A stretch of 64,000 nt of DNA from Sphingobacterium sp. CZ-2 (lineage in GTDB: Bacteria; Bacteroidota; Bacteroidia; Sphingobacteriales; Sphingobacteriaceae), in the NCBI RefSeq assembly GCF_004526235.1, contig NZ_CP038159.1:992001-1056000 (forward strand), read 5' to 3'. Position 1 is the stretch's first letter. Each line of letters starts with the position of its first letter. Under the pieces are notes generated by a model. The model was given only the letters and a program-made list of their open reading frames with translations, was not told where the DNA came from and did no database searches. Below are positions 1 to 64,000 of this stretch, in pieces. Both the position numbers and the translations under genes were made by a program.

Positions 1-107
1 TGATAAGTGATATGAATCAAAAAGACTTTAAAGTTGATTCATTAGAAATCTATTCGCTGTTAGTGAAATATGGTGAATTAGTACCGGTTTGGGAACAAGA
101 AAATTAA
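1..107 (+). CDS. 3' end of a phage gene (partial)
   Basis: The frame starting at base 3 is open from the window edge to a TAA at 105-107 and gives about 34 residues ending VPVWEQEN. The next gene begins 6 bases later in the same direction. Its place just before the tail-chaperone-like genes would suit a major tail tube protein. That is inference from gene order only, because too little sequence is present to identify a family. Confidence 0.6.
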   Translation, partial: ISDMNQKDFKVDSLEIYSLLVKYGELVPVWEQEN

Positions 108-113
108 AAGAAC

Positions 114-593
114 ATGGAAAAAGTAGACATAATCGAAATAAAGAAACCTGAAGTAATTTCTATTCTTACTATCGACAGGCCATTGAAAAGGTCATTGATC
201 GACTATATCCTTCGACGGGAACCGAAAATAAAAAAGGAAAGCTTTGAAATTACCTCAACAAAATTGGGTGTTAGGATCAGATACGCCCAGATCATGAGAA
301 AGATGGATAGCTTTACCATGTCCGAATCAGTAGACATGATGTCCCTAGGTTTATTTCTTTCTTCTGAGCACGTTGAAAACCTTGTTTATGCGATGGCGGT
401 ACTGGTTGTAAACGATCCGTTCAAATCACCTCCAAAATGGCTTTGCGAGCAACTAAAAAAAATGAATGAAGTAGAATTCAATCTATTAAAGGATGTTCTG
501 TTAAAGGCCTTGGATATGCCTTCATTCATTCAATCTATTGTCATTTTAAAAGGGTTAGGATTAACCTATGAAGAAAATGGAGATTCAGAATAG
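114..593 (+). CDS. Unrecognised phage protein in the tail-assembly-chaperone position
   Basis: This 159-residue protein has a charged N-terminus (MEKVDIIEIKKPE), a central stretch with SVDMMSLGLFLSSEHVENLV and a helical C-terminus. I do not recognise a family from sequence alone. It lies between a probable tail-tube gene and the tape-measure gene and overlaps the next gene by 26 bases. That is where siphophages carry their two overlapping tail-assembly chaperone genes (lambda G and T type). The role is inferred from position. A programmed frameshift into the next gene would have to be +1 or -2, and no convincing slippery site is visible, so translational coupling is more likely. Confidence 0.6.
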   Translation: MEKVDIIEIKKPEVISILTIDRPLKRSLIDYILRREPKIKKESFEITSTKLGVRIRYAQIMRKMDSFTMSESVDMMSLGLFLSSEHVENLVYAMAVLVVNDPFKSPPKWLCEQLKKMNEVEFNLLKDVLLKALDMPSFIQSIVILKGLGLTYEENGDSE

Positions 594-1212
594 CAAATAT
601 TTGAATATGAGGTTAGCCTTTGGCGTTCTGTCAGAGGCTAAGACCTCAATTATTATGGATGATATGGAGATAGTCTTTTCTCCACCTAGTTTTGGATCCT
701 ATTTATTGTTCACTAGGGAATTAGGTAATATGGAAAATCTTGTTTTTGATCTCAATGATTTGGATCTTTTATATAAACCCTTATCAATAATTTTTTTTGG
801 TAAAAATGTTATTCCAGATTGGTTCAATACCTTTCTCATGAACCTAACTAATGCTGACCTTCTAAGGATCATCCACCTTGTTAAGAATTCTGTTGTAATT
901 GATGAAATATACTCAATGTACGGACTGGATAAAATCAAGGCGTCCTCTGACGATTTGGATAAATCACCTAAGAAGAAATTTTGGGCAGGTAGTAGGAAGA
1001 TCAATTATTGGGAGATGATGGGCAATGTTGTTAAGTTCTGGGGGATTTCATTCAACGAGGTAATTTGGGGTTTATCCTATCAGAACATTCTATTGATGAA
1101 CATGAGCATTCCAAAATTTGACAAGGAAGGCAACAAGATTGAAGCAGGTGGAGAGCTTACCGGAATGCAGTTTTTGCAAAACTTGAAAGCAAAAAAAGAT
1201 GCAAGCAAATGA
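568..1212 (+). CDS. Phage tail-assembly-chaperone-like protein
   Basis: This is a 214-residue protein. Residues ~145-185 read WEMMGNVVKFWGISFNEVIWGLSYQN followed by a polar tail. This resembles the short C-terminal element of many tail-chaperone second genes, in which a conserved helix precedes a segment on an S-Y-x-N pattern. It begins inside the preceding gene and ends in an ATGA overlap with the following gene. The start at 568 is the longest choice; ATGs at 580 and 604 are alternatives. The chaperone assignment is an inference from gene order and this motif. Confidence 0.55.
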   Translation: MKKMEIQNSKYLNMRLAFGVLSEAKTSIIMDDMEIVFSPPSFGSYLLFTRELGNMENLVFDLNDLDLLYKPLSIIFFGKNVIPDWFNTFLMNLTNADLLRIIHLVKNSVVIDEIYSMYGLDKIKASSDDLDKSPKKKFWAGSRKINYWEMMGNVVKFWGISFNEVIWGLSYQNILLMNMSIPKFDKEGNKIEAGGELTGMQFLQNLKAKKDASK

Positions 1213-1637
1213 TCAATTTAAAGATTAAAAATGAAAATCAGATTTTAAAAGTACTCAAGCAGAAAACTGAAAAAGTAATTGAAGAAGCAGCTGAAAAACT
1301 TTTCCAAATGGGCCAGTCAACAATTAAGGATGCTAGGGACAATGCTAAGTTCATGAATCACACCAATAACCTTAGAAGCTCTTTAGGTGTAGCTGTTTCG
1401 CTTAACGGCAAGATCCTCAAATCAGACTTTGAACTTGTCGGTGATGGGAAAAAAGGAGATGGTTCAGATGGTTATGCTAAAGCTGAAAAACTGATAAATG
1501 AAAGAGTTGAAGAATATAAGGATAAGCTATTGCTGATTCTTGTAGCTGGTGAAGATTATGCAATGTATGTAGAGAATAGAGCAAACAAGTCAGTTCTTAC
1601 AACATTTGCGAGACAATTAATAAAGAAATTAAAATAG
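1209..1637 (+). CDS. HK97-gp10-like phage neck/tail-completion protein
   Basis: This is a 142-residue protein. An N-terminal amphipathic helix (VIEEAAEKLFQMGQ) is followed by NNLRSSLGVAVS and the near-C-terminal YAMYVENRANKSVLTTF. The pattern 'helix, L-R-x-S, strand, Y-A-x-Y-V-E' is characteristic of the HK97 gp10-like family, which closes the tail or joins it to the head. The start ATG overlaps the stop of the preceding gene (ATGA), indicating translational coupling. Its position directly before the tape-measure gene is slightly unusual, since gp10-like genes commonly precede the tail-tube gene. Confidence 0.6.
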   Translation: MINLKIKNENQILKVLKQKTEKVIEEAAEKLFQMGQSTIKDARDNAKFMNHTNNLRSSLGVAVSLNGKILKSDFELVGDGKKGDGSDGYAKAEKLINERVEEYKDKLLLILVAGEDYAMYVENRANKSVLTTFARQLIKKLK

Positions 1638-1643
1638 ATAGAG

Positions 1644-4600
1644 ATGGCAATAGAATTGAATGATGGAGGTGCTGCACTAGAGTTAAAAGCAACTTTAGAC
1701 ACGGCAGATATCCAAAAGAAATGGAAAGATCTATTAAATGGGTTAAAAACTGAATCAGATAAATTTTGGGAGGGAGTGAAAAAGAACCCTTCTGGATCCG
1801 GTCCCAAATTACCTGAGTTTGACGCCAATGCGGCCAAGACAATTCAAGGTGCAATGGTTGCATTGGGGCAATTGGAGGAAAAGGCCCAAGAATCGGCTTA
1901 CCGATTAGCAGAACTTAGATCACGTGTAACGGAATTGAGCCAGGCCAAAGCAGAATTAAAGAGACAATTGGCCGCTGGAACTCTTTCCACCGAACAATAT
2001 AACAAAGCCCTTGGAGCAATCGAGATTCAGCAACGACAAGCTGCAATTTCATTAAAGGCACTAAATAAAGATATCCAACAATCTATTCAACTGGAAAACG
2101 TTGCAGCTGGATCATTGGAAGAAGGTAGAATAAAACTAGCCCAATATAATGCTGAAATCGTGAAGATGGGCGGTGCAATGGATGGGTCCAACAAGGAAGT
2201 AAATGAAATGATCGCCAAACAGCAGGAGCTCTACAAACAGGTTTCTGCAATGGAGCAAAAGATGGGAACTTATGGCCGTAATGTAGGTAACTACGCTTCG
2301 GGGTGGAATGGAATGCAGAATTCGATCAATCAAATGACCAGAGAATTACCCGCATTTACATATTCCGTGCAAACTGGTTTTATGGCTCTGAGCAATAACA
2401 TTCCAATTTTTGTTGACGAACTGAATAAGGCCGCTTCAGCTAATAAAGCATTGACTGCTGAAGGAAAAAAAGGAGTTCCAGTATGGAAGCAATTAGTTAG
2501 TGGTTTGTTCTCATGGCAGACAGCATTATCAATTGGAATTACTTTACTTACTGTTTCTGGAAAAGAAATTGGTGAGTGGGTGAAAGCATTGTTCAAAGGC
2601 AAAGATGCTTTAGCTGAACTCAAAAAAGCCAATCAAGATTTCAATGCAACCCGTTTGGAAGGAACTAAGAGCGCCCAAGGTGAATTGACCTCTTTAAAAA
2701 CTTTGTATAGGGCAGCTACTGATAATAAACTTTCCTACAATGAAAGGTTAAAAGCTGTAAAGCAGCTTCAGCAACAATATCCGGAATATTTCAAAAAAAT
2801 GGATACCGAGGCAATACTTGCCGGAAAAGCAACAAATGCATACGGACAACTTTCTAAATCTATACTTGCAACAGCTCAGGCCAGGGCTTATGAAAATAAG
2901 ATTACTGAAATCAGCACAAAGATGCTGGAAAACAATGATGCTATTTTGGAAAAGCGTAATTCCGTTTCAAAGCGTGATCGATCTAAAATGCAATTCGAGG
3001 ATGATCTTATCAAAAATGGTGGTATGGTCACTTCTGCATCAACATGGGGTAGCGGTACTTCTGCGCCCAGAAAAGCCCTTGCAGATGCCGATATTATGGA
3101 AAAGGCCAACAAAAAGCTTTCCAAGCAAATCAATAGATATGAGAGTGAAATTGATAAATTGATCAAAACAAATGGTGTATCTATCATAACTGGTGATTAC
3201 GGCGATGGAAAAGCTCCAAAGATCAGTACCAGCGAATTGAATGAATATAAATCCCTTGTTGATAAGATTGCAGACATTGACAAAGAATATGCCCGTAAAT
3301 TCATGGATTCCAATGAAGCAGAAATACAATCAGTCAGGGATAAGTTTGCTGAAATTAAGAAAGAAATCCAAGAATACAATAGCAAAAATCCAAAGATTAA
3401 AATCAATACAACTGTTATCGATCAGATAGAGCAACGTGCAGTTAAGGAAACCGAATTCAAACAAGGCACCGATGAGTTAGTTAAGGATCTTGAGGAACAG
3501 AAGCGCATTTATGATTCGTATAACGCCTACGGGAAAGAAGTTGGAGAGAAAGCTGCAAAGGAACATTTCAGTGATCAATTATCCATCGTTGAAAATTTTC
3601 GTTCAAATTTAGAGGCTGAATATTTAAAAGCCTCAACCTTAGAGGAAACTACAATGCTTAGCGGCTTCAAAGGCACTACGGCCAAATTGACCCTAGCTCA
3701 AAAGGAAAGAGTGGACGAATTAGGGAAAATGAAAAAAGCTGCGAAAGATCAGGACGAGCAAATGGCTAAACAGGAATTCGCAGATGCTCTATCTTTAGCT
3801 TCTACCTATGATGACGATGTACTTAAACTTCAGCAGGAATATCAGCAAAAACTAAAAGTTTTGGGCTCAAAAGCCACTGAGGAACAAAAGGCCCAATTGA
3901 AAAAACGATATGACGAAGAGATCAGCTCATTGACTAATGTAAACCTTCAAAAGCAGGTTGAATGGGAAAAGGTCTTTAATTCACTTCAGTTTTATTCTAA
4001 GAAAGCAACGGATAAAGTTTTGGACGATATTCAGACCAGATTAGATGCTGAATTAAAAGCAGGAAAATTGACCAAACAGGATTATGATCAGTTGACAAAC
4101 GAACTGAATTCAGCAAAGACCCAGAACAATATCGATAAGTCTTGGATTGCTTCAAAATCAGCTTTGGACAATTATAGGAAATCGCTTAAGGAATACGGGA
4201 AAGAAAGCGATGAAACCAAGAAAGCGCAAAGCGGAATGTTTTCAGCACTTTCAAGGGACCTGGCTGATGCTTCTGGACTCATTGGCGATCTTTCGGGCAT
4301 GCTTGATTCTCTGGGGGCCAGTTCTGGCCTTCAGGACACTATCCAAAAGATAGGCTCTTTAACTGATGGATTAAGCGGAGTTGCAGCAGGAATAGCTTCA
4401 GGGAACCCAATTGCCGTGATATCAGGATCTATAAAAGTTCTGACTGCAGTTATTGATATTTTCAATACTAAGGACAAAAAAATACAGAAACAGCTAGATA
4501 GGTACCAAGAACAATTATCTTCATTGGAAAGTTCCTTTTCTAAGATTGACAAACAATTGAACGATTCAGTAGGTGAAAGTATCTATGCAAACAGTGAGCT

Positions 4601-5198
4601 TGCAATTAAGAATCTAAGGGAGCAGCAAAGATTGATGTCCCAAATGGCCAGAGCCGAGGAACAAAAGAAGAAATCCGACAAATCAAAGGTGCAGGGATAT
4701 AAGGATGGTATAAGTCAGATCGATGATGAAATTGCAGCAATCGAAAAATCAATGAAAGAAATGCGTGTAGGGACAGATATCAAGCAACTGTCCCAAAGTA
4801 TTTCTGATGCCCTTATTTCTGCCTTTGAGGAAGGTGCTGATGCAATAGAAGCAACTGACAAAGTATTTGATAAATTCATAAAGAATGCTCTCGCAAACAG
4901 CCTAAAATTAAAATACATCGAACCGATAATAAAAGGATTGATCAATGATCTGGATTCTTTCATGGAGGCAAATGACAATAACCTTGCTGGATTCAATTTT
5001 GAAGGGTACAAAACCCAAGTAAATGAAGCAGGGAAAATGATCGGATCAATGTTGGAAAACCTTTATGGAGGTTTGGGCCTGAAAAAAGAAAGTGAGAGTA
5101 ACACAAGGGGGCTAGAAGGTTCGATATCTAGGGCAATTACTGAAAGCTCTAGTTCTGAGCAATTGGGAATTATTGGAGTAAAAATTAAAAATATTTAA
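1644..5198 (+). CDS. Phage tail tape measure protein
   Basis: This is an 1184-residue protein, the longest of the phage block, with long coiled-coil stretches (about residues 60-200 and 540-830) rich in Lys, Glu, Gln and Ala. A central hydrophobic part near residues 290-310 reads LFSWQTALSIGITLLTVS. The segment NQMTRELPAFTYSVQTGFMALSNNIPIF (about 230-258) recurs in tape-measure proteins of Bacteroidota phages. A glycine-rich hydrophobic region (870-940) follows. Tape-measure proteins set tail length and are ejected during DNA delivery. The length predicts a long-tailed (siphovirus-like) particle. It follows the gp10-like gene by 6 bases and precedes the next gene by 1 base. Confidence 0.92.
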   Translation: MAIELNDGGAALELKATLDTADIQKKWKDLLNGLKTESDKFWEGVKKNPSGSGPKLPEFDANAAKTIQGAMVALGQLEEKAQESAYRLAELRSRVTELSQAKAELKRQLAAGTLSTEQYNKALGAIEIQQRQAAISLKALNKDIQQSIQLENVAAGSLEEGRIKLAQYNAEIVKMGGAMDGSNKEVNEMIAKQQELYKQVSAMEQKMGTYGRNVGNYASGWNGMQNSINQMTRELPAFTYSVQTGFMALSNNIPIFVDELNKAASANKALTAEGKKGVPVWKQLVSGLFSWQTALSIGITLLTVSGKEIGEWVKALFKGKDALAELKKANQDFNATRLEGTKSAQGELTSLKTLYRAATDNKLSYNERLKAVKQLQQQYPEYFKKMDTEAILAGKATNAYGQLSKSILATAQARAYENKITEISTKMLENNDAILEKRNSVSKRDRSKMQFEDDLIKNGGMVTSASTWGSGTSAPRKALADADIMEKANKKLSKQINRYESEIDKLIKTNGVSIITGDYGDGKAPKISTSELNEYKSLVDKIADIDKEYARKFMDSNEAEIQSVRDKFAEIKKEIQEYNSKNPKIKINTTVIDQIEQRAVKETEFKQGTDELVKDLEEQKRIYDSYNAYGKEVGEKAAKEHFSDQLSIVENFRSNLEAEYLKASTLEETTMLSGFKGTTAKLTLAQKERVDELGKMKKAAKDQDEQMAKQEFADALSLASTYDDDVLKLQQEYQQKLKVLGSKATEEQKAQLKKRYDEEISSLTNVNLQKQVEWEKVFNSLQFYSKKATDKVLDDIQTRLDAELKAGKLTKQDYDQLTNELNSAKTQNNIDKSWIASKSALDNYRKSLKEYGKESDETKKAQSGMFSALSRDLADASGLIGDLSGMLDSLGASSGLQDTIQKIGSLTDGLSGVAAGIASGNPIAVISGSIKVLTAVIDIFNTKDKKIQKQLDRYQEQLSSLESSFSKIDKQLNDSVGESIYANSELAIKNLREQQRLMSQMARAEEQKKKSDKSKVQGYKDGISQIDDEIAAIEKSMKEMRVGTDIKQLSQSISDALISAFEEGADAIEATDKVFDKFIKNALANSLKLKYIEPIIKGLINDLDSFMEANDNNLAGFNFEGYKTQVNEAGKMIGSMLENLYGGLGLKKESESNTRGLEGSISRAITESSSSEQLGIIGVKIKNI

Positions 5199-5199
5199 T

Positions 5200-6132
5200 A
5201 TGTCAGGATATTCAGCATTATACATAAGAACAGCAGAAACAGATTATATTTTCTTAGCAAACGACACAGCTGCGATGATTAAAATCCCACTTATAGTTGG
5301 AGATAAAACCTACGATAAGACACATTCAAAGTTTACTTCCAAAAATTTTTATTACCAACACTTAAAATCAAGCATTATTGTTACCGGCTCAGTTGAATTA
5401 GGGATAAAAGTTCATGAATTTATTGAGGACCAAAATATTGATAGCTATGATGGATTATTAGATTCCTTGCGGAATGATCTCAATACCTATTTGAAGGATT
5501 TTATTGATAACTATCCATGGGATCTTTCAAATAAATATTCCTATCCAGGACTTTTAGGGCAAATAATTGTTCACGGACTATCAACTCTTGACAAAAACGG
5601 TAATAAAAGGCCAAGGAACTTGCTGTTAGGGAGAAGGTTACACTTTTTAAGGGATCGTGTTAAAGATTGCGGAACCATAAACCCTGAAACTGATGATTAT
5701 GAAGGGAATGTATGTCATTTGAACGATGATCCAATACTTCCAATGGAAGAATTTGAAAAGATCGCCGATGACAATCAGAAGCTGATGAATGAAAATTTCT
5801 ATCTAGGTTCAATGAACATTGTTAAGCAGCAATTGATCAGATCGAACGAGCTTTTTAATGAATCTGATCGAGAAAGAATATTTTCCGCAGGGGAAATCCA
5901 TCTAACAGTTTTCCAATGCAATAAAAATGATCGCTATGGAGATACCTTAACAGTTTCCCAAATGCTTGTACATAGGTTCGATGACTACGAAGATATCCAA
6001 AAGGAACAGCAGCAATTGCAGGATCGCTTGAAAAATGGTTTGGTAAAACACGATGTTATGTCCGAAATGGTCAGCGATACTTTAAATAAAATTAGAAAGG
6101 AAAGACAAAATGAACATTCAAGAAATATATAA
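5200..6132 (+). CDS. Unrecognised phage protein following the tape-measure gene
   Basis: This 310-residue soluble protein begins MSGYSALYIRTAETDYIFL. I see no signal peptide or transmembrane segment, and the C-terminus (about 255-310) is a charged helix. I do not recognise a family. In long-tailed phages the gene after the tape measure usually encodes a distal-tail or baseplate component. The N-terminal beta-rich part would be compatible with that, but no specific motif supports it. It begins 1 base after the tape-measure stop and overlaps the next gene by 23 bases, so it is co-transcribed. Confidence 0.6.
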   Translation: MSGYSALYIRTAETDYIFLANDTAAMIKIPLIVGDKTYDKTHSKFTSKNFYYQHLKSSIIVTGSVELGIKVHEFIEDQNIDSYDGLLDSLRNDLNTYLKDFIDNYPWDLSNKYSYPGLLGQIIVHGLSTLDKNGNKRPRNLLLGRRLHFLRDRVKDCGTINPETDDYEGNVCHLNDDPILPMEEFEKIADDNQKLMNENFYLGSMNIVKQQLIRSNELFNESDRERIFSAGEIHLTVFQCNKNDRYGDTLTVSQMLVHRFDDYEDIQKEQQQLQDRLKNGLVKHDVMSEMVSDTLNKIRKERQNEHSRNI

Positions 6133-6565
6133 TGCTGCCTACAAAGCCGGAGCATGCACAGAAAAAGGTCTAAAAATGATTAGCCGGGCAAATAATGTGA
6201 ATGATCTAATTGATTTGATGAAGTCTCCACAGGGAATTGAATTTTGTATGAAAAACCAATTTCCGTCTTTGGATCTATTGAACGAGTATAGAGAACAATT
6301 AGAATCAAATAACATCTATCCTAAAGGTACAGATAAAACGATTATAAACCCTCGATTTGTAATTGTTTTCGGGGGCTCTATAACGGTCCAAGTCGATGAT
6401 TTCAACGTTTGCGAGATCTATGCAACAAACGATTCAAAAGTCATTGTGAAGGCCTCAGATAATGCTTATGTTTCAATTGAATTACATCATGATTCGATAG
6501 CTGAAACAACAAAAAGTGGAAAATCTAATATCTTATTGATTAACAAGACATTGGTTAAGAAGTGA
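6110..6565 (+). CDS. Unrecognised phage protein
   Basis: This 151-residue protein has a helical N-terminal half (IYNAAYKAGACTEKGLKMISRANN) and a beta-rich C-terminal half. In the latter half, segments such as FVIVFGGSITVQVDDFNVCEIYATNDSKVIVKASDNAYVSIEL form short strands like a small beta-helix or jelly-roll. It overlaps the preceding gene by 23 bases, implying translational coupling in the late tail operon. The family is not recognised; a small tail-associated protein is possible but unproven. Confidence 0.55.
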   Translation: MNIQEIYNAAYKAGACTEKGLKMISRANNVNDLIDLMKSPQGIEFCMKNQFPSLDLLNEYREQLESNNIYPKGTDKTIINPRFVIVFGGSITVQVDDFNVCEIYATNDSKVIVKASDNAYVSIELHHDSIAETTKSGKSNILLINKTLVKK

Positions 6566-6600
6566 ATTACTAAAGTAGTTAAAAGTAGTAATTAGTGATT

Positions 6601-6951
6601 ATGGAAAAGAAACAGGTAGGAAGGCCCCCAGGCGGTAAACGTTTAGGGGGCCGCGCAAAAGGAACTCCAAACAAAATTAATAAAGAGGTGCGGGAGATAA
6701 TTAAAGACATTGCCAGCGATTATTTTAATAACGGAGAGTTTACCAAGGATTTTAAAAAACTAAGTCCCAAAGACAAGATAATGGCAATGGAAAAGGTTAT
6801 GAAATTTGCCATTCCTACACTATCATCGGTTGACGCTAAAGTTTACACAAATCAACAATTGGAAGATAAAGTTAAAAATATGACTGATGATCAATTTTTC
6901 ACCTTGGTTGATATGGCCATGGGAATAAACGAAGATGATGATGAGGAATAA
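6601..6951 (+). CDS. Small basic phage protein with GRPPGGKRxGGR N-terminus
   Basis: This protein has about 116 residues. The N-terminus GRPPGGKRLGGRAKGTPN is an AT-hook-like, Arg/Gly/Pro-rich DNA-binding tail found in many phage proteins and small-terminase-like proteins. The helical body (KINKEVREIIKDIASDYFN) is followed by an acidic C-terminus. I place the start at the ATG at 6601; an in-frame GTG lies at 6595. It may be a DNA-packaging or transcription accessory protein. A terminase small subunit at this position, after the tape-measure gene, would be unusual, so I leave the function open. Confidence 0.6.
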   Translation: MEKKQVGRPPGGKRLGGRAKGTPNKINKEVREIIKDIASDYFNNGEFTKDFKKLSPKDKIMAMEKVMKFAIPTLSSVDAKVYTNQQLEDKVKNMTDDQFFTLVDMAMGINEDDDEE

Positions 6952-7123
6952 TGAAGACATAAGTCAAGATCTTTCTGAAAGGAAATTGCAGATGAGGAAA
7001 ATGATAATCGAAGGCATAAGAAACGGTGAAGATATTTCCATGGACCGATGGCTTTATGAGAATGATACCGAAAATGGTATTCCGATTGAATCATGGTTAG
7101 AGGCAAATGAAGAGGATTTATAG
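6941..7123 (+). CDS. Small acidic phage protein
   Basis: This is a protein of about 60 residues (MRNNEDISQDLSERKLQMRK...). It overlaps the end of the preceding gene and ends SWLEANEEDL. ATGs at 6935, 6938 and 6941 are in frame and the start is uncertain. It is short, acidic and helical, and I do not recognise it. Its overlap and orientation suggest it is translated from the same message as the preceding gene. Confidence 0.4.
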   Translation: MRNNEDISQDLSERKLQMRKMIIEGIRNGEDISMDRWLYENDTENGIPIESWLEANEEDL

Positions 7124-7125
7124 AT

Positions 7126-7221
7126 GGGGGAAATTTCCCCTATCTAAATGTCCGTAATTCCGTGTATGTAAAAGTTCGATTTTACCACTTTTGAAAATTA
7201 TGAAGTGGTTTTAAACCACTT
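7126..7221. repeat. Intergenic palindromes
   Basis: This gap between small phage genes holds a perfect 14-base palindrome, GGGGAAATTTCCCC (7127-7140). It also holds an imperfectly symmetric AAGTGGTTTTAAACCACTT (7203-7221), with a further ACCACTT about 10 bases to its left. The ACCACTT copies can pair in alternative ways. They could be an operator or a transcript 3' end; no T-run follows either hairpin, so a classic terminator is not evident. Confidence 0.45.
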
Positions 7222-7259
7222 TGGAAAATAAATTAATTCACTTCAACAATCAATATTAA

Positions 7260-7679
7260 ATGACAGCCGCAGTAATCATTGACCACCTTTTTACGCTCTT
7301 ATGGGAAAGCGATATCAAACAAACGATATCCGGAAAGATAAGAAAGTTCAACCGGCCCACAAATAGCAATAGAGAGGATATAACCATAAATATATTATCC
7401 GTTGACTTTGATCAGCTCCAGGAAGGAATAGCAAATATTAACTTGTTCGTACCAAACCCAAAATTTAATGCTATGATTGAAGGCAAAGATGTTGTTTTAA
7501 CTGATATCCCGGACCAATTACGAATAAATAAATTGTTAGGTGATTTAAAGGCAATCCTAAAGCACCATTACGATGCTGAAAAATATATTTTGGTTGAATT
7601 AATGGAACAATACATTATGCCTGAAGTAAACCAGACGGTTGTAACTAATCGTTTAAAAGTTACTGTTAAAAACACTTAA
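7260..7679 (+). CDS. Unrecognised phage protein
   Basis: This 139-residue protein (MTAAVIIDHLFTLLWESD...) has a beta-rich centre (DITINILSVDFDQLQEGIANINLFVPN) and a helical C-terminus. Its general look resembles small tail-terminator or neck proteins, which begin with a short helix and then a beta sheet, but I cannot assign it. It is separated from the small genes before it by the palindromic gap and converges with the LRR-TIR gene, whose stop lies 11 bases beyond its own. Confidence 0.5.
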   Translation: MTAAVIIDHLFTLLWESDIKQTISGKIRKFNRPTNSNREDITINILSVDFDQLQEGIANINLFVPNPKFNAMIEGKDVVLTDIPDQLRINKLLGDLKAILKHHYDAEKYILVELMEQYIMPEVNQTVVTNRLKVTVKNT

Positions 7680-7690
7680 TTGATAAAAAC

Positions 7691-8824
7691 TTATACACCT
7701 AGAAATTTAGTAATAGTTTCACCAAGATTATAATAAACTAAATCTTTTTGGTGGATATCAAGTGAAGCCAAAGGGTTTTCTAACTTGTTTATTGCCTGAA
7801 ATTTTCTAAGATTAGATTTGTTATAAAGACATCTTCTTGCAATTATCGGAATGATCCTAATGCCTTCTTCCTCTAATTTTTTTAAAAGTTTTGGAACTTC
7901 AGTTTTCATTATAAATTCTGAAGCTAAAAAGCTTTGCGAGACAATCATTATTGCTATACTACACTCGTTTAGTTGAGATTCAATTTCCTCAAACCAGTCA
8001 CTTCCTACAGGTATTTGTGTGTCAATCCAAAAGTTGAAATCTATTTCAGGCATAATATTCTTTATACTCATTAACATTTCTTCAACATCATCTTTAAATA
8101 CACTATCCTTGTGAGAGTAACTCACAAAAATTTTATGTTTCTTATTCGCATCTATTTTTATATCCTCTTTCATTACCTCAATTCTGTTGCCCATTTGATC
8201 ATCATTAAATTTTGTCAAATTTATGGTATGAATTAAATTACCTTTCTTGTCGAAAAGAGGTTGTAAGGGGTTGCCTTCTAAATAAATATTTGGCCCAAAT
8301 AAATACAATCCTCTTAATTTGGTTAATCTTGATTTTATTGCTTCGATAGGAATGACATCAAAACCCATATTATTTAACCATAATCTTTCTAGCTTTTCTA
8401 GGTCTAATATAACATTTGGGAAATAAGCAAAATTATTATTCGAAACATTTAAATATCTCAAATTTTTTAAATTGTTTAAGCCTTCAGGAAGCTCCACAAA
8501 TTTATTATCAGCAATTAGCAACTTTTCTAATCCGTATAATTGACAGACTTGTTTGGGAATTGATTTTAATCGATTGCCATTCAAGTTTAACACTTTTAGA
8601 TTTATAAGTGATTCAATATTTGAATAAATAGAAGTTATTTCATTTTTAGAAATATCTAGAACTTTAAGATGTCTCAATGAATAAAGTTCCTTGGGTAATG
8701 TTTTCAGCTTGTTACCACTTAGTTTTAAAACTTTAAGGTTCTTGCATTCAAAAACTTCATTAGGAATTTCAGTTAATCCCTGGTCAGATAAATCAATTTT
8801 ACTTCTGTTGTTTAGCTTTCCCAT
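7691..8824 (-). CDS. LRR-TIR domain protein, candidate phage-encoded defence effector
   Basis: This is a 377-residue cytosolic protein. Residues 1-170 hold about seven 23-residue leucine-rich repeats of the form LKVLxLSxNKLxxLPxxL, with a capping segment to about 195. Residues 229-376 form a TIR domain with FVSYSHKD (233-240), FWIDTQIPVG (265-274), a strand AIMIVS (291-296) and SFLASEFIMKTE (298-309). E309 is in the position of the catalytic glutamate of NADase TIR domains. In TIR families such enzymes cleave NAD+ or make cyclic nucleotide signals; LRRs commonly recognise a ligand. It is antisense to the phage late genes and beside an AbiH gene. A weak promoter (TATATTCG) lies at 8844-8851. 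That it senses an invading phage is inference. Confidence 0.85.
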   Translation of the reverse strand: MGKLNNRSKIDLSDQGLTEIPNEVFECKNLKVLKLSGNKLKTLPKELYSLRHLKVLDISKNEITSIYSNIESLINLKVLNLNGNRLKSIPKQVCQLYGLEKLLIADNKFVELPEGLNNLKNLRYLNVSNNNFAYFPNVILDLEKLERLWLNNMGFDVIPIEAIKSRLTKLRGLYLFGPNIYLEGNPLQPLFDKKGNLIHTINLTKFNDDQMGNRIEVMKEDIKIDANKKHKIFVSYSHKDSVFKDDVEEMLMSIKNIMPEIDFNFWIDTQIPVGSDWFEEIESQLNECSIAIMIVSQSFLASEFIMKTEVPKLLKKLEEEGIRIIPIIARRCLYNKSNLRKFQAINKLENPLASLDIHQKDLVYYNLGETITKFLGV

Positions 8825-8855
8825 TAATTTTTATGACAAAATTCGAATATATTAA

Positions 8856-8981
8856 AATATTCTCTATTTTTATGGTCCCTATGGAGGATGGGGCAAAACG
8901 AATGTTATGACAGCCGATGATTCAATAGATCGAGATGGTCTAAATGCGATGAAATCACTGCACATAGCATTTGGCAAATAA
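8856..8981 (+). pseudogene. Remnant 3' end of a phage gene
   Basis: After a stop at 8853-8855, one plus-strand frame is open to TAA at 8979-8981. Its product has a protein-like composition (FYGPYGGWGKTNVM..., ending HIAFGK) and no start codon near its beginning. It looks like the C-terminal stub of a late phage gene whose body was replaced when the inverted LRR-TIR gene was inserted. The plus-strand terminator at 9110-9148 would then be the original end of that transcript. The evidence is compositional and positional only. Confidence 0.35.
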
Positions 8982-9109
8982 AGTGTAGGACAAGTAAATG
9001 GGCAAGTTGTACCAACTGTTCCAACGGTTTGGTTCTGGTGGATTTAATGCAATTTTACTGTTTTCGGGGACTCACTCACTACGGTAACCTCACGATTAAA
9101 AAGCTTTAC

Positions 9110-9148
9110 CCCCTGAGCCGGTTCGACCACTCAGGGGTTTGTTTTTTT
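9110..9148 (+). terminator. Rho-independent terminator
   Basis: An 8-bp stem CCCCTGAG/CTCAGGGG (9110-9117 and 9130-9137) is followed by TTTGTTTTTTT on the plus strand. It closes the plus-strand phage transcription unit, now represented by the gene remnant, before the inverted AbiH gene. Confidence 0.75.
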
Positions 9149-9228
9149 AATTGTAAAAAAGTTTGGATTATGGTCCTTGAATAATTTTTTAAGATTTATA
9201 TCTTTAATTAAGAAGTATTGTAAATTAT

Positions 9229-10380
9229 TTAATATTGGCTTCCAAGCATAGAACAATCCACCTTGTTAATTACTCTATTCCTCATCTTAAGTTTGTTTCT
9301 AAAGTGCCTAGAGATATTTTGTGTAATTTCCGTATAGTTGTCATCGTTATTTCCTCGTTGCCAATAATAAGGCTTAATTGCAGCACAATTGTCATGCTCA
9401 AATATCATATTAAGCAATGTTCTGTCAGAAAGCCCACAGGAATGACCCCAGATATAAACTACATAAGAATCAGAATCAATAAAATCAATTAACTCTTTAT
9501 AATTAGTATTATGGAAATAAGCAAAAGATTTGATGTGTGTAAGGAAGTCATTATTATTTGTTTTTTCCATCTCTAAATAATCAGAGTCAATTTCATCTCC
9601 AAATCCAAATACTGGTGGATTATTTCTTTGGGAAAGACTTCCATGAATATTTATATTATAATAATTTCCTCTAGATAACTGATATGGCAAACCAGTATAG
9701 TTAAAGTTCAAGAATGTAATATTTTTAAATTTTATTTCTCGTTTATGTTCATCTTCGTAATCATCATCTCCTAGCTTTTCTATGTGAAACTTATCAATTA
9801 CTATTTTGGGGTTTATTCCCCCTTCTGCACAATAATTAAAATCATAAGGTACATTTGCTCTACTAATTACTTCCTTTAAATACTTTCCCAAGTATATTTT
9901 AATAAAATCTAGATCCTTATTGATTTCAATAAGTTCTTCATCCATAAATCGTATTTGAGAATTTTCATTTACAAGTCTCTTTAAAAGAATTTTTAAATTC
10001 TTATAGTAAATCATCTCAATGTCCACCCAATTCTTTTCAGTTTGATGCCTTAAAAGTTCATTAAGCAATTGAGATTTTATATCAAAATTTAATCGAAACA
10101 TCATATCACCAATAATAAAATCATAAATACCTTCATTTTGAAAATTGTATTTATTTAAAAACATAAAATTTACAAGTTCATGAAGTGTAGAAAAGGTTTT
10201 CAGGTTTTGGCCGTAGTAAATTCGCTCACAAGAAATCTCTAATAATTCGTTTGAAAAATATTGGTCATTTCCTTCAACGTTAATACTTGAAACAATAAGC
10301 CATTTAATGAAATCTGAATATCTAGAGGGTAAGCCACAATGAATATCAAATCCATTTCCAACAATAATTAGTTTGTTCAT
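9229..10380 (-). CDS. AbiH-family abortive-infection protein
   Basis: This is a 383-residue soluble protein of the bacteriophage abortive infection AbiH family. The N-terminus MNKLIIVGNGFDIHCGLPSRYSDF carries the family signature (GNGFD at 8-12, then G-L-P/T-x-x-Y-x-D-F). Further conserved blocks are WVDIE (118-122), NFNYT (225-229), IHGSL (245-249), FGFGDE (258-263) and IWGHSCGLSD (310-319). The length fits the family. AbiH of Lactococcus gives abortive-infection resistance, and the molecular activity of the family is not well defined. It sits in inverted orientation inside the prophage, beside an LRR-TIR gene, as a typical moron. It has its own promoter candidate and is divergent from the structured RNA. 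Confidence 0.85.
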   Translation of the reverse strand: MNKLIIVGNGFDIHCGLPSRYSDFIKWLIVSSINVEGNDQYFSNELLEISCERIYYGQNLKTFSTLHELVNFMFLNKYNFQNEGIYDFIIGDMMFRLNFDIKSQLLNELLRHQTEKNWVDIEMIYYKNLKILLKRLVNENSQIRFMDEELIEINKDLDFIKIYLGKYLKEVISRANVPYDFNYCAEGGINPKIVIDKFHIEKLGDDDYEDEHKREIKFKNITFLNFNYTGLPYQLSRGNYYNINIHGSLSQRNNPPVFGFGDEIDSDYLEMEKTNNNDFLTHIKSFAYFHNTNYKELIDFIDSDSYVVYIWGHSCGLSDRTLLNMIFEHDNCAAIKPYYWQRGNNDDNYTEITQNISRHFRNKLKMRNRVINKVDCSMLGSQY

Positions 10381-10399
10381 AATAAATAGTTTGGTTTAG

Positions 10400-10407
10400 C
10401 AAATATA
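10400..10407 (-). promoter_or_regulatory. Promoter -7 element of the AbiH gene
   Basis: The minus-strand sequence TATATTTG matches the Bacteroidota -7 consensus TAnnTTTG and ends 19 bases before the AbiH ATG. No good -33 TTTG is visible at the expected 19-20 base distance. Confidence 0.5.
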
Positions 10408-10479
10408 CAATGAATACAATGGAATACATTAAGATACTTTTCCCTTGTTATTATCAATAATATTTTGCATTTTTGAAGT

Positions 10480-10595
10480 GCGAACATAGATGTGGAGCAA
10501 GTCCACTGAATAATCTTATTAACAATAATGTCTAGGCATACTGGTGAAAGTCCAGAAACCCAACGTTTCACGTCTGTGTTCGCGGTGACCTAGAC
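10480..10595 (+). ncRNA. Candidate structured RNA with pseudoknot and switch-like pairing
   Basis: Bases 10480-10498 can pair without interruption with 10565-10583 (19 bp, four of them G-U on the plus strand). A second stem, GUCUAGG (10530-10536) with CCUAGAC (10589-10595), interlocks with it in A-B-A'-B' order, which is a pseudoknot. Two small hairpins lie inside: GUGGA-GCAAG-UCCAC (10492-10506, competing with the inner end of the long stem) and CUGG-UGAAAGU-CCAG (10541-10555). The G-U pairs point to a plus-strand RNA. CUGUGUUCGC (10574-10583) also pairs perfectly with GCGAACACAG at 10618-10627, which overlaps the start codon of the next gene. The element could be a cis-regulator or a free RNA. 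The family is not identified. Confidence 0.6.
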
Positions 10596-10615
10596 TATTT
10601 ATAAATTTTCAAATT

Positions 10616-11161
10616 ATGCGAACACAGGAAAAAACAACCCCAGCAAACCAAATCATTGATCTCCCAAGCCTATTGGAGATCGCAACCGATTCAATTGAAT
10701 TGGGTTCAGTACGTCTAACTGCATGCTTAAGAAGCATTAACAGGCTCAGACTAATGATTGAAGACAAAAGCCTTTTCCCAGAAGGTGATGACAATGTTCA
10801 AGAAATATTCAATGCAGCTTCTGAAATGGAATTAATGCTAGAAAAGGCTGAATCCATTATGAACGAAATCTATGAACCTAGCCTTTCAGCGTTATCTAAG
10901 ATCCGTCTTTTCTCGGAAAGTGGATTACCAAAATTGATCTCGAGCGCAAAAAGTTTAGAGGCAATCAATAAGATTTGGAATAATAATATTCCATTGCAAA
11001 AAGATCCAGAGTTCATAAAGTTGATTGGATTGAAGAAGATCGAATTATCAACAACCAAAGCCGATCTTTCCAAAATCTTCGAGGAATCACCAATAATTCA
11101 AAATGACTTTGAGTTTATTGGCAAGTTGACGGCTAAAAGACAATCATTAGTTAACTGTTAA
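10616..11161 (+). CDS. Unrecognised helical protein behind the structured RNA
   Basis: This 181-residue protein is predicted from composition to be mostly helical (LPSLLEIATDSIELGSVRLTACLRSINRLRLMIEDK, later ASEMELMLEKAESIMNEIYEP). It has no signal peptide, no membrane segment and no motif that I recognise. The start ATG at 10616-10618 lies within a 10-base sequence complementary to the 3' arm of the upstream RNA stem. Its translation may therefore be controlled by that RNA. Two very small genes and the integrase follow. It could be an early phage or lysogeny accessory protein; a toxin of the type III class is not supported by its composition. Confidence 0.55.
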   Translation: MRTQEKTTPANQIIDLPSLLEIATDSIELGSVRLTACLRSINRLRLMIEDKSLFPEGDDNVQEIFNAASEMELMLEKAESIMNEIYEPSLSALSKIRLFSESGLPKLISSAKSLEAINKIWNNNIPLQKDPEFIKLIGLKKIELSTTKADLSKIFEESPIIQNDFEFIGKLTAKRQSLVNC

Positions 11162-11172
11162 ATCTGGATATC

Positions 11173-11334
11173 ATGAACATTCAAGCATATCATTTAGGGC
11201 AATTGAAGAAAGTAAAGAGCCGCTATATTGTTAGAGAAGACAATCAGATAATTGTGGTCAATGAATTTGTGGATGGAGGGTCTACTATGGAATGGATCGA
11301 TGAAGATGTTTTGAGTTCTATCAAGGAATTTTAA
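11173..11334 (+). CDS. Small phage protein (53 residues)
   Basis: This is an ATG-initiated frame starting 12 bases after the preceding stop. The product reads MNIQAYHLGQLKKVKSRYIV..., has a beta-like centre (NQIIVVNEFVDGG) and an acidic C-terminal helix. Reading frame, spacing and protein-like composition support a real gene. I do not recognise the family. It resembles in size and placement the gene that follows it, and both probably belong to the small accessory block before the integrase. Confidence 0.45.
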   Translation: MNIQAYHLGQLKKVKSRYIVREDNQIIVVNEFVDGGSTMEWIDEDVLSSIKEF

Positions 11335-11351
11335 TATTAATTCTCACGATC

Positions 11352-11507
11352 ATGTACGATGCAATGGTATATCAAAAATTGCCTCATGGTACAGAGGTGA
11401 TTTTTATCCGATTGATTGATGGAGTTGAAACTATATATGAAGATTGGTTTGATCATCACGATATCGAAAGGATAGCAAAGGAAAACATTGAAATGTTAGG
11501 GCTTTGA
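11352..11507 (+). CDS. Small phage protein (51 residues)
   Basis: The ATG frame starts 17 bases after the preceding small gene. The product begins MYDAMVYQKLPHGTEVIFIRLIDG and ends in an acidic helix (DHHDIERIAKENIEMLGL). Beta-strand-like hydrophobic alternation at residues 14-22 suggests a small folded protein. The function is unknown. A strong stem-loop follows it at 11543-11570, consistent with the end of this small operon. Confidence 0.45.
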   Translation: MYDAMVYQKLPHGTEVIFIRLIDGVETIYEDWFDHHDIERIAKENIEMLGL

Positions 11508-11542
11508 TAAAGTAACATAAACACACACTATTACGTTATTAT

Positions 11543-11570
11543 AATCCCTATCAATAAAAAGGTAGGGATT
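11543..11570 (+). terminator. Stem-loop between small phage genes and integrase
   Basis: A 10-bp stem pairs 11543-11552 (AATCCCTATC) with 11561-11570 (GGTAGGGATT), including one G-T pair, with an 8-base A-rich loop. It is followed by ATTTAATAT rather than a pure T-run. It probably ends the small-gene transcript ahead of the integrase. Confidence 0.5.
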
Positions 11571-11595
11571 ATTTAATATCACCAAAGACGACATT

Positions 11596-12918
11596 ATGAC
11601 TATTCCAAAGATTTACTTAAAACGAAGGTCTAATGAAAAAGATGGCCAATTGTGGCTTTACTACTCCCATGGATCAGATAAAAGATTAGAATACTACACC
11701 GGATTGCGTATTGAAAACCAATTCTACAATGAAAAATACTGGCTAAGCAATACCAAAAAACCGATTATGAAAGGTTTTATGTATTCACACCAATATAATA
11801 AGAAGCTTGAGGAAATGAAATCATTTGCAGTCACTTTGGTTATCAATGAAAAGATACATGACAACGATGAACTTAAAAAAAGGATCACAAAAGAATTCAG
11901 AGTAGAGAAAATCAGCCAAAGCAAATTTCCGTCCACAGAATCCTTGACAGACCAAAAGGACATCAACCAACCCAATTTTGGTTCCGTTGATTTTATTTCC
12001 TATTGTGAGTTTGTCCAAGCTGAACGGATAAGCGGTAAACGGCCCATTATCAGCGGAAATAGACAGGGGCTTAATTACAAGTATAACAGCTTGAAAAATC
12101 CGTCCACTACGATATCATCCCTGAAGGAATATGTTAAGTATAAACGGATAAAGCAGCTAAGTTTTAATGATATTAATGTTGCATTCTATAACGATTATAG
12201 AAATTACCTATTGAACGTAAAAAAGAAAAAGATAAGTACTTTTTCAACTCGGGTCAGGGACATTAAAGCCTTTATGAACGAAGGTATTGATGATAAATTA
12301 CACCAAAACACCGGGCACAAAAATAAAAGGTTTATAGCCCCAAAATATGAGAGTACTGGAATTGCTTTAACACTGGAAGAAATTAGAACTATCCAGGACG
12401 CTGACATTGATAAATATTATCATCATGTTAGGGACCTGTTTTTAATCGGATGTTATACGGCTTTACGCTTCAGTGATTATTCAAGCCTTGAATTGGTGGA
12501 AATTGATGACAGCTTTATCAGGCTTAAACAGAGTAAAACAAACAATAGGGTTTCAATACCAATTATGAAGGGCTTAAAAGAAATATTGTCCAGATATAAC
12601 AATAAATTACCACCACCTTGCAGCAATCAGCATTTTAATAGAACAATTAAGAAAATATGTTCATTATCTGAGATCGGATTAGATAGAGTTTATGAGATCG
12701 ATAAGTACGGCAATAAAATTATGTGGAGTTCAAAGGTTACAAGCCATACTGGCCGCCGCTCCTATGCAACAAATATGTTTAAGTTAGGGGTTCCAACCAT
12801 CTTAATTATGTCTGCAACTGGCCATAAAAAAGAAGAAATGTTTTTGAGGTACATAAAGGCCACCAATGAAGAGAAAACAAGAATGTTAGCTGACTGGATG
12901 GAGAAACTAGATATTTAA
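11596..12918 (+). CDS. int: Tyrosine integrase (phage/conjugative-element type of Bacteroidota)
   Basis: This is a 440-residue tyrosine recombinase. An N-terminal arm-binding region (1-110) precedes a SAM-like core-binding domain (about 130-235) and a catalytic domain (about 255-435). The catalytic residues are visible: R291 (TALRFSDY), K314 (QSKTNNR), H384 and R387 (SHTGRRSYA), H410 (ATGHKKEE) and the nucleophile Y419 (FLRYIKAT). It is transcribed towards the 3' end of tRNA-Ser. The spacing of about 580 bases to the tRNA includes the presumed attachment region. It catalyses integration and, with an excisionase not seen here, excision of the prophage. Confidence 0.93.
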   Translation: MTIPKIYLKRRSNEKDGQLWLYYSHGSDKRLEYYTGLRIENQFYNEKYWLSNTKKPIMKGFMYSHQYNKKLEEMKSFAVTLVINEKIHDNDELKKRITKEFRVEKISQSKFPSTESLTDQKDINQPNFGSVDFISYCEFVQAERISGKRPIISGNRQGLNYKYNSLKNPSTTISSLKEYVKYKRIKQLSFNDINVAFYNDYRNYLLNVKKKKISTFSTRVRDIKAFMNEGIDDKLHQNTGHKNKRFIAPKYESTGIALTLEEIRTIQDADIDKYYHHVRDLFLIGCYTALRFSDYSSLELVEIDDSFIRLKQSKTNNRVSIPIMKGLKEILSRYNNKLPPPCSNQHFNRTIKKICSLSEIGLDRVYEIDKYGNKIMWSSKVTSHTGRRSYATNMFKLGVPTILIMSATGHKKEEMFLRYIKATNEEKTRMLADWMEKLDI

Positions 12919-13456
12919 TTTTTATAGAAACCATAAATTTTACGGTATAGATTAATACATAATAATTTGGGCTGGCCTAAATTTCGGCAAGGGTAATTAA
13001 TGTCGGAATTTCCAATATTATAAACACCCAGAATTTTGGGTATTAAATCCATGATCGGTTTTAACCCTTGTAATTTCTGATCACAAATAGCTCAAGGAAA
13101 TTTTCCCCTGACCTTTTAAATCGTCATCCTATCCACTGACTAACGAGGGATCAGACAGTTTATAATGTGATTTAAAGTAACCTTTTGAAAAATTATTTTC
13201 GAGCATTTTATTTCGCAGAATATTGCGTGTTTAAAGAATCTCCCCCCAAAGTTGGGGTTTGATGTATTTTTTATGCTGCAGAAAAAATAAAAGCCCGATT
13301 GAAATCGAGCTTAAATGCATTTAAAAATTTCCTTTCTTTGGATCTTTAAAACAAAGATATGAAAATAAGAATGGTTAAAAAGATATATTAAAGTATTTTT
13401 CAAGCCAAAAATTAGACTTAAATGTCCCCTAAATTGTCCCCCTGCTAAAAACGAAA
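12919..13456. other. Non-coding junction between integrase and tRNA-Ser (attachment region)
   Basis: About 540 bases hold no credible gene. They contain a stem CCCCAA-AG-TTGGGG (13246-13259), the 13292-13311 hairpin, and two nearby copies of TGTCCCC (about 13422-13439). The integrase arm-type and core sites are expected here and in the tRNA 3' end, but no att repeat can be shown because the other end of the element is outside the window. Confidence 0.5.
13292..13311 (-). terminator. Minus-strand terminator-like hairpin
   Basis: An 8-bp stem with one mismatch (AGCCCGAT and ATCGAGCT) has a TGAA loop. On the minus strand it is followed by TTTTATTTTTTC. It could stop transcription running from the tRNA-Ser side into the prophage. 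Confidence 0.55.
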
Positions 13457-13489
13457 AAGCTAAACATCTTATTATTAAATGTTTAGCTT
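13457..13489 (-). terminator. Terminator of tRNA-Ser
   Basis: A perfect 11-bp stem AAGCTAAACAT/ATGTTTAGCTT (13457-13467 and 13479-13489) has an 11-base loop. Reading the minus strand, it is followed by TTTCGTTTTT. It lies 10 bases past the 3' end of the tRNA gene. Confidence 0.8.
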
Positions 13490-13498
13490 AAATAGTTG

Positions 13499-13583
13499 CG
13501 GAGAGTGAGGGATTCGAACCCCCGAACCTGTGACAGTTAACGGTTTTCAAGACCGCCGCATTCGACCACTCTGCCAACTCTCC
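13499..13583 (-). tRNA. tRNA-Ser (anticodon UGA)
   Basis: This is an 85-base cloverleaf. The acceptor stem is GGAGAGT/ACTCTCC with discriminator G, and the D-arm has GCA/TGC. The anticodon loop is CTTGAAA (anticodon TGA), followed by a long variable arm typical of serine tRNAs and the T-arm GGTTCGAATCC. CCA is not encoded. The prophage integrase points at its 3' end, so the 3' portion probably serves as the attachment site and is restored by phage-borne sequence after integration. Confidence 0.95.
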
Positions 13584-13587
13584 GCGA

Positions 13588-13619
13588 CAAAAGTAGAAAT
13601 TTTCATCCGTTCTCCAAAA
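13588..13619 (-). promoter_or_regulatory. Promoter of tRNA-Ser
   Basis: Reading the minus strand, TTTTG (13619-13615) and TACTTTTG (13595-13588) are separated by exactly 19 bases. This matches the Bacteroidota sigma-ABfr consensus TTTG-N19-TAnnTTTG, and the tRNA begins 5 bases downstream. It is the best-formed promoter in the window. Confidence 0.8.
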
Positions 13620-13724
13620 CTAAATTAATATCCCGCTGAAAATGAGCCCAATTATTTTTTTTGGTAATTTTAAGCTATTTTACATTTCAAATTACCTTGT
13701 GAACTGAGGACTGGAACGAACGAA

Positions 13725-14309
13725 ATGGAGAATTACATTAAAATCATAGAAGAATATCGAAAAACCCAAAACAACAACCTTTTAACTGTTTTTGCCTGTA
13801 AAAGCAATAATGAAAAACAGCCAGAAGAACTAAGGGACCAGAACTATTGGCCGAGGGTTCGATTGATAAAGACTTTATGGGAAAACTATACCGCAGCCGA
13901 CAAACCACTCCTTAAATGGTTGATAAAAGAAGAGGTTAAAGCGCAGCAGGAATGCATGATGCCGGTATACGCCTTAGATATTGCTGCCTATATGCTCTAC
14001 AAATACATGGATCTATCCGATGTGTTCGACCTGTTCTTTGCCAAGTTCGCTTCTAGTAATGAATTCTACCTGGACATCGAGCTGGTATTCGGCTATAACA
14101 GAGTGGAAACCAAACAGTATCTGCAAACCGAAGGTGCCAACCAACCATATGCCAAGGACATCCTAAAAACCATTGAAGGTTATGAGGATGCCCTAAGTCA
14201 AGGTGCCATTTACAAAGATCGTGATGCGTACATGAAATACTTTGAAGAACGTAAAATAAAAATCCTATTCAATGAATTGGAAAATGCGAAAGCATTCTAT
14301 ATAGAATAA
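13725..14309 (+). CDS. Conserved-looking hypothetical cytosolic protein
   Basis: This is a 194-residue acidic, aromatic-rich helical protein without signal peptide or membrane segment. Motif-like stretches are NYWPRVRLIKTLWENY and MPVYALDIAAYMLYKYMDLSDVFDLFFAKFASSNEFYLDIELVFG. I do not recognise a named domain. It is the first chromosomal gene beyond the prophage attachment tRNA and converges with the AraC-type gene, the two stops being 3 bases apart. The function is unknown. Confidence 0.7.
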   Translation: MENYIKIIEEYRKTQNNNLLTVFACKSNNEKQPEELRDQNYWPRVRLIKTLWENYTAADKPLLKWLIKEEVKAQQECMMPVYALDIAAYMLYKYMDLSDVFDLFFAKFASSNEFYLDIELVFGYNRVETKQYLQTEGANQPYAKDILKTIEGYEDALSQGAIYKDRDAYMKYFEERKIKILFNELENAKAFYIE

Positions 14310-14311
14310 GA

Positions 14312-14713
14312 TCAAGCAGTTTTTTCATCAAAAAACACGATAAATTGGGTCGGATTAAGTCCAGTTTTATCCTTGATGCTCTTCGCAAATTTACCATAGG
14401 AAGAAAATCCAGATAAAGCCGCCAAATAAGTCAATTTGAAATTGCGAGCTTCCTCTACCGTCCGCAAATAATGCTCCAGATAAGAAATTCGTAGGTTATT
14501 GATGTAATTCGGAAAATCAGCGCCTTTGTTTTTATTCACCACAAAGGATAAGTATTTTGTATTACAACCTATTTCCTTCGCTGTTGACCCTATGGAACAG
14601 GCAGGATTTAAAAAAGCTTGATGTTGTTCCCAAGATTCCAAAGCTCTTAAAATCCTTGTCTCCGTTTCCAGGTTCATGTATTCCTTTTTCTGACCGTTAA
14701 TTAATGCTTCCAT
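14312..14713 (-). CDS. Short AraC-type HTH regulator
   Basis: This 133-residue protein consists almost entirely of an AraC-type DNA-binding domain. The first helix-turn-helix is around SIGSTAKEIGCNTKYLSFVVNKNKG, the linker helix YINNLRISYLEHYLR follows, and the second helix-turn-helix is LTYLAALSGFSSYGKFAKSIKDKTGLNPTQFI. No sensory domain is attached, so it is either a single-domain regulator or a truncated one. It lies 31 bases beyond the DUF1573 gene and is probably transcribed with the exopolysaccharide operon. The same HTH subtype is fused to membrane domains in the neighbouring regulator operon. Confidence 0.8.
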   Translation of the reverse strand: MEALINGQKKEYMNLETETRILRALESWEQHQAFLNPACSIGSTAKEIGCNTKYLSFVVNKNKGADFPNYINNLRISYLEHYLRTVEEARNFKLTYLAALSGFSSYGKFAKSIKDKTGLNPTQFIVFFDEKTA

Positions 14714-14744
14714 AAGCAGAAAATTTGTGTTTATATTTTGTTAA

Positions 14745-15272
14745 TTATTTAGTTTGTTCTTCATCAAATCGCATATAATAGCCCTTGTTATTGGCAGTAC
14801 CATCTACCAGGTCTTCTATATTGCCGTTCTTTTCCTTTTCCATCAGGAATAGTTCTTCATAATCCTTCGTATACATCGCATCAGGCACCACGTTGACATC
14901 GAATACCAATTCCATTTTTTCCAGCTTTTCGAAATTGCCATAGAGCTCTATCCAATGCTTCACAAAACCTACATTCTTTGTACTGTTATAGGTCATGCTG
15001 ATGAACCCCTCTTGCCCTGCCGGAATCGTCTTGGTCGTATTCTTATTCAAGACGATGCAACCACAGGAAGTTATAATGTCCGTGATGATCAATGGTGATT
15101 TTCCGATGTTCTTCACCTTGAATACCACATCCAGATCCTGGCCTGTTTGGATAGGGTAATAATGTCTGCCATTATCCATTATTTCCAAACTGGTCTTTTC
15201 ATTTTTAGGGTTAAAACAGGCATTTAGCGACATCAACCCTATAAATCCTATAAGCAGCATGTTATTTTTCAT
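14745..15272 (-). CDS. DUF1573 lipoprotein
   Basis: This is a 175-residue lipoprotein. The start ATG at 15272 gives a signal peptide MKNNMLLIGFIGLMSLNAC with a lipobox cysteine; an upstream in-frame ATG at 15308 would place the signal internally. The mature part has the DUF1573 core, an immunoglobulin-like fold with KNIGKSPLIITDIITSCGC and later IPAGQEGFISMTYNSTKNVGFVKHWIELYGNF. DUF1573 proteins are abundant in Bacteroidota envelopes and have no defined activity. It follows the DUF4838 gene by 10 bases and so belongs to the polysaccharide operon. Confidence 0.85.
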   Translation of the reverse strand: MKNNMLLIGFIGLMSLNACFNPKNEKTSLEIMDNGRHYYPIQTGQDLDVVFKVKNIGKSPLIITDIITSCGCIVLNKNTTKTIPAGQEGFISMTYNSTKNVGFVKHWIELYGNFEKLEKMELVFDVNVVPDAMYTKDYEELFLMEKEKNGNIEDLVDGTANNKGYYMRFDEEQTK

Positions 15273-15282
15273 ATCCAATCTT

Positions 15283-17409
15283 TTAATGCAATATTTGTAG
15301 TTCATCAATGGCCAATCTTTTGTTCTCCTCCGACGCCTTCTGTATGCGAACCAATAACGGTTTGCTCAAGTCCACGCCTTGAAACGGAATAACAATCTCC
15401 TTTACCGGAGATTCCTCTTCCTTGATTAAGCCGAATTTTAATTTGTTGATAAGCTTTCCTGATTGATGGATTTCAATTGTCGTTGGAACATTAAAACGAT
15501 GCTTTTCATTAACCAAAAAACGGATAAACATCCCTTTTGTCCCTTGCAAATCATTAAAATTCACCTCAAAAGCTATATCCTCATTCGAGGTAAACCATCC
15601 TTGTTGATAATCCTGCGGAAAACCAAGAATACCATTCAAACAGGTATGTAATGCTTCCTTATTATTATCTCCAGGTTGAATCCATTTAACTTGCGATGCT
15701 GTCAACCGATTTCTTTGCTGTCCCCATCCAGAATAGGATTTCCAAGCAACTAAATAATTGGAGATATCTCCATCAGCCTCCTTATACATCTTAATACCAT
15801 TAGCGGAAAAACCAGCTCGTAGATCCTCCACTATCTTAAGGATGTCCGCCTTAACCCGAACCTGATCATTTTTTATTTCAAATGCTCCGCCGGACTCCAA
15901 TCCCTTTTGATAGGCCAATTGCAGCTTACTAAAACCCATTCCTAATAGGAGTTTTTGAAGTTTTTTCCTTTCCAATCCTGTAACTTGTGGTAAGAGCTTC
16001 TCCAGTTCCTTGTAGGAGTTTGCGAACCTGTCCGCCAATAGATAAGTCTTTTGTATGTCGGCAAATCCGGCATACATACCATATCCCTTGCCTTGAAAGG
16101 ATTGCTTTTCCTGATCGATCAGATACAAAGCCAGGATCGAAGCAGATTTAGGATAAAAGCGATGAAGATAGGCGCGCAATAATTGCTCAACAGGTAGGTC
16201 TACATCATTCATCAATGCGGCAGCTACATAGGTTTTAACATCATCTAAACTGCTGTAATCATAGCCACTGGCATTCAGAAAAATTCCCTTTATCCCCAAT
16301 GCCTTAAAATCCTTCCATTGCGCTTGCATGCTGAGCAGGCTTGGCTGTACCGTCAGGTAATCATCGAAATTCATCGAATAATCCCAGAGGTACAACTTGG
16401 AGGATTTTAATGTCCAGGTATTAACTTTCTTCTTAAATACATTAAATTCTTTGGCATCTTTGAAAGAGACCCCCTTGGGTAAGTCAATGGTGCTTAATAA
16501 CACACCTACGTTGCTGGGTAATTTCCCTTTCGGCGGCGATTTAACTGTTCCATAGACGGTAGTAAAGAATTGATGGTTGGGAAATAGGGCACTGATTTTC
16601 CCCAAAAAAGCAAATACAGCTGCCGACGCATCTCCCACCTTATTCCCGGCAGCTGTACATGCCTCGCATGTAAATGCGATGGCATTATCTTCAGGGGCAA
16701 GCATGAAATGATTTCCATGTCCTAGCCCCCCATCACCATAATTATCAACGATATACGCTTTTGTTTGTTCCAATAGATCAGGGCTGGAAAAGCATAACTG
16801 CTCAGGCATAGGTTTTCCATCCAGCTTTGCATGGCTAGCCTCCCTTTTTTCAACCAACTTGCTGAGGTTGTGTCCCCAGATCCCCCAATCTGCATCCAAC
16901 TGATTCGTCCCTAATATTCCTGCATAATCACTATCGGTATTGGGTTGATAGTGAGGCTCTCGGTATGAAAAATCAAAATTTCGAGCCTGATCTTTAAAAT
17001 CTATATAGGCAGGTGGAAGATCTTCATTCTGGATATAATCATTGGCTTCCCCTATCCTATCAATCAATTGATAGATCAACCAAAGCATGGTCCTATTATC
17101 TTTGGCAGATAGGTTTAAGGCCGCCTTACCATTTTTTATCTCATAGTCAAAAGGTAATTCCGGATTTACCTGGATATGCAAATGGAAATAGCCCTGGGGA
17201 GGATTTTCTTCCTGGCGCATCCGGAGGATTACCTTTTTATTTTCAGATCGTTTCTGTAAATGGGTAAATAAATAAGAAGCCCATCTTTCCCCTTCGGTTG
17301 TGCCATCATCGCTGATCAGAAAACCTTTCGCACGAAGCTGACTGTAGGAAGGTTGACAACCTAACATACCTAAAAACAAACTGATCAATATGATATTAAA
17401 ACGAAACAT
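15283..17409 (-). CDS. DUF4838 lipoprotein, putative glycoside-hydrolase-like component of the polysaccharide locus
   Basis: This is a 708-residue secreted protein. The start at 17409 gives a lipoprotein signal MFRFNIILISLFLGMLGC. Residues ~30-125 resemble the N-terminal domain of alpha-glucuronidase-like proteins (TMLWLIYQLIDRIGE). The central TIM-barrel-like DUF4838 region includes GHGNHFMLAPEDN, FTCEACTAA, LYLWDYSMNFDDYLTVQPSLL and GIFLNASG. The C-terminal ~150 residues look like a beta-sandwich. It overlaps the TPR-barrel gene by 14 bases. By position it could trim or modify the exported polymer, a role like that of PgaB's hydrolase domain; this is inference. Confidence 0.75.
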   Translation of the reverse strand: MFRFNIILISLFLGMLGCQPSYSQLRAKGFLISDDGTTEGERWASYLFTHLQKRSENKKVILRMRQEENPPQGYFHLHIQVNPELPFDYEIKNGKAALNLSAKDNRTMLWLIYQLIDRIGEANDYIQNEDLPPAYIDFKDQARNFDFSYREPHYQPNTDSDYAGILGTNQLDADWGIWGHNLSKLVEKREASHAKLDGKPMPEQLCFSSPDLLEQTKAYIVDNYGDGGLGHGNHFMLAPEDNAIAFTCEACTAAGNKVGDASAAVFAFLGKISALFPNHQFFTTVYGTVKSPPKGKLPSNVGVLLSTIDLPKGVSFKDAKEFNVFKKKVNTWTLKSSKLYLWDYSMNFDDYLTVQPSLLSMQAQWKDFKALGIKGIFLNASGYDYSSLDDVKTYVAAALMNDVDLPVEQLLRAYLHRFYPKSASILALYLIDQEKQSFQGKGYGMYAGFADIQKTYLLADRFANSYKELEKLLPQVTGLERKKLQKLLLGMGFSKLQLAYQKGLESGGAFEIKNDQVRVKADILKIVEDLRAGFSANGIKMYKEADGDISNYLVAWKSYSGWGQQRNRLTASQVKWIQPGDNNKEALHTCLNGILGFPQDYQQGWFTSNEDIAFEVNFNDLQGTKGMFIRFLVNEKHRFNVPTTIEIHQSGKLINKLKFGLIKEEESPVKEIVIPFQGVDLSKPLLVRIQKASEENKRLAIDELQILH

Positions 17410-20209
17410 TGACTTGGAAATAGAGATTATACAGATTTCGATAAGGGATTTCATAATTATGGGTTTCATAGTTGTACCAGGTACCCAATACACCTGCAGA
17501 AATATGTTTACTCACCATCCTGCCTACCCCTGCTCCTACCATCGCATTCATCACCGAAAAGGAATTGATGAATTGATAATTGAGAAGCATCACGTCGGGA
17601 CTATTCCCAATATTAGCCATGGCCATCAAGTAGTTTTTAGGATTATTCATATAATACCTACCCTGCAAGCCCACATTGTACAATAGATGGCCATCCAAAA
17701 AGAATTGCATGTATTTGGCATTCAATCGGAAGGAATTGATTTCCTTGGTCAAACCCAGAACACCGTTGTATAAATGCTCTTCCGTATACAGTTGTCGGTA
17801 GCCAGCTCCAAGTTCAAGTTCCCAATCATTTTTAAATTGTCTATAAACAGATGCATTGAAAGCTGTTTTTGGAAAGTATTTATTGGAAATAGCCGCATCT
17901 ATTTTTGTAGCCCATTTTGCATCCCAACCTCTTCCCCATTCCAGCTGTCCCTGTATTCCTTTGCCTTCCGATCTGCCAGAATAATTGATCCGACCGATAA
18001 AAGTATTGACTCCTTCAAATCGGCTATATTCAAAGGTAGAGATGGATTGAATGGTATAATTATCGCCAAATCTAGACCTCAGGTGGTAAAGTCCCACTTC
18101 GTTCTTAAAGCCTTTTTGATTCAGAAATTGTAGATGAGCCTTAAAATCTTCCAATTCCAGCAAGGAAGGTTCGTAAAAACTTTGGTAATAATAGGCTGAA
18201 TCGTACTGCTTCAGTTTTTCGTAGGCCAATCCTTTGAGGTATTTCAGTTCCTTATCCTGTGGTTTATAGTAAAGAGCTTGATCGGCCACTGCAATAACCT
18301 CTTTATCGGCCTTATTTTTCAATAGGTTATTCGCATAGTCGGTTGAGAATTGTACAAAGGTATTTCTCACCTCTTCATGATAAGGATATAGCGCAATTTC
18401 CTTTTTCACCAAATCGTATGCCTCTTGAATATTCGCCCCATTCAACAATTGCGCATTGGCAAGTTTTAGTTTGAAAGGTATATCCTGTGGATAAAGGTTG
18501 CTGGCCATTTGTGCATGAGCTAGCATCTCCTCTTTCAATCCCAATTGATTGGAAAGATTCACTCCATACATCAAGGCATATTTATCCTGCGGAAAATGCT
18601 TCAACCATCGCTTGGTCCATTGGTATGCTAAGGGATAATTCCCTTGTTCGTTGGCCAGTTTGACCATCTTTAACATCAGGTCGTTGTAGCCTGACACATA
18701 GTTTTCCCGCTCAACCTGTGAAACCTCCGTAAGAACCGATTCGTAAATCTCTGCTGCGCGCTCATATTGCTCCTGAACTTCATATATTCCCGAAAGCTTT
18801 ATTTTTAGATCCACATTTCTGGGATCAAGATTTATTTTCTCCTGCAACAGGACGATAGCATCTGAAAAACGACCGGTTTGGTAATAGGCATTGTACATAC
18901 TGTTCAACGCATAATCCCGTTCTTCAGCCTCCCCATAATTTAATATTTCGTTCAATTTGGGAATAGCTGCTCTATATTCATTTGCCGCCATATCGGCACG
19001 GGTTTCTTCAATTAAACTGGCAACATAAGCTGCTTTAATATCTGTATCATTTGGATGCTGGAGAAAGAGCGACCTGGTCAGTGATCTTACCTTATTCTTA
19101 TCAGCCTTTAACCGATAGATATCCAATTCCCGAAGGGATAAGGCCTTATCCATGCCCCGTACATTGGCATAGGACCTTAGAAGATGCAAAGCTTCATCAT
19201 ATTGCTGATTGGCAATGGTCTTGTTCAGCACATGCGGAAATGCTTCCACATTTCCGGGATCAGCTTCCAGAATCTTTCCGTACAAGGTGGCCGGATCTTT
19301 TGCATTTGCATGCCGTGCCGCCTCCAATAAGAAATAATTATATTTCGTACGGTTGATGCCCGATCCACCCTTCGATTGGGCCTGAAGTAGACTTAGGATC
19401 TCATCGTATCTTTTATCATGTTCTAAAATGCTGATCTTCTTATCCACCAAACTTCCATTTCCTGGAAAATAGGTCAAGCCCCTATCCACGGTCGACAAGG
19501 CTGCATAATAATCCCCAGCCTTTATGTAGTTATTAGCCAATTCATGGTATAAGGCCAATTGATTGGGTTTCTCCTGGATCAGAAGCTTATTCACAGCAAT
19601 TGCATCTTCGATCTTACCTGATTTCCGAAGATCGTTTGCCTTCAGCTCTGCTTGATAATTCCTATCAGCTTCCAATTCCTTATCATCAGGGAAGATCTGG
19701 GAAATGCGTTTTAATAAACGATCCGCTTCTACATGGTTGCCTTGAAGGCGGTAAAGATCAATCTTCTTTCGCCAAAGGCCTCTCCAATAGGGATTCACTT
19801 CTAATAGTTCATTCACGTAACATATTGCACTGGAATACCTTCCGGTTTCCATTTCTACTGCTACCAATAAATGCTTCGCATCCACATTGCCTGGATTAAA
19901 GGCCACGGATTTATTCAATTCGAAACGGGCTTTACTATAATCCTTTCTCAACCAATAATATTTTCCCAGGAACATTCGTAAGTCGGAATCCTTCGGTGAT
20001 TTGGCAATTTGGAGGTCCAAAACCTGCTTGGCCTTATTGAGATCACCCTTATTCAAAAGTCCGGCAATTTGCTTGACAACATCTTCCTTATCGCTGATAT
20101 GAACTTTTTGCTGAGCTTGTACGGAGCTAATCCCGCCAAGCATCAAGAAGATCAAAGTCTGCAATAGAGACATGGAAATGGTATTTGAATATTTCTTTAA
20201 CGTATTCAT
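17396..20209 (-). CDS. TPR protein with C-terminal outer-membrane barrel (PgaA/YaiO-like exporter)
   Basis: This is a 937-residue protein with an N-terminal signal peptide (hydrophobic stretch to VQAQ, about residue 33). Roughly fifteen tetratricopeptide repeats follow (about 45-670), for example LRMFLGKYYWLRKDYSKARFEL and GNVDAKHLLVAVEMETGRYS. The last ~240 residues form a beta-barrel with alternating aromatic strands, of the YaiO type, ending YFQVNVSF with the terminal Phe typical of outer-membrane barrels. The layout TPR plus barrel is that of PgaA-type polysaccharide exporters. It begins 28 bases after the glycosyltransferase gene, so it probably exports that enzyme's product. Confidence 0.85.
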   Translation of the reverse strand: MNTLKKYSNTISMSLLQTLIFLMLGGISSVQAQQKVHISDKEDVVKQIAGLLNKGDLNKAKQVLDLQIAKSPKDSDLRMFLGKYYWLRKDYSKARFELNKSVAFNPGNVDAKHLLVAVEMETGRYSSAICYVNELLEVNPYWRGLWRKKIDLYRLQGNHVEADRLLKRISQIFPDDKELEADRNYQAELKANDLRKSGKIEDAIAVNKLLIQEKPNQLALYHELANNYIKAGDYYAALSTVDRGLTYFPGNGSLVDKKISILEHDKRYDEILSLLQAQSKGGSGINRTKYNYFLLEAARHANAKDPATLYGKILEADPGNVEAFPHVLNKTIANQQYDEALHLLRSYANVRGMDKALSLRELDIYRLKADKNKVRSLTRSLFLQHPNDTDIKAAYVASLIEETRADMAANEYRAAIPKLNEILNYGEAEERDYALNSMYNAYYQTGRFSDAIVLLQEKINLDPRNVDLKIKLSGIYEVQEQYERAAEIYESVLTEVSQVERENYVSGYNDLMLKMVKLANEQGNYPLAYQWTKRWLKHFPQDKYALMYGVNLSNQLGLKEEMLAHAQMASNLYPQDIPFKLKLANAQLLNGANIQEAYDLVKKEIALYPYHEEVRNTFVQFSTDYANNLLKNKADKEVIAVADQALYYKPQDKELKYLKGLAYEKLKQYDSAYYYQSFYEPSLLELEDFKAHLQFLNQKGFKNEVGLYHLRSRFGDNYTIQSISTFEYSRFEGVNTFIGRINYSGRSEGKGIQGQLEWGRGWDAKWATKIDAAISNKYFPKTAFNASVYRQFKNDWELELGAGYRQLYTEEHLYNGVLGLTKEINSFRLNAKYMQFFLDGHLLYNVGLQGRYYMNNPKNYLMAMANIGNSPDVMLLNYQFINSFSVMNAMVGAGVGRMVSKHISAGVLGTWYNYETHNYEIPYRNLYNLYFQVNVSF

Positions 20210-20237
20210 TTAGTATATGATGGTATTGATGAATGAA

Positions 20238-21689
20238 TTATGCAGCTTTTGAAGAAGATTTATCCTGACCGTTCTGTCCACTGAACCCTTGCCTGGTCAT
20301 GGTTCCCCATTTAAAGTTTTTCTTGGTGAGGTATTGCCAATATCCTCTCAGCGTAAAAATCACGACAAAGGGATGGTATAGCAGGGCCTCAAAGGCGGAA
20401 AACAGCACTAGACGAAGGTATTCATTCAGATTACGGTATAGTTTTCTTAGGGAAATATCAAACACAATGGTGATGGTGGATATACTGATCCCGATGAGGT
20501 ATACATAAGCCAACATCAGCCAAAACGTATTGAAATTGATCTGTTCAGTATAGAGCAAAAAGAGCAGGAAGAAGAAGCCCGAGAACTCGATGATGGGAGC
20601 CATCAATTCGAAGAAAAAGGCATATGGCATGATAATAAGTCCCATTCTTCCATATTTCCTGTTGAACAGAAATTTTCGATGAACAAAGAATATCTGCAAC
20701 AAGCCCCTTCCCCACCTTGTCCTTTGTCGCATTAATACCTTTAGGTTTGGAGGCCCTTCCGTCCAACAGAGCGAATGGGGCACTTGCACAATCTTATATG
20801 GTAATTTATGCTCTCTTTTATAGGCGATAAGACGTAAGGTCATATCCATATCCTCGGCATGGGATTTCGTATCAAAACCTCCACAGCTGATGACCGAGCT
20901 TTTTTCAAAAAGCCCGAATCCTCCCGACACATTCGGAATGGCATTAATGGCAGACCATCCCATCTTGGCCACCAAATAAGACCGCAAGTATTCTGTTTCC
21001 TGAAAGGTCGGAATAAAATCTGCGGGAGGTCTGATACGCGTAATTTTCCCATCCCTAAAATCACATCCATTGGCCATGCGCATCGTAGCACCTACTGCCA
21101 AGACTGGAATATCAGAATCGAGGACAGGAAGGATAACCTTGCTCAAGGTATCGGGCGAAAGAATACAATCCACATCCGTATTGATGAAGTAATCATATTT
21201 CGCAACATTCACCCCGGCATTCATCGCATCGGCCTTCGTACCTCCATTTACTTTATCCACTACAATTAGTTTATCGTAAAGGGGGTTGACGGATTTAAAG
21301 GTCCTTTTAAAGGGTTTACATGCCACTTTTTCCATGTAAGCGTAAGGAACTTCGATCAGTTCAAACCTGGAGATCATTAATTCTAATGTGTTATCCGTAC
21401 TACCATCATTGACAATAATGATTTCATAAGTTGGATAATTCAGGGAAAGCAATGACGTAATACTGTCCAAAATGATAACTTCCTCATTAAAAGCCGGTGC
21501 AACTATGGATATTCCAGGAGCTGTTTCGGGATAGGTCGTCAGGATATTCTCTTCCCTTTCGGTATACCTTACCCGATTCCTTAGGATGTTGTAATATCCC
21601 ATAAAGGCAAGGACAAAATAAATCAGGGTGATGGCCGTCGCATAGAAAAAAATAGCATAGCCATAAAAATTGAATAAAAACTCAAACAT
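20238..21689 (-). CDS. Processive family-2 glycosyltransferase (PgaC/BcsA-like)
   Basis: This is a 483-residue inner-membrane enzyme. One N-terminal transmembrane segment (11-33) precedes the GT-A catalytic domain, which has VNDGSTDN (93-100), TDVD (171-174), AEDMD (278-282) and QRTRW (322-326). These are the D, DxD, D and QxxRW motifs of processive beta-glycan synthases. Three or four C-terminal transmembrane helices follow (about 345-450). It probably polymerises a sugar from a nucleotide donor and moves the chain through the inner membrane. The sugar cannot be told from sequence. Its gene lies between the HEAT-repeat and the TPR-barrel genes. Confidence 0.9.
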   Translation of the reverse strand: MFEFLFNFYGYAIFFYATAITLIYFVLAFMGYYNILRNRVRYTEREENILTTYPETAPGISIVAPAFNEEVIILDSITSLLSLNYPTYEIIIVNDGSTDNTLELMISRFELIEVPYAYMEKVACKPFKRTFKSVNPLYDKLIVVDKVNGGTKADAMNAGVNVAKYDYFINTDVDCILSPDTLSKVILPVLDSDIPVLAVGATMRMANGCDFRDGKITRIRPPADFIPTFQETEYLRSYLVAKMGWSAINAIPNVSGGFGLFEKSSVISCGGFDTKSHAEDMDMTLRLIAYKREHKLPYKIVQVPHSLCWTEGPPNLKVLMRQRTRWGRGLLQIFFVHRKFLFNRKYGRMGLIIMPYAFFFELMAPIIEFSGFFFLLFLLYTEQINFNTFWLMLAYVYLIGISISTITIVFDISLRKLYRNLNEYLRLVLFSAFEALLYHPFVVIFTLRGYWQYLTKKNFKWGTMTRQGFSGQNGQDKSSSKAA

Positions 21690-21699
21690 GACTGATGTA

Positions 21700-22854
21700 T
21701 TAACCTAATTGATAATTAACCTGATCGAATATCTTTCGCTCAAATTCATTGGAGTTCGTGGAAAGATTAGTAAGCCGAAGTTTTCCTTCTTCCCCAAACT
21801 GCTTGATGGCATAAGCCAAATGAACCTTTTGTTCATTATCTGTAGTTCTGAAAAACTGATTGGTCAGAAAATCGAGCCCTATCTTGGTTTTGAATTTTGC
21901 AACCGCATTAATGATTGCCGTTTGAATCTCTACAGGAGAGATGCCATACATATCGAAAATCTCATGTTCCACCTCCTGGCGACCCAGATTTCCTAGGCTC
22001 TCAATAATAGCTGCTCTAACCAATTTGGATTCCTCCGTTTTTAATAATCCCTTTAGGAATTCGGCACATTCCATTTGGTTGAAAAAACCGATCTCTTTTA
22101 TCATAAATGCTTTGAAAGCATGGTTTTTAGCATGTTGAACCCACCTTGATAATAACGGCAATGGTCCCTCAGACTGGCGACCCACTAAGAAATGGTGAAT
22201 CATGATCTCATCCAGGGCATTAAAATCCGTATCAAAACTGTCTTCCAAAAATTTGAACGGATCTATGTTATCATACTTCATGACGGCCGCCCTAGCCTGT
22301 TTTCTTAATCCCTTATTCTTATGGTTTGTAGAGCGCATCAACACCGATGTTGTCAACCCATTACCCAAATTATCTAACTTTCTTAAGGCGATATGGCGTC
22401 TCTTGGAATTATTTGACATCAATTCAGTTTCCCAAAAACTAGGTATGTCCAGAACATGGATGATGGAACGGTAGTTATCCTCATTTACAGTTTTCCCTGC
22501 TTCCTTCAATTCATTGGCGGTATTTAAGATCAAATCCGTGATCTGGATCTTGGTTTTATTATTCATTCGTAGAATAACGTCCTCAAATTCTTGAAAAACC
22601 CGATCCTCCCCATATTTCTCGTCGGATCCCAGCATAGCAACAAAACGATCCTTTACTTGTCTAGATAATTTTGCAAAATCCCTTTCCTTTTTCCGTAAAT
22701 TCAAATTGATCCAAACAAAACGAATTAAACTGAGGATATAAATGAATATCAAGCCCATTACAATTAATACAGTTAATCGGATCACGAATGGATAACCCAT
22801 AAACTTATTTTGTAAGTAGAATAGGTAATACTGTAGGTAAAAACTTAATTCCAT
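21700..22854 (-). CDS. Membrane-anchored HEAT-repeat protein of the polysaccharide operon
   Basis: This is a 384-residue protein with one transmembrane helix near the N-terminus (about 25-47, IRLTVLIVMGLIFIYILSLIRF). It has a basic coiled linker and then helical repeats from about 130 to the end, with HEAT features such as NKGLRKQARAAVMKYDNIDPFKFLEDS and SKLVRAAIIESLGNLGRQEVEHEIF. It is the first gene of the operon, with 10 bases before the synthase. HEAT-repeat partners of synthases are probably scaffolds or regulators; its place suggests it acts on the glycosyltransferase. No catalytic motif is seen. Confidence 0.75.
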   Translation of the reverse strand: MELSFYLQYYLFYLQNKFMGYPFVIRLTVLIVMGLIFIYILSLIRFVWINLNLRKKERDFAKLSRQVKDRFVAMLGSDEKYGEDRVFQEFEDVILRMNNKTKIQITDLILNTANELKEAGKTVNEDNYRSIIHVLDIPSFWETELMSNNSKRRHIALRKLDNLGNGLTTSVLMRSTNHKNKGLRKQARAAVMKYDNIDPFKFLEDSFDTDFNALDEIMIHHFLVGRQSEGPLPLLSRWVQHAKNHAFKAFMIKEIGFFNQMECAEFLKGLLKTEESKLVRAAIIESLGNLGRQEVEHEIFDMYGISPVEIQTAIINAVAKFKTKIGLDFLTNQFFRTTDNEQKVHLAYAIKQFGEEGKLRLTNLSTNSNEFERKIFDQVNYQLG

Positions 22855-22980
22855 AATCTTGTTTGTTTTAAAAGGTGATTAAATAGTTGGTCATTTTAGA
22901 TAAGCGTTTTCTTGCGCGTTTTAAATAAGATAGCGTATCAAAACCGACAGTTCAAAATTACCATGTATGGGAAGGAAAAT

Positions 22981-23026
22981 ATGTCTCAATAATTGGATAA
23001 TCTGCAATATGAATTTTTTGAGACAT
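22981..23026. promoter_or_regulatory. Inverted repeat in the leader of the polysaccharide operon
   Basis: A perfect 9-base inverted repeat, ATGTCTCAA at 22981-22989 and TTGAGACAT at 23018-23026, has a 28-base spacer. It lies about 130 bases upstream of the operon's first gene. The rest of the 549-base gap (22855-23403) shows no gene. The repeat may be a regulator site or a leader hairpin. Confidence 0.45.
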
Positions 23027-23403
23027 CATTAAGGAATAGGTAACTATCTGTATTTCAATTATTTTTAATAAATCACAGTTCATCAACCGGATATTTACCT
23101 ATTTTCCATAATTAATAAAATTTGCATTGTTTTAGGACAATTTATGGTAATTACACAGTCTCTATAAAAGGATATTATTCATAAAGACGCAGTAATTTTT
23201 ACGTATAAGCGGGAAAAATGAGGATTATGGGAAAAATTGGCAGGAAGTTTCAAACTTTCAATTAGGATAAAAATGTCCAGTTATGAGCAAAAAGTTTCTA
23301 GGAAACGGGAATTTCGGCTTGGGTGGACAGTATAGGTTTTCCGATTTTTAAAAAGGGCTGCATAAAAATGAGATTTTAGAATGGGTTCTACCTGTTCCAA
23401 AAC

Positions 23404-24951
23404 TCAATAAATCTCATTTCTTTTATTTTCAATATATTGGGAAGGTGGTATACCAACAACGGCCTTAAAAGCCATGGTAAATTTACTATGCGAAGAAAAT
23501 CCAGAAAACTCTGCTAGGTAGGATAGTTTATAATCCAACATGACCTGGTTTTCACTTAATTCTCTGATCAGGAATTGAATCCGAAGATGCAGAATATAGT
23601 CGTTGAAATTTTGGTTTTTATATTTTCGTATAACGTATGAAACATATTTTTGATTAGAGTGAAGTTTATGCGCCAATTTGTTCAACGTAATGTTTTTATC
23701 CAAATAAAACTGCTCATTTTCCATCTGGTTCAAATCCTTCACCAGCCTGTTTTCTGTATCCAATGAAATATTGAGGTCGGTTTCCGTATTGATTTCCTTC
23801 ATCAGGATCTTTGGAACCAAAATAGGTTCATCTTCGATATTCATGTCGAATTCCATCACCTGATCCGATTCCCGGGTAGGATTATTATCCAATCTCCTTT
23901 TCAAGATGATATAAATGACGCTGAACACAGCTAGACTTATCAATAGCGACCAAACAAGGATAAGATTCCGTTTGCGACTGATCAAATTCTGATTGTTTAA
24001 ATCTTTGATCAATTCATCCGAAACCGCTATGGAATATTCTGTTTTCTCTTTTAATATATTAGCATAATCATTAAAATAGGCATTAGATTGTTTATGGTCA
24101 TTGATTTTTTGATAATATCTGCCTGAAACAAGATAATAAGGTTCTTTAAAATCCATTCGATTGAACTTCGTTAAATACGGCTTAGCCTTTCCCAAATAGG
24201 ATAAAGTAGAATCCAATTTTTCTGATTTAAGATAAGCTTCAGCTTTGCCTAGATACATATATGCCCGAAAATTACTCTCCATACTTCCCAAAAGACGGGT
24301 GGCGTTGTCAAACTGATTGATCGCTTGTTCGAATTTTAATAATTGAAGATAACATTGCCCCATGAGGTAACTGAAGGAAGAATTAAATAGGATCGTCTGC
24401 GGCGTTTGGACCTTTATCTGGGATAAAGCGGATTTCCCTTGCTCCAATTTTTTAATACCCGCAATAAAATCTCTTTTGTTCATCAGCTGCAAAGCTTCCT
24501 CTTGGATGATGTGTATTCTTTCCTCCTCAAATAAGGTTGTGTCTTCAATGGAGTTCTGGTTCTGATGGGCTATCTCAATATAACGTTGGGCTTCCACATT
24601 CAGACCCACTTCCCGAAAATTTTCGGCAAGGAAAATCGAATTCTGAGTCGCCAACTCGTAATATCCAGATAATTCGGCCTTGCGTTCGGCCAATAACCCC
24701 TTTCTGATCGCCCGAACATAATCTTTCGATTCTTTATATAAACTGGCAAGTAAGATTAGGGTACTAATCTCTTCTTCAGCACTTTCCGCTTCGGTGACCA
24801 AGGAATCTGTAAGCCGGATGGCTGCTCGGAGATCTCTTTCTTTTAAATCCTTTTGAATGTAACGGAGTCGTTCTTCAAAATTCCCATCCTGAGGGAATCC
24901 TTTCATGGGTACCATGAGTCCAATAAATATAAGAATGAACAATTGCCTCAT
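23404..24951 (-). CDS. TPR-sensor AraC-type transcriptional regulator
   Basis: This 515-residue protein has an N-terminal signal peptide (MRQLFILIFIGLMVPMKGFPQ) and then TPR-like helical repeats (about 30-310) outside the inner membrane. One transmembrane helix (about 325-348, ILVWSLLISLAVFSVIYIIL) is followed by a C-terminal AraC-type HTH (about 415-515, with KLHSNQKYVSYVIRKYKN and LSYLAEFSGFSSHSKFTMAF). This periplasmic-TPR/TM/AraC layout is common in Bacteroidota. It is the last gene of a three-regulator operon; the start overlaps no neighbour and leaves 1 base to the upstream gene's stop. The ligand is unknown. Confidence 0.88.
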   Translation of the reverse strand: MRQLFILIFIGLMVPMKGFPQDGNFEERLRYIQKDLKERDLRAAIRLTDSLVTEAESAEEEISTLILLASLYKESKDYVRAIRKGLLAERKAELSGYYELATQNSIFLAENFREVGLNVEAQRYIEIAHQNQNSIEDTTLFEEERIHIIQEEALQLMNKRDFIAGIKKLEQGKSALSQIKVQTPQTILFNSSFSYLMGQCYLQLLKFEQAINQFDNATRLLGSMESNFRAYMYLGKAEAYLKSEKLDSTLSYLGKAKPYLTKFNRMDFKEPYYLVSGRYYQKINDHKQSNAYFNDYANILKEKTEYSIAVSDELIKDLNNQNLISRKRNLILVWSLLISLAVFSVIYIILKRRLDNNPTRESDQVMEFDMNIEDEPILVPKILMKEINTETDLNISLDTENRLVKDLNQMENEQFYLDKNITLNKLAHKLHSNQKYVSYVIRKYKNQNFNDYILHLRIQFLIRELSENQVMLDYKLSYLAEFSGFSSHSKFTMAFKAVVGIPPSQYIENKRNEIY

Positions 24952-24952
24952 A

Positions 24953-26050
24953 TTACAAAAGCTTGGATTTTATCTGTTCCCTGTACTCTACTGGTGTGCA
25001 ATCCTTTTCAAGACTAAAATTTCTATAAAAAGATGCCCTCGAACTAAAACCACATCGAAGAGCCAGTTCTTCTATATTCATATCAAAATCTGGTTGTTCC
25101 AACTCTTTGCATACCGCCTCAATCCGTAAAGAATTAATGGTTTTCAATACATTCTGTTTAAAATACTCCTTGAAAAATTGGGAGATCATCGATCTGGACA
25201 TCTTCAAATCTTTTACCATGGTATCCAAACTAAAGCCAGGATCAAGGTAGGGCTGCTGGTTTAAGTAATTCAACACCCGGTCTTGATAATTCGTGAGTTT
25301 ATGGTTAGGCATCTGTAATTCCAAAATCGGGTTTTCAGCTTCGACCATAGGAAAAGGACGATTCAGAAAATCAAACTCACTATGCACTGTTTTCCTATCC
25401 ACCAATTCTTTCAACAGGTAATTATAAATAATGATCGCCCCAAACAACATGATCATATAAATGGTGATGGTAGATAGCTGCGAGGTATTTCTGATCTGTG
25501 TAAGAAACTGAGCAGATATCAGCGGCAAAATGAAGGCCGCAAGAACCAAAAGTAAGATGATCGAAAAATAAAAAATCCGTTTGATGTTCGACATGGCAAT
25601 ATCCAAGCCCCTGCCTTTGAACATGATAAATATGGGGTATATCATCCAGGATAGGCCAAAAGAACTATATAGGACAAAATAATAGGTTTTACTAAAGTTG
25701 ACACGAAACACCTCAGAGGTAAGGAAATAAAAATATATCCCCAAAAAGATCAAGAATGGCGTGAAATGAAGAAATACCGTTTTAACTTTTGGTTTTTTAT
25801 CTTCATAAGCCATGAAAGCAAAATATAAAATGGGACCATATAACAAGCCTAGGGGAGCACCTCGATCGACATATTGATACCCTTTAACAATATCAATAAA
25901 GATGGCTGCAAAACTTACATGGAAGAGCATGACGAGCAATAACCGAAAAACAATCTTATCAAATGAGCTTTTGTTAGGCAAGAGGTAATACACCTGGCAA
26001 CTCATTAAACAGATCATGACGATCGATGCATATATAAAAAAAATGACCAT
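24953..26050 (-). CDS. Seven-transmembrane AraC-type regulator
   Basis: This is a 365-residue protein with seven predicted transmembrane helices in residues 1-220. The HTH domain is at about 270-360 (YLDPGFSLDTMVKDLKMSRSMISQFFKEYFKQ and MNIEELALRCGFSSRASFYRNFS, ending DCTPVEYREQ). The HTH starts in the cytoplasm directly after the last helix. It is the middle gene of three, with gaps of 1 base on each side, so the three must be translated from one message. It probably senses a membrane or extracellular signal and regulates nearby genes such as the polysaccharide operon; this is inference. Confidence 0.85.
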   Translation of the reverse strand: MVIFFIYASIVMICLMSCQVYYLLPNKSSFDKIVFRLLLVMLFHVSFAAIFIDIVKGYQYVDRGAPLGLLYGPILYFAFMAYEDKKPKVKTVFLHFTPFLIFLGIYFYFLTSEVFRVNFSKTYYFVLYSSFGLSWMIYPIFIMFKGRGLDIAMSNIKRIFYFSIILLLVLAAFILPLISAQFLTQIRNTSQLSTITIYMIMLFGAIIIYNYLLKELVDRKTVHSEFDFLNRPFPMVEAENPILELQMPNHKLTNYQDRVLNYLNQQPYLDPGFSLDTMVKDLKMSRSMISQFFKEYFKQNVLKTINSLRIEAVCKELEQPDFDMNIEELALRCGFSSRASFYRNFSLEKDCTPVEYREQIKSKLL

Positions 26051-26051
26051 G

Positions 26052-26996
26052 CTACTTTTGATTGCTTATTTTAAAATCTGTTACCGACTGACGCATATAT
26101 AAGTGGAAATATTTATTGAATTTAGAAACAGAATTGAAGCCACATAAATTCGAAAGAACAGCGGTCTTTAAATGCGGATAATTACCTTTCAATAGACTCA
26201 CGGCATACAAAATCCTATATTTTGCCAACCAATCAAAGAAAGAACACTTAGCCTGTAGATCAAGGAATTGTAGCATCACCTCTTTACTTAATCCGGTATG
26301 CTGTAGGAATTTTTCCATGCTGAGATTGGAATCCAGAAACAACTTGTCCTTTTCCATTGCATGTTGCAATACCTGATGATAGGCTCCCCACTCCTGCTCC
26401 GTGATTTTTATCGGCTGTGATTTTTCGGCAGTCAACACATTGTAGTATGTACGACGGTTGTCCATAGAAAATCGAGAAATCAAAAACCCTAATATGATAA
26501 AGATCCCAATACAATTGATGACCATAAATACATAAACCGGACGGACATCATAATTAAATGGCTTAAACATATAAAACAACATCGTCAACAAAAAGAAGGC
26601 TACAATAAAACCAAAAAGACAGAGGATTTCCAAAAGAATAGCTTTATATCTGTTCTTAGCTCCCCTTACCTTTTGGGTATTCCTCAATACATAAGTCGGA
26701 TAGATGGTTAAAGAACTTATATAAGCGATATAAACAATCATTAAATGCCACTTTTGTAAATCCCTAGCCCAATTGATATAGAGTATGGAGAATAGAAAAA
26801 AAGGTAAAAAGTGCATGCAAACTGTTAGAAACTTTATTCTTTGTAGCCTCAAATTCCATAAGCAAGCCAATAACAATGGACCATATAACAGGGCAATCGG
26901 AATATCATACATATATGCCATAAATGGAATATGCAGAATCAACAATAAACAGAATATCAAGATCAACAAGTTGAAATTATTCAGTCTGTCTTTCAT
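26052..26996 (-). CDS. Six-transmembrane AraC-type regulator
   Basis: This is a 314-residue protein with about six predicted transmembrane helices in residues 1-180. A diverged AraC-type HTH lies at about 205-312 (LDSNLSMEKFLQHTGLSKEVMLQFLDLQ and LSNLCGFNSVSKFNKYFHLYMRQSVTDF). The motif GFNSVSKFNKYF is the second-helix signature. It is the first gene of the three-regulator operon and lies 541 bases from the divergent DUF4382 gene. The HTH is less typical than in the next two genes, so it may be a partner that forms mixed complexes; that is speculation. Confidence 0.75.
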   Translation of the reverse strand: MKDRLNNFNLLILIFCLLLILHIPFMAYMYDIPIALLYGPLLLACLWNLRLQRIKFLTVCMHFLPFFLFSILYINWARDLQKWHLMIVYIAYISSLTIYPTYVLRNTQKVRGAKNRYKAILLEILCLFGFIVAFFLLTMLFYMFKPFNYDVRPVYVFMVINCIGIFIILGFLISRFSMDNRRTYYNVLTAEKSQPIKITEQEWGAYHQVLQHAMEKDKLFLDSNLSMEKFLQHTGLSKEVMLQFLDLQAKCSFFDWLAKYRILYAVSLLKGNYPHLKTAVLSNLCGFNSVSKFNKYFHLYMRQSVTDFKISNQK

Positions 26997-27006
26997 AGTT
27001 TGGTAG

Positions 27007-27537
27007 TTTCCGGGATTTTCCTAAAAAATGGTATTTCCTTTTATTAAAATTCCAGTAAAAAATGGCCTAACCCCATTTCGGTATAAAACCATCCTTCATT
27101 ATCCTTCAAATTCAACTCCTTAATAAGGAGATATTTTAATTGTGTTTGGTTAATTTTCTGTTTTCGGATTATGAAAGTTTAAAAAATATCTAATTTGGTT
27201 ACAAAAATTATAAAATCAGTAAATTAAATTTATATTTAATATTTTTTCTAATTAATTGGAATATTTCCTAAAATATTTTTAAAATTTAAATCTTTTTTAA
27301 GCTTTAACCTAACTGTTAAACATTTTTATCTAAAGCAAATATAAAAAAATTAAAATAATTAAGTTTATTTTATAACTTTTTATGATGAACATCAATTTAA
27401 ATTATAATATACGTTTCTCTTTTCGAATAATAGTAGCAGCTTTAGAGAGGAAAACGTAAGATTTCGAAATGTTAAAATTTATGTTTTAACATTTATAGGC
27501 ATAGGATTTGTAAAAGAGTACTATCAATTTAAAAACT
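27007..27537. other. AT-rich divergent promoter region
   Basis: This 531-base gap is between the three-regulator operon and the DUF4382 gene. It is extremely AT-rich between 27,170 and 27,410, with many A and T runs, and has no credible gene. The only clear structure is the palindrome at 27467-27494. Confidence 0.5.
27467..27494 (+). promoter_or_regulatory. Palindromic operator candidate upstream of the DUF4382 gene
   Basis: A perfect 11-base inverted repeat, AAATGTTAAAA (27467-27477) and TTTTAACATTT (27484-27494), has a 6-base spacer and ends 43 bases before the DUF4382 ATG. The size and symmetry fit a dimeric regulator site. A TAGGATTTG sequence just downstream could be a variant -7 element with one extra base. 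Confidence 0.5.
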
Positions 27538-28308
27538 ATGAGAACGTTATTATCATTTGCCTTAGCTGCTGCAGCGCTATCATTTGCGAGCTGTAGCAAC
27601 GATGACGGGATGGATCTAAACAGAACCACGCCAGTCACCATTAAAATGACCGATGCCCCAGGGTATTACGATCAAATCTTTTTAAATATTGATCACATTG
27701 AGATCTTATCCGCAGGAGGAAACAAAACGGTGGATATCGATGATGATCCTTTTGATATCTTATTGTATCGCTTAGGTCGTGATACGGTGTTAGCAAATGC
27801 TGATGTACCTTCAGGCCAACTTCAAGAAATCCGTTTGGTATTGGAGGATGAAGGTAATGAAGTGGTTATCGATGGTGTTAGGCATCAGCTGACTACGCCT
27901 AGTGGTCAATCATCAGGGGTAAAAATCAAGGTTCAGGATAATTTGGAACCAGGGGTTGCCTATACCCTATTATTGGATTTTGATGCATCGAAATCGATTC
28001 ACATGACTGGGAATGGGAAATATATGCTGAAACCAGTAATCCGAGCTATTCCAGTTGCTGTTTCTGGTGCTGTTAAAGGTATTGTTTCTCCAAAAGAATC
28101 GCTAGCCAACTTATTGTTGATCAATGGAGCGGATACTTTGGGTACATTAGCTGATACATTGGGTAATTTCTACTTCCCAGGAGTTAAATCAGGCACTTAT
28201 AAGTTATTGGTTCAACCTACTGTTACGCCTTATTTAGAGAAAACCATCATGCCTATTGAGGTAGCAAATGGTGAAGTTAAAGATTTAGGCACTATCGGGG
28301 TTAATTAA
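27538..28308 (+). CDS. DUF4382 lipoprotein with carboxypeptidase-regulatory-like domain
   Basis: This is a 256-residue lipoprotein. The signal peptide ends at the lipobox ALSFASC (C19). Residues 30-185 form a DUF4382 domain, with VTIKMTDAPGYYDQIFLNIDHIEI as its usual opening and LDFDASKSIHMTGNGKYMLKPVI near its end. Residues 190-256 look like a small carboxypeptidase-regulatory (CarboxypepD_reg) fold (GTLADTLGNFYFPGVKSGTYKLLV). Such proteins sit on the outer membrane of Bacteroidota; their function is undefined. It has its own promoter region with a palindrome and no downstream partner, because a repeat array follows. Confidence 0.88.
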   Translation: MRTLLSFALAAAALSFASCSNDDGMDLNRTTPVTIKMTDAPGYYDQIFLNIDHIEILSAGGNKTVDIDDDPFDILLYRLGRDTVLANADVPSGQLQEIRLVLEDEGNEVVIDGVRHQLTTPSGQSSGVKIKVQDNLEPGVAYTLLLDFDASKSIHMTGNGKYMLKPVIRAIPVAVSGAVKGIVSPKESLANLLLINGADTLGTLADTLGNFYFPGVKSGTYKLLVQPTVTPYLEKTIMPIEVANGEVKDLGTIGVN

Positions 28309-28371
28309 TAATTTCCTCAGGGATTTTATTGGACATCCAAAGCGCCTTTATTGTCATCTTGATTGACTTTA

Positions 28372-28447
28372 TTGTCATCCTGAGCGTAGTCGAAGGATCT
28401 GTACGGTTACCAACGAACAGATGCTTCGACTTCGCTCAGCATGACAA
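28372..28447. repeat. Dispersed palindromic element, copy 1
   Basis: Imperfect inverted arms run TTGTCATCCTGAGCG...GTCGAAGGATCTGT and ACAGATGCTTCGAC...GCTCAGCATGACAA around a short centre. Closely similar cores occur at 48045-48117 and 54747-54818. Such trans-genome palindromes are common in Sphingobacteriaceae intergenic regions. The right arm has been amplified into the tandem array that follows. Confidence 0.8.
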
Positions 28448-28591
28448 AACTATTTCGCTCAGCATGACAATGCTATTTCATTCAGCATAACAATGCTATT
28501 TCATTCAGCATGACAATGCTATTTCATTCAGCATGACAATGCTATTTCGCTCAGCATGACATTGCTATATCGCTCAGCATGACATTACTAT
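28431..28591. repeat. 23-base tandem array, seven units
   Basis: Seven head-to-tail 23-base units of the form TTCGCTCAGCATGACAATGC+TAT (with TTCATT variants in units 3-5) run without gaps. The first unit is the right arm of the palindromic element. The last unit overlaps the minus-strand ATPase gene and supplies its stop codon (28588-28590). There are no spacers, so it is not a CRISPR array. Copy number is likely to vary between strains. Confidence 0.88.
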
Positions 28592-30651
28592 TTCACACTG
28601 TCCCTATAATCAGTCCGCTGTATCCTCACCGCATTCAAAATAGCCAACAAAGCCACCCCTACATCGGCAAATACCGCTTCCCACATGGTCGCTAATCCTC
28701 CAGCACCCAACAACAGAACAATCCCCTTAACCACAAATGCTAAAATGATATTTTGCCATACAATGGCCTTGGTTTTTTTACCAATTGCAATAGCCATCGG
28801 AATCTTACTAGGTCGATCATCCTGAATCACCACATCAGCAGTTTCTACTGTAGCATCTGATCCCAAGCCCCCCATGGCTATCCCCACATCACTTAAGGCC
28901 ACAACCGGCGCATCATTGACCCCATCTCCCACAAAAGCCACTATGGAAGACCTCGATTTTGATTCCTTCAGTTTTTCCACCTTATCCTCTGGCAAGAGAT
29001 CACCAAAAGCACTATCAATCCCAAGATCCTTGGCCACATATTGCACCACCGCATTTTTATCGCCACTTAGCATCGTAGCCCGCACTTTCAAAGCATGCAG
29101 TTTTTCTATTGTAGCTTTTGCATCTTCCTTTATCTTATCTGCTATCGTTAAATACCCCACATATTCCCCATTCTCCGCAATAGCAATGGTTGTATATACC
29201 AAATCATTCAATTCCTTCGGATATTCCACCTGAAATTTGTCCAACAACTTTACATTACCCACCAGATAAGTTTTGCCATTCACTCTTCCTTTTAATCCAT
29301 GTCCCGCTATCTCTTCTGCATCTGTTAAGGACAAACCGTGATTGGGCTCACCAACATATTGGTGGATAGCGGTAGCTGCAGGATGGGTACTTTTGCTTTC
29401 CAATAAATTTATAGCCTCCAATATCCCCTGCCTATCCAATCCATCTTTAAAAACAACTTCCTGAACCTCAAAAACACCTTCGGTCATGGTACCTGTTTTA
29501 TCCATGACCACTTCTTCTACAGCGGCCAGGCTATCCAAGAAGTTTCCACCCTTCACCAATATTCCGTTTCGGCTGGCCGCCCCGATCCCACCAAAATAGC
29601 CTAATGGAATGGATATGACCAGAGCACAGGGGCAAGAGACCACCAAAAAGATCAATGCTCTATATAACCAATCTTTAAAAACATAATCGGAAACAAATAT
29701 AGCCGGCAAAAAAGCAATACCAATCGCCAAGAAAACCACAATTGGCGTATAGATCTTAGCAAATTTGGAAATAAACAGTTCTGTTGGAGCCTTCTGCGAA
29801 CTCGCATGTTGCACCATTTCCAATATCTTGCTCAATTTACTGTCTTCATAAGCTGCAGAAACCTTTACCTCTGCAACGCTTTTCAGATTGATCATACCGG
29901 CAAGCACAGCATCGTTTTTAACTTTTGTATCGGGCTTACTTTCTCCAGTCAGCGCTGCGGTATTGAAAGAGGCTTGATCACTTAACAAGATCGCATCCAA
30001 GGCTAATTTCTCACCAGGTTTCAGCTGGATGACATCGCCCACTTGGACATCCGTAGCCTTGACCAGTACGGGATTTCCTTCCCGTATTACTGTAGCTACA
30101 TCTGGGCGTTGATCCAAAAGACTTTTAATATTCGCTTTTGCACGGGTTACGGCTAAGGTCTGGAAGGCTTCGCCAACAGCATAGAACAACATTACAGCGA
30201 CCCCTTCCGGATATTCGCCGATAGCGAAAGCACCCAATGTAGCAATTCCCATCAAGAAAAATTCGGAAAAGAAATTTCCCTTTCCGATGCTTTTCACGGC
30301 ATCCTTCAATACGGGTAATCCAACTGGAATATAAGCCAATACATACCATCCTAACCTGATCCATCCCTTAAACCAATCGTTAGCAATGAGGTGGTCCAAT
30401 GCCAAAGCCGAGAGCAACAAGACTAAACTTAGAATGGCTGGAAGGAATAGATGGAAAGTAGAACCTTCCATATCATGACTATGGTCATGACCATCATCGT
30501 GATCGTGACTATGTTCGTGGCCATCATCATGACTATGTTTTTTGCTTTTTGAGGATCGCGCTAGAGTAACATCAGCATTTTTATATATCTTATCGGTCTG
30601 GTTGCAGATTTCGCAAACACCAGCAGCATTAAATTGATGTTTATGTTCCAT
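28588..30651 (-). CDS. Heavy-metal P1B-type ATPase (zinc/cadmium exporter type)
   Basis: This is a 687-residue metal-transporting ATPase. The N-terminus has C-E-I-C (16-19) and a His/Asp-rich stretch (40-60, repeats of HSHDHDDGHD) in place of a standard HMA domain. Eight transmembrane helices follow, with the CPC motif in FLVVSCPCALV (about 340), the phosphorylation site DKTGTMTEG (about 384) and GDGVNDAPV (about 582). The CPC and the His-rich tail suggest Zn2+ or Cd2+ export (CadA/ZntA group); the metal is inferred. It transcribes away from the next plus-strand gene. Its stop codon lies in the tandem repeat. Confidence 0.92.
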   Translation of the reverse strand: MEHKHQFNAAGVCEICNQTDKIYKNADVTLARSSKSKKHSHDDGHEHSHDHDDGHDHSHDMEGSTFHLFLPAILSLVLLLSALALDHLIANDWFKGWIRLGWYVLAYIPVGLPVLKDAVKSIGKGNFFSEFFLMGIATLGAFAIGEYPEGVAVMLFYAVGEAFQTLAVTRAKANIKSLLDQRPDVATVIREGNPVLVKATDVQVGDVIQLKPGEKLALDAILLSDQASFNTAALTGESKPDTKVKNDAVLAGMINLKSVAEVKVSAAYEDSKLSKILEMVQHASSQKAPTELFISKFAKIYTPIVVFLAIGIAFLPAIFVSDYVFKDWLYRALIFLVVSCPCALVISIPLGYFGGIGAASRNGILVKGGNFLDSLAAVEEVVMDKTGTMTEGVFEVQEVVFKDGLDRQGILEAINLLESKSTHPAATAIHQYVGEPNHGLSLTDAEEIAGHGLKGRVNGKTYLVGNVKLLDKFQVEYPKELNDLVYTTIAIAENGEYVGYLTIADKIKEDAKATIEKLHALKVRATMLSGDKNAVVQYVAKDLGIDSAFGDLLPEDKVEKLKESKSRSSIVAFVGDGVNDAPVVALSDVGIAMGGLGSDATVETADVVIQDDRPSKIPMAIAIGKKTKAIVWQNIILAFVVKGIVLLLGAGGLATMWEAVFADVGVALLAILNAVRIQRTDYRDSVK

Positions 30652-30758
30652 TTTTAAATTTACTAACCTTTAAAGGTTAAAACAACGGATGCTGTAAATG
30701 TTTTGTAGATAGTCTTTTTTATGGAAATAATAAGTATATAAGTACCTTAGAATTAAAT

Positions 30759-31466
30759 ATGAAAGACATGATGGTAAAGCATTTAATCGGAATAATATTG
30801 ATTTTTCTGGGGAGCATCTTTGCTGTACAAGCACAATTGGCAGTAATTAGTAGTCAAGATGGCTATGCAAATGTACGGGCCGAAGGTAATAATAAGGCTA
30901 AAGTGATCGATAAGCTCGATAAATTCACTGTCATACTTTTTGATGAAGAATTTATGCATGAGAAAAAAAATGCAGATTGGATACCTGTTCAATATATAGA
31001 TCAGAAAAATAGGAACAACCTGGGAAACGGAAATATAGATCTAAAGGCTGGATATCTCCATAAATCGCAATTTAAAATAATGGATGCCCTTCCATCGGCC
31101 AATCCTCAAGAATTCAAGTTTCTTGTGGAAACACAAACTTTCAACATATCGAACAAGAAAATCGAATATTATCCGCAGAGCCAAAGCCCTGTTAAAATAA
31201 ATGGACAGTTTTACTTTGGTGGAGATTGCGGATTGCCAAAGACCGAGGTAAAGAGTATGCGCGCTATGTTCAACAAAAAAAACATTCAGGTACCTATGAA
31301 TTATATATGGGGGATTCTGCATGCAAACAAAAACTACGAGGCCAAAAAATTTGATGGGCATTATTTTGTAAAGCAGGAAATTGGGGATGGGGGTTGTTTC
31401 AGCTTTTTGGTTTGGGAGTTTAGTGATACCGGACTTCAACAACGCTTTGTAGGTTGGAATTATTAG
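30759..31466 (+). CDS. Secreted SH3-domain protein
   Basis: This is a 235-residue protein with an N-terminal signal peptide (HLIGIILIFLGSIFAVQAQ). It is followed by a bacterial SH3-like domain (about 30-110; QDGYANVRAEGNNKAKVIDKLDKFTVI is the typical SH3b opening with N-V-R). The rest is not recognised. Several in-frame ATGs occur in the first five codons; 30759 is the longest. The protein is probably periplasmic or exported. The following lipoprotein gene starts 62 bases downstream and may be co-transcribed. Confidence 0.75.
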   Translation: MKDMMVKHLIGIILIFLGSIFAVQAQLAVISSQDGYANVRAEGNNKAKVIDKLDKFTVILFDEEFMHEKKNADWIPVQYIDQKNRNNLGNGNIDLKAGYLHKSQFKIMDALPSANPQEFKFLVETQTFNISNKKIEYYPQSQSPVKINGQFYFGGDCGLPKTEVKSMRAMFNKKNIQVPMNYIWGILHANKNYEAKKFDGHYFVKQEIGDGGCFSFLVWEFSDTGLQQRFVGWNY

Positions 31467-31528
31467 ATAGCCTATAAATATTAATATTTAATAATCAATG
31501 AGTTAACTTCCAATTCCTATTTTCCATC

Positions 31529-32221
31529 ATGGAATACTTAAGGAAAAGGAAGATGTGGGCGATTTTAATTGTCCCTTTCCTATTGCTGTTTTGCCACTGT
31601 CGGAAAATCATGGATCCGGAAGAACCTATTTTTGATATTAGGAATCTTCCCAACGAAATGAAGTATGATGAGCAAATAAAATTGAACGCCGACCATCATA
31701 AAGACCAGATCTTATGGGCATCCTCAGATCCTTTTGTGGCCATTATAGATGAAAATGGATTTTTGAAAGGTCAGCATATAGGCACAACCACCATCAGCGT
31801 AAGTTGGAAAGATAAAATCATAGAAAAGGAATTAACCATCACGCCGTATGTGCAAGGGATTCAGGAACCCTTTGTCCATTTTGGAAAATCTATCGCTCGT
31901 ATTAAAACCTTGATGAAGGTTAAACCAGTTGAGGAAGATTTTAGTGCATTATATTATGCCAATCTTTCTGAACATAGCAAATACCTCTATTATTGGTTCA
32001 ATAGTAGAAACCAACTATTTTTAAGTGGAATAATCTTTGGCGACCATGATGTTAAGTTATCGAAGATTGACCACACCTTTTTTGCTGAACGATATCATGT
32101 GATGAAGGAAAAAAACAAACGAACCTATTATTTAGATTCTAAAAGAAATTACTTCATAGTACTGGACATCAATTCCGAAAAACAGCTAGTCGGTTTCTAT
32201 AATCCTATAAAAGAAGAATGA
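31529..32221 (+). CDS. Lipoprotein with Ig-like (BIG2-type) domain
   Basis: This is a 230-residue lipoprotein. The signal WAILIVPFLLLFCHC leads to a lipobox cysteine (near residue 22). Residues 40-115 read like a bacterial Ig-like group 2 domain, with IKLNADHHKDQILWASSDPFVAIIDENGFLKGQHIGTTTISVSW. The C-terminal ~110 residues are unrecognised. It probably sits on the outer membrane and may act with the SH3 protein encoded upstream. A bidirectional terminator follows at 32254. Confidence 0.75.
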   Translation: MEYLRKRKMWAILIVPFLLLFCHCRKIMDPEEPIFDIRNLPNEMKYDEQIKLNADHHKDQILWASSDPFVAIIDENGFLKGQHIGTTTISVSWKDKIIEKELTITPYVQGIQEPFVHFGKSIARIKTLMKVKPVEEDFSALYYANLSEHSKYLYYWFNSRNQLFLSGIIFGDHDVKLSKIDHTFFAERYHVMKEKNKRTYYLDSKRNYFIVLDINSEKQLVGFYNPIKEE

Positions 32222-32253
32222 CATTAAACATTGTTAAGCCAAATAAATAAAAA

Positions 32254-32277
32254 GCCGTATCAAAAATTTGATACGGC
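32254..32277. terminator. Bidirectional terminator
   Basis: Stem GCCGTATCAAA/TTTGATACGGC with a short AT loop is flanked by AAAAA on the left and CTCTAATCTTTT on the right. It separates the convergent Ig-like lipoprotein and BON/SH3 genes. Confidence 0.85.
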
Positions 32278-32300
32278 CTCTAATCTTTTATTTAAAAAAC

Positions 32301-32723
32301 TTAAGCGATTGGCTCTAAGTATTGTGCATAACAATATCCTTCTTCGCCATCTTTCGTTCTTACTAACCACCATTGGTCATTAGCGCGGCTGATCAAGGTA
32401 ATCACCTCATCTTTTGCAGCTTTACCAACAATTGGCTGATCAGTACCTGGACCTTTACGGATATTCAAGTTACTGCTTTCCGTGATCACTTTTACTTGTT
32501 GTCCTGTAACGGAAGTAGTTACATCGACGTTCATTACGACATCTCCTGTAAGGAAATTAGGATCAATCTGGTTGTAAACGTCCCATAACTTATTCTTTAC
32601 ATCGGCATTGGGAGCTGTTCCACGAATCTGTAAAACGCCATCTTGTTCTGCCACCTGCAAATCTGAAATCCCAGATGCTTTTGCTGTATCTACTAATACT
32701 TGATATTTACTTAATAAGCTCAT
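32301..32723 (-). CDS. BON/SH3 domain protein
   Basis: This is a 140-residue cytosolic or surface-associated protein. Residues 1-70 resemble a BON domain (SDLQVAEQDGVLQIRGTAPNADVKNKL). Residues 75-138 form an SH3b domain (VITESSNLNIRKGPGTDQPIVGKAAKDEVITLI, ending GYCYAQYLEPI). No signal peptide is visible. It lies 11 bases after the BON lipoprotein gene and shares its operon. This BON plus SH3b/LysM combination is known in envelope-stress proteins of the LysM/BON (YgaU) type, although LysM is replaced by SH3 here. Confidence 0.8.
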   Translation of the reverse strand: MSLLSKYQVLVDTAKASGISDLQVAEQDGVLQIRGTAPNADVKNKLWDVYNQIDPNFLTGDVVMNVDVTTSVTGQQVKVITESSNLNIRKGPGTDQPIVGKAAKDEVITLISRANDQWWLVRTKDGEEGYCYAQYLEPIA

Positions 32724-32734
32724 AATAATCTTTT

Positions 32735-33223
32735 TTATTTAACTTTTAATGCACTCATGTCAACTCTCTTAGGATTCAAAGCATCTAATCCCATTTTCAA
32801 AGCTTGTACACGAGCTTGTTCCAATTCTCCAGTTACCGTGATGATTCCATCGGCTACAGTAGTCTGTACCGTTGGAAAATCTTTGGTGAACGCTTGAACT
32901 TTAGCAGTTAAATCATCGGTGTTCGTGTTCACTTCAATCTGTGGTGCATTAACCACGATATTGTTCACTACAGATTTAACGCCTTTGGCATCTGCAGTTT
33001 TTGCAGCATCAGCCATTCTTGTTTTTTCCTCTTCAGAAGAAGCAGTACCTTTCAAGGTAACCACACCGTCTTTTACATCCACCTGAACGTTTGGATTGGA
33101 TTGAATAGCTGTTTCCACTTTAGCTTTTAAGTCCGCATCAGAAATTTTGGACTTACATGCGACTGTTCCTGATACTAATACGGCAGAAACCATCGCCATT
33201 GATAAGATTTTTCGTAGGTTCAT
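32735..33223 (-). CDS. Double-BON-domain lipoprotein
   Basis: This is a 162-residue lipoprotein starting at the ATG at 33223. The signal ends at SGTVAC (lipobox). Two BON domains follow: about 25-90 (DADLKAKVETAIQSNPNVQVDVKDGVVTLKGTASSEEEK) and about 100-162 (DDLTAKVQAFTKDFPTVQTTVADGIITVTGELEQ). BON domains bind phospholipid; OsmY-like proteins protect the envelope under osmotic stress. It is followed closely by the BON/SH3 gene, with which it probably works. Confidence 0.9.
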   Translation of the reverse strand: MNLRKILSMAMVSAVLVSGTVACKSKISDADLKAKVETAIQSNPNVQVDVKDGVVTLKGTASSEEEKTRMADAAKTADAKGVKSVVNNIVVNAPQIEVNTNTDDLTAKVQAFTKDFPTVQTTVADGIITVTGELEQARVQALKMGLDALNPKRVDMSALKVK

Positions 33224-33305
33224 AAAAATCATTGTTTATGTAAGTAAATTATACTTAAATCTAAACAAAAAATATCCAAATTGGTTTTAAGAAATTATTA
33301 TTGTT

Positions 33306-33752
33306 TTATAATAAATTCGTGATCTTGATTTCTTTTCCATTGAAGGTCAGGCTGTCCCCTACTTTTTTCCCTAGCAATAGCTTTCCAATGGGAGATTCTT
33401 TCGAAATCACCATGACGGTTTCCTGATCGATTTTCATAGGCCCGATGGAAATGGACAATAAATAATGGAACTGATTTGTAACAACCAAGCTTCCCAAACC
33501 CACCAATTTTAAGGGTTCTATAGGTAAATTATGTAAAGTATCTAAATCCTGTTGGGCCTGTTTCCATTGCTGTTGAAGCCGACTAAGTTCTTGCTGGGCC
33601 ATTTCTCTGGAGGTTTCATATTTGTCGCCCATGCTGCTCTTCGTATCGTTGACCAAACTATCATTTGCCGTGTCCATTGCGGCGCTAATGTCGCTTATTC
33701 TGCTTTCTGTTTTTTGGATGGCTTCCCGGATCCAAACCTCTTTTTCTATCAT
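33306..33752 (-). CDS. GreA/GreB-family protein
   Basis: This is a 148-residue protein with an N-terminal coiled coil (about 1-75) and a C-terminal FKBP-like GreA/B domain (about 80-148). The latter contains the signature VMVISKESPIGKLLLGKKVGDSLTFNGKEIKI. The coiled coil is shorter or different from canonical GreA and lacks a clear acidic tip pair (DE) at the loop position, since GDKYETSREMAQ is in that region. It may be a Gre-like RNA polymerase secondary-channel factor without cleavage-stimulating activity; Bacteroidota commonly have such paralogues. Confidence 0.8.
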   Translation of the reverse strand: MIEKEVWIREAIQKTESRISDISAAMDTANDSLVNDTKSSMGDKYETSREMAQQELSRLQQQWKQAQQDLDTLHNLPIEPLKLVGLGSLVVTNQFHYLLSISIGPMKIDQETVMVISKESPIGKLLLGKKVGDSLTFNGKEIKITNLL

Positions 33753-33779
33753 GAATTCAATATGCTAATAAATAAAAAA

Positions 33780-33802
33780 AACGCCAAATCAGATTTGGCG
33801 TT
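33780..33802 (-). terminator. Terminator of the alanine-rich lipoprotein gene
   Basis: Perfect stem AACGCCAAAT/ATTTGGCGTT with a CAG loop. On the minus strand it is followed by TTTTTTT. It sits between the Gre-like gene and the preceding gene. Confidence 0.85.
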
Positions 33803-33838
33803 TCAATTAAAAACTTAATAACCAATTTATATATTAAA

Positions 33839-34348
33839 TTAGTTTTCTAATGCTTCTTTAACGTTTTTAGCTTTTCTTTCTGCTTCGTTAGAAAGTTCTT
33901 TTGCTTTATCTGCCGTTCTATCTGCTGCATTTTCGATCGCATCACCGGTTCTTTGTCCAGCTTCTTTAGTTGCATCGATTGCATTATCTACACCTCTTTC
34001 TACTGCTTCAGCAGCATCTCTAGCTGCTTGTTTGGTTTTTTCCCAAGCAGTCTCCGCATCTGCTACTGCTTTTCTAGCAGCTTCTTCTGCTTGTTTATCA
34101 CCACTTTTCACAGCTGCATCTAAATCAGCTTGTGCTTTTTTAAGATTAGCTTCCGCATCAGCAGCTGCTTTATCTGCATCTGCTTTCATGTGAGCAGCGT
34201 GATCTTCAGCTGATTCAATGGAATGATCCAATCTTTCTCCAGCAGTAGTATCACCGTCATGGTTTTTATCCATGGTTGATGTGTTGTTATTACATGCCGA
34301 AAAAGAGATAGCACATGCAACAGCCGCTAATAATCCAAGTTTTTTCAT
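33839..34348 (-). CDS. Alanine-rich, LEA-like helical lipoprotein
   Basis: This is a 169-residue lipoprotein starting at ATG 34348. The signal MKKLGLLAAVACAISFSAC ends in a lipobox cysteine. The mature part is a long amphipathic helix of 11-residue-like repeats rich in Ala, Asp, Glu and Lys (HMKADADKAAADAEANLKKAQADLDAAVKSG...), like YtxH, late-embryogenesis-abundant or Lpp-like proteins. It is probably a stress-induced envelope protein, in keeping with the BON lipoproteins encoded nearby. An upstream in-frame ATG at 34408 would put the signal too far inside. Confidence 0.8.
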   Translation of the reverse strand: MKKLGLLAAVACAISFSACNNNTSTMDKNHDGDTTAGERLDHSIESAEDHAAHMKADADKAAADAEANLKKAQADLDAAVKSGDKQAEEAARKAVADAETAWEKTKQAARDAAEAVERGVDNAIDATKEAGQRTGDAIENAADRTADKAKELSNEAERKAKNVKEALEN

Positions 34349-34421
34349 GTTTGTAAAATTAAATGTTCGTGTGTTTTTGTTTAACATTTTTCTCGGAGGA
34401 TGTTGCAAAATTTATACCAAA

Positions 34422-35309
34422 TTATGCTTTTCGATAAACCGTGCCTTTAGCCGCTTCTAATGTGTTTTTCAATAAGCCGATAATGGTCATTAAACCTACT
34501 CCTCCTGGAACTGGTGTAATCCAAGATGCTTTCTTGGAAACTTCCTCGAAATCAACATCTCCGTACAATTTGAACCCTGATTTTGTTTCTGAAGAGTTTT
34601 CTCTGTTTATTCCCACGTCTATGACTATAGCACCTTCTTTCACCATTTCTGCCGTCACAAAATTCTTGCGACCAATGGCTGCAACAACGATATCCCCTTG
34701 AAGAACTTCTTCTTTCAGGTTCTGTGTTCTACTGTGGGTCAATGTTACTGTACAGTTCCCAGGATTGCTGTTCCTTGCCAATAGAATACTCATCGGAGAG
34801 CCTACAATATTGCTACGGCCAACCACCACGGCTTTCATGCCTGAGGTATTGATCTGATAATGTTCCAACATCAACATGATCCCGTAAGGAGTAGCAGGGA
34901 TAAAACAAGGCAGATTACGCTGCATTCTTCCCAGGTTGATCGGATGGAATCCATCCACATCTTTTTTATAATCTATAGCTTCAGTAACTTTCTCTGGATC
35001 AATATGCTTAGGTAATGGCAATTGAACGATCAATCCATCAATGGAATCATCTTGGTTGATCTCGGCAATCTTTGCCAATAACGCTTCCTCGGTAATGCTG
35101 TCCTCATAATGTAGGTTGGTAGAATCAAAGCCAACCTGCTCGCAATTACGCATTTTACTAGCCACATAAGTTTCACTACCCCCATCGTTTCCGACTAGAA
35201 TAGCAACCAAATGCGGTTTACGACCTAAGGTTTGAGTCAGCTCAGCAGTTTCTCTTTTGATATCTTCTTTAAGTTTTGCAGAAACTTCTTTTCCGTCCAG
35301 TAACTTCAT
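34422..35309 (-). CDS. folD: FolD, bifunctional methylenetetrahydrofolate dehydrogenase/cyclohydrolase
   Basis: This is a 295-residue enzyme that oxidises 5,10-methylene-THF with NADP+ and hydrolyses the product to 10-formyl-THF for purine and formyl-Met synthesis. Visible motifs are SETYVASKMRNCEQVGF (catalytic Lys in YVASK), DGLIVQLPLPKHI, KDVDGFHPINLG, VVGRSNIVGSPM and the C-terminal PGGVGLMTI. The start at 35309 (MKLLDGKEV) matches the family N-terminus; a longer frame to 35342 would overlap lepA. It lies 25 bases downstream of lepA. Confidence 0.97.
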   Translation of the reverse strand: MKLLDGKEVSAKLKEDIKRETAELTQTLGRKPHLVAILVGNDGGSETYVASKMRNCEQVGFDSTNLHYEDSITEEALLAKIAEINQDDSIDGLIVQLPLPKHIDPEKVTEAIDYKKDVDGFHPINLGRMQRNLPCFIPATPYGIMLMLEHYQINTSGMKAVVVGRSNIVGSPMSILLARNSNPGNCTVTLTHSRTQNLKEEVLQGDIVVAAIGRKNFVTAEMVKEGAIVIDVGINRENSSETKSGFKLYGDVDFEEVSKKASWITPVPGGVGLMTIIGLLKNTLEAAKGTVYRKA

Positions 35310-35334
35310 GTTATCTATAAAAGGTTGTTGTAAA

Positions 35335-37125
35335 TTAATCAAGTTTTAATACCGCCATAAATGCAGATTGTGGAATCTCCACATTACCTACCTGACGCAT
35401 ACGTTTCTTACCCTTTTTCTGTTTTTCCAACAATTTACGCTTACGGGAAATATCACCACCATAACATTTGGCAGTTACATCCTTACGTAGGGCAGAAATG
35501 GTTTCGCGGGCAATGATCTTGGCTCCGATGGATGCCTGAATACGGATTTCAAATTGTTGCCTAGGTAATAATTCCTTCAATTTCTCACAGATTTTCTTAC
35601 CAAAATCGTAGGCATTGCTACGGTGAATCAAGGAGGATAGTGCATCTACAGGCTCATCGTTCAAACGAATATCCAATTTAACCAAATCAGATGTTCTATA
35701 ACCGATCTGATGGTAATCGAATGAAGCATAGCCTTTGGAAATGGTTTTCAGTTTATCGTAAAAATCGAAAACAATCTCTCCCATTGGCATCTCAAACACC
35801 AATTCCACACGATCGGAGGTCAAATATGATTGGTTGATGATGGTACCACGTTTTTGGATACAAAGCGACATTACAGGACCAACAAACTCTGCTTTGGTAA
35901 TGATATTCGCTTTGATATAAGGTTCTTCAATGCTATCCAATTTACTTGGATCTGGAAGATCAGAAGGGTTATGAACCACCACTTCTTCGTTGTCCTTTGT
36001 CAAGAAAGCTTTGTAGGATACGTTGGGCACCGTAGTGATCACGGTCATATCGAACTCGCGTTCCAGACGCTCTTGGATGATCTCCATATGGAGCATTCCC
36101 AAGAATCCACAACGGAATCCAAATCCCAATGCCGCAGATGATTCCGGTTCAAACACCAAGGATGCATCATTCAGTTGCAAGCGATGCATCGATTCACGTA
36201 GCTCCTCGTAATCCTCTGTATCCACGGGATATATACCCGCAAATACCATCGGTTTTACCTCTTCGAAACCTTGGATCGCAGATGCACAAGGACGGTCTTT
36301 ATGGGTAATGGTATCTCCTACTTTTACCTCGCGGGCTTCTTTGATCCCCGAAATAATGTAGCCTACATCACCTGTTTTGATAACTTCTTTAGGAACCTGG
36401 TTCAGTTTCAAGGTACCTACTTCATCCGCATAATATTCTTTGCCAGTTGCAACGAACTTTACACGATCGCCTTTACGGATTTCTCCATTTTCTACCTTAA
36501 AGTAGGCCATGATACCACGGAAGGAGTTGAATACCGAGTCAAAGATCAGGGCTTGAAGCGGTCCTTCCGGATCACCAACAGGTGCAGGGATACGCTCAAC
36601 GATAGCATTTAGGATATCAGGAATACCCAATCCAGTCTTTCCTGATGCAGGGATGATATCTTCTCTTTTACCGCCTATAAGATCCACGATCTGATCTTTC
36701 ACTTCCTCTGGCATAGCGCCAGGAAGATCCATTTTATTTAAGATAGGAATGATTTCTAGGTCATGTTCCAATGCTAGGTATAGATTGGAAATGGTTTGGG
36801 CCTGAATCCCTTGTGAAGCATCAACGATTAATAATGCACCTTCGCAGGCCGCGATGGAACGGGAAACTTCATAGGAAAAATCCACGTGTCCAGGTGTATC
36901 GATCAGGTTAAGGATATACTGTTGACCATCTTTTTGGAATTCCATTTGGATAGCATGACTCTTGATCGTAATCCCTCTTTCCCTTTCCAAATCCATATTA
37001 TCCAACAATTGGGCCTGAGCTTCACGTTGGCTGATGGTATTTGTAAACTCTAACAATCTATCGGCCAATGTACTTTTACCGTGGTCAATGTGCGCGATGA
37101 TACAAAAATTGCGTATTTGCTTCAT
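35335..37125 (-). CDS. lepA: LepA (elongation factor 4)
   Basis: This is a 596-residue translational GTPase of normal length. GTPase motifs: [10 protein letters not shown] (G1, 10-19), the ERGITIK switch I region, DTPGH (G3), NKMD (G4). Domains II, III and V-like follow, with the C-terminal LepA-specific domain ([10 protein letters not shown]). It binds ribosomes and promotes back-translocation or initiation under stress. A -7 promoter element lies upstream at 37155, and folD follows 25 bases downstream. Confidence 0.98.
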
Positions 37126-37154
37126 ATAGGTGATTATCCCTTCAAATTAATTCG

Positions 37155-37162
37155 CAAATATA
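37155..37162 (-). promoter_or_regulatory. Promoter -7 element of lepA
   Basis: The minus-strand TATATTTG matches TAnnTTTG about 29 bases ahead of the lepA ATG. No clear -33 element is present. Confidence 0.5.
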
Positions 37163-37214
37163 ATTTTTTTAAACGAGGTTTTCCCCTATTTAAGGCTTCT
37201 AATTTCGGAATTAT

Positions 37215-39413
37215 TTAGTTGTCGTTCGGAAAGGTAAGTTGAATAGCAGTCCCTAAACCTATTTCGCTATCTACTTGGACTTTAACATGCAAACGTTCGG
37301 CAATTCTTTTTACGATGGATAGCCCAAGTCCTGTACCCTCAAACTCTGACGCATTGGAAAGTCGCTTAAAACTATCAAAGACATTGCTTAGTTCTTCCTT
37401 TGCCATCCCAATTCCATTGTCAATAATATGATAGCGAACGAATTCATTATCCAGTTCGGAATAAATCTTTATTTTAGGTGAAGCTGTTTTCGCACTGTAT
37501 TTCACTGCATTACCAATCAGGTTCTGGAATAATTGATAGATAATGGTTTTCTCACCATGTAAAGGAAAAAGGTTGCCAAATTCTACTTCTGCATGATCAG
37601 CAGCATATCTCAACTTACTGAAATCAACAATCTGCGGGATGAAATCCTGGGTATATACCGATTCCATTTTATAATCATAGCCTTTGACCTTTGAAAATTC
37701 ATGGATGGTACGCAACATTTCATTAATGATGTTGACTGCTTCTTTGGTATTCTTGAGCATTTTCATTCTCAACACTTCCGACATGTCTGGTTTTTGCATC
37801 ATCATCTGTACTGAAAGGTTGATAGCTGATAATGGATTCTTCAGATCATGGCTTACGGTATTGGCATAATTATCCAATGCCGTATTCAAATTGAGCACTT
37901 CGAGGTTCAGCTTTTGGATCTCTTCGGCTAGCATCCGGAAACTCACCAGTACAATCTCGCGCAACCTTTTGAAAAAGAAAAACTCCATATCCGTCCATTT
38001 CTCGGAGGCATGATAGGTGGTTTGATGCCAAACATCCAAATAAGGATGATCTTCATGCACAAATTGCACATTAGGTTTCCCTTCCGCAATAAGTTCTTCC
38101 GGTTTTTCCACCCATTTCCTTTTTTGGATTTTTTCCTTCCGGAAGAACAAAAAGGCTAAAGATTCCTTTTCATCCACACAGATAGCCGAAATACCAGCAA
38201 AGCGCTCGGTTTCCAAGCCTAGTTTCTTGCCGTATTTAAATACAAATTCTTCATCCGTAAAATAACTTCCTTTTTCTACTTTACGAATCTGATCAACAAT
38301 GGCATCTACTTTACGCTTCCCAATGGAGATATTGTAGGTATGTAATTCATCCTTGCTCAGGATGGCCATGGCATCCGCCTTCGCAAAATAACATAAACGA
38401 TCACCTAAATCGTTGAGTACTTTGTATAGATCATTCTGAACTAATAATTTTTCTTTTAGCAGAAGTTCAAAATCCCTTATTTCCTCGTAAAACTTACGGT
38501 CTTTGAGATCCTGGTTTTCAACATACTGATTCACAGCCATCTGCACAAAATACACCAAGGCTTCTCTTTTAAGCAGGTTTACTTTTTTAGCATCCTTACT
38601 TTGACAGAAAACATATCCCCATAATTCACCATCTACAATAATGGACACACTGAGGTTCGAGTTCACCCCATCCTTCAGCATATAGGCAGCATGTATGGGC
38701 GAGACCATTCGGACACTGGTTTGGGAAAGATTAGGATGATCCACTCCATTGGAGATGATCTTGATGGTTGGTCCATTGATCTGCGCCGTATAACGACTAT
38801 AATTGACCACATGAATGTTCCTTGCCAACCGAAATACATCGGTGTAAGGATAATAACACCCTAGAATACCTTCTAAGTCAGGATGTTTAATATTTTCAGC
38901 TATTATAAGTCCATTATTGTCCTTATCATAGGCAAAAACACGAATTCGATCGAAGCCACTTATTTTCGAAATATACGCTGAAGTAACCTCCCAGATCCGA
39001 TCCTTGTTTTTTACTAATAGGTTGTTAAACACCTCAATCTTAGGAAAGAAAACATTTTGATCAATAGCCTTCTTTTCAAACTCCAGATAGATATATTTAC
39101 TTGTACCATAAACATTTAGGTAGCAACCGAAAGGCCCTACCTCTACTTCCATCCAAACACGCTCGTCTGAATCTTCGAAGACCTCATCAATCCCCTTCTT
39201 TAAATTCTCTTGGTAGTTTGGGAAATAAGTAGCAATAAATTTCCAGATATTAGAACCGATGTAATGGTTCACTGGGTTGGTCAACCAATCGGAACAATTC
39301 TCGCTCAGGGCAACCAAAGAATAGTCATGGTTTATAATCAATAGAAAACCATGTTCTTGAATACCCTCGCTAAGGTACAATTGATCATCTTCTACAATCT
39401 CCTGATTATTCAT
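37215..39413 (-). CDS. Phytochrome-like sensor histidine kinase with lost chromophore ligands
   Basis: This is a 732-residue protein. Domains: PAS (about 15-115; the IQEHGFLL motif at 18-25), GAF (about 130-300), PHY (about 310-505), then HisKA (SHDLKNPLSA with H522 as phospho-acceptor) and HATPase_c (NLIGNAVKY, DNGIGM, GTGLGLSIVKR). Bacteriophytochromes bind biliverdin by a Cys a few residues before IQxHG; here residues 1-39 contain no Cys. The usual PASDIP motif reads YPYTDV, and the pyrrole-contacting His of WGxxxCHH is replaced (WGYVFCQS, 265-272); H241 of SPIH is kept. It may therefore sense something other than red light. No response regulator is adjacent. Confidence 0.88.
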   Translation of the reverse strand: MNNQEIVEDDQLYLSEGIQEHGFLLIINHDYSLVALSENCSDWLTNPVNHYIGSNIWKFIATYFPNYQENLKKGIDEVFEDSDERVWMEVEVGPFGCYLNVYGTSKYIYLEFEKKAIDQNVFFPKIEVFNNLLVKNKDRIWEVTSAYISKISGFDRIRVFAYDKDNNGLIIAENIKHPDLEGILGCYYPYTDVFRLARNIHVVNYSRYTAQINGPTIKIISNGVDHPNLSQTSVRMVSPIHAAYMLKDGVNSNLSVSIIVDGELWGYVFCQSKDAKKVNLLKREALVYFVQMAVNQYVENQDLKDRKFYEEIRDFELLLKEKLLVQNDLYKVLNDLGDRLCYFAKADAMAILSKDELHTYNISIGKRKVDAIVDQIRKVEKGSYFTDEEFVFKYGKKLGLETERFAGISAICVDEKESLAFLFFRKEKIQKRKWVEKPEELIAEGKPNVQFVHEDHPYLDVWHQTTYHASEKWTDMEFFFFKRLREIVLVSFRMLAEEIQKLNLEVLNLNTALDNYANTVSHDLKNPLSAINLSVQMMMQKPDMSEVLRMKMLKNTKEAVNIINEMLRTIHEFSKVKGYDYKMESVYTQDFIPQIVDFSKLRYAADHAEVEFGNLFPLHGEKTIIYQLFQNLIGNAVKYSAKTASPKIKIYSELDNEFVRYHIIDNGIGMAKEELSNVFDSFKRLSNASEFEGTGLGLSIVKRIAERLHVKVQVDSEIGLGTAIQLTFPNDN

Positions 39414-39584
39414 TAATTAATAGTTAGTTATGGTAGTTATTTTGATTTTACATCCCCCAACATCAAAATAATGGGTTAAAATTATAAAAAAAGGTTTGAA
39501 CATCTTTAATTTTTTAATGAATTACGGAAAATTTAGATTGACTATCAATAAATAAATTGGACTTTTGGATGGTTTTATAGGCAT

Positions 39585-39617
39585 AAAAAAGGGCTTCCTA
39601 ATAGATAGAAAGCCTTT
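39585..39617 (-). terminator. Terminator of fabV
   Basis: An imperfect hairpin AAAGGGCTT/AAGCCTTT (one bulged base) lies just downstream of the fabV stop. It is followed on the minus strand by TTTTTT. Confidence 0.65.
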
Positions 39618-39645
39618 CTTATAAGTTTATTCCTAAAAAGAAATA

Positions 39646-40842
39646 TTAGCCGATACTTGGTACTGGAACGACTTCGTTTGTATCTTTTTCATAATCGATC
39701 TCATCAAAATTGAAACCGAACAATTGGAAGAAATCATTTCTGTAACCCTGAATATCAGAAATCTCTTCCAGATTTTCAGTAGTAGCTTTTTTCCATAATT
39801 CAGCAACTTCCTGTTGCACATCTTCACGCATTTCCAGGTCATCCACTCGGATTCTTCCTTTTTCGTCCAACTGAAGATCCGAATTGTTGTAAAGTCTTTC
39901 CGCGAACAAACGTTGCATCTGCTCGATCGTTCCTTCATGTATCCCTTTTTCCTTCATTACTTTGTACAACAAAGAAATGTATAATGGAACCACAGGAATA
40001 GCAGAACTTGATTGGGTTACCAAAGCTTTGTTCACTGAAACATAAGAAACCCCATTAATATCTGCTAACAACGCATTGATAGCTGGAACAGTTGCTTCTA
40101 AATTATCTTTAGCACGACCGATCGTACCGTTTCTATAGATTGGATAGGTCAATTCTGGGCCGATGTAAGAATATGCAACGGTTTTTACACCTTCTGCCAA
40201 TACTCCTGCAGCCTTCAGATCTTCTATCCAGAATTTCCAATCTTCGCCACCCATTACGGCTACGGTATTATTGATATCATCCTCCAGTTCCACCGGATTG
40301 ATGGTGATATCAGAAACAACACCAGTATGGAAATCTACCGTTTTATCGGTAAATGGTTTTTCAATAGGTTTTAATACAGAGGCATGTTGCACGCCTGTTT
40401 TCGGATGCGTACGACGAGGTGAAGCCAATGAATAGACGACTAGATCCACTTGTCCAAGATCTTTCTTGATCAATTCAATGGTCTGTTGCTTGATTTCATC
40501 AGAGAAAGCATCGCCATTGATACTTTTGGCGTAAAGGCCTGCCGCTTGGGCTTCTTTTTCAAAAGCAGCGGTATTGTACCAACCTGCAGTACCTAATTTT
40601 CCTTCGGTAGCTGGTTTTTCAAAAAACACGCCAATAGTAGCTGCATCAGATCCGAACGCAGCAGAAATACGAGAAGCAATACCAAAACCGGTTGAAGCAC
40701 CGATTACCAATACCTTTTTAGGGCCGTCAGCAATCTTTCCTTTTGATTTCACGTATTCGATTTGGTTTTTGATGTGTTGTGCTGCTCCATCTGGATGTGC
40801 AGTTAAACAAATAAAACCTCTAGTTCTTGGTTGTATAATCAT
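39646..40842 (-). CDS. fabV: FabV, trans-2-enoyl-ACP/CoA reductase
   Basis: This is a 398-residue NAD(P)H-dependent enoyl reductase that completes fatty-acid elongation. Motifs: KKVLVIGASTGFGIASRI (nucleotide-binding), YSLASPRRTHP, and the Y-x8-K active site YRNGTIGRAK. The C-terminal GFNFDEIDYEKDTN is typical of FabV. FabV is an alternative to FabI and often gives low triclosan sensitivity (family knowledge). A candidate -7 element TATTTTTG lies at 40873-40880. Confidence 0.97.
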   Translation of the reverse strand: MIIQPRTRGFICLTAHPDGAAQHIKNQIEYVKSKGKIADGPKKVLVIGASTGFGIASRISAAFGSDAATIGVFFEKPATEGKLGTAGWYNTAAFEKEAQAAGLYAKSINGDAFSDEIKQQTIELIKKDLGQVDLVVYSLASPRRTHPKTGVQHASVLKPIEKPFTDKTVDFHTGVVSDITINPVELEDDINNTVAVMGGEDWKFWIEDLKAAGVLAEGVKTVAYSYIGPELTYPIYRNGTIGRAKDNLEATVPAINALLADINGVSYVSVNKALVTQSSSAIPVVPLYISLLYKVMKEKGIHEGTIEQMQRLFAERLYNNSDLQLDEKGRIRVDDLEMREDVQQEVAELWKKATTENLEEISDIQGYRNDFFQLFGFNFDEIDYEKDTNEVVPVPSIG

Positions 40843-40889
40843 CCTTAATTAAATTTCATTGAATAATCTTGACAAAAATAGTCAATTTT

Positions 40890-42035
40890 TTATCTTTTAA
40901 TATAGTTCTTGTATAATAGATTGATAACTTCCTTGGAAAATTTGAGGGTCTGTCCATCCTCTACCAAGTTCGGTACACAGCCATTGGTAATGACGATAAA
41001 CCCAAATTTCTTTTTGGGTTCAAAGAACATATTGCTATAAAGTCCATAGGCAGAGCCGGTATGCCCTATTAAATGTTCTCCAGTAATAAGATCATTGGTT
41101 TCCAATAAGGCTAATCCATAATGCTCTTTAGCAGACAAGCCTTTCTGCATTCTTTTTGAACTTTTCGCCTTGAGGATTCTTACTTTTCCCAACTTCCCAT
41201 AGTTCATGTGCATCATCATATAGGTAGACAGGTCCTTGGCGGAGATCTTAAGCCCCCCGGTTGGAGAGAATACAGGGGTGCTCACACCCATCGTATAATT
41301 CCTGATTTCTTCTGATCGCGGATTGTAGGCAGAAGGTTGCTCTTTAAAAACCCCAGTGGTTTTTACATATAGCTTAGCAAACCTGCTTTGGTCCAAAGAA
41401 TCCACACAGTATCCTGCCTGTAATTGCAAGGGAGCTAATACTTGCTGTTCGATGTAGTTATCAAAACGGATATTGCTGATCCTTTCAAGAACTGCCCCTA
41501 CCATATTGAAATTAAGGTTACAATATTCATAGCCTGTGCCTGGTTCGTAATTATTATAGGATTTAGCCCAATTGGGGTTTTTCGTAGAATCCAGGACATC
41601 AAAAGTGAAATATCCATTGCTATCGTTCAGGCTAGAACGATGCGATAGCACCATTTCTAATGTTATTTTGGTATTCGGGAATTTAGGATTTCGCACGTTG
41701 AATCCGACCAGATCACTGAAATCATCATCTAGACTGATTTTTCCCTGCTCCACCAATTGCATAATTGCAGTAGAACTGAAAGATTTGGAGATCGACGCGA
41801 TCCGAAACAGATCTTGCGTACTCAATGCGGTTTTCTTTTCTAGGTCCTTGTAGCCATAGGCCTTTTCGAATACGGGTTTTCCATTCTTTACCACCACTAT
41901 AGCTAGACCAACAGCCTCATGCTTCTGTATAATCTGTTGCAGATCTTCCTCAAACGTAGGGCTTTGTGCATAGCTTGATCCAATCATGGTAAAAACCATG
42001 AAAATCAATAAGGTATAGGTTTTAAGGATATTCAT
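40890..42035 (-). CDS. Secreted serine beta-lactamase-fold hydrolase
   Basis: This is a 381-residue exported protein (signal MNILKTYTLLIFMVFTMIGSSYAQ). It has the serine hydrolase triad of class C beta-lactamases and penicillin-binding proteins: S-I-S-K in FRIASISKSFSS, Y-C-N in YEYCNLNFNM and H-T-G in IGHTGSAYG. It resembles the S12/AmpC-like peptidases and esterases. The substrate could be D-amino acid peptides, an ester or a beta-lactam; sequence alone does not decide. It is the last of three minus-strand genes with SatD and DUF3307 upstream, but separated by 24 bases. Confidence 0.88.
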   Translation of the reverse strand: MNILKTYTLLIFMVFTMIGSSYAQSPTFEEDLQQIIQKHEAVGLAIVVVKNGKPVFEKAYGYKDLEKKTALSTQDLFRIASISKSFSSTAIMQLVEQGKISLDDDFSDLVGFNVRNPKFPNTKITLEMVLSHRSSLNDSNGYFTFDVLDSTKNPNWAKSYNNYEPGTGYEYCNLNFNMVGAVLERISNIRFDNYIEQQVLAPLQLQAGYCVDSLDQSRFAKLYVKTTGVFKEQPSAYNPRSEEIRNYTMGVSTPVFSPTGGLKISAKDLSTYMMMHMNYGKLGKVRILKAKSSKRMQKGLSAKEHYGLALLETNDLITGEHLIGHTGSAYGLYSNMFFEPKKKFGFIVITNGCVPNLVEDGQTLKFSKEVINLLYKNYIKR

Positions 42036-42059
42036 TTTTATATAGGTTTATGTTTGTTT

Positions 42060-42788
42060 TTATATTAAAATCAGTGCTTGTTTTAAGCCTAAGGCAATCA
42101 AGGTCCCTAACACAAAACTCAACAGTGTGCCAATCAGTACATATTCGGTGAATTTGGTATCTTTTGCATTGCTGAGGTCGCCAAATCGGAATATGGATTT
42201 GGCAGCCAAAAGAAAGCCGATGCCCTCCATGAAATCCAACAGAACGAAACATAAGATCATGACCCTTTCCAAAACCCCGATCAATTTTCCAGCCTCAAAT
42301 AGGGTTTCCTTCCGTTTATTGTTGAACTCTACCTCTTGGTTCCATTTACTGATGTATACCCGAATAATGATCGGCACCACAAACAGCTGCATCATGATGG
42401 CTATGAGGTACAAAAGGATGGTATACGGATCTATTTGTCCGATGAGCGCGTTCCATTTCTCAGGATTATTGAAGAAAAACACGACAAGGATACTCCCGAT
42501 ATGCAGTAGCTGATCGATGATAAAGGCCAAGACCCCATGCTTAGGGAATTTTATCTCAAAACCGATCTTAGCACTATCAATGGCCAAATGTGCTGCTGTT
42601 AAAAAAAGGATGTTCTGCCAATTCCCGGTCAAATCCCAGGAGAAAAACAAGAATAATAATCCTGCATGAACAGCGATATGATAAAATAGGTATTGAATCT
42701 TAGCCGTTCTTTTTTCCACCCAAGACCTAGGTTGCAAAACAAAATCCCCAAGGATATGGGCCAGAAACATCAATAATAAACTAAGCAT
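42060..42788 (-). CDS. DUF3307 membrane protein
   Basis: This is a 242-residue integral membrane protein with about six transmembrane helices. The DUF3307 signature is in residues 1-115: LMFLAHILGDFVLQPRSWVEKR, YHIAVHAGL and HLAIDSAKI. The C-terminal part adds further helices. It overlaps the SatD-like gene by 8 bases. SatD and DUF3307 genes are often adjacent in bacteria; their joint function is not well defined. Confidence 0.88.
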   Translation of the reverse strand: MLSLLLMFLAHILGDFVLQPRSWVEKRTAKIQYLFYHIAVHAGLLFLFFSWDLTGNWQNILFLTAAHLAIDSAKIGFEIKFPKHGVLAFIIDQLLHIGSILVVFFFNNPEKWNALIGQIDPYTILLYLIAIMMQLFVVPIIIRVYISKWNQEVEFNNKRKETLFEAGKLIGVLERVMILCFVLLDFMEGIGFLLAAKSIFRFGDLSNAKDTKFTEYVLIGTLLSFVLGTLIALGLKQALILI

Positions 42789-43383
42789 GTTTTCTTAATT
42801 CTTGTGTACAATATCGTATGACCTGTTGAATTTTCGCATAATTCGCCTTCCTGAGCTCTAAGCTCAATTGGCTCTGGTGCTTCCGACCTATTATTTCCAA
42901 TAATTCCTGTTGGGTAGCCTCGGGGTTTTCCAATGCCGCTTTGACCGACTCCGCCATATTCACCGTCCATTGTTCGGCAATCAGACAGGCTAAGCTGGTT
43001 GTCAGGTTCAAGAAGGCATCCAAATCCTCGTTTTCGGATTTGAACAGGATACTTTCTTTCCCCAGATGATCAAATGCTTCGCCCGAATACACGAAGGCCG
43101 TGCCGGAAGCTTTTTTGATGTCGGGGTCTATATAGCTGATCTCTCCAATCCCTATCCCTAACCGAACATCCATATTTTCAAAACTTCTTAATGAAGCTTT
43201 CAAATGAAAAATAGTGGTAAACAACTGCTCTACGTCTACCTCAGCCTGGAAACTATCTCCCCGGAACACATCAAAACGCTGCGCATGGAGTCGAAGACTA
43301 TGTTCTAATTCGGGCATCCACAATCCGATATCCTGGGATCTTGAATGCACTACATCTCCTGTTATGATGATTCGTTGGTTCAT
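42781..43383 (-). CDS. SatD-family protein
   Basis: This 200-residue soluble protein starts MNQRIIITGDVVHSR, the SatD-family opening. It shares further segments (DVFRGDSFQAEVD, VRLGIGIGEI, SGEAFDHLG) and ends in a helical DNA-binding-like region (SQLSLELRKANYAKIQQVIRYC). SatD-family proteins carry a C-terminal HTH-like part in several genomes. It overlaps the DUF3307 gene by 8 bases and is divergent from PPK2 across a motif array that it may recognise. Confidence 0.8.
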   Translation of the reverse strand: MNQRIIITGDVVHSRSQDIGLWMPELEHSLRLHAQRFDVFRGDSFQAEVDVEQLFTTIFHLKASLRSFENMDVRLGIGIGEISYIDPDIKKASGTAFVYSGEAFDHLGKESILFKSENEDLDAFLNLTTSLACLIAEQWTVNMAESVKAALENPEATQQELLEIIGRKHQSQLSLELRKANYAKIQQVIRYCTQELRKHA

Positions 43384-43453
43384 AATGATTGAATTTACTG
43401 TTTTATTTCCTAAATTTCCTTTATAATTTCTTTAGAATTATTTTCATCAAAAA

Positions 43454-43560
43454 TATAACCGAAAACGATTATAAATCAGTTTATAACCAAATATAGTTAT
43501 ATTAGAATTTATAATCAAAATTAATTATAATTAAGAATATAATCAAATAACGTTATAATC
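43454..43560. promoter_or_regulatory. Array of TTATAATC-like motifs between SatD and PPK2 genes
   Basis: The 192-base divergent gap contains at least seven near-copies of a motif TATAA(T/C)C: TATAACC 43454-43460, ATTATAAATC 43468-43477, TTATAACC 43481-43488, GTTAT 43496-43500, TTTATAATC 43508-43516, ATTATAATT (about 43524), ATATAATC 43537-43544 and GTTATAATC 43552-43560. The spacing is roughly 11-16 bases. The regular spacing and shared core look like a cooperative operator. It could equally be chance in AT-rich DNA. Confidence 0.5.
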
Positions 43561-43575
43561 AGATAAAAAAGCAAT

Positions 43576-44451
43576 ATGGCGAATTATGCAAAGAAACTAA
43601 CGGCTGATAAGGATTTTAAGCTTTCCGATCATCCCTCCAAATTCCAAGAGGATATCAGTTCGGATGAAGCGAAAGAAAAATTGAAGGAACTGCGCAAAAA
43701 AATAGCTGACCTGCAGGACAAGATGTATGCCGATGACCGATATAGTGTCCTTATCTGCCTTCAAGGCATGGATACGGCCGGAAAAGACTCTTTAATCAGG
43801 GAAGTCTTCAAGGCAATGAATGTGCGAGGGGTCGTGGTGGAAAGTTTCAAAACCCCTAGCGAGGAGGAACTGCAGCATGATTACCTTTGGCGACATGAAA
43901 TCAAATTACCGCAGAAAGGAAAGTTCACTGTTTTTAACCGAACGCATTATGAGAATGTTTTGGTTACCAGGGTTCATCCTGAATATCTATTGAACGAACG
44001 CATACCGGGAATCACCGACCCCAAGAAATTGCCGAAGAATTTTTGGGATATGCGTTTCGAGCAGATCAACAATTTTGAGAAAAGATTGGCGGAAAACGGG
44101 ATGATCATCTTCAAGTTCTTCCTGAACCTTGGTAAGGAAGAGCAGAAGAACAGGCTATTGAGCCGTTTGGAGGAAGAGGAAAAGAATTGGAAGTTCTCCC
44201 CTGGCGATTTGGAAGAAAGAGCTTTATGGGACAAATACCAAGTATGCTATGAAGACGCGATCAAAAACACCAGTAAAAAACATGCGCCATGGTATGTTAT
44301 CCCCTCAGACAGCAAACCCGTAAGCCGGTATCTCGTTGCGCAGATCATTTACGATGTACTATCACAGTACAAGGATATCCAATACCCGGAAATGCCGGAA
44401 GAAATGGAAGAGAACAAAAGATTATATAAAGAACAATTGGAAGCTGAATAG
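43576..44451 (+). CDS. PPK2-family polyphosphate kinase
   Basis: This is a 291-residue polyphosphate:nucleotide phosphotransferase that phosphorylates AMP or ADP from polyphosphate. Walker A GMDTAGKDS, Walker B-like FNRTHYENVL, the LRRK-like motif and an RxHPE segment (TRVHPE) are all present. The lid region follows (RFEQINNFEKRLAENG). It is a single-domain PPK2 of normal length. The start ATG is behind the motif array, so it may be regulated with the SatD operon. A strong hairpin overlaps its stop codon. Confidence 0.93.
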   Translation: MANYAKKLTADKDFKLSDHPSKFQEDISSDEAKEKLKELRKKIADLQDKMYADDRYSVLICLQGMDTAGKDSLIREVFKAMNVRGVVVESFKTPSEEELQHDYLWRHEIKLPQKGKFTVFNRTHYENVLVTRVHPEYLLNERIPGITDPKKLPKNFWDMRFEQINNFEKRLAENGMIIFKFFLNLGKEEQKNRLLSRLEEEEKNWKFSPGDLEERALWDKYQVCYEDAIKNTSKKHAPWYVIPSDSKPVSRYLVAQIIYDVLSQYKDIQYPEMPEEMEENKRLYKEQLEAE

Positions 44452-44460
44452 CTTCCAATT
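44435..44460 (+). terminator. Hairpin overlapping the PPK2 stop codon
   Basis: A perfect 11-bp stem, AATTGGAAGCT and AGCTTCCAATT, has a GAAT loop and includes the TAG stop (44449-44451). It is followed by AGAATATATCTTAAAA rather than a T-run. It could end or stabilise the transcript. Confidence 0.5.
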
Positions 44461-44483
44461 AGAATATATCTTAAAAAAAACCT

Positions 44484-45272
44484 TTAAAAAACCACTTTAG
44501 AAAGTCCACCATCCAAGGGGATGCTGGCACCATTGAGATAAGAGGCATAATCTGAAGCCAAGAAGGTGACTAAAAAGCCATATTCGGCAGGTAATCCCAA
44601 TCTTTTTGATGGAATGCTTTCCAATCGCTGCTGCTTGACATCTTCCAGGGGAATTCCCTGTTGTTTGGCTTGTCCTTCCATCAGACTATGTAAGCGCTCA
44701 GTATCGAAATAGCCCGTCATAATGGAATTAACGGTAATTCCATCCTTGGCTACGGCAGCAGAAAGGGATTTGCTCCAGCTGACCAGGGCAATCCGCATAC
44801 TGTTGGAAAGGACCAGGTTATCCTGTGGCTCTTTAACGGTTAGCGATGAAACATTGATGATCCGGCCGAATCCCTGCTTTCTCATATGGGGCAATGCCAA
44901 TTCGCTGGCAATTACCGCATTCTGGAACAAGAGATCAAAAGCTACCTGATAATCCGTTTCCTTTTTCGATAGGACATTGCCCGGTTGAGGACCATTGGTA
45001 TTGTTCAATAAAACATCAATGTGATGTTTACCAAAAAAGTCCTTCAACACGGCTTTATGTTTTTCCAGATCATTAAAATCCGTGATCACATAGCCATGCT
45101 GTTGCCCTTTGGCATCATCCAATTCCGCAACTACGGCCTTAAGCTTCTCTTCATTTCTCGCCATCACGAACACCTCAGCTCCTGCCGAAGCTAATTGCAA
45201 TGCTATCCCTTTTCCAATTCCATCCGAACCACCTCCTACTAAGGCCTTTTTTCCACTAAGATCTATTAACAT
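44484..45272 (-). CDS. Atypical short-chain dehydrogenase (SDR)
   Basis: This is a 262-residue Rossmann-fold protein with the nucleotide-binding GGSDGIGKGIA (13-23), NNTNGPQPG and the C-terminal GASIPLDGGLSKV. The usual active-site Y-x3-K is replaced: around INVSSLTVKEPQDNLVLSNSMRIALVSWSKSL the Tyr position is Leu/Asn and the Lys position Arg. The same LSNSMR-like pattern occurs in a known non-canonical SDR branch. It may use another mechanism or bind NAD(P) without dehydrogenase action. It follows the acidic protein gene by 9 bases. Confidence 0.8.
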   Translation of the reverse strand: MLIDLSGKKALVGGGSDGIGKGIALQLASAGAEVFVMARNEEKLKAVVAELDDAKGQQHGYVITDFNDLEKHKAVLKDFFGKHHIDVLLNNTNGPQPGNVLSKKETDYQVAFDLLFQNAVIASELALPHMRKQGFGRIINVSSLTVKEPQDNLVLSNSMRIALVSWSKSLSAAVAKDGITVNSIMTGYFDTERLHSLMEGQAKQQGIPLEDVKQQRLESIPSKRLGLPAEYGFLVTFLASDYASYLNGASIPLDGGLSKVVF

Positions 45273-45281
45273 GTATACATT

Positions 45282-45743
45282 TTATTTTTCGTCGTTCTTC
45301 GGATAACCTTCTTCATCAAGGTCATCCCTATAATCTTCCGGATTTCGGGATAGGGCCTCATCTTCCTTAGAAACGCGTATAGCGCGATCGTCCGTGATCC
45401 GCATATTATTATCCTCCAGCTCTTCTTGCTGCAAATCTTCCCGATCGGCATATTCCTCTCCAACATAAGGGTTCGAATTATCAAAGGTAGAATCATCATC
45501 CTGAGCACCTTCACTGATCGTATCGTAATCCATTGGATGATCCCAATCTGGATCTTCATCATTCACATCCAATTCAAAACTATCTTCTTCTTCATTATAG
45601 GCCAGATCCTGCGGATCGGTAGGTCCCTGCTCATCGATTTCTTCTGTGCCCTCATCCAAGATTTCCTGACCTTGTTCTAGGTTTTCCGCTTCGTTTTCCA
45701 GGTTTTCTTCTAGATTCTTTTTGTTGTTTTTCGAATTTTCCAT
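45282..45743 (-). CDS. Highly acidic low-complexity protein
   Basis: This 153-residue protein consists largely of Glu, Asp, Asn and Gln (for example LEENLENEAENLEQGQEILDEGTEEIDEQ), is predicted to be disordered and has no signal peptide. It recurs as short acidic proteins in Sphingobacteriaceae, without assigned function. It lies 9 bases upstream of the SDR gene with the same direction, so they may share a transcript. Confidence 0.6.
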   Translation of the reverse strand: MENSKNNKKNLEENLENEAENLEQGQEILDEGTEEIDEQGPTDPQDLAYNEEEDSFELDVNDEDPDWDHPMDYDTISEGAQDDDSTFDNSNPYVGEEYADREDLQQEELEDNNMRITDDRAIRVSKEDEALSRNPEDYRDDLDEEGYPKNDEK

Positions 45744-45888
45744 GATCGATAATTTAAATATACACTTTTCTTAATAACCCCCAAAAAGCCTTAAAAGTTT
45801 GCCTAAAAGCCTGAATTATGCCTGATTATATATAGGATATTAAAGAATTAACGTTATATTTACATATAACAATTATAAACTTTCTACT

Positions 45889-46269
45889 ATGCAAACTAAA
45901 ACTGAATACCTTATTTGGGACAAGATTGTCTGTAGTGCAAAAAGTCGTTTTGATGCTGAACTCTATGCCAATAAGTTCAAGGATATGGCTCCGGAATTAT
46001 TCGATAAATTGATATTGCATATCATTGTTGGCTTTGCATCTGGGGAAGATCACGATAGTATAGCTATTAATTTACACAATGAAATTGAGCATTTGGGCAT
46101 TGAAGTCCGTGAAGGCGTGGTCGATGCGATTGTTTCCGACAAACATGTGCTCTTCTCATCAGAAATCTACGCGGCCTACCTCACTTTCTCCATGTTGGAG
46201 GACGGAAACAACGAAGCAGAAGTGCTTGGCTATGTGACCGACCTATTGGAGCATCCACAGTTATATTAG
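45889..46269 (+). CDS. Conserved-looking hypothetical protein
   Basis: This is a 126-residue soluble protein (MQTKTEYLIWDKIVCSAKSR...), mostly helical and acidic, with LFDKLILHIIVGFASGEDHDS near the centre. I do not recognise the family. Upstream TATATTTA (about 45850-45857) could serve as a -7 element. It ends 24 bases before the trpS promoter and is probably separate from it. Confidence 0.65.
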   Translation: MQTKTEYLIWDKIVCSAKSRFDAELYANKFKDMAPELFDKLILHIIVGFASGEDHDSIAINLHNEIEHLGIEVREGVVDAIVSDKHVLFSSEIYAAYLTFSMLEDGNNEAEVLGYVTDLLEHPQLY

Positions 46270-46293
46270 GGTGATTTATTTCCAATATTTGCA

Positions 46294-46301
46294 TATCTTT
46301 G
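46294..46301 (+). promoter_or_regulatory. Promoter -7 element of trpS (possibly leaderless)
   Basis: TATCTTTG matches TAnnTTTG and ends 6 bases before the trpS ATG at 46308. Transcription starts a few bases after this element in Bacteroidota, so the message would begin at or next to the start codon. Confidence 0.6.
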
Positions 46302-46307
46302 CAACAT

Positions 46308-47306
46308 ATGGAAACCGTTGTTAGTGGTATTAGAAGTACCGGAAAATTACACCTAGGAAACTATTATGGAGCATTGCGCAATTTCGTTAAAATGCAGAAC
46401 GAATACAATTGCTTCTTTTTTATAGCCGACCTTCACTCGTTAACTACACACCCTACCCCACAGGACCTAACCAGTACTGTGCGCCAAGTGGTTGTTGAAT
46501 ATTTAGCTGCCGGATTGGATCCTGAAAAATCCACCATCTATGTACAATCTGATGTGCCTGAGGTAGCTGAATTATATTTATACATGAACATGAACGCTTA
46601 CCTGGGCGAACTGGAGCGTTCTACCGCTTTCAAGGACAAGGTAAGAGCAAACCCAAATAATGTCAATGCAGGTCTATTGACTTATCCTGTTTTGATGGCT
46701 TGTGATATTTTGATCCACCATGCGACCAAAGTACCGGTTGGTAAAGATCAGGAACAGCATCTGGAGATGACACGTACCTTCGGTAACCGTTTCAACCGGT
46801 TGTATAATGTGGATTATTTCCAAGAGTCCTTCGCCTTTACCTATTCCGACAAACTGATCAAGATCCCTGGATTGAGTGGTCAGGGAAAAATGGGGAAATC
46901 CAATGGTGATGCCGATTGTATCTACCTTTCCGATCCTGCAGAGTCGATCCGTAAAAAGATCATGCGTGCAGTGACGGATGCTGGACCTACCGGTTTGAAC
47001 CAGGAAAAACCAGAAGCGGTTCAGAATCTATTCGATTTAATGAAAGTGGTCTCTACACCGGATACCTTGGCCCATTTTGATGGCCTGTACAACAATTGCG
47101 AAATCAGATATGGTGATTTCAAAAAACAATTGGCAGAGGATATGGTATTGGCAACCAATGAGGTGAGAACACGTATCGAAGAAATCGATAAGGATGATGC
47201 CTATATTGCGAAAGTACTTAAACTGGGTGCAGATAAGGCACAGGCTAGTGCGCAAAAAACATTGAAAGAGGTAAGAGAAATCATTGGTCTTAAAAAACTA
47301 TATTAA
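46308..47306 (+). CDS. trpS: Tryptophanyl-tRNA synthetase
   Basis: This is a 332-residue class I aminoacyl-tRNA synthetase that charges tRNA-Trp. The HIGH-like motif is KLHLGNYYGAL and the KMSKS-like motif is GKMGKSNGD; AQSDVP and the TrpRS-specific region (VGKDQEQHLEMTR) are present. The start ATG at 46308 follows the -7 element; a longer frame from a TTG at 46299 would start inside it. The deoxynucleoside kinase gene follows after 6 bases and is probably co-transcribed. Confidence 0.97.
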   Translation: METVVSGIRSTGKLHLGNYYGALRNFVKMQNEYNCFFFIADLHSLTTHPTPQDLTSTVRQVVVEYLAAGLDPEKSTIYVQSDVPEVAELYLYMNMNAYLGELERSTAFKDKVRANPNNVNAGLLTYPVLMACDILIHHATKVPVGKDQEQHLEMTRTFGNRFNRLYNVDYFQESFAFTYSDKLIKIPGLSGQGKMGKSNGDADCIYLSDPAESIRKKIMRAVTDAGPTGLNQEKPEAVQNLFDLMKVVSTPDTLAHFDGLYNNCEIRYGDFKKQLAEDMVLATNEVRTRIEEIDKDDAYIAKVLKLGADKAQASAQKTLKEVREIIGLKKLY

Positions 47307-47312
47307 TCAGAT

Positions 47313-47927
47313 ATGCATATAGCCATTGTTGGAAATATTGGTGCTGGAAAGACGACTTTAACCGAGCGTCTTGCCAAACACCTCAACTTTGAACCCCAAT
47401 TTGAAGCCGTAGATAACAACCCATATCTGGAGGATTTCTACAGCGATATGAAACGTTGGGCCTTTAACCTACAGATATTTTTTCTGAACAGCCGTTTCCG
47501 TCATATTGTTGATCTGCAGAACCGCGGGATCAATATGATCCAAGACCGTACGATCTATGAAGATGCTTACATCTTTGCAGAGAACTTGTACGATATGGGA
47601 TTGATGAGTGAACGGGATTTTGAGAATTATAGCGATATCTTCCAAAGTATCATCCATTATATCAAACCACCGGATTTATTGATTTATTTGAAGGCATCAG
47701 TGCCTACATTGGTGAATAATATTCAGAAACGTGGTAGAGATTATGAATCGGGGATAAGATTGGATTACCTTTCCAAATTGAACGAGAAGTATGAAAAATG
47801 GATCGGGAATTATAAGGATGGGAAATTGTTGATCTTGGATAAGGATAATTTGGATTTCGCGAATAATTCTGAGGATTTAGGAATTATTATTCAAAAGATT
47901 GAAACGGAGTTATTTGGCTTGTTTTAG
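47313..47927 (+). CDS. Deoxynucleoside kinase (dCK/dGK family)
   Basis: This is a 204-residue kinase phosphorylating deoxynucleosides with ATP. The P-loop is GNIGAGKTTLTERL (7-20). The DRTIYEDAYIF motif around residue 75 carries the D-R-x-x-x-E catalytic signature of the deoxyadenosine/deoxyguanosine kinase family, and KRGRDYESGIRLDYL (about 135) is the lid. It is adjacent to trpS (6 bases) and probably on the same message. The preferred base cannot be decided from sequence. Confidence 0.92.
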   Translation: MHIAIVGNIGAGKTTLTERLAKHLNFEPQFEAVDNNPYLEDFYSDMKRWAFNLQIFFLNSRFRHIVDLQNRGINMIQDRTIYEDAYIFAENLYDMGLMSERDFENYSDIFQSIIHYIKPPDLLIYLKASVPTLVNNIQKRGRDYESGIRLDYLSKLNEKYEKWIGNYKDGKLLILDKDNLDFANNSEDLGIIIQKIETELFGLF

Positions 47928-47981
47928 GCTTGATAGTGTAAGGAAAATCCGTCATTGTAAAAACACGTCATTGCGAAAGCA

Positions 47982-48179
47982 CGTCATTGCGAGGAGGCAC
48001 GACGAAGCAATCTTTCTTTTAGTGTCATCCTGAGCAGCGTCTTTATCATCCTGAGCAGCGTCGAAGGATCTGTACGGGTACCAATTGTAGATGCTTCGAC
48101 TTCGCTCAGCATGACAAGACTAAAGATTGCTTCGTTCCTAGCAATGACGATAAGATTGCTTCGTTCCTCGCAATGACGT
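47982..48179. repeat. Nested palindromic repeat cluster, copy 2
   Basis: The outer left arm CGTCATTGCGAGGAGGCACGACGAAGCAATCTTT runs from 47982 and the outer right arm AAAGATTGCTTCGTTCC...GCAATGACG ends near 48149. A second right-type arm follows to 48179. They enclose the inner GAAGGATCT...AGATGCTTCGAC palindrome (48045-48117). Partly duplicated left arms of the inner element lie at about 48021 and 48045 (21-base step). The cluster sits between the kinase and kdsB genes. Confidence 0.85.
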
Positions 48180-48194
48180 AAAAACAAAAAAATC

Positions 48195-48935
48195 ATGAAA
48201 GTAATAGGTATCATCCCAGCACGTTACGAATCAACCCGCTTCCCTGGCAAGCCTTTAATAGACATTGCCGGATTGACCATGATCCAACGTGTCTACAACC
48301 AAGCTAAAAACGCTTCCTCCTTACACGAAGTCATCGTCGCGACCGACGACCAACGAATCTTCGACCACGTACAAAGCTTTGCAGGAAATGTCATGATGAC
48401 CAGCAACACCCATCAATCAGGAACTGATCGATGCGCTGAAATCATAAAAAAAACAGCTGGTTTCGATGTTGCCATTAACATCCAAGGCGATGAACCTTTC
48501 ATAGATCCCAACCAGATCGACCTTCTCGTATCCTGCTTCCAACAGGAAGACACCCAGATTGCTACATTAATAAGAAAAATCGAACAGCTCGAAGACCTCC
48601 AAAACTTCAATAAACCAAAGGTGGTTATCAACAAGCAACTGGAAGCTATCTATTTTTCCCGTCAACCCATTCCCTATTTCCGGGGAAAAGAAATGAAAGA
48701 TTGGTTGAACCAGATGGATTATTACAACCATATCGGTATCTACGGCTATCGCAGCGACATTCTACAAGATTTAACAGCACTACCCCTATCCTCCCTAGAA
48801 TCAGCAGAATCCTTAGAACAACTGAGATGGATCGAAAATGGGTACAAAATAAAAACGGCTATTTCTAGCCATTTAAATGAATCTATTGATACCCCTGAGG
48901 ATCTTCAAATTATCCTTAAAAAATATTTTAGTTAA
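48195..48935 (+). CDS. kdsB: KdsB, 3-deoxy-manno-octulosonate cytidylyltransferase
   Basis: This is a 246-residue enzyme that activates Kdo as CMP-Kdo for lipopolysaccharide inner-core synthesis. Motifs are the N-terminal IIPARYESTRFPGKPL (nucleotide-binding), VIVATDDQRIFDHV, SGTDRCAE and the later INIQGDEPFI. Length matches the family. It starts 15 bases after the end of the repeat cluster. Confidence 0.97.
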   Translation: MKVIGIIPARYESTRFPGKPLIDIAGLTMIQRVYNQAKNASSLHEVIVATDDQRIFDHVQSFAGNVMMTSNTHQSGTDRCAEIIKKTAGFDVAINIQGDEPFIDPNQIDLLVSCFQQEDTQIATLIRKIEQLEDLQNFNKPKVVINKQLEAIYFSRQPIPYFRGKEMKDWLNQMDYYNHIGIYGYRSDILQDLTALPLSSLESAESLEQLRWIENGYKIKTAISSHLNESIDTPEDLQIILKKYFS

Positions 48936-48986
48936 CAGGTTTTAAATGATCCGAATAGCTGGATTAACAGCTTAGAATACCTTCCC

Positions 48987-49892
48987 CTATCTTCTATGCT
49001 CCGCATATTTGATTTCCGGAAGCAAGGCCATAATCTGGTCATAATCCGGTAGACTTAGCTTCTCCATTTCCTCCATGGCTTTTCCCAGCTCCTGAGCTTG
49101 GGCTTTCGTACGAATTCCCACCACCGAACAAAGAACCGGTTGATGTAATAGTGGATATTTCAACGCCAGCGCCATCGCAGATACATTCAATTCCTTTGCC
49201 GTTTCCTCCACCGCCTTCTGAATCTTCAATACCTGATGCACCGGAATACTGAGGTATTTCTGCGCAGGTTTGTTCAACATCAATCCCTGAGCTACCGTCC
49301 CTCTAGCAAAAACAGCAATCCCTTCTTCCTTGAGCTTCGAGAAAAATTCCTCTGGCCTCCTATCCAACAGACTGTATTGCATCATGTTGGAAACAATCTG
49401 GCTCTTCTCCGCATATTTCAGAAAGACGTTTGGCCGAATGGAGGAAATCCCATATTCCTTTATTTTTCCTTGCTCCTTCAACAGCTCAAAAGCCTCTATA
49501 ATCTCATCAAATGGATCATCCAAAGTTCCACCATGCAGTTGATAAAGATCAAGGTAATCCGTTTTCAAGCGGCCAAGGCTTTCCTCCACCGCCGAGAGAA
49601 TATGCTTCTTAGAAGGAACCCAATCCCACCCAGAACCATCCGATCGCCATTTGTTACCAACTTTAGAGGCCAATACCCAATCCTGACGTTTTCCCTGCAA
49701 CAACCTTCCGATCAGTTCCTCATTCTTTCCTTTATCATAGAGGTCCGAAGTATCCAGGTAATTGATCCCGTAGCTCGAGGCTCGTTCTAAAATCCGATCA
49801 TTGGTCGATTCATGCCCCTGCATAAAGGACATTGCTCCCAATCCGATTTCAGAAACCTGAAGATTTCCCTTATAAAGCTTGTTTAACTTCAT
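48987..49892 (-). CDS. Aldo/keto reductase
   Basis: This is a 301-residue NADPH-dependent TIM-barrel oxidoreductase. The catalytic tetrad is visible: D and Y in LDTSDLYDKGKNEELIG, K in LASKVGNKW and H in LYQLHGGTLDDP. The C-terminal NADPH loop contains CSVVGIRTKAQAQE. The substrate is unknown. The gene overlaps the end of the FKBP gene by 23 bases and is therefore transcribed with it. Confidence 0.93.
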   Translation of the reverse strand: MKLNKLYKGNLQVSEIGLGAMSFMQGHESTNDRILERASSYGINYLDTSDLYDKGKNEELIGRLLQGKRQDWVLASKVGNKWRSDGSGWDWVPSKKHILSAVEESLGRLKTDYLDLYQLHGGTLDDPFDEIIEAFELLKEQGKIKEYGISSIRPNVFLKYAEKSQIVSNMMQYSLLDRRPEEFFSKLKEEGIAVFARGTVAQGLMLNKPAQKYLSIPVHQVLKIQKAVEETAKELNVSAMALALKYPLLHQPVLCSVVGIRTKAQAQELGKAMEEMEKLSLPDYDQIMALLPEIKYAEHRR

Positions 49893-50556
49893 TCAATGGC
49901 TCCTTTCTCACTTCCAACAATTCTACTTCAAAAATTAAGGTACTATAGGCAGGAATCGGACCAGAAGCTCTTTCGCCATACCCGAATTGGTAAGGGATAA
50001 AAAACTTATACTTCGATCCGGCTTTCATTAATGGAACGCCTCTTTTCCAGCCTTCAATCATATCTTCCAATTGGATAGTGATCGGTTCGCCCCTATCATA
50101 GGAACTATCAAAAGAGGTTCCATCAATTAAAGATCCTTTATAATGAATCACAACCGTATCGGTTAATGTCGGCTGTAATCCCTTTCCTTCGGTGATCACT
50201 TGGTATTGTATACCATCTGCTGTTTCCTTAACCCCTGCCACTTTCTTATTCTGCAACAAAAAATCAGCACCTGCTTTTTTTAGTTTTGCCTGTTTTTCTT
50301 CAGAAACACGTTGCATACCTTTCTGGATGACCTCTTCTTTTTGCGTATCATCGAATAGCATTTTCTTGCCATCCAACACATCTTTAAATGCGTTGGTCAA
50401 AATCTGCGAATTCACGGGAAGATCCATCCTCTTCAGATATCCCGCCAAATCCTGCCCTAAGGCATAAGCTAAGGAATCGTTGGCCGTTTTTAAGGTCTGC
50501 GCTTGGGATAGACTGATCCCCGCCAATAAAAATATACTGATTAAAAATGCTTTCAT
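49870..50556 (-). CDS. FKBP-type peptidyl-prolyl isomerase (exported)
   Basis: This is a 228-residue exported protein with a signal peptide (MKAFLISIFLLAGISLSQAQ). An N-terminal FKBP_N dimerisation domain (TANDSLAYALGQDLAGYLKRM, about 25-90) precedes the catalytic FKBP domain (about 120-220) with VVIHYKGSLIDGTSFDSS, MIEGWKRGVPLMKAGSKYKFFIP and IPAYSTLIFEVELL. It resembles FkpA/Mip-type chaperones of the periplasm. It ends inside the aldo/keto reductase gene (23-base overlap), an unusual operon partner. Confidence 0.93.
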   Translation of the reverse strand: MKAFLISIFLLAGISLSQAQTLKTANDSLAYALGQDLAGYLKRMDLPVNSQILTNAFKDVLDGKKMLFDDTQKEEVIQKGMQRVSEEKQAKLKKAGADFLLQNKKVAGVKETADGIQYQVITEGKGLQPTLTDTVVIHYKGSLIDGTSFDSSYDRGEPITIQLEDMIEGWKRGVPLMKAGSKYKFFIPYQFGYGERASGPIPAYSTLIFEVELLEVRKEPLNEVKQAL

Positions 50557-50595
50557 TAGGTATGATTGTGTAAATTATGATTTATGATTGATAAA

Positions 50596-51585
50596 TTAAG
50601 ATTTATGATTGTTTAATATGTTTTCAACGATAGCATCGGTACAGTCCGGATAATCCACCTTTACCTTTGATTTGGCATTCAACCAAGATTCAATTTCCAG
50701 TTCCGATTTCTTTTTCAAACTTTTAATTACCGGAACGCCAATCTCTTCCAATGAGGCTGCATTCAGATGTTGCTCGTATTGGTTTTTCATCGGAATTACC
50801 AGTAATTTTTTCTGAAGATACAATGCTTCTGCTGGAGTTTCAAATCCTGCACCACATAAAATCCCCGAAGCAGTCGCCATGGACTTCACAAAAGCATCAC
50901 TGTTGATGGGGTTGATGGTTACATTCTTTAATTGAAATGGCTTTTTGTTATGCTTGGAATAGACCTCCCATTTCACATCAGGAAAACGGGATAGATGCTT
51001 TAATAGATGGGCATCGTCGTACGATGGTAAATAGACCGTATAATGTCCATTGTCTACTGCGTCCAATTCGCGTACAGAATTACGAATAACCGGTGTAAAT
51101 ATATGCTGCGCATAACTTTTGAAATGGAACCCATAGGAATGCGTAGATGGAGCATAATTCTTCATGATGAACTTGCCTAGCATATCCGTTTCTTCTGGTT
51201 TAGGACTCGCCGGATCAAAAGCTCCAATCTGATGGCTCAAACCAATACAAGGCTTCTCCTTAAAATAACATGCCCAAGCGGAGATCGGTTCAAAATCATT
51301 GATCACGAGATCATATTGCTCCACGGGCACCGAATTGACCTCCTTCACAAACTTCCGGACAGTAGAACTCATAAACGTACGCCATAGGTCTACCCCCCCG
51401 CTTTTACCAAATATGAAACTCAGGCCATGGTACCGGTATTTCACTTCAAATGGCAGAATAATATCGGCTTGAATCCCGCTGACCAGTACATCTACTTCAG
51501 CATGTTTTCGAAGGGATGGAATAATATCTATCGCTCGGCATAAGTGCCCATTTCCAGTTCCTTGAACAGCATATAATATCTTCAT
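50596..51585 (-). CDS. MurG-like glycosyltransferase
   Basis: This 329-residue GT-B-type protein starts MKILYAVQGTGNGHLCRAIDIIPSL (ATG at 51585; the longer frame to 51621 lacks an obvious reason). The C-terminal half carries CGAGFETPAEALYLQKKLLVIPMKNQYEQHLNA, the donor-binding pattern seen in MurG and UDP-glycosyltransferases. The acceptor is unknown; it may act on cell-surface glycans or glycolipids. It lies upstream of the FKBP gene on the same strand with a 39-base gap. Confidence 0.85.
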   Translation of the reverse strand: MKILYAVQGTGNGHLCRAIDIIPSLRKHAEVDVLVSGIQADIILPFEVKYRYHGLSFIFGKSGGVDLWRTFMSSTVRKFVKEVNSVPVEQYDLVINDFEPISAWACYFKEKPCIGLSHQIGAFDPASPKPEETDMLGKFIMKNYAPSTHSYGFHFKSYAQHIFTPVIRNSVRELDAVDNGHYTVYLPSYDDAHLLKHLSRFPDVKWEVYSKHNKKPFQLKNVTINPINSDAFVKSMATASGILCGAGFETPAEALYLQKKLLVIPMKNQYEQHLNAASLEEIGVPVIKSLKKKSELEIESWLNAKSKVKVDYPDCTDAIVENILNNHKS

Positions 51586-51696
51586 CGAAATATTTTGGAA
51601 CCCCAAATTAACAATATTCAATGAATAAGTAAACGTTTAAATATTAACATTCAATGAATTATTTCTTTAATTTAACCTAAACATTTGTTATTCAAC

Positions 51697-52656
51697 ATGA
51701 AACCCCTTTTCATTAGCCTTTTTATTTTATACTTATTTTCCGATAAACCAAAGTGGGGATTTTTTGCGCATAGATTAATTAATGAAAATGCAGTCTATAC
51801 CCTTCCCCATCCGTTAAATTCCTTTTTCAAAAGCCATATTTATCGCATAACTTCCTCCGCCATTAATGCGGACAAAAGGGTTTACATCGATACTGCCGAA
51901 GGCAAAAGACATTTTATTGATTTGGATCGATGGCAGCCTAATGATGTTTCATTTGACCTTAATATGGATTCTTTAGACAACAATGAAGATTCTTTAGACC
52001 AATCCTTGGATACCTTGATGGTTCCCTGGTATAAATTAAAGGCTAGACAGGATCGTTTTAATTTCCTCCAACATGGCATGATCCCTTGGCAGATCGAAAT
52101 CTCCTATCAGAACCTGGTCTATGCATTTCAAGAAAAAAACACCAAAAACATTATTAAACATGCTGCAGATCTTGGGCATTACATCGCCGATGCACATGTT
52201 CCCTTGCATACCAGCAGCAATTATAATGGACAGTTCAGTAATCAATTAGGTATTCATGCCCTTTGGGAATCGCGGCTTCCAGAGCGTTTTTTTGAAAACT
52301 ATAACCTTATGGTAGGTACGGCAAGTTATATAGATCATGTTCCATCTTTTGCATGGCAAACCATTAAGGAAAGCCATGCTCGTTTGGACTCTGTGTTGCT
52401 GTTGGAAAAAACCACGGCAGATAGACTACCTGATCTCCATCACAAATCCTTTCAAGCAAGAGGCAACAGTATTCTTCACACTTATTCCAATGCCTATTTA
52501 GATTTATACCATGAATTATTGGAAGGTATGGTGGAACGGAGGATGCAGAAATCCATCCATGCAGTAGGTTCGTTATGGTGGAGTGCTTGGATTGATGCAG
52601 GCCAACCTGACCTACCTATTCAAACGAAGAAAGACAAAACAGAAAGCTTCAATTAA
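51697..52656 (+). CDS. Exported zinc-dependent phospholipase C/S1-P1 nuclease-like protein
   Basis: This is a 319-residue protein with a short N-terminal signal (MKPLFISLFILYLFS). The mature N-terminus has W-G-F-F-A-H, where the W-G and H are the zinc-binding start of this fold. Later zinc-ligand motifs include HFIDLDRW and HAADLGHYIADAHVPLHTSSNY. This is the all-helical family of zinc phospholipase C and P1 nucleases. The catalytic role is inferred. The ATG at 51697 is chosen over the TTG at 51685 because it starts the signal peptide. Its end overlaps the start of the longer frame of the receptor gene. Confidence 0.82.
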   Translation: MKPLFISLFILYLFSDKPKWGFFAHRLINENAVYTLPHPLNSFFKSHIYRITSSAINADKRVYIDTAEGKRHFIDLDRWQPNDVSFDLNMDSLDNNEDSLDQSLDTLMVPWYKLKARQDRFNFLQHGMIPWQIEISYQNLVYAFQEKNTKNIIKHAADLGHYIADAHVPLHTSSNYNGQFSNQLGIHALWESRLPERFFENYNLMVGTASYIDHVPSFAWQTIKESHARLDSVLLLEKTTADRLPDLHHKSFQARGNSILHTYSNAYLDLYHELLEGMVERRMQKSIHAVGSLWWSAWIDAGQPDLPIQTKKDKTESFN

Positions 52657-52667
52657 AAATATTTCGA

Positions 52668-52675
52668 TACCTTTG
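52668..52675 (+). promoter_or_regulatory. Promoter -7 element of the TonB-dependent receptor
   Basis: TACCTTTG (52668-52675) matches TAnnTTTG and lies 15 bases ahead of the ATG at 52691, in the short gap after the phospholipase-like gene. Confidence 0.6.
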
Positions 52676-52690
52676 GCAAATTTATTTTAT

Positions 52691-54568
52691 ATGAAATACG
52701 CCTCCAAGCTATTACTAATCTTAAGTTCAGTACCAACCCTATTATTAGCGCAGCAATCCCAAACGGACAGCACCCAATTACAGGAAGTTCATATTCAAGG
52801 GAATAGACTTCAGATACCGGTCAGTCAATCGAGCCGAAACATACAGATCATTAGTCAGAAAGAGATTCAATCCTTGCCCAGCACCAGCATCAACGAAGTT
52901 CTTCGTTATGCAGCTGGAGTGGATATCAGGCAGCGTGGCCCCTTCGGCACCCAGGCTGATGCTGGGATCGATGGTGGTAGTTTTGATCAGACCATTTTAT
53001 TGGTAAATGGAATCAAGTTCTCCGATCCACAAACTGGTCACCATATGTTGAATATTCCGGTTCCATTGGAAGCTATCGAACGTATCGAGATCCTTCGTGG
53101 TCCTGCCTCTCGAATATTCGGAATTAACGGACTGACAGGAGCAATTAATATCGTTACGAAAAAGGCGGATAGCCATAGCATCTTTGCCCATACCTATGCG
53201 GGATCTTCCTTTGAAAACCGTGAAGAGGAAGGAAAGAAAGGGATATATTGGGGAAAAGGTATTCAGCTAGGTGGAACAATTTCTACCGAAAAGCAACAAC
53301 ATCAGCTTTACCTGACCAAGGAAAATTCAAATGGACAACGATATAATACGGCTTCTGATAATGAAAAAATCTACTATCAGAATCAATTCCAGTTCAATGA
53401 TCGAAATGCCCTTCAAATGATGGCTGGATATATTAATAATGAATTTGGTGCCAATGGCTATTATGCAGCGCCAGGTGATAAGGAATCGGAGGAACATGTG
53501 GAAACCGTTCATTATAGTTTGGCTTCTACGCATCAACTTGGAAATAAGTGGTTTATCAGTCCTAGGTTTAGCCATCGCTATAATGAAGATGATTATCGTT
53601 ATTACCGAAACGACTTGAGCAAAGGTCGGTCTAAACATTATACCCATACCCTTTCAGGGGAGTTGAACGCAAGTTATAAAAGTGCGTATGGTGATCTTGG
53701 CCTAGGTTTGGAAACCCGCCAGGAGAAAATCAGCAGTTCGAATATCGGGAAGCATGAACGTGTGAATTTTGGGGCATATACGGAATTTAGGACAAGTCAG
53801 ATTAAGAATTTCTTGATCAATTTGGGGGCTTATGTTAATTATAATTCAGATTATGATTGGCAGGTTTTTCCAGGGATTGATGTGAGTTATTTGATCGGTA
53901 ATTATTGGCAGATTGCGGCAAGTACAGGGTCGAGCCAACGGATTCCTACCTTTACGGATCTTTATCTTAACCAAAGGCCAGCGAATATTGGAAATCCTGA
54001 ACTGGTTTCTGAAAATGCATGGCAACATGATCTGACGCTGAAATTTAATAAGGATAGGATTGCTGCCAAAGCGGGTTATTTTTATCGGGATATTGATAAT
54101 TTTATTGATTGGACGAGAGAAAGTACCGCTGTACCTTATCAGGCCATGAATTTAGGGAAAAACCAGGTGCATGGGGTTTTGGTAAATTTTAATTTGTTAC
54201 AGCCTTTGGGAGTTGATCAATCCTTGAGATTTCAGGTGGATTATAATTATTTAGATCCTTCTATTATTAATAAGACTGAGAATAAGATATTAAAATACGG
54301 GATTAAAAGTTTGAAACATCAGTTAGTTGGAACGTTGAGTTATGAGGTTAAGGAATGGTCGTTTACTACAGCAAATAGGTATTTGGAACGAATTTCTGGA
54401 ACGCCTTATTTTGTTTCTGATTTTAGGGTTGGGTATCAAAGAAATAATTTTAGGGTGTATGGTGATGTTCAGAATATTTTTGATGAGGAGTATCTGGAAA
54501 TTGAAGCTGTGCCGTTATTGGGTAGATGGGTTACTTTGGGGGTACAGTATAATTTGAAGTTTAGATAG
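52691..54568 (+). CDS. TonB-dependent outer-membrane receptor
   Basis: This is a 625-residue barrel with a signal peptide (MKYASKLLLILSSVPTLLLAQQ; start at 52691). The plug domain (about 40-165) contains SRNIQIISQKEIQSLPSTSINEVLRYAAGVDIRQRGPFGTQAD and the LRGPASRIFGINGLTGAINIVTKKA box. The beta-barrel follows and ends in a C-terminal aromatic strand (RWVTLGVQYNLKF). It lacks the SusC N-terminal CarboxypepD-like extension and resembles the BtuB/vitamin B12 or siderophore class. No SusD partner is adjacent. The substrate is unknown. Confidence 0.93.
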   Translation: MKYASKLLLILSSVPTLLLAQQSQTDSTQLQEVHIQGNRLQIPVSQSSRNIQIISQKEIQSLPSTSINEVLRYAAGVDIRQRGPFGTQADAGIDGGSFDQTILLVNGIKFSDPQTGHHMLNIPVPLEAIERIEILRGPASRIFGINGLTGAINIVTKKADSHSIFAHTYAGSSFENREEEGKKGIYWGKGIQLGGTISTEKQQHQLYLTKENSNGQRYNTASDNEKIYYQNQFQFNDRNALQMMAGYINNEFGANGYYAAPGDKESEEHVETVHYSLASTHQLGNKWFISPRFSHRYNEDDYRYYRNDLSKGRSKHYTHTLSGELNASYKSAYGDLGLGLETRQEKISSSNIGKHERVNFGAYTEFRTSQIKNFLINLGAYVNYNSDYDWQVFPGIDVSYLIGNYWQIAASTGSSQRIPTFTDLYLNQRPANIGNPELVSENAWQHDLTLKFNKDRIAAKAGYFYRDIDNFIDWTRESTAVPYQAMNLGKNQVHGVLVNFNLLQPLGVDQSLRFQVDYNYLDPSIINKTENKILKYGIKSLKHQLVGTLSYEVKEWSFTTANRYLERISGTPYFVSDFRVGYQRNNFRVYGDVQNIFDEEYLEIEAVPLLGRWVTLGVQYNLKFR

Positions 54569-54659
54569 GTTTGTCCGTCAATGCGAGGAGAACTTACGCG
54601 TCATTGCGAGGAGGTTTCCACGTCAACGTACGGAAGTTTCCCCGTCATTGCGCCACCTG

Positions 54660-54853
54660 CGTCATTGCGAGGAGGCACGACGAAGCAATCTTTCTCCTCG
54701 TGTCATCCTGAGCAGCCTTTAAGTGTCATCCTGAGCAACCTTTAAGTGTCATCCTGAGCAGCGTCGAAGGATCTATACGGGTACCAAATGTAGATGCTTC
54801 GACTTCGCTCAGCATGACATGGGTAAAGATTGCTTCGTTCCTCGCAATGACGC
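54660..54853. repeat. Nested palindromic repeat cluster, copy 3
   Basis: Outer arms GTCATTGCGAGGAGGCACGACGAAGCAATC (54661-54690) and AAAGATTGCTTCGTTCCTCGCAATGACG (54825-54852) enclose the inner element (54747-54818). The inner left arm TGTCATCCTGAGCAGCCTTTAAG is repeated in 23-base steps at 54701, 54724 and 54747. Degenerate left arms also occur at 54575-54640. Confidence 0.85.
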
Positions 54854-54957
54854 GCCCCCAAGAACCTCCAACGCTCCCACCTACCTCCAACGCCGCATAC
54901 CTACCTCCTACACCCCACACACCTACCTCCAATGCCCCCCATACCTCTTCCCAACAA
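54854..54957. repeat. Guanine-poor, C-rich low-complexity stretch
   Basis: About 100 bases are rich in CCTCC and ACCTACCTCC motifs and almost free of G on the plus strand. They lie between the repeat cluster and the trxA terminator. No gene is credible here. It could be the worn end of another repeat or a slippage product. Confidence 0.45.
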
Positions 54958-54962
54958 AAAAA

Positions 54963-54986
54963 AGCTCAATTCCTACGAATTGAGCT
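54963..54986. terminator. Terminator of trxA (bidirectional)
   Basis: Perfect stem AGCTCAATTC/GAATTGAGCT with a CTAC loop has A-runs on one side and T-runs on the other. It lies 28 bases beyond the trxA stop on the minus strand. Confidence 0.85.
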
Positions 54987-55014
54987 TTTTATAAATCTTA
55001 TATTCTTTACAAGA

Positions 55015-55332
55015 TTACAATTGTTTATCTAATTTCTCAGCAAGAACAGATTTTGGAACTGCTCCAACTTGTTTGTCAACAATCTCACCGTTTTTAAAAT
55101 ATAATAACGCTGGGATATTACGGATACCGTAACGAACAGAAATATCTGGGTTGTTATCCACGTTAACTTTTCCAACTACTGCTTTACCTTCGTATTCTGT
55201 AGCAATTTCGTCAACCAATGGACCTACCATACGACATGGACCACACCATTCTGCCCAAAAATCAATTAAAACTGGTTTATCTGATTTTAATACAACTTCA
55301 TCAAAGTTGCTGTCTGTAATTTCTAATGCCAT
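55015..55332 (-). CDS. trxA: Thioredoxin
   Basis: This is a 105-residue thioredoxin reducing protein disulfides. Canonical active site [13 protein letters not shown]; the cis-proline loop IRNIPALL and the Asp/Lys pair are present. It is of normal length without a signal peptide, so it is cytosolic. A -7 element (TATATTTG) lies at 55370-55377. Confidence 0.97.
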
Positions 55333-55369
55333 ACTTTTATGCTTATTTGATTTATCAATAGTATTTATA

Positions 55370-55377
55370 CAAATATA
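55370..55377 (-). promoter_or_regulatory. Promoter -7 element of trxA
   Basis: The minus-strand TATATTTG matches TAnnTTTG about 38 bases ahead of the trxA ATG. No convincing -33 element is seen. Confidence 0.5.
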
Positions 55378-55431
55378 ATCATTCCCAACCTTATGCTATA
55401 GGTTTCCACTTAATAAAATTTCTATAGCTTA

Positions 55432-58400
55432 TCAATTTAATCTATAATTCACCCCTTCCAACTCCTCTAAACCATCCAAAAACTCATTCGTAATAAAAAT
55501 CTTACGCTTTTTCACCGGCATCTCAATCGTCAGTTCATCCTGCATATCCATGATTTTGAACTTCAATTGACAATTCGCCTCCTGCCCTTCAATATGGCAA
55601 CAATTGATCAAACGCTCTAATTCTGCAATAAATTCCGAATCCAGTTTATGCAATGGAAATTGAATGGTAAAAGTTTTCGCCATCTTTTCCCGAAGATCCG
55701 AAAGCAATTGGATGTTCTTCAATTCAAATCCCCAGTTTCCTACCTGCTTAAATCTTTCCTGCACCAGTCCCCGGATCTGCACAAAATATCCTTCCTGTAG
55801 ATATCCCTTGAATTTCACATAATCTTCACCAAAGACCATGATCTCATACGAATCCGAATAATCCTCAATAACAAAAGATCCGAAAGGTTTTCCAGATTTC
55901 GCCACACGATGATTCGCCGATTGGATAATCCCACCAACAACCACTTCCTTGTTCTTGATCCGATTGAATTCCAAAGCTACCTCCGGCTCCACCTCCGAAG
56001 CTTTCATCTTATTGATCATCTGCAATTCACTTACCTTATTCGCACAGAAATGCTTGATCTCAAATTTATAGTTATCCAATGGATGGCTGGTCAGGTAGAT
56101 CCCGATCACATCCTTTTCATATTTCAACTTCTCGATCAAGCCCCAAGCAGTAGCCGGAGAAAAAGTAGGTTCTGGTAATTCCACCGATCCGCCAGACCCA
56201 AAAAGACTGGCCTGCGCAGAATTTTCATTCTCCTTGAATTTATGTGCAAATTTGATCGCTTTCTCAATTCCGGTACTGTTATCTGTATCCGAACTAAAGT
56301 ATTGCGCCCGGTGGGTATCTTTAAAGGAATCAAATCCACCTGCATATGCCAAACTCTCAAAGGCCTTTTTATTGATCATCCGCAGATCTACCCTTTTCGC
56401 TAGATCAAACAGTGATTTATAAGGTCCAGAACTTCTACTCTCCACGATGGTCTCCACTGCTCCTGCACCAACCCCTTTCACAGCACCCATTCCGAATCGA
56501 ATAGCTCCCTCCTCGTTTACCGTAAATTTATAATGCGATTCATTTACATCAGGCCCCAATACCACTAATCCCATCCTTCTACATTCTTCCATGAAGAAAG
56601 TGACTTGCTTGATGTCGTTCATGTTGTTTGAAAGCACTGCAGCCATATATTCTGCCGGATAATGTGCTTTTAAATAAGCGGTCTGATAGGCAATCCATGC
56701 ATAACAGGTCGAGTGCGACTTGTTGAAGGCATAACTCGCAAAAGCTTCCCAGTCGGTCCAGATTTTCTCCAATACCTTTGCATTGTGCCCATTGGCTTCC
56801 GCCTGCGACACAAACTTAGGCTTCATTTTATCCAATACCGCCTTTTGTTTCTTACCCATCGCCTTACGCAAAACGTCGGCATCACCTTTAGAGAATCCTG
56901 CCAACTTCTGCGAAAGAAGCATTACCTGCTCCTGGTAAACCGTAATCCCATACGTTTCGCTCAGGTATTCCTCACATGCATCCAGGTCATAGGCAATTGG
57001 TTCAATTCCATGCTTCCTTTTAACGAAGGAAGGAATGTATTCCATCGGTCCCGGACGGTACAGTGCGTTCATGGCAATCAAATCCGCAAATACTGTAGGT
57101 TTCAGCTCCTTCATGTATTTCTGCATCCCCGGAGACTCATACTGGAAGATACCGATGGTTTCTCCACGTTGGAAAAGCTCATAAGTCTTTTCGTCGTCAA
57201 TCGGGAAATGATCCGGATCCAGCTCAATATCGTGGCGTAATTTAACGTTGGTGACCGTATCTTTAATCAAGGTCAGGGTTTTCAACCCCAAAAAGTCCAT
57301 CTTCAATAAGCCGGCGCTTTCCACCACCGAGTTATCAAATTGGGTAACATACAGATCGGAGTCCTTCGCCAAGGATACCGGAACAAAATTCGTAATATCA
57401 TCTGGCGTAATAATAACTCCACAGGCATGGATCCCTGTATTGCGCATGGATCCTTCCAAAACACGCGCTTGTTTGATGGTTTCCGCCTCAAGACCAGCTC
57501 CATCAGCCAAATTCTTCAACTTATTGACTGCTTCCAATTCTTCCGAACGTAAAGCCTCCTTTAAGGCTTTATCCTCCATATTGAAAATCTTGCTCAGTTT
57601 GAGGTTGGGGATCAATTTGGCAATCTCATTAGCATCTGCCAAAGGCAGATCCAACACCCTTGCTGTATCCTTGATGGATGATTTCGCCGCCATGGTACCA
57701 TAAGTAATGATCTGGGCCACTTGCGAAGCGCCGTACTTATCGATCACATACTGCATTACTCGACCACGCCCCTCATCATCAAAGTCGATATCAATATCCG
57801 GCATGGATACCCGGTCAGGATTCAAGAAACGCTCAAATAGTAGATCATATTTGATGGGGTCGATATTCGTAATTCCCAAACAATAAGCAACGGCAGAACC
57901 CGCTGCCGATCCACGACCTGGCCCCACAGAAACGCCCATATCTCGAGCCGCAGCAATGAAATCCTGTACGATCAAGAAATAACCTGGATATCCGGTTTTC
58001 TCGATGGTCGCCAATTCAAAATCCAAACGCTCGCGGATATCATCCGTAATTTCCTCATATCGCTTTTCTGCCCCTTTATAGGTTAAATGGGCAAGGAATG
58101 CATTTTCCCCTCTTTTTCCGCCATCCACATCATCTTCTGCATGTTGAAATTCCTCTGGAATCTCAAACTTCGGTAATAGTACATCCCGATTAAGTGAATA
58201 CGTTTCGATCTTATCCAAAATCTCCTGGATATTGATGATGGCATCGGGCAGATCGGTAAAGGACTTTTTCATTTCCTCCGCCGATTTGAAATAATATTCT
58301 TGGTTCGGCATGCCGAATCGGAAACCTCTACCCCTACCTTTAGGCGTAGATAGTTTCTCCCCATCCTTTACACATAAAAGGATATCATGGGCATGCGCAT

Positions 58401-59853
58401 CCGTTTTATTGACATAATAGGTATTGTTGGTAGCAACCATTTTAACCTGGTGCTTTTTAGCCAGTTCGATCAATGTAGCATTCACACGGTTCTCATCTTC
58501 CTGACCATGGCGCATGATCTCTATATACAGATCCTCGCCAAATAATTCCTTCCACCAGATCAAGGCTTCTTCAGCCTGGCTTTCACCAATATTCAAAACC
58601 TTACTAGGTACCTCACCATTCAGGTTACCGGTTAAAACGATCAGATGTTCTTTGTATCGTTCCACAACAGATTTATCAATCCGAGGCACATAATAGAAAC
58701 CCTCAGTATAGGCAATAGATGCCATTTTGGCCATATTATGATAGCCTTCTTTATTTTTGGCCAGAAAAACTACCTGGTAACCGTTATCCTTGCGGGATTT
58801 ATCTTTCCGATCATCACAGATATAGAACTCACAACCCACGATCGGTTTGATCGCTTGATCGGTAAAATCCTCGCCCTTTGCCAAGGCTTCCTCCCTTTTT
58901 GCTTCCAGGTCTTTATTATAGCCCAACACCTTACTTACAAAGTGAAAGGCTCCCATCATATTCCCATGATCGGTCATGGCTACAGCTGGCATTTTTTGCT
59001 TTGCAGCCGCCTGCACCAAACCGTCAATGGAGATGGTAGATTGCAGGACAGAAAATTGGGTATGGTTATGTAAATGGGCAAAACTTGCCTCTTGGAATCG
59101 TTTTAATGTTTCCGGATCGATGGTAACTGAAGCAATACCCGACTTTTCGCGAGCACGGATATCGTCCGATGCTGCTTTTAGATTGATATGCTTTAATCCT
59201 ACTGATTCAACAACAGCAGGATGTTCTCTTTTGAACTCTACAAAATATCCGGTATCAACTTGAAGATCTGCTGGTGTATAAACCTCGCGACGCACCAACT
59301 CAAAGAAACAACGGGTTGTTGCTTCCACGTCGGCGGTTGCATTGTGTGCCTCCGCAAAAGGAACACCAAATAAATAACTGTGTAGTTCGGTAAGTGTAGG
59401 TAATTTGAACTTACCACCACGTCCACCTGGTAATTTCAATAGATCGGCAGTCACTTCTGTACAGGTATCCAAGATCTGCATCTTCCCCATGGGACTATCC
59501 ACTTGGTACCTATAAAACTCAGCGCCCATGATGTTCAGGTCAAATCCGATGTTCTGACCTACTATAAATTTTGCTTTTGAAAGGGCTTCATTGAATTTGG
59601 ATAAGACTTCCTGTAAAGGAACCCCTTCTTGCGTTGCCAATTCCGTAGAGATACCGTGAATTTTCTCCGAATCATAAGGGATATTAAAGCCATCCGGTTT
59701 AATCAGATAATCTTGATGCTCTACCAACCTACCCATTTCATCGTGCAATTGCCAAGCAATCTGAATACAACGCGGCCAATTATCTGTATCTGTAATTGGT
59801 GCATCCCAACGCTTCGGCAATCCCGTCGTCTCCGTATCAAAAATTATATACAT
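55432..59853 (-). CDS. dnaE: DNA polymerase III alpha subunit with N-terminal exonuclease
   Basis: This is a 1473-residue replicative polymerase. Residues 1-200 form a DEDD-type 3'-5' exonuclease (DTETTG at 6-11, DLNIMGAEF, HNATADVEAT), fused as usual in Bacteroidota. Then come the PHP domain (HLHNHTQFSVL at about 258), the polymerase palm (PDIDIDFDDEGR at about 683, with the catalytic Asp residues), fingers (GPGRGSAAGS), the helix-hairpin-helix region and the C-terminal OB-fold. The fused exonuclease replaces a separate epsilon subunit. The gene stands alone on the minus strand between trxA and the OmpA-like gene. Confidence 0.98.
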   Translation of the reverse strand: MYIIFDTETTGLPKRWDAPITDTDNWPRCIQIAWQLHDEMGRLVEHQDYLIKPDGFNIPYDSEKIHGISTELATQEGVPLQEVLSKFNEALSKAKFIVGQNIGFDLNIMGAEFYRYQVDSPMGKMQILDTCTEVTADLLKLPGGRGGKFKLPTLTELHSYLFGVPFAEAHNATADVEATTRCFFELVRREVYTPADLQVDTGYFVEFKREHPAVVESVGLKHINLKAASDDIRAREKSGIASVTIDPETLKRFQEASFAHLHNHTQFSVLQSTISIDGLVQAAAKQKMPAVAMTDHGNMMGAFHFVSKVLGYNKDLEAKREEALAKGEDFTDQAIKPIVGCEFYICDDRKDKSRKDNGYQVVFLAKNKEGYHNMAKMASIAYTEGFYYVPRIDKSVVERYKEHLIVLTGNLNGEVPSKVLNIGESQAEEALIWWKELFGEDLYIEIMRHGQEDENRVNATLIELAKKHQVKMVATNNTYYVNKTDAHAHDILLCVKDGEKLSTPKGRGRGFRFGMPNQEYYFKSAEEMKKSFTDLPDAIINIQEILDKIETYSLNRDVLLPKFEIPEEFQHAEDDVDGGKRGENAFLAHLTYKGAEKRYEEITDDIRERLDFELATIEKTGYPGYFLIVQDFIAAARDMGVSVGPGRGSAAGSAVAYCLGITNIDPIKYDLLFERFLNPDRVSMPDIDIDFDDEGRGRVMQYVIDKYGASQVAQIITYGTMAAKSSIKDTARVLDLPLADANEIAKLIPNLKLSKIFNMEDKALKEALRSEELEAVNKLKNLADGAGLEAETIKQARVLEGSMRNTGIHACGVIITPDDITNFVPVSLAKDSDLYVTQFDNSVVESAGLLKMDFLGLKTLTLIKDTVTNVKLRHDIELDPDHFPIDDEKTYELFQRGETIGIFQYESPGMQKYMKELKPTVFADLIAMNALYRPGPMEYIPSFVKRKHGIEPIAYDLDACEEYLSETYGITVYQEQVMLLSQKLAGFSKGDADVLRKAMGKKQKAVLDKMKPKFVSQAEANGHNAKVLEKIWTDWEAFASYAFNKSHSTCYAWIAYQTAYLKAHYPAEYMAAVLSNNMNDIKQVTFFMEECRRMGLVVLGPDVNESHYKFTVNEEGAIRFGMGAVKGVGAGAVETIVESRSSGPYKSLFDLAKRVDLRMINKKAFESLAYAGGFDSFKDTHRAQYFSSDTDNSTGIEKAIKFAHKFKENENSAQASLFGSGGSVELPEPTFSPATAWGLIEKLKYEKDVIGIYLTSHPLDNYKFEIKHFCANKVSELQMINKMKASEVEPEVALEFNRIKNKEVVVGGIIQSANHRVAKSGKPFGSFVIEDYSDSYEIMVFGEDYVKFKGYLQEGYFVQIRGLVQERFKQVGNWGFELKNIQLLSDLREKMAKTFTIQFPLHKLDSEFIAELERLINCCHIEGQEANCQLKFKIMDMQDELTIEMPVKKRKIFITNEFLDGLEELEGVNYRLN

Positions 59854-59990
59854 AGTTTTCCCTCTGAACTAACAAAAATACTTAATAATTCCTTAAGATT
59901 GGAGCCAAATCTGTCAGAAGAATTCAAGATAGACAACCTTTATTGTTTTAATCTATTATTTCAGATTGCGACCAGATTATCCATTAAAGA

Positions 59991-60021
59991 AAGAGCTCAA
60001 TTGATAACCAATTGAGCTCTT
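59991..60021. terminator. Terminator of the OmpA-like gene (bidirectional)
   Basis: Perfect 13-bp stem AAGAGCTCAATTG/CAATTGAGCTCTT with an ATAAC loop has T-runs on both outer sides. It lies 20 bases past the OmpA-family stop on the minus strand. Confidence 0.9.
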
Positions 60022-60040
60022 TTTTCTTAAGTGAAATTTC

Positions 60041-60559
60041 TTATTTTAAAATCACCACCTCTACCCGTCTGTTTTTCTGACGGCCATCGGGCGTCTTATT
60101 ATCTGCAATTGGTTTGGTCAGCCCTAAACCTCTTGTTGCTATTCTAGACTCTGCAATTCCGGCATCTACTAAAAATGCTTTTACAGAAGCTGCTCTTTTA
60201 TCCGATAACCAAAGGTTATAATTTGCTTCTCCGGTGGCATCTGTATGTCCATCCACACGGATCTTAGCTTTTGCCTGATCCGTTTTCAACACCTTCACCA
60301 ATTTGCTCAATTCTTTTTTAGCCGCCTCCGATAAATAAGATGAATTTGTACTGAACAATAAATCGGAAGATAAAGAGACCATTATCCCTTCATTGGTTTC
60401 GGTTGCCGTTTCAAATTCACGTTTTACATTTTTCAATCCATCGTTGGTACCATCTTTGGAAACAACGGCTCCTGGATTTACCACCATGGATTGTTGTTTA
60501 CAAGAGAACAGCGTAACACTAGCTAAAATGATCAAAAACAAAAAGTTTATTCGCTTCAT
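60041..60559 (-). CDS. OmpA-family lipoprotein
   Basis: This is a 172-residue lipoprotein. The signal FLFLIILASVTLFSC ends at a lipobox cysteine. The OmpA/MotB-like domain (about 65-172) contains LLFSTNSSYLSEAAKKELSKLVKVLK and the peptidoglycan-binding IRVDGHTDATGEANYNLWLSDKRAASV with the NRRVEV C-terminus. It anchors the outer membrane to peptidoglycan. A TATATTTA-like -7 element may lie near 60,585. Confidence 0.93.
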   Translation of the reverse strand: MKRINFLFLIILASVTLFSCKQQSMVVNPGAVVSKDGTNDGLKNVKREFETATETNEGIMVSLSSDLLFSTNSSYLSEAAKKELSKLVKVLKTDQAKAKIRVDGHTDATGEANYNLWLSDKRAASVKAFLVDAGIAESRIATRGLGLTKPIADNKTPDGRQKNRRVEVVILK

Positions 60560-60609
60560 ATTTTTTGTAGATTATTAATTTCGTAAATATAAGTTTTCCT
60601 CGTTAAATT

Positions 60610-62799
60610 TTATTTTTTAAATATTCTTTGCTCCGCAGATTGAATCTCTGGAATCCCTTGGTATAGCTTCCAGATCAACCCTGTTCTGGCATTTTCCAAC
60701 ATGACCGCCACATGGGCTTGGTTCGACGCCAAATATTCATCGGAAACATCATCGTTTTTCAGATCCATCCATGATCGGAAACCATATTCCGAGAATAGGG
60801 TCTCCCCATAAAGTGTATACAAAGCATTTAATGAACGTTTTGCTTTAACAGGATCCAAAAATATGCTCGCTATAGATATAGCAGGATTGATCCGGTAATT
60901 ACCCACCGCATCAAAATGCTGATAGAAACCCCAGATATCTGAATTGGTAGTCCCCACACCTATTTCATTGTCCCTACGTTTAACCAATAGCGCATATTTC
61001 CCTACAATATCCTTCAAATCATATGCGCCAACTTTAGCTAGGTTAGGATTAATACTGGTAAATGGTCTGTACATTTCCAGGAGACTCGAATTTATTGGCC
61101 CAAACGGGACATCTAGACCATACATTGAAGTATCCTTCAGGCCTGATACTTTGATCAAGGTATCCACCAGCACTGGCTTGTCCACTATTTCCAAATCCAT
61201 ATCCGTTTTAGCCAAACTATCTTTGCTTAAAGAATCCTGAATTCCCTTGGCATTATCCAATGGACTTGCAGGCACTACCCGTTTATAGGAATAGGCCAAG
61301 GAATTTGAAAATGCCTGATTAGGAAGACTATGTTTCTTGGAAGCCGTTGCCAGCATATAGGTATTCAAACCAACTCCCAATCCCGTTAAAGGTGCATGTG
61401 GAAGATTCCCTTCCACCATATCCAAAGAAGATCTTAATATAAGTGGATCTGTACTCAATGCAGCAGCTCGCCAATCTACCCTATCCCATAATTTTGTGAT
61501 GGCTGTCCGCAATTCGGCTTCTTCAGCGGCATCGCCCTTGAGGTACTGCCTTACAATCAATAAAGCCTCAATAATGGATGTGGTAGCTACCACATCGTAT
61601 TTTGCCTGTCCATCCAGGTATTCCGGCAATCCTTTTCTTCCATCGAAAAACGCCGGATAAAAACCTTTATTATTCTGTGCCTTATCTAAGAATTGAACAA
61701 TTTTCTTGGTTCTGTTGAGGAACATGGACTTCGATAGAAATCCCTTCTCTACGCCCACCATTAAACTCAATAAGGCACCACCGGTTTCTTTTACAGAAAC
61801 AGGAGCTTTATCCTTCAATCGGAATGGTGTATACATCCCGGAATTCACATCATAGTTCTCAATGAAATAATTGATATGGGCCAATTGAACCAAATCCAAA
61901 AACTGGTTCTCGTTCAGTGCTTTCGGTTCCACCTCCTTTACATCCGAGAATGGCGATTCGCGGTAATTATAATCTACCCAAGCGATTTTATAATAATATT
62001 TTTTATCCAATGTAGGCACATAATCCAGATACCTCAACATATACGTTGGTCGAATAGCTACGGGGGTGAACTCCTTATTATCCAGCGATCGGTAAATCTT
62101 CACATACCTGATACTTGGTGTCAATGGCACCTGCCATTGTAATTCTACATGTTTACCGTGAGGATTGACCTTAGAAAGCACTGCTGCGGAAGTCAAGGGA
62201 GCCGTTGAATAATTGGCAGGTAGGAATTCAATCTGATCAAGGAACAATTGATGGGTAGCAGGGCTGCTTTGCTGCTGTCTGAAAATGACCCCTGAAATGA
62301 TCTTATCAATATTTAATCCGGCAAAATCCTTAACCGGAATCTTAACATTCAACCAGGCATTATTCGTATAATCTTCAATATAATCGCCTAAGGGTAGACT
62401 AATAGATTGATTGGGGCCTTGTTGGATGGAAATAGATGGCAACTGCTTCTGTGCGGTTTCCGAAGAACCGACAAATAGTTTCAAATTCAAAACATCTTCC
62501 GCTGATACCCGGTAATGGAATTTCTGACGACTGTATCGAACCAGTACATTCCAATCGCCAGCTTCCGAAGAGATATAGCGCAAGGACAATGCATTTCCTG
62601 GTGTAAAATAAAGGGAATCAGAAACCAGGAGGTTCCGATGTACATTCTCTACCCAGCTTTGTCCGGAATAATCCACATAACTTCTAGCATAGCTTCCTTT
62701 CACCAAACTATTATCGAAAACTACTTCTGTATAGGATTCGGCTTTGGATTTGGTAAGAAAACAACATAAAATCAAAAAGAAAAAGAGTCTAAGTTGCAT
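60610..62799 (-). CDS. Secreted glucoamylase-like glycoside hydrolase (GH144-like)
   Basis: This is a 729-residue exported protein with a signal peptide (LFFFLILCCFLTKSKA). Residues 20-200 form a beta-sandwich, perhaps carbohydrate-binding, and about 200-300 resemble a fibronectin type III fold (HVELQWQVPLTPSIRYVKIYRS). The rest is an (alpha/alpha)6 barrel like the glucoamylase-like GH144 family, with HINYFIENYDVNSGMYTPFR, KETGGALLSLMVG and the C-terminal SNQAHVAVMLENARTGLIWKLYQGIPEI. GH144 enzymes cut beta-1,2-glucan; whether this one does is not decided by sequence. Acidic catalytic residues cannot be named confidently. Confidence 0.6.
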   Translation of the reverse strand: MQLRLFFFLILCCFLTKSKAESYTEVVFDNSLVKGSYARSYVDYSGQSWVENVHRNLLVSDSLYFTPGNALSLRYISSEAGDWNVLVRYSRQKFHYRVSAEDVLNLKLFVGSSETAQKQLPSISIQQGPNQSISLPLGDYIEDYTNNAWLNVKIPVKDFAGLNIDKIISGVIFRQQQSSPATHQLFLDQIEFLPANYSTAPLTSAAVLSKVNPHGKHVELQWQVPLTPSIRYVKIYRSLDNKEFTPVAIRPTYMLRYLDYVPTLDKKYYYKIAWVDYNYRESPFSDVKEVEPKALNENQFLDLVQLAHINYFIENYDVNSGMYTPFRLKDKAPVSVKETGGALLSLMVGVEKGFLSKSMFLNRTKKIVQFLDKAQNNKGFYPAFFDGRKGLPEYLDGQAKYDVVATTSIIEALLIVRQYLKGDAAEEAELRTAITKLWDRVDWRAAALSTDPLILRSSLDMVEGNLPHAPLTGLGVGLNTYMLATASKKHSLPNQAFSNSLAYSYKRVVPASPLDNAKGIQDSLSKDSLAKTDMDLEIVDKPVLVDTLIKVSGLKDTSMYGLDVPFGPINSSLLEMYRPFTSINPNLAKVGAYDLKDIVGKYALLVKRRDNEIGVGTTNSDIWGFYQHFDAVGNYRINPAISIASIFLDPVKAKRSLNALYTLYGETLFSEYGFRSWMDLKNDDVSDEYLASNQAHVAVMLENARTGLIWKLYQGIPEIQSAEQRIFKK

Positions 62800-62950
62800 A
62801 TTAAACTATTATGATACGAAAATAGAGAAAATTCGTGCCAAAAGCCACTTTTTTGGGTTATTTAAGGCTTCGTGATAAAATTATTACGCAGATATAAAGC
62901 ACATTGCAATTTTTTGGTAAGAATAATTTTTCAAGTATCAACATTCTCTC

Positions 62951-62958
62951 TATATTTG
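62951..62958 (+). promoter_or_regulatory. Promoter -7 element of the tRNA-Gly/tRNA-Leu operon
   Basis: TATATTTG (62951-62958) matches TAnnTTTG and lies 11 bases ahead of tRNA-Gly. A -33 element is not clear. The two tRNAs that follow, 5 bases apart, probably form one transcript. Confidence 0.65.
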
Positions 62959-62969
62959 CAACACTTCAA

Positions 62970-63042
62970 GCGAAAGTAGCTCAGTTGGTAGAGCACAACC
63001 TTGCCAAGGTTGGGGTCGCGAGTTCGAATCTCGTCTTTCGCT
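62970..63042 (+). tRNA. tRNA-Gly (anticodon GCC)
   Basis: This is a 73-base cloverleaf. The acceptor GCGAAAG pairs with CTTTCGC, with discriminator T. The D-arm GCTCAGTTGGTAGAGC, anticodon loop with GCC (TTGCCAA) and T-arm GAGTTCGAATCTC are present. CCA is not encoded. It is followed by tRNA-Leu after 5 bases. Confidence 0.97.
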
Positions 63043-63047
63043 CAGTT

Positions 63048-63132
63048 GCCTAGGTGGTGGAACTGGTAGACACGCAGGACTTAAAATCCTGTTCCTGTTA
63101 AAGGAGTGCGGGTTCGATTCCCGCCCTAGGTA
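63048..63132 (+). tRNA. tRNA-Leu (anticodon UAA)
   Basis: This is an 85-base cloverleaf with a long variable arm. The acceptor GCCTAGG pairs with CCTAGGT (one G-T pair at the end). The anticodon loop CTTAAAA carries TAA, and the T-arm GGGTTCGATTCCC is canonical. It is probably processed from a dicistronic transcript with tRNA-Gly. Confidence 0.96.
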
Positions 63133-63141
63133 CGGAAAAAA

Positions 63142-63161
63142 AGCTCGTCGGATGACGAGCT
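63142..63161 (+). terminator. Terminator of the tRNA operon
   Basis: Stem GCTCGTC/GACGAGC with a GGAT loop is followed by TTTTTT (63161-63166) and lies 10 bases beyond tRNA-Leu. Confidence 0.9.
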
Positions 63162-63224
63162 TTTTTAGTATAAAGTAGTGAGTATTTAGTATTTAGACCT
63201 ATGGCGTCCCGCTGGTATTATGCG

Positions 63225-63300
63225 CCATTGCGAGGAGGCACGACAAAGCAATCTTGAAACACCTATCCGTCATTGCGAGGAGGCACGACAAAGCAATCTT
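63225..63300. repeat. Two copies of the outer repeat arm
   Basis: ATTGCGAGGAGGCACGACAAAGCAATCTT occurs twice in direct orientation, about 45 bases apart, without the inner element. The arms are truncated relative to the clusters at 48.1 and 54.7 kb. Confidence 0.75.
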
Positions 63301-63337
63301 CCCTAAATTATCAAATGAAAATGGCAATGCACCTACT

Positions 63338-63751
63338 CTAAGAAATCAAATCAATAAATTTTTCCAAAGAGATAACATTAATGATTGGAAAATCTACTTG
63401 CTTCAAAGCATCAAAGTGTCGATCATTAGAAACAAGATAATGCGAATTAGCTGCAAAGGCACAATCGACAAATTTATTATCATCTGAATCAGAACGGATC
63501 AGTCCCAATTGAAAATGAACTTCAACTTTCTTAACATTGGGCAGCAGGGTTAATGCACCCAACACAAGTTCCGCAGTTTCTTTTGAAAATATATCTGAAA
63601 TCTTCTCTTCATATTCTAACAAAATATCATTAGTAACATAAACTTCAAAATCACCGTTGTAAATTTTATCTAAAAGAACTGAAAAGGTCGACCTCCGAGA
63701 GATCGACCTCAATATGACATTTGTATCTAAAATAACTTTGAGATTAGACAT
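63338..63751 (-). CDS. PIN-domain toxin-like ribonuclease
   Basis: This 137-residue PIN-domain protein starts MSNLKVILDTNVILRS (ATG at 63751). The acidic catalytic residues D (ILDTN), E (LLEYEEKI), D (SDSDDNKFVDCA) and the terminal SNDRHFD Asp are all visible. Such proteins cleave RNA and are usually toxins of type II toxin-antitoxin systems. The gene lies 11 bases downstream of a small gene that fits an antitoxin, so the pair is probably a toxin-antitoxin operon. Confidence 0.88.
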   Translation of the reverse strand: MSNLKVILDTNVILRSISRRSTFSVLLDKIYNGDFEVYVTNDILLEYEEKISDIFSKETAELVLGALTLLPNVKKVEVHFQLGLIRSDSDDNKFVDCAFAANSHYLVSNDRHFDALKQVDFPIINVISLEKFIDLIS

Positions 63752-63762
63752 CAAATTATTCT

Positions 63763-63969
63763 TTATTTTAATAAATTATCAAGCTTTTCGTCACTATACC
63801 CTTTCTCATCCCAAATTTCATCCGCTCTGTCCCGTGCATGATCCAGAAGAAATTTCGCCATTACACGTTTAAGTTCGATCAGTTGTTCTTCTGGTAAATC
63901 CACAGAAAACAATTTGAGAAGTTCAACTTGTACATTGGTCAATGGTGGGTTTGATACTGTAGTTCCCAT
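63763..63969 (-). CDS. Antitoxin of the PIN-domain toxin
   Basis: This protein has 68 residues from the ATG at 63969 (MGTTVSNPPLTNVQVELLKL...); a longer frame runs to 63996 at the window edge. The small helical protein ends in an acidic C-terminus (WDEKGYSDEKLDNLLK), as is usual for antitoxins that block PIN toxins. The first half resembles an SPOUT/antitoxin-type DNA-binding helix pair but no named fold can be claimed. It lies 11 bases upstream of the toxin gene. Confidence 0.7.
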   Translation of the reverse strand: MGTTVSNPPLTNVQVELLKLFSVDLPEEQLIELKRVMAKFLLDHARDRADEIWDEKGYSDEKLDNLLK

Positions 63970-64000
63970 TATTCCCTCCTTTTTGATTATACCCAAATTT

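Follow-up and report, generated by a model that had tools for sequence, protein, structure and literature searches.

A conserved five-gene operon of Bacteroidota that probably encodes a synthase-dependent exopolysaccharide system with a DUF4838 lipoprotein

Results

A five-gene operon with a fixed order in Bacteroidota

Within a 64,000-nucleotide stretch of Sphingobacterium sp. CZ-2 (contig NZ_CP038159.1, positions 992,001 to 1,056,000; hereafter, the window), we characterized an operon in which genes for a HEAT-repeat protein, a processive GT2 synthase, a TPR protein with a YaiO-family barrel, a DUF4838 putative lipoprotein and a DUF1573 putative lipoprotein follow one another on the minus strand. 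Our comparisons establish its gene content and synteny, the single clade formed by its DUF4838 proteins, and its domain folds. We consider it likely that these five genes constitute a synthase-dependent exopolysaccharide system under AraC-type control; the polymer, the direction of transport, the enzyme activity and the roles of the HEAT, DUF1573 and regulatory proteins are those that we infer below. The genes of the operon and its immediate surroundings are as follows (window coordinates):

26052 to 26996, minus strand: polytopic membrane protein, upstream, with a weak AraC-type HTH match (27.1 bits, below the cut-off of 33.6)
24953 to 26050, minus strand: polytopic membrane AraC-type regulator, upstream (domain and hydrophobic-segment search)
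23404 to 24951, minus strand: AraC-type regulator with TPRs and one transmembrane segment, upstream (domain and hydrophobic-segment search)
21700 to 22854, minus strand: HEAT-repeat protein with one N-terminal transmembrane helix (Pfam HEAT_2, E 2.5e-12)
20238 to 21689, minus strand: processive GT2 synthase, PgaC-like (Pfam GT2, E 6.6e-21)
17396 to 20209, minus strand: TPR protein with a C-terminal YaiO-family barrel (TPR_19, E 1.4e-24; YaiO, E 1.8e-23)
15283 to 17409, minus strand: DUF4838 putative lipoprotein, 708 aa from the ATG at 17409 (Pfam, E 3.1e-30)
14745 to 15308, minus strand: DUF1573 putative lipoprotein with an Ig-like domain (Pfam, E 9.8e-18; lipobox LNAC)
14312 to 14713, minus strand: small AraC-type HTH protein, 133 aa, directly downstream of the operon (HTH_18, E 1.6e-8)

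An earlier sequence-only reading of positions 14312–22854 had named the five genes and their domains, all of which we recovered from open reading frames and Pfam on the minus strand, but had missed the sixth gene in that range, encoding the 133-aa AraC-type protein at 14312–14713. The DUF4838 gene very probably begins at 17409 rather than 17493, because homologues align from that methionine and, with gene starts as called, 28 of 44 loci show the resulting 14-nt overlap between the barrel and DUF4838 genes; the likely start of the DUF1573 gene is an ATG near 15272. In a promoter scan, sigma-70-type sites were rarer than in shuffled sequences, and an assumed Bacteroidota-type pattern gave no match on the operon strand and two on the plus strand, which is chance level.

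To describe the distribution of the operon, 45 loci selected by GT2 similarity were compared, comprising 39 from a GT2 contig scan, relatives from family searches and the window itself; the set includes a few near-duplicates of one species and one locus (L097) on a contig labelled Gastranaerophilales that may be misbinned. All five genes occurred in the same order and on one strand in 43 of the 45, the two exceptions (L088 and L115) both being cut by a contig end, and median gaps between neighbouring genes ranged from −14 to +14 nt. Conservation of gene order across Bacteroidota, which the sequence-only reading had proposed as a test, is thereby borne out. Since the flanking genes mostly differ from genus to genus, the five-gene order is not simply long-range synteny. 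Two variations on the layout were seen: the HEAT gene is represented by two open reading frames (approximately 117–138 and 264–269 aa) in flavobacterial loci L083, L089, L098, L112 and L115, and L069 and L070 carry tandem GT2 genes within one operon.

Carriers are scattered over Sphingobacteriaceae, Flavobacteriaceae, Weeksellaceae, Crocinitomicaceae, Dysgonomonadaceae and Bacteroidaceae, and they are rare, given that only three of 395 genomes sampled from the phylum held a DUF4838 match above 500 bits. A DUF4838 relative of any kind was found in 25 genomes of this sample; in 12 of them, which are the 12 best-scoring, it lies within ~6 kb of a same-family GT2 gene on the same contig and strand. 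In the DUF4838 tree, from which (as from the counts) a GH20-like protein, L141:307-2547, was excluded, a branch with SH-aLRT support of 100 separates the proteins of the five-gene loci from the remaining DUF4838 proteins, synthase-linked or not.

The DUF4838 protein has a glycosidase-type fold and clade-specific residue changes

The DUF4838 protein matches Pfam PF16126 at 105.9 bits (cut-off 26.6), and its structural model (pLDDT 86.9) comprises an N-terminal alpha/beta domain, a TIM-barrel-like core, a helical region and a C-terminal beta domain. A sequence search of solved structures returned no relative. The top fold match was 6q63 (BT0459; Foldseek E 5e-16, Z 15.7), followed by GH115, GH84, GH67, GH138 and GH20 chains, among which GH84 O-GlcNAcases and GH20 hexosaminidases ranked high; GH115, GH67 and GH138, which are not hexosaminidases, fit the model about as well as GH84. 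The resemblance to glycosidases suggested from sequence is therefore confirmed at the level of the fold, although identities to these matches are only ~10% and so support a shared fold but not a function.

All groups of the 84 DUF4838 proteins conserve R150, H180, D241, W342 and Y344, and D343 is nearly as constant; D241 is invariant and, by a strand count done by eye, occupies the position of the GH20 catalytic Asp. The five-gene clade departs from the other groups at the glutamate of a “GE[FLM]” motif after barrel strand 8, which is present in none of its 44 proteins, in 6 of 17 proteins of one other group, and in 19 of the 23 unlinked proteins (the other 4 have Asp); N347, D349 and S306 are further changes specific to the clade. 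From this pattern, catalysis by the clade's DUF4838 proteins may be altered or lost, and without the common glutamate they may not be hydrolases. The missing glutamate and the clade-specific changes would both suit a non-catalytic, polymer-binding scaffold of glycosidase origin, but Asp241, Arg150, His180, Trp342 and Tyr344 are kept across all groups, with Asp343 nearly so, the papers searched gave no assignment of catalytic residues, and the lost glutamate may concern specificity instead; we judge such a scaffold unlikely, though well worth entertaining. Relative to the DUF4838/GH163 endo-beta-N-acetylglucosaminidases, the protein shares the PF16126 match and barrel residues, whereas its clade is separate, is missing the common Glu and is encoded within an operon for synthesis.

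The operon resembles Pga in plan but not in membership

For comparison with the operon, PgaABCD and YaiO/P/S were drawn from E. coli MG1655. The GT2 synthase carries hydrophobic segments on both sides of its GT domain, and its NTDVD, HAED and QxxRW motif residues are invariant among 29 aligned homologues. It matched E. coli PgaC at E 1e-26 with 25% identity and also matched YaiP; its best NCBIfam model is PgaC_IcaA (118 bits, below the cut-off of 422). A beta linkage of the polymer would be expected from this type of GT2. The HEAT protein, whose gene lies upstream of the GT2 gene in every compared locus not cut by a contig end, has a single N-terminal hydrophobic segment (residues ~23–41), and a positive-inside reading places its repeats on the probable cytoplasmic side.

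PgaA and BcsC both combine TPRs with a barrel. The operon's version begins with a signal-peptide-like segment, continues through many helical repeats and ends in a predicted 14-strand outer-membrane barrel. In the AlphaFold model (pLDDT 84.4) the 14 strands span residues 703–936, and a pTM of 0.47 leaves the relative placement of the TPR and barrel parts uncertain; the 50 matches that Foldseek listed for this model were all to helical-repeat proteins, almost exclusively eukaryotic ones. The barrel domain passes both YaiO family cut-offs (PF19413, 83.8 bits vs 23.9; TIGR04390, 46.3 vs 32) and falls below the PgaA model TIGR03939 (46 bits vs 366.65). Likeness to E. coli PgaA is confined to the TPRs, and that to E. 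coli YaiO is a weak profile similarity only.

These observations bear on whether the operon is a true Pga system making partly deacetylated poly-beta-1,6-GlcNAc, with DUF4838 replacing PgaB and the HEAT protein replacing PgaD. In favour of this, the synthase is nearer to PgaC than to any other named NCBIfam family, the export protein combines TPRs with a barrel, and a periplasmic lipoprotein of glycosidase-type fold occupies the PgaB position. However, both PgaA and PgaC scores are far under their family cut-offs, the barrel is of YaiO type, and HEAT and DUF1573 proteins are added. Using phmmer, neither E. coli PgaB nor PgaD matched any open reading frame of the searched loci (the HEAT profile against PgaD gave E 0.18; PgaD is short, and a distant relative could escape such a search), in agreement with the earlier remark that the usual deacetylase/hydrolase is absent. 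The genome's own three NodB-type deacetylases are all distant from the operon, the closest ~265 kb away. A true Pga system is thus improbable. “Pga-like”, as the sequence-only reading had it, is right as a working analogy, covering the PgaC-homologous synthase and the general TPR-plus-barrel plan, and wrong as membership, the barrel being of the YaiO family and the searched loci having yielded no PgaB or PgaD relative. Similarly, its description of DUF4838 as standing “in place of PgaB” holds for gene position, a sharing of PgaB's job being hypothetical: the two are separate protein families, and since DUF4838 also occurs in related operons with a sulfatase-fused synthase (L121), it is no simple substitute for one partner.

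The E. coli yaiO-yaiP-yaiS locus likewise pairs a GT2 (YaiP) with a YaiO barrel, but it encodes a putative deacetylase and an acyltransferase, has no HEAT, DUF4838 or DUF1573 genes, and its YaiO, at 257 aa, is too short for a long TPR array. Related systems also include the HEAT-GT2-YaiO loci of Bacteroidota, whose three proteins are clear profile homologues of the operon's. The five-gene operon is one member of a wider HEAT-GT2-YaiO family, in which a lone response-regulator receiver is the usual neighbour: outside the five-gene set, such loci mostly have a lone receiver-domain protein beside the HEAT gene or near the operon. One paralogous system lies in the same genome (L120, ~3.70–3.72 Mb) and consists of a hybrid histidine kinase, a receiver, a HEAT protein, a GT2–sulfatase-fold fusion and a YaiO barrel; it differs in having the receiver beside HEAT, a fused GT2, a barrel protein that is shorter and encoded on the opposite strand, and no DUF1573. 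Both L120 and L121 have a GT2 with a fused sulfatase-fold domain. We considered a PgaB-like identity for the fused domain of the paralogue and rejected it, Pfam assigning a sulfatase fold; among NCBIfam models, the domain weakly matches phosphoglycerol transferase I.

Other roles for the DUF4838 protein are less probable

A role in which DUF4838 works on peptidoglycan, so as to open the cell wall around the TPR-barrel conduit or to anchor it there, would be compatible with its N-acetylhexosaminidase-like fold matches, its lipoprotein signal and an envelope operon. Yet Pfam detects no known peptidoglycan-binding domain in the protein, and the substrates of the top fold matches are N-glycans, O-GlcNAc proteins or glucuronides, making this role highly improbable. 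A catabolic glycan-use locus, suggested by DUF4838/GH163 enzymes described in glycan breakdown (PMC10154615) and by one study's catabolic reading of Polaribacter genes (PMC9870897), is extremely unlikely for an operon built around a processive synthase and a TPR-barrel exporter and with no TonB-dependent receptor gene beside it within the window.

The same Polaribacter genes would, should they belong to an operon of this kind, count in favour of the exopolysaccharide reading. In P. dokdonensis with an alga, the GT2 gene MED152_03905 was induced 8.8-fold and MED152_03915, whose DUF4838 product was annotated as GH163, 18.5-fold (PMC9870897). The two are two locus-tag steps apart, a spacing that, read from the tags alone, fits GT2-barrel-DUF4838. 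A GH163 enzyme of B. thetaiotaomicron acts on complex N-glycans (PMC10154615).

Accessory proteins and neighbourhood

A lipobox-like motif occurs in 38 of 44 DUF1573 homologues. Genes of AraC type lie near 24 of the 45 five-gene loci and a lone receiver near 1 of the 45; three close relatives (L063, L064 and L081) carry a homologue of the small downstream AraC-type protein at the corresponding position. Also near the operon are genes for an LRR-TIR protein (7691–8824, minus strand), an AbiH protein (9229–10380, minus strand) and a tyrosine-recombinase-type integrase (11596–12918, plus strand), possibly a defence or mobile island.

Discussion

Gene content and synteny give good support to the proposal, first made from sequence, of a distinct and conserved Bacteroidota operon for polymer synthesis and export. 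In the exopolysaccharide system that we favour, the GT2 synthase would build an N-acetylhexosamine-type polymer from a nucleotide sugar (UDP-GlcNAc or a related one is the likeliest) and pass the chain across the inner membrane. On the cytoplasmic side, the membrane-anchored HEAT protein would partner or control the synthase, taking the position of PgaD without belonging to its family. The periplasmic TPR array would lead the chain to the YaiO-type outer-membrane barrel, while the DUF4838 lipoprotein, whose TIM barrel is related to those of N-acetylhexosaminidases, may bind, trim or edit it in the periplasm, and the DUF1573 lipoprotein could serve as an assembly or tethering partner. Expression would be controlled by AraC-type regulators where related operons use a receiver-domain protein.

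To our knowledge, synthase-dependent exopolysaccharide systems are poorly charted in Bacteroidota, and none of the titles and abstracts listed in literature searches on the operon's domains and on related polysaccharide terms describes it. More tentatively, the operon might represent a distinct class of exopolysaccharide secretion, defined by a HEAT synthase partner, a YaiO barrel joined to a long TPR array, and a DUF4838 protein that was recruited from glycan breakdown and now edits or guides the chain on its way out, with an undescribed polymer as its product.

The operon places DUF4838 in polymer synthesis rather than breakdown, and the reading of “GH163” genes outside polysaccharide-use loci in transcriptomes may change as a result. 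Furthermore, it provides a defined five-gene set that can be tested for a new polymer, for a role in biofilms and for control without a PgaD partner.
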